10,591 bases of DNA from NCBI GenBank assembly GCA_019312705.1, contig JAFDCW010000067.1, forward strand, positions 1 through 10,591. The letters run 5' to 3'. The notes below the pieces were generated by a model. It worked only from the letters and a program-made list of their open reading frames with translations, searched no databases and had not been told where the DNA came from. Shown here piece by piece: positions 1 to 10,591 of the stretch. The stretch's first letter is position 1. Every line of letters starts with the position of its first letter. The translations under genes were made by a program, and so were the position numbers. The stretch is from Deltaproteobacteria bacterium. GTDB taxonomy: Bacteria > Myxococcota > Polyangia > Polyangiales > B10-G4.

Positions 1-1
1 C

Positions 2-232
2 CTCATCACCCTCGCCGAGCTCGACGGCTCCCGAGGAGCGGGCGCCCTCGCCGACGCCCAAAGCGCCTACGAACTCGACCCGTACAGCTTTCGGGCAAAC
101 CTCTACCTCGCCGAAGACGCCCTCTCCCGGAGGGACGAGGCGGCCCTGGCGGCACACCTGGCACAGGCACGCCGGACCCGGCCTTACGCGGCGGCGCTCC
201 GGGTGCTCGAAGCCCGTCACGGAGGACAGTGA
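2..232 (+). CDS. C-terminal end of a TPR-like protein (5' truncated)
   Basis: This is the last 76 codons of a gene that begins before the window; the frame is open from base 2 to the TGA at 230-232. The peptide is Ala/Leu-rich and helical. The stretch reading AYELDPYSFRANLYLAEDAL followed by a second Ala-rich helix matches the spacing and residues of tetratricopeptide repeats (small residues, then a Pro/Tyr turn), so a TPR-type helical repeat protein is the best guess. No catalytic motif is visible. Its stop overlaps or nearly touches the start of the next gene, so the two are probably co-transcribed and translationally coupled. TPR proteins acting as partners of membrane enzymes are common, but the role here is unknown. 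Confidence 0.65.
   Translation, partial: LITLAELDGSRGAGALADAQSAYELDPYSFRANLYLAEDALSRRDEAALAAHLAQARRTRPYAAALRVLEARHGGQ
221..226 (+). promoter_or_regulatory. Shine-Dalgarno GGAGGA choosing the start of the membrane/SpeE-like gene
   Basis: GGAGGA lies inside the last codons of the upstream gene. It is only 2 nt from the GTG at 229 but 8 nt from the GTG at 235. Normal spacing therefore favours initiation at 235, giving a protein starting MASDQ, over the two-codon-longer form. Confidence 0.5.
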
Positions 233-234
233 CC

Positions 235-2508
235 GTGGCCTCTGATCAAGCGAACGGGACGCCGTCGGTACGCAGCGGGCGCACGAGCGCCCTCTACACC
301 CTCTTCATCCTTTCGGGTGCGACCTCCCTCATCTTCGAGGTCATCTGGCTGCGCGGATTTGCCATCGTGCTCGGCAGCACCCTGCGCAGCATGGCCTGCG
401 TGCTGACCGCGTTCATGCTGGGCTTGACCCTCGGCAACGCCCTGGCCGCCCGCTTCGCCGGCCGCGGTTGGTGGAACACGCCGGCCAAGGCGCTGTACTG
501 GTACGGCGCCGTCGAGCTCGCCGTCGGGGTCTACGGCGCGGTGTTCACGCCGACCCTCTTCTACTGGCAGGATGGGTACATCTCCTGGGTCGCCAGGCTG
601 CACGGGGAGAGCGTCGCGACCAACCTCCTCGTCGACTTTTCGCTGAGCACCGGGCTGCTGGTGATCCCGACCATCGCCATGGGCGCAACTCTGCCCATCC
701 TCTCCGAGAGCCTCCGCCGCGACTCGGACACGACCTCGCTCTACGGTTTCAACCTCTTCGGCGGGGCCCTGGGCAGCCTCGCCGCCAGCTTCGTGCTCAT
801 CTATCTGGTCGGTTGCATTGCCGGCGCCTACATCACGGCCGGCATCAACGCGGCCATCTTCCTCGGCGCTCTCTTGCTGGCGAGGCGCGATGAGCCTTTC
901 TCCCTCGAGTCCGGTGCACCTCGTCCGACCGGGCCAGCAACATCAGTCGCGCCGTGGAACCACCGAATGGTGCTCGGTCTCGCGTTCTTCTCCGGCACCG
1001 TCTTCTTCGGCAGCGAGTTGGTCTGGAACCGCGTCTTCGCGCTCTTGCTGGGCAACCGCGTCTACGTCACCAGCGTGACCCTCGGCTGCATCCTCGCCTG
1101 CCTGGGCCTCAGCGCGCGGTGGACCCACGGGGCCCTGGGCCGGATGTCGCCGAACCGGCTGCTCTTCCTGGGGTACGTGACGGCCACAGTCTCCCTGATC
1201 TGCGCCATCGCCCTCGAGCCCTGGGCCCTCGGCAGCGGGTCAGAACCCTGGGCGACGGCCTCCTTCATGATCTTGCTCGTCTTCGTGCCCGCCTGCGGCA
1301 TGGGCGTCGTGTTCCCCGCACTCCTGGCCTTGCCCGCTGGGGGCACCACCCGCGCCCAACACGTCGGGCGGGTCGCGGCGCTGAATACCCTCGGCAGCGT
1401 GGCGGGGCTTTTACTAACGGCCTACGTCCTGATTCCAACGGTGGGGTCGAACCTGGTCATCCTCGCCAACGCCGGGCTGCTGCTCGCGTGCCTCGGCGTG
1501 GTCACCCTATTCGCCTCGGCGAAGGGCCAGGAAGGCCAGCACCGCATCCAGGAGCGGCGGGTCCTCGTCGCCCTGAGCCTCGCGTTCACCGTCGCCGTGT
1601 TCCTGTTTGCGGGGCGCCCCCTCGGCACGGTAGCCCCCGACCGGGCGGTAGTGGCCACCGAGGACAGCCACTGCATCTTCGAGGTCGAGCGCCTCGATAC
1701 GGGCTTGCTGCGCGTCACCTGCACCGGGACGGACCTCGTGTACCACTTCGGTGACCCGGCAACGCAGTACGTCCAAGAGACACAAGCGCACATCCCGCTT
1801 CTCCTCGCGCCGAGGGTCGCACGTACTCTGGTCATCGGCTCGGGCTACGGCATCACGGCCGGCGTATTCGGCCGATACCCCACCGTCGACCACGTCGACG
1901 CCGTCGAGATCATCCCGCTGATGGTGGACCACGCCGAGCTCTTCGCCGCGGGGAACCACGGCTACGTCGATAACCCCAAGGTCGACGTCCACGTCACGGA
2001 CGGACGCCACTACCTGACCGTCGCGCACCAGCCCTACGACGTCATCTCGATCAACGTCACCGACCCATACATACCCGGCTCGGCGAGCCTCTTCAGCGCC
2101 GACTTCTATCGCCTCGTCAAGCGACGGCTCACCGACGAGGGCGTCGTGTGCCAGCACGTCTTCGGCCCCGATCGGGCCTCCCTGGTCCACGGCTTCTCCG
2201 CCCATTTCCGCCACGTGCGCGCCATCCCGAGCTACGGGAACGGCCTGTCCCTCATCGGCAGCGACGCGCCCCTCGAGGTGCAGCACCCGGAGACCCTCGA
2301 CCACCCCGAGGTTTCCCGGATGCTGCACGACATCGGCATCGGCGTTCGGGAAGAAAGTCGCGACGAGCTCGAAGAACTTCTGGTCCGCGGCGATTCCCTG
2401 CTGGCTGACCTCGAGTCGGAGCCGGCGGCCTTCGTCAATTCCGACGCATTTCCAGCCCTCGAGTTCCGCCGAGCGGCCGGGCTGAGCGTTTTCCACAGTA
2501 ATCTATGA
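235..2508 (+). CDS. Polytopic membrane protein fused to a spermidine-synthase-like (SpeE fold) domain
   Basis: The protein is about 757 aa. Residues ~15-465 are a hydrophobic domain with roughly 12 predicted membrane segments. It includes the MGATLPIL motif typical of proteins annotated 'fused MFS/spermidine synthase'. Residues ~475-757 form a Rossmann methyltransferase/aminopropyltransferase fold: glycine loop G535-S-G-Y-G539, the acidic residue ending strand 2 at E558 (VDAVEI), and D589 in the VTDGRHYL motif. In the catalytic loop the family's D-x-[ST]-D-P reads N607-V-T-D610-P. The residue matching the catalytic Asp of E. coli SpeE (D158) is thus Asn, while the second Asp is kept. Authentic spermidine synthesis is therefore doubtful; the domain may bind a nucleoside or decarboxylated-SAM-like ligand. 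It is coupled to the TPR-like gene upstream. No direct link to the hopanoid genes is visible. GTG 229 is an alternative start overlapping the previous stop. Confidence 0.8.
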   Translation: MASDQANGTPSVRSGRTSALYTLFILSGATSLIFEVIWLRGFAIVLGSTLRSMACVLTAFMLGLTLGNALAARFAGRGWWNTPAKALYWYGAVELAVGVYGAVFTPTLFYWQDGYISWVARLHGESVATNLLVDFSLSTGLLVIPTIAMGATLPILSESLRRDSDTTSLYGFNLFGGALGSLAASFVLIYLVGCIAGAYITAGINAAIFLGALLLARRDEPFSLESGAPRPTGPATSVAPWNHRMVLGLAFFSGTVFFGSELVWNRVFALLLGNRVYVTSVTLGCILACLGLSARWTHGALGRMSPNRLLFLGYVTATVSLICAIALEPWALGSGSEPWATASFMILLVFVPACGMGVVFPALLALPAGGTTRAQHVGRVAALNTLGSVAGLLLTAYVLIPTVGSNLVILANAGLLLACLGVVTLFASAKGQEGQHRIQERRVLVALSLAFTVAVFLFAGRPLGTVAPDRAVVATEDSHCIFEVERLDTGLLRVTCTGTDLVYHFGDPATQYVQETQAHIPLLLAPRVARTLVIGSGYGITAGVFGRYPTVDHVDAVEIIPLMVDHAELFAAGNHGYVDNPKVDVHVTDGRHYLTVAHQPYDVISINVTDPYIPGSASLFSADFYRLVKRRLTDEGVVCQHVFGPDRASLVHGFSAHFRHVRAIPSYGNGLSLIGSDAPLEVQHPETLDHPEVSRMLHDIGIGVREESRDELEELLVRGDSLLADLESEPAAFVNSDAFPALEFRRAAGLSVFHSNL

Positions 2509-2521
2509 GGGTTGCGGGTGC

Positions 2522-2549
2522 GGGGATCGCCCTTCTCGGCGCGGTCCCC
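2522..2549 (+). terminator. Possible terminator-like hairpin after the SpeE-like gene
   Basis: Thirteen bases after the stop codon, GGGGATCGC (2522-2530) can pair with GCGGTCCCC (2541-2549). This is a 9-bp stem with one G-U pair and a 10-nt loop. A second, weaker 6-bp stem (CGTCGG 2555-2560 with CCGACG 2572-2577) follows. Neither has a T-tract, so intrinsic termination is not assured. In this GC-rich DNA the stems may simply mark the 3' UTR, but they sit where the left-flank unit should end. Confidence 0.3.
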
Positions 2550-2646
2550 CGCCACGTCGGCGGCCGCGGTCCCGACGACCAGGCGCCAGCGTTCGAGGCC
2601 CGCGGCTAGCCGTACCTGGCTACCCATCAGGCGAAGACTGAATTGA

Positions 2647-2676
2647 TGAACACCGTTCTAAATGAAACGTTGTTCA
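2647..2676. promoter_or_regulatory. Composite palindromic operator upstream of the hopanoid operon
   Basis: The left arm TGAACACCGTT (2647-2657) is the reverse complement of the right arm AACGTTGTTCA (2666-2676) at 10 of 11 positions, with an 8-bp AT-rich spacer. Each arm is itself an AAC-N3-GTT quasi-palindrome (2649-2657 and 2666-2674), spaced 17 bp start to start. The site therefore contains four AAC/GTT half sites, a geometry suited to one or two TetR-type dimers. It lies in an AT-rich island in otherwise very GC-rich DNA, about 90-115 bp before the first operon gene. The obvious candidate ligand is the TetR-family protein encoded at the operon's end (inference). The same bases also read TGAAC-N16-CGTT (2647-2671), which resembles some ECF sigma promoters, so a promoter/operator overlap is possible. 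Confidence 0.6.
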
Positions 2677-2690
2677 CTTTGTATTTTACA
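2677..2690 (+). promoter_or_regulatory. AT-rich box, possible -10 region of the hopanoid operon
   Basis: CTTTGTATTTTACA is one of the few T/A-rich runs in the window. It contains TATTTT (2682-2687), 4 of 6 to the sigma-70 -10 consensus. No convincing -35 hexamer lies 16-18 bp upstream, where the operator palindrome sits instead, so this is only a tentative promoter element. If it is the -10, the operator would occupy the -35/spacer region and binding there would block transcription. Confidence 0.25.
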
Positions 2691-2697
2691 GGGGTTC

Positions 2698-2713
2698 AAC
2701 CTGGCGCTAGGTT
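2698..2713. repeat. 16-bp near-perfect palindrome in the operon leader
   Basis: AACCTGGCGCTAGGTT is self-complementary except for one G/T pair (five outer pairs AACCT/AGGTT, inner GCGC). It sits between the AT-rich box and the leader hairpin. Its outer AAC...GTT bases recall the half sites of the operator upstream, but the spacing is different. It could be an auxiliary operator, an RNA stem, or chance. Confidence 0.3.
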
Positions 2714-2730
2714 CCGCGCGCTTACGGATC

Positions 2731-2748
2731 GGGCCTTTTTCAAGGCCC
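2731..2748 (+). promoter_or_regulatory. Leader hairpin directly before the Shine-Dalgarno of the first operon gene
   Basis: GGGCCTT (2731-2737) pairs perfectly with AAGGCCC (2742-2748) around a TTTC tetraloop. The stem ends exactly one base before the AGGAAGGGA ribosome-binding site. It may hold the site open, or influence its access or mRNA stability. There is no sign of a known riboswitch class. Confidence 0.35.
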
Positions 2749-2757
2749 AGGAAGGGA
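2749..2757 (+). promoter_or_regulatory. Strong Shine-Dalgarno AGGAAGGGA setting the GTG 2764 start
   Basis: The purine-rich run is 6 nt before GTG 2764. It supports that start over the upstream in-frame ATG at 2662. That ATG lies inside the operator palindrome and would add a 34-residue basic leader unlike class II HMG-CoA reductases. Confidence 0.6.
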
Positions 2758-2763
2758 CGCTCC

Positions 2764-4991
<2,228 letters not shown>

Positions 4992-4995
<4 letters not shown>

Positions 4996-7900
4996 GCACC
5001 CTCGCTCAGCCCATCGGCAGAGCCGCGGCGGCCGGCAAACTCGACGGCGAACTCGACGGCGAATCGGACGGACCGGACGAGCGCTTCATCGCCGATATGC
5101 TCCCGCGGGTATCGCGCACCTTCGCCCTGTCCATTTCGATGCTTCCGCCGCAACTCCGTGACCCGATCGGTCTCGGCTACCTGCTCTGCCGCATCGTCGA
5201 CTGCATCGAAGACGAAGCAGACTTCGACCAGGGCGCCCGGGAGGGGCTCTTCGACATCTTCGATGGAGCGATGGGCACCCAAGACGGGGGCTACGGCGCC
5301 CTCGAGGAGCGGTCCGCCGACATCAACCTCGGCGCGAACCCCGCCGAACAGACCCTCATGACGCGCGCCGGGGCGGTCTTCCGCGCCTTCCGCGCCCTCC
5401 CCTGGGCCCAGCGCGAGGCCATCCGCCCCCACGTCCTCGAGATGTCCCGGGGCATGCGCGAGTACACGGCGCGCGCCGACGCTCGGGGCACCTTCTCGAT
5501 CGACGACGTCGAAGACCTCGAGCGCTACTGCTACTTCGTCGCCGGCACCGTCGGCGAAATGCTCACCGACCTCTTCCTCCTCGAGGTCCCGTCCCTCGGC
5601 GAGGCCGAGCGCCGCATCGTGCGTGACAACGCCGTCTCCTTCGGCCTCGGGCTCCAGCTGGTCAACATCGTCAAAGACGTCGCCGATGACGCCGACCGGG
5701 GGATCTGTTTCTTGCCGACGGACCGCGCGGCCTCTCTCGGGGTCGACCTCTCCCGGCTGACCGCAGAGGACGTACGCCCCCCGGGCCTCACCCTCGTGAC
5801 GGAGATCTGCAACATCGCCGAGGCCCACCTCGCATCGGCCAAGGCCTACACCCTCGCCTGGCCCGCTGCCGAGGGCGAGGCGGTTCGTCTCTTCTGCGCC
5901 GTGCCCCTCTCCCTCGCCCTCGCGACCCTCGACGAGGTGAAGAACGGCGGCGACGCGCTGCGCCGGGGGCTAACCCCGAAGATCAGCCGGAAGCTCGTCG
6001 GCTCGATCACCAAGGACGCCATTGCCGGGGCGAAGAGCAACGAGGCGCTCGGCGCTCTCTTCGACCGCCTCGGTAGCACACCGGTCGGCGCCGATGCGAA
6101 GACCGGTATCACCACCGACCTAGACCGCCGCGAGGCCGGATCCGTCGCCATCGACCGCGCCACCGGCTGGCTGCGCGAAGCCCAGGACGACCGGGGCTTC
6201 TGGAAGGGCGAGCTCGAGACCAACGTCACCATGGACGCCGAAGACCTGCTCCTCCGGCAGTTCCTCGGAATCCGCACCGACGAAGAGACCCAAGCTGCGG
6301 CGCGTTGGATTCGCTCGCAGCAGCGAGCCGACGGCACCTGGGCCAACGCCCGGGGGGGGCCGGCAGATCTGTCGACCACGGTCGAAGCCTACGCGGCCCT
6401 CAAGCTCGCCGGCGACGCCCCGGATGCGCCACACATGGCGCGCGCGGCGACCTGGATCGTCGCCCAGGGCGGGCTCGCCGAGACTCGCGTCTTCACGCGC
6501 ATCTGGCTCGCCCTCTTCGGCCTCTGGCCCTGGGACGAGCTGCCGACGATGCCCCCCGAGTTGATGTTGATGCCCTCGTGGATGCCCCTCAACGTCTACG
6601 ACTTCGCCTGCTGGGCGCGGCAGACCGTGGTCGCCCTGACCATCGTCATGACCTATCGCCCGGTGCGCTCCCTGGGCATCACCCTCGACGAAATCGACCC
6701 GAAGCCGCGCCCCGCGCGCAAGCCCTCGGCATCCCTCACGGGACGGTTCTTCGAAAGCCTCGACCGGGTCCTCCGCGTCTACGACAAGAAGCCCATCGCC
6801 GCGCTCCGGGAGCGCGGCCTCCGTGAGGCCGAACGCTGGATCGTCCAGCGCCAGGAAGCCGACGGGTCCTGGGGCGGCATCCAGCCGCCGTGGGTCTATT
6901 CGATGATGGCGCTCACCTTGCGCGGCTATCGCCTCGACCACCCGAACATCAAGGTCGGCCTCGAAGGCCTCGACCGGTTCACCGTCCGTGAAAATGGAGC
7001 GCGTCGCCTCGAAGCGTGCCAATCGCCGGTGTGGGACACGGCCTACGCGGTCCAGGCCCTCGCCGACGCCGGCGTACCGGGGGACGACGAGGCCATGCTC
7101 CGGGGCGCCGACTGGCTGCTCGGTGAAGAGGTTCGCCAGCCCGGCGACTGGACGGTGCGCCGCCCGAAGCTCGAACCCGGGGGCTGGGCCTTCGAGTTCG
7201 CCAACGTGAACTACCCCGACGTCGACGACACCGCCGAGGTGATCATCGCCCTCCGCCGCGCGCTCCATCCCGACCCGAAGGGCGTGGAGTCGGCGATCGC
7301 CCGGGGCGTGCGCTGGACCATCGGCATGCAAAGCAAGGACGGCGGCTGGGGCGCGTTCGACGCCGACAATACCCAGGCCCTCTGCCGCGACATCCCCTTC
7401 TGCGACTTCGGCGAGGTCATCGACGAGCCCACCGCCGACGTGACCGCCCACGCCGTCGAGCTGCTCTGCCGCGAGGGCCTCGTCGCTCACCCGGCGACCC
7501 AGGCCGGCGTCCGGTGGTTGCTCGACCATCAGGAAGACGACGGCTCGTGGTTCGGACGCTGGGGCGTAAACTACGTGTACGGCACCGGCGGCGTGCTCAT
7601 GGCCCTCGCCGAGACCGACCTCGAGCCGAACGCGCCAACCATTCGCCGCGGCGTCCGCTGGCTGCACGACAAGCAAAACGCGGACGGCGGGTGGGGCGAG
7701 GACGTTCGCTCCTACGACGACCGTAGTTGGGCCGGCCGAGGCACCAGCACCCCGTCCCAGACCTCCTGGGCGCTGCTCGGTCTGCTCGCCGTGGGCGACG
7801 ACTCGGACAACCTTCGCCGGGGCATCGACTTCCTCATCTCGACGCAGAACGCCGACGGCTCCTGGGACGAGGACGAGTTCACGGGCACCGGCTTCCCCGG

Positions 7901-8048
7901 CGATTTCTACATCAACTACCACCTCTACCGGCAGGTCTTCCCGACCATGGCCCTCGGCCGCTGGGGCCGGTCCATCGGGCTCATCCAAGACGCGTCCAAG
8001 GGCGGGTCCAAGGCCGACCCGGCCCTGGTCCAGTTGCGCACCACCTAG
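4992..8048 (+). CDS. Squalene synthase fused to squalene-hopene cyclase
   Basis: This is a 1018-aa bifunctional protein. After an acidic ~30-residue leader, residues ~31-360 are a squalene synthase. It has SRTFALSI, the first Asp-rich motif D70-CIED74, VAGTVGEMLTDLF, the second motif D229-VADD233 after LVNIVK, and F301-CAVP followed by ALATL. That last block matches the FCAIPQ...ATL region of eukaryotic-type squalene synthases rather than phytoene synthases. It would condense two FPP to squalene with NADPH. A ~23-residue linker leads to a full-length squalene-hopene cyclase (~384-1018) with several QW-type repeats (e.g. DRGFWKGE, QRADGTW, QEADGSWGG, QNADGSW), the proton-donor motif D743-VDD746, GGWGAFDADN, DFGEVIDEPTADVTAH, and the C-terminal GFPGDFYINYHLYRQVFP. 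It cyclises squalene to hopene at the membrane. AGGAGAG at 4981-4987 supports the GTG start, which overlaps the previous stop by 4 bp. Both domains look intact, so FPP could go to hopene within one polypeptide (inference). Confidence 0.93.
5040..5063 (+). repeat. Two perfect 12-bp tandem repeats in the acidic leader of the squalene synthase fusion
   Basis: CTCGACGGCGAA occurs at 5040-5051 and again at 5052-5063, followed by a degenerate third unit. It encodes LDGELDGESDG at residues ~17-27, before the enzyme fold begins. It is probably a disordered acidic tail that can vary in repeat number without harming catalysis. Confidence 0.7.
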
Positions 8049-8066
8049 AACTTCACCGTGCACGCC

Positions 8067-8633
8067 ATGAGTCACAAACCCCTCGTCCTCGCACCCCTCG
8101 CGGTCGAAGCCCTCGCCATCGGGCGACGTGCGGGCTACCGCGTGGTGCGTACGGGCATGGGTCCCGACAAGTCGCGGCGGGCCGTCCGGAAGCTCGCCGG
8201 CTCGGGGTCGGGCGCCATCGCCGTGGTGGGCCTCTGCGGCGCTCTCGACCCCGTCCTTCGCCCCGGCGACGTCTTCGTCGCCGACGAGGTTCGCGGACCG
8301 GATGGCGTCGTGGTGGTCTGCGCCGCCGACGAGGTCGCCGCCTTGTGCGAGGCCGCAGGCCTGAAGGCGGTCCGCGGCGCCCTGGTCTCGACGGACCACA
8401 TCGTCACGGGCGAGGAGCGCACCGCCCTCTTCGCCGAGGGAGCGCGTGCCGTCGACATGGAGTCGGCCTACCTCGCGGAACTCGCCGCCGGGCGCCGCTT
8501 CGCCGTCATCCGAGTGGTCGTCGATACACCTTCGCGGGAGCTGTCCTCCGCGCTTCACACCGCTGTAGGCGGAGCCCGCGCGCTCCGCGTTCTCGGCCGC
8601 ATCGGCGCGGCCCTCGACCATTGGGTCAACTGA
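8067..8633 (+). CDS. hpnG: Hopanoid-associated nucleosidase/phosphorylase (HpnG-like)
   Basis: The protein is about 188 aa and belongs to the PNP/UDP/MTA nucleosidase superfamily. HpnG acts on adenosylhopane, removing adenine to give ribosylhopane (or its phosphate) on the way to C35 bacteriohopanepolyols. Visible signatures are an N-terminal APLAVEAL with E14, VVGLCGALDPVLRPGDVFVADEV, VSTDHIVTGEE, the purine/ribose-binding D130-MES, and D153 in VVDTPSREL, the place of the catalytic Asp of MTA/SAH nucleosidases. It is slightly short for the family but no core motif is missing. It starts 18 nt after the cyclase stop and ends 20 nt before the hpnH-like gene; that neighbourhood is the main reason for assigning HpnG rather than a general MTA/SAH nucleosidase. 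An in-frame GTG at 8058 is an alternative start. Neither start has a strong Shine-Dalgarno, suggesting reinitiation after the fused cyclase gene. Confidence 0.82.
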   Translation: MSHKPLVLAPLAVEALAIGRRAGYRVVRTGMGPDKSRRAVRKLAGSGSGAIAVVGLCGALDPVLRPGDVFVADEVRGPDGVVVVCAADEVAALCEAAGLKAVRGALVSTDHIVTGEERTALFAEGARAVDMESAYLAELAAGRRFAVIRVVVDTPSRELSSALHTAVGGARALRVLGRIGAALDHWVN

Positions 8634-8640
8634 GTTCGTT

Positions 8641-8649
8641 GAGGAGAAG
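8641..8649 (+). promoter_or_regulatory. Shine-Dalgarno GAGGAGAAG of the hpnH-like gene
   Basis: GAGGAGAAG ends 4 nt before GTG 8654. It fixes that codon as the start within a frame that stays open far upstream into the genes before it. Confidence 0.6.
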
Positions 8650-8653
8650 ATTA

Positions 8654-9664
8654 GTGGGAATCCCGGTTCAGCAGCAGCTCATCCTCGGCAGGTACCTGAT
8701 GAAGAAGAAGCTTCAGAGGGACAAGAAGTTCCCCCTTCTCGTCGAGATCGAGCCGCTCTTCGCGTGCAACCTCGCCTGCAACGGCTGCGGCAAGATTCAG
8801 CATCCGAAGGAGGTGCTCAAGAAGCAGCTCAGCGTGCAGCAGGTCCTCGAGGCGATGGACGAGTGCGGCGCACCGATGGTCTCCATCGCCGGCGGGGAGC
8901 CCCTCATCCACCCCGAGATGGACGTCATGGTCCGGGAGCTCTTGGACCGCGGCATCATCGTCTTTCTCTGCACCAACGCGCTCCTGCTCGAGAAGAAGAT
9001 GCACCTCTTCGAGCCGCACCCGCGCTTCGCTTGGACCATCCACATCGACGGCCTCCGCGAGAGCCACGACGAGACGGTCTGCCGCGAGGGCACCTTCGAC
9101 AAGGCCGTCGCCGCCCTCCGTGAGGCCAAGCGCCGCGGGTTCCGGGTCACGACCAACTCGACCTTCTTCAAGAGCGATACCCCGAGGAGCATCCGAGCCG
9201 TCCTGGACTTCCTCAACGACGACCTCGAGGTCGACGGCATGATGCTCTCCCCGGGCTTCGCCTACGAAAAGGCCCCGGGCGCCCAGGACTTTCTCTCGGT
9301 CCCGGAGACCCGGGAGCTCTTCCGCCACGCCTTCGCCGACGGCAAGCGCGATGGCTGGCGCCTCAACCAGAGCCCGCTCTTCCTCGACTTCCTCGAAGGC
9401 AAGACCGACCTCGAGTGCACACCCTGGGCAATCCCCAGTTACTCCATCTTTGGCTGGCAGAAGCCCTGCTACCTGATGTCCGATGGATACGTGGATACCT
9501 ACCGGGAGCTCATCGAGACCACCGACTGGAAGAAGTACGGCCGGGGCCGCGACCCCCGGTGCAGCAACTGCATGGCCCACTGCGGCTACGAACCCTCGGC
9601 GGTCCTCGAGACCATGGGCTCCATCAAACAGACCGTCCGCGCGGCCATCAGCTCGAACTCATGA
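8654..9664 (+). CDS. hpnH: Radical SAM adenosylhopane synthase (HpnH)
   Basis: The protein is 336 aa, the usual HpnH length. It opens MGIPVQQQLILGRYLMKKKL, characteristic of the family. HpnH joins a 5'-deoxyadenosyl radical to diploptene, giving adenosylhopane, the first C35 hopanoid intermediate. The [4Fe-4S] cluster motif is C38-NLAC42-NGC45 (CxxxCxxC), followed by the SAM-binding GGEP at 80-83. A cysteine-rich C-terminus, C303-SNC306-MAHC310-GYEP, and an additional KPCYLMSDGY segment are also as in HpnH proteins. The start is GTG 8654, chosen by the GAGGAGAAG site. The reading frame upstream of 8654 is Arg/Pro-rich shadow sequence over the cyclase and hpnG. The stop overlaps the ATG of the TetR gene (ATGA). 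The gene order hpnG-hpnH reverses the reaction order. Confidence 0.93.
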   Translation: MGIPVQQQLILGRYLMKKKLQRDKKFPLLVEIEPLFACNLACNGCGKIQHPKEVLKKQLSVQQVLEAMDECGAPMVSIAGGEPLIHPEMDVMVRELLDRGIIVFLCTNALLLEKKMHLFEPHPRFAWTIHIDGLRESHDETVCREGTFDKAVAALREAKRRGFRVTTNSTFFKSDTPRSIRAVLDFLNDDLEVDGMMLSPGFAYEKAPGAQDFLSVPETRELFRHAFADGKRDGWRLNQSPLFLDFLEGKTDLECTPWAIPSYSIFGWQKPCYLMSDGYVDTYRELIETTDWKKYGRGRDPRCSNCMAHCGYEPSAVLETMGSIKQTVRAAISSNS

Positions 9665-10353
9665 ACCAGGGAGCAAGAGGACGGCGGCAGAGTTCCCCGA
9701 CGGAGGGCCCGTCGGACGACGGCGTCCAACGCTACAAGGGCGCGGGTCGAAAGACGGAAGAGCGGCGAAACAAGATCGTCGACGTCGCGATCAAGCTCGC
9801 CCGGGGACGCGGCTTCGAGGCTATCGGTCTCCGCGAGGTCGCCGACGAGGCGGGGGTCGCCCTCGGCACTCTCTACAAGGTCTTCAGCAGCAAAGAAGAG
9901 ATCATCGGCGCCGCCGTCGACCTCCAGACCCGGGCTCTGCGCAAGCAGTTCGAGCGCCGCCCAGCCGAGGGGGACACCCGCGTCGAGCGCCTCGAAGACC
10001 TCTTCGCCCGGCTCACCCGAGCCATGTGCAAGCGCCCGTCCTACGCTCGAGTCATCATCGCAACCGTCACCGCGGACCACCCGGAAATCTTCGCTCAGAT
10101 CCTCGAACACGAGGGCGAGATGAACCGGATCGTCGTTGCGGCGCTACGCGGCGACAGCCCGCAGTTGGTCTTGACCGAGAGCTTCTCGGATGGCGAACGT
10201 CAGGTGACCTTCCTGGTTCGGCAAATATGGTTCGCCGGCCTCGTCGGTTGGTCCGGAGGGCTCTTCAGCCAGGCCGAGGTGGTGCAGCAGGTCGTCACTG
10301 GCGCGAAGCTCATCCTCGCCGGGGCCGCCGCCACCGGTCTCGACCTGGATTAA
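9661..10353 (+). CDS. TetR/AcrR-family transcriptional regulator, last gene of the hopanoid operon
   Basis: The protein is 230 aa. A basic, Gly/Ser-rich 27-residue tail precedes the TetR DNA-binding domain at about residues 30-85. The helix-turn-helix region reads LREVADEAGVALGTLYKVFSSKEEII (written here as the family's LRxVAxxAGVxxGTLYxxFxSKEEL pattern, ~58-82). The all-helical C-terminal half is a ligand-binding/dimer domain. Its ending, with VRQIWFAGLVGW then a valine-rich helix, resembles KstR-like regulators that sense lipid or steroid CoA ligands, though this resemblance is weak. ATG 9661 overlaps the hpnH stop by 4 bp, so it is translationally coupled and must be co-expressed with the pathway. 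The simplest model is feedback: the regulator binds the palindrome at 2647-2676 and responds to an isoprenoid, hopanoid or acyl-CoA signal. Its target and ligand are inferred, not shown. Confidence 0.88.
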   Translation: MNQGARGRRQSSPTEGPSDDGVQRYKGAGRKTEERRNKIVDVAIKLARGRGFEAIGLREVADEAGVALGTLYKVFSSKEEIIGAAVDLQTRALRKQFERRPAEGDTRVERLEDLFARLTRAMCKRPSYARVIIATVTADHPEIFAQILEHEGEMNRIVVAALRGDSPQLVLTESFSDGERQVTFLVRQIWFAGLVGWSGGLFSQAEVVQQVVTGAKLILAGAAATGLDLD

Positions 10354-10354
10354 G

Positions 10355-10384
10355 CAGTGTCGCCTGGCGCGCGATACGACACTG
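10355..10384. terminator. Inverted repeat after the TetR gene: terminator or operator
   Basis: CAGTGTCG (10355-10362) and CGACACTG (10377-10384) are perfect 8-bp inverted arms around a 14-nt GC-rich loop, starting 2 bases after the stop codon and followed by TTT. The position fits the end of the operon. The short T-run makes it a weak intrinsic terminator, so it could instead be a binding site in front of the next gene. Confidence 0.45.
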
Positions 10385-10485
10385 TTTAGAGCCGGCAAGA
10401 AGGCGCCACGTGTTGCTCGGTGCGGTGCCTTGTGCAATTCAGGCCCCTACGGTTCGACGCCCAAGGGGTGCGCCGGGGGGACACC

Positions 10486-10591
10486 ATGCATACGAACCAA
10501 GCCAAGACACTGCTCGGCCATATCGATCACTTCGCCGAGCTCCAGCCTTCGCATCCGGCGCTTCGGGAGCGCGGAGAGGATGGGGGTTGGC
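10486..10591 (+). CDS. Start of a following gene, possibly acyl-CoA synthetase-like (3' truncated)
   Basis: An ATG with a GGGGGGA Shine-Dalgarno (10475-10481, 4 nt spacing) opens a frame that runs to the window edge, 35 codons in all. The peptide has a helix (AKTLLGHIDHFAEL) then QPSHPALRERGEDGGW. The pattern of a helix, then QP-x-x-PALR and GGW, is the usual N-terminus of long-chain acyl-CoA synthetases and related adenylate-forming enzymes. With only 35 residues this is a guess. It is separated from the TetR gene by 132 bp that hold the inverted repeat and no other gene, so it probably has its own promoter. Confidence 0.45.
   Translation, partial: MHTNQAKTLLGHIDHFAELQPSHPALRERGEDGGW

Follow-up and report, generated by a model that had tools for sequence, protein, structure and literature searches.

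A gene joining a squalene-synthase-like domain and a squalene-hopene cyclase domain in one reading frame in Myxococcota

As shown in Table 1, one gene of the window, which is the whole stretch of 10,591 nucleotides analysed here, joins a squalene-synthase-like (SQS) domain to a squalene-hopene cyclase (SHC) domain in a single frame. ORF reading found no internal stop codon in this frame. The SQS domain matched Pfam SQS_PSY (PF00494) at residues 38-329 with 169.4 bits (gathering cut-off 26) and is accordingly classed by its sequence in the squalene/phytoene synthase superfamily. The SHC domain matched SQHop_cyclase_N at residues 387-668 (405 bits) and SQHop_cyclase_C at residues 678-991 (467 bits). 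Neither an isopentenyl diphosphate isomerase domain nor the squalene epoxidase domain PF08491 was found in the protein by Pfam at E 0.001. The preliminary description had proposed that both enzymes, with complete catalytic motifs, lie in frame in one polypeptide. Domain scans, a copy of 90-91% identity in another assembly, the conserved residues of the motifs and at least 16 clusters in the database bear this out, and DCIED, DVADD, FCAVP and DVDD are all present in the protein.

Table 1. Features of the window and of the SQS-SHC protein.
Feature	Position	Strand	Remarks
Membrane protein with spermidine-synthase-like domain	229..2508	+	Doubtful member of the system
Class II HMG-CoA reductase and polyprenyl diphosphate synthase fusion	2764..4995	+	743 aa from GTG 2764
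SQS-SHC fusion gene	4992..8048	+	1018 aa, GTG start; overlaps upstream stop (GTGA)
Squalene-synthase-like (SQS) domain	5079..6074	+	Residues about 30-361
Linker	6072..6167	+	Residues 361-392 (32 aa); core 363-374, pLDDT <50
Squalene-hopene cyclase (SHC) domain	6150..7982	+	Residues about 387-997
HpnG-like phosphorylase	8058..8633	+	GTG 8058 or ATG 8067
hpnH, adenosyl-hopene transferase	8654..9664	+	GTG 8654 after GAGGAG
TetR-family regulator	9661..10353	+	PF00440; ATG overlaps hpnH stop

The motifs of the SQS domain are D70CIED74 (D70xxED74), D229VADD233 (D229xxDD233), F301CAVP305 (F301-C302) and K330-x-x-R333. Both Asp-rich motifs, F-C and K-x-x-R are invariant across the 16 aligned fusions, and F301-C302 and K330-x-x-R333 are presumably part of the reductive half reaction of squalene synthase. 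The SHC domain has D743VDD746, D816, H820 and E417, the catalytic DxDD and the SHC fold both being present, and its score of 750.4 bits well exceeds the cut-off of the curated equivalog TIGR01507 (431.1). The best NCBIfam match of the SQS half was the squalene synthase family TIGR01559, at 105.4 bits against a curated cut-off of 286.75. HpnD (73.3 bits, cut-off 278.6), CrtB (55 bits) and HpnC (49.9 bits, cut-off 250.45) followed, the HpnD and HpnC scores also lying below their cut-offs. The SQS half would function like a squalene synthase, and membership of TIGR01559 is not claimed for it.

The same fusion was found on L001, a contig of the MAG 'Deltaproteobacteria bacterium isolate B10_G4', with 90-91% identity over residues 1-1017. 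The gene order of L001, obtained by ORF reading and for the first three genes also by BLAST, is that of the window: HMG-CoA reductase (HMGR)-prenyl synthase, SQS-SHC, HpnG-like, HpnH and TetR. Between the window and L001, dN/dS was 0.21 and 0.13 for the two halves, and both halves are under purifying selection. A stop codon or frameshift in the linker had been named beforehand as the finding that would speak against a fusion. None was found, and the frame of L001 is intact and free of stops although 24 bases differ over 23 codons of the linker. The search for SQS and SHC in one chain, likewise proposed in advance, gave at least 16 protein-database clusters among the matches listed. These were 15 SQS-SHC proteins and one SQS-SHC-HpnG protein among 220 database proteins, namely the best 120 of 260 and the best 120 of 154 matches with duplicates merged. 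A search from a distant member (best 120 of 181 matches) returned the same 16 clusters and none further among the matches listed. P0112 (674 aa) is a partial member of the 16, and four members lie on long contigs of 141,594, 225,645, 235,665 and 3,654,228 bases. The joint is real: the same frame recurs in L001 and in at least 16 database clusters, and for practical purposes neither chance nor an assembly error comes into question. A frameshift artefact was rejected on the evidence of L001, its diverged in-frame linker and the database fusions on long contigs.

Database names for some of the fusions cover one half only, for example 'squalene--hopene cyclase'. No viral relatives were confirmed. 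Loci L018, L022, L032, L040, L046 and L050 gave apparent matches to both halves but were rejected as fusions; what resembles SQS in them matches only weakly (23-41% identity) and is located downstream of the SHC, and in L018 it consists of two separate genes by ORF reading.

In the related MAG G001 (7.1 Mb), the fusion was the only SQS_PSY match found. It was also the only cyclase, the second place listed being a weak repeat within the same frame. HpnC and HpnD were not found in G001, and a full-length HpnE-like match (C348 930-2282) scored 165.8 bits, below the HpnE cut-off of 283.05. With one SQS_PSY gene and an HpnE-like gene below cut-off, the genes found in G001 do not make up the HpnC/HpnD route. 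It is possible that an SQS or SHC gene was missed in this MAG.

The neighbours of the SQS-SHC gene appear to form a compact, tightly packed operon with it. The upstream gene and the SQS-SHC gene overlap by 4 bases (4992-4995), and so do hpnH and the TetR gene (9661-9664). The HMGR half of the upstream fusion scored 362.5 bits against the class II family TIGR00532 (cut-off 259.95). Its prenyl synthase half scored 122 bits, below the farnesyl diphosphate synthase cut-off of 275 (NF045485), and FPP would be its product, judging from the pathway. The mechanical ORF of this gene begins at 2662; its homologue P0123 has 743 aa, as when read from GTG 2764, and codons 1-33 of the longer version showed dN > dS, from 6 differences only. 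The two enzymes of this upstream pair catalyse non-consecutive steps, a feature that the preliminary description did not mention. HpnH scored 498.8 bits against TIGR03470 (cut-off 225.05). The phosphorylase scored 87.8 bits against TIGR03468, below the cut-off of 187.1, and hence is called HpnG-like only.

The SQS-SHC proteins are one group among many fused triterpene genes rather than a singular oddity. The architectures of the 220 database proteins were assigned by BLAST with domain pieces, FPPS denoting a prenyl synthase of any product. HMGR-FPPS accounted for 97 of them, SQS-SDR for 44, FPPS-SQS for 25, HMGR-SQS-SDR for 11, FPPS-SQS-SDR for 5, HMGR-SQS for 4 and HMGR-FPPS-SQS for 3; length limits made the searches favour fusions by design, and these counts are not frequencies. 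Thirteen were HMGR-FPPS-SQS-SDR proteins of about 1.4-1.6 kaa (P0007, P0016, P0032, P0034 and nine others). Single cases were SQS-SHC-HpnG, SQS-FPPS and an SQS whose remaining part had no assignment. The first of these, P0011 (1224 aa), combines SQS, SHC and an HpnG-like phosphorylase in a single polypeptide, arranged as their genes are in the window operon. In two scanned proteins the SDR part came closest to SdmB, a sterol demethylase protein, though with scores under the SdmB cut-off.

The 183 genomes of the order of G001 were searched with P0013, and examples of the loci were checked by Pfam scan. Among 34 matches at 1e-60, 29 were through the SQS domain and 5 through the cyclase only. SQS was in frame with another pathway domain in 24 of the 29: squalene epoxidase-SQS in 11, SQS-SDR in 9, HMGR-SQS-SDR in 2, HMGR-FPPS-SQS at a contig end in 1 and SQS-SHC in 1. 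It was separate or broken in the other 5 (G023, G414, G502, G510 and G540). Only G001 gave a match spanning both halves among the 183 genomes of the order and, among the matches listed, among the 144 genomes of its class; its family is represented by G001 alone. A sample of 377 genomes of the phylum gave 52 SQS matches in 51 genomes, and SQS-SHC was present in G001 only among the 30 loci examined. In the genomes sampled the SQS-SHC architecture is rare, and metagenome proteins document it better.

Squalene epoxidase-SQS fusions of about 1.0-1.4 kaa were seen in Myxococcota at L141 7609-10875, L147 5819-9250, L144 4562-8173 and similar loci. Their middle region in L133 and L144 has a weak match, below cut-off, to the squalene cyclase C-terminal domain and is perhaps the remains of a cyclase. 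SE-OSC fusions, of about 1.14-1.2 kaa where complete, were seen in L146-L149, L152-L155, L182, L184, L187, L189, L190 and L197. They are often near SQS-SDR genes, and in L182 HMGR-FPPS, SQS-SDR and SE-OSC adjoin. Loci with SE-OSC would be sterol loci. Neighbouring triterpene genes of Myxococcota are fused in many combinations, the partners of SQS being SHC, squalene epoxidase, an SdmB-like dehydrogenase and prenyl synthase.

The origin of the fusion was approached with two quick trees made without bootstrap, both of which gave long-branch warnings. In the tree of 154 SQS domains, all 17 SHC-fused rows lie beyond one branch with moderate support (SH-aLRT 85). Over all 13 architecture labels this tree needs 28 changes, and the other partners of SQS must therefore have been swapped often. 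In the cyclase tree (119 sequences), the 16 fused rows group together with support 100. The next larger set (support 97) takes in ten unfused cyclases as well. Nine are from Actinomycetota, of which seven bear the name Solirubrobacterales or Solirubrobacteraceae, and the tenth comes from a Chlamydiae-named bin. Among the matches listed for the 144 sampled genomes of the G001 class, no other cyclase exceeded 47% identity, against 67% for that of the actinomycete locus L002. The fusion probably arose once, when a Myxococcota SQS gene was joined in frame to a cyclase gene whose closest resemblance is to Actinomycetota genes. Horizontal acquisition of the cyclase half from an Actinomycetota-like source is a lead, not proof, because the unfused rows were picked by likeness to the window. 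Downstream of its cyclase, the Solirubrobacterales locus L018 has two SQS-family genes that are separate from each other, hpnC- and hpnD-like by reading only, and this lineage seems to use a separate-enzyme route.

Among the fusions the linker is much less conserved (42%) than the two domains (76% and 85%). The earlier estimate of about 23 residues for the window linker was a fair one, and the present count and the low-confidence core are given in Table 1. No in-frame ATG, GTG or TTG occurs at residues 320-413, where the only such candidate codon is CTG, at 323 and 394. A separate start codon for the cyclase is therefore not evident, and an internal start for a free cyclase in the window was rejected. 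The L001 linker has one GTG, which may be an internal cyclase start. The motif G-x-[SP]-M is common to 10 of the 16 aligned linkers (P0004, P0009, P0010, P0011, P0013, P0019, P0024, P0029, P0048 and P0120) and is possibly a relic of a former cyclase start methionine and its ribosome-binding site. AlphaFold models (pTM 0.63 and 0.64, linker pLDDT <50) contained no fixed SQS/SHC interface and gave no confident relative placement of the two domains.

With moderate confidence, we regard the protein as a bifunctional enzyme that would lead from FPP to hopene and that arose once, its SHC part tethering the soluble SQS to the membrane next to the cyclase, with the two enzymes in a ratio of 1:1. The basis of this reading is a single frame, both domains, conserved residues, predicted folds and single copies in G001. 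From these we infer both activities, the product, the membrane tethering and a kinetic benefit of proximity. The N-terminal domain would join two farnesyl diphosphates and, using NAD(P)H, reduce what results to squalene. The C-terminal domain, a putative monotopic membrane cyclase, would protonate and fold squalene to hopene, from which HpnH and the HpnG-like protein would make extended hopanoids. Squalene would be released beside its user, and a sealed tunnel is neither needed nor indicated. Alicyclobacillus SHC is a monotopic membrane enzyme, and the SHC half of the window is taken to be one because of its kinship to that enzyme. Eukaryotic SQS is anchored by a C-terminal membrane helix. In 12 unfused Myxococcota SQS ORFs no strongly hydrophobic C-terminal tail was found (5 scored, maximum 0.91; 7 too short for one), and it would then be the SHC half that holds SQS at the membrane.

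Squalene is insoluble in water, and how it reaches a membrane cyclase after leaving a soluble synthase is generally put down to diffusion within the membrane. SQS might pass squalene directly to SHC. A hand-over is favoured by the joining of SQS to a squalene user in both the hopanoid (SHC) and, in another lineage, the sterol (squalene epoxidase) branch. Against it, many fused pairs are non-consecutive, the linker is variable and no interface is predicted. The proposed benefit of direct transfer is weakened because non-consecutive enzymes are often fused in the same bacteria and no fixed interface is predicted. For the cell, the function of the fusion may be proximity or may be a benefit of co-expression.

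There is an appreciable, though lesser, chance that both domains are active and that the fusion is a by-product of operon order, formed by loss of a stop codon and kept for co-expression and fixed stoichiometry, with squalene entering the membrane and reaching any cyclase by diffusion. The variety of the fusions fits this, the 97 HMGR-prenyl synthase, 44 SQS-SDR and 4 HMGR-SQS proteins among the 220 listed included; the non-consecutive pairs HMGR-prenyl synthase, SQS-SdmB-like and HMGR-SQS would equally fit co-expression alone. So do the tight packing of the operon with its 4-base overlaps and the low conservation of the linker relative to the domains. Fungal cyclase-glycosyltransferase fusions also need no direct hand-over: according to the available part of PMC12667498, a separate enzyme, not the fused partner, captured the cyclase product of EfuA/FsoA. 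The fusion of SQS to a squalene user in both branches is, however, not predicted by co-expression, though not forbidden by it.

It is improbable that one half is altered and the protein is no squalene-hopene enzyme, the SQS-like half going no further than presqualene diphosphate or yielding dehydrosqualene, or the cyclase giving another triterpene. The SQS score below the TIGR01559 cut-off would allow this, and the HpnE-like gene of G001 could use an intermediate. Yet TIGR01559 is the best NCBIfam match, above HpnD, CrtB and HpnC, the residues F301-C302 and K330-x-x-R333 are invariant, and the cyclase far exceeds the hopene-cyclase cut-off. Least probable is an artefact, either a sequencing error joining two genes or a chain cut after translation; all the sequences are genomic or metagenomic and known from genes alone, but L001 stays in frame through a diverged linker, at least 16 clusters carry the fusion, the contigs of four of these measure 0.14-3.7 Mb, and the window linker has no in-frame ATG, GTG or TTG. 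Cleavage of the chain is nevertheless conceivable.

No natural SQS-SHC fusion was found in the open-access literature, in titles and the beginnings of abstracts among the matches listed, which agrees with the earlier statement that no characterised one was known. That statement had also named an isopentenyl diphosphate isomerase-SQS fusion in diatoms, and the available part of PMC12168105 describes one, PtIDISQS of Phaeodactylum tricornutum. As in the window, squalene synthase is there naturally fused to an isoprenoid-pathway enzyme; the partner of PtIDISQS is an upstream, non-consecutive isomerase, whereas the window partner is a cyclase that uses squalene. The Methods of PMC10070321, in the part available, mention 'fused SMO/OSC homologs'. 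SMO/OSC (SE-OSC) fusions, also found here in Myxococcota, resemble the window in having two consecutive triterpene enzymes per chain, but belong to the sterol branch, lie on the other side of squalene and have no SQS domain. In EfuA/FsoA, as far as PMC12667498 was available, a triterpene cyclase is naturally fused to another pathway enzyme as in the window, but the partner acts after cyclisation and the steps are non-consecutive. The Solirubrobacterales loci with shc and hpnC/hpnD include L018, which is among the nearest unfused SHCs of the tree; squalene comes there from separate enzymes of unfused genes, in contrast to the fused gene of the window. The SHC of Alicyclobacillus acidocaldarius (2sqc) is 47% identical to the window SHC over 612 structurally aligned residues and shares the DVDD motif (1gsz), but is free-standing and has no SQS domain.

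'Fusion' or 'fused' did not occur in the available main text of PMC12004948, PMC4919349, PMC10202945, PMC6226438 and PMC8692599. PMC12146001 and PMC10881772 were set aside as reports of natural fusions, since in their available text 'fusion' means solubility tags or engineered proteins, and PMC11976957, where it is an instrument name. In the available part of PMC10152446 'fusion' refers to steroid rings only, and no obvious HMG-CoA reductase is reported in a Nannocystis. It has been proposed that eukaryotes may owe their sterol synthesis to Myxococcota (PMC12004948, part available).

As a natural SQS-SHC fusion and the only copy found of either enzyme in G001, the protein offers a direct test of squalene transfer. 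The wider fusion set offers natural designs for microbial triterpene production and a module-level view of how the hopanoid and sterol routes diverge in Myxococcota. Tentatively, we suggest that Polyangiales-type Myxococcota may build the route from HMG-CoA to polycyclic triterpenes out of exchangeable multi-enzyme proteins with a shared base, HMGR-prenyl synthase and then SQS with a partner. SHC as the partner would lead to hopanoids, and other partners together with SE-OSC to sterols, with squalene passing at the membrane between the fused sites, outside the bulk lipid pool.

No promoter-like site was found in 2400-9800 (0.3 expected), and terminator-like sites numbered 4 against 3.2 expected, neither figure being informative. 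L001 has upstream an 863-aa ORF that by look resembles the gene of the membrane protein in Table 1. PADLOC on two flanking genes gave one weak match of 40 bits, to the spermidine-synthase-like gene. The best NCBIfam match of the TetR regulator was KstR, a cholesterol-catabolism regulator, with 91 bits, below the cut-off of 280, and this regulator possibly senses triterpenoids.
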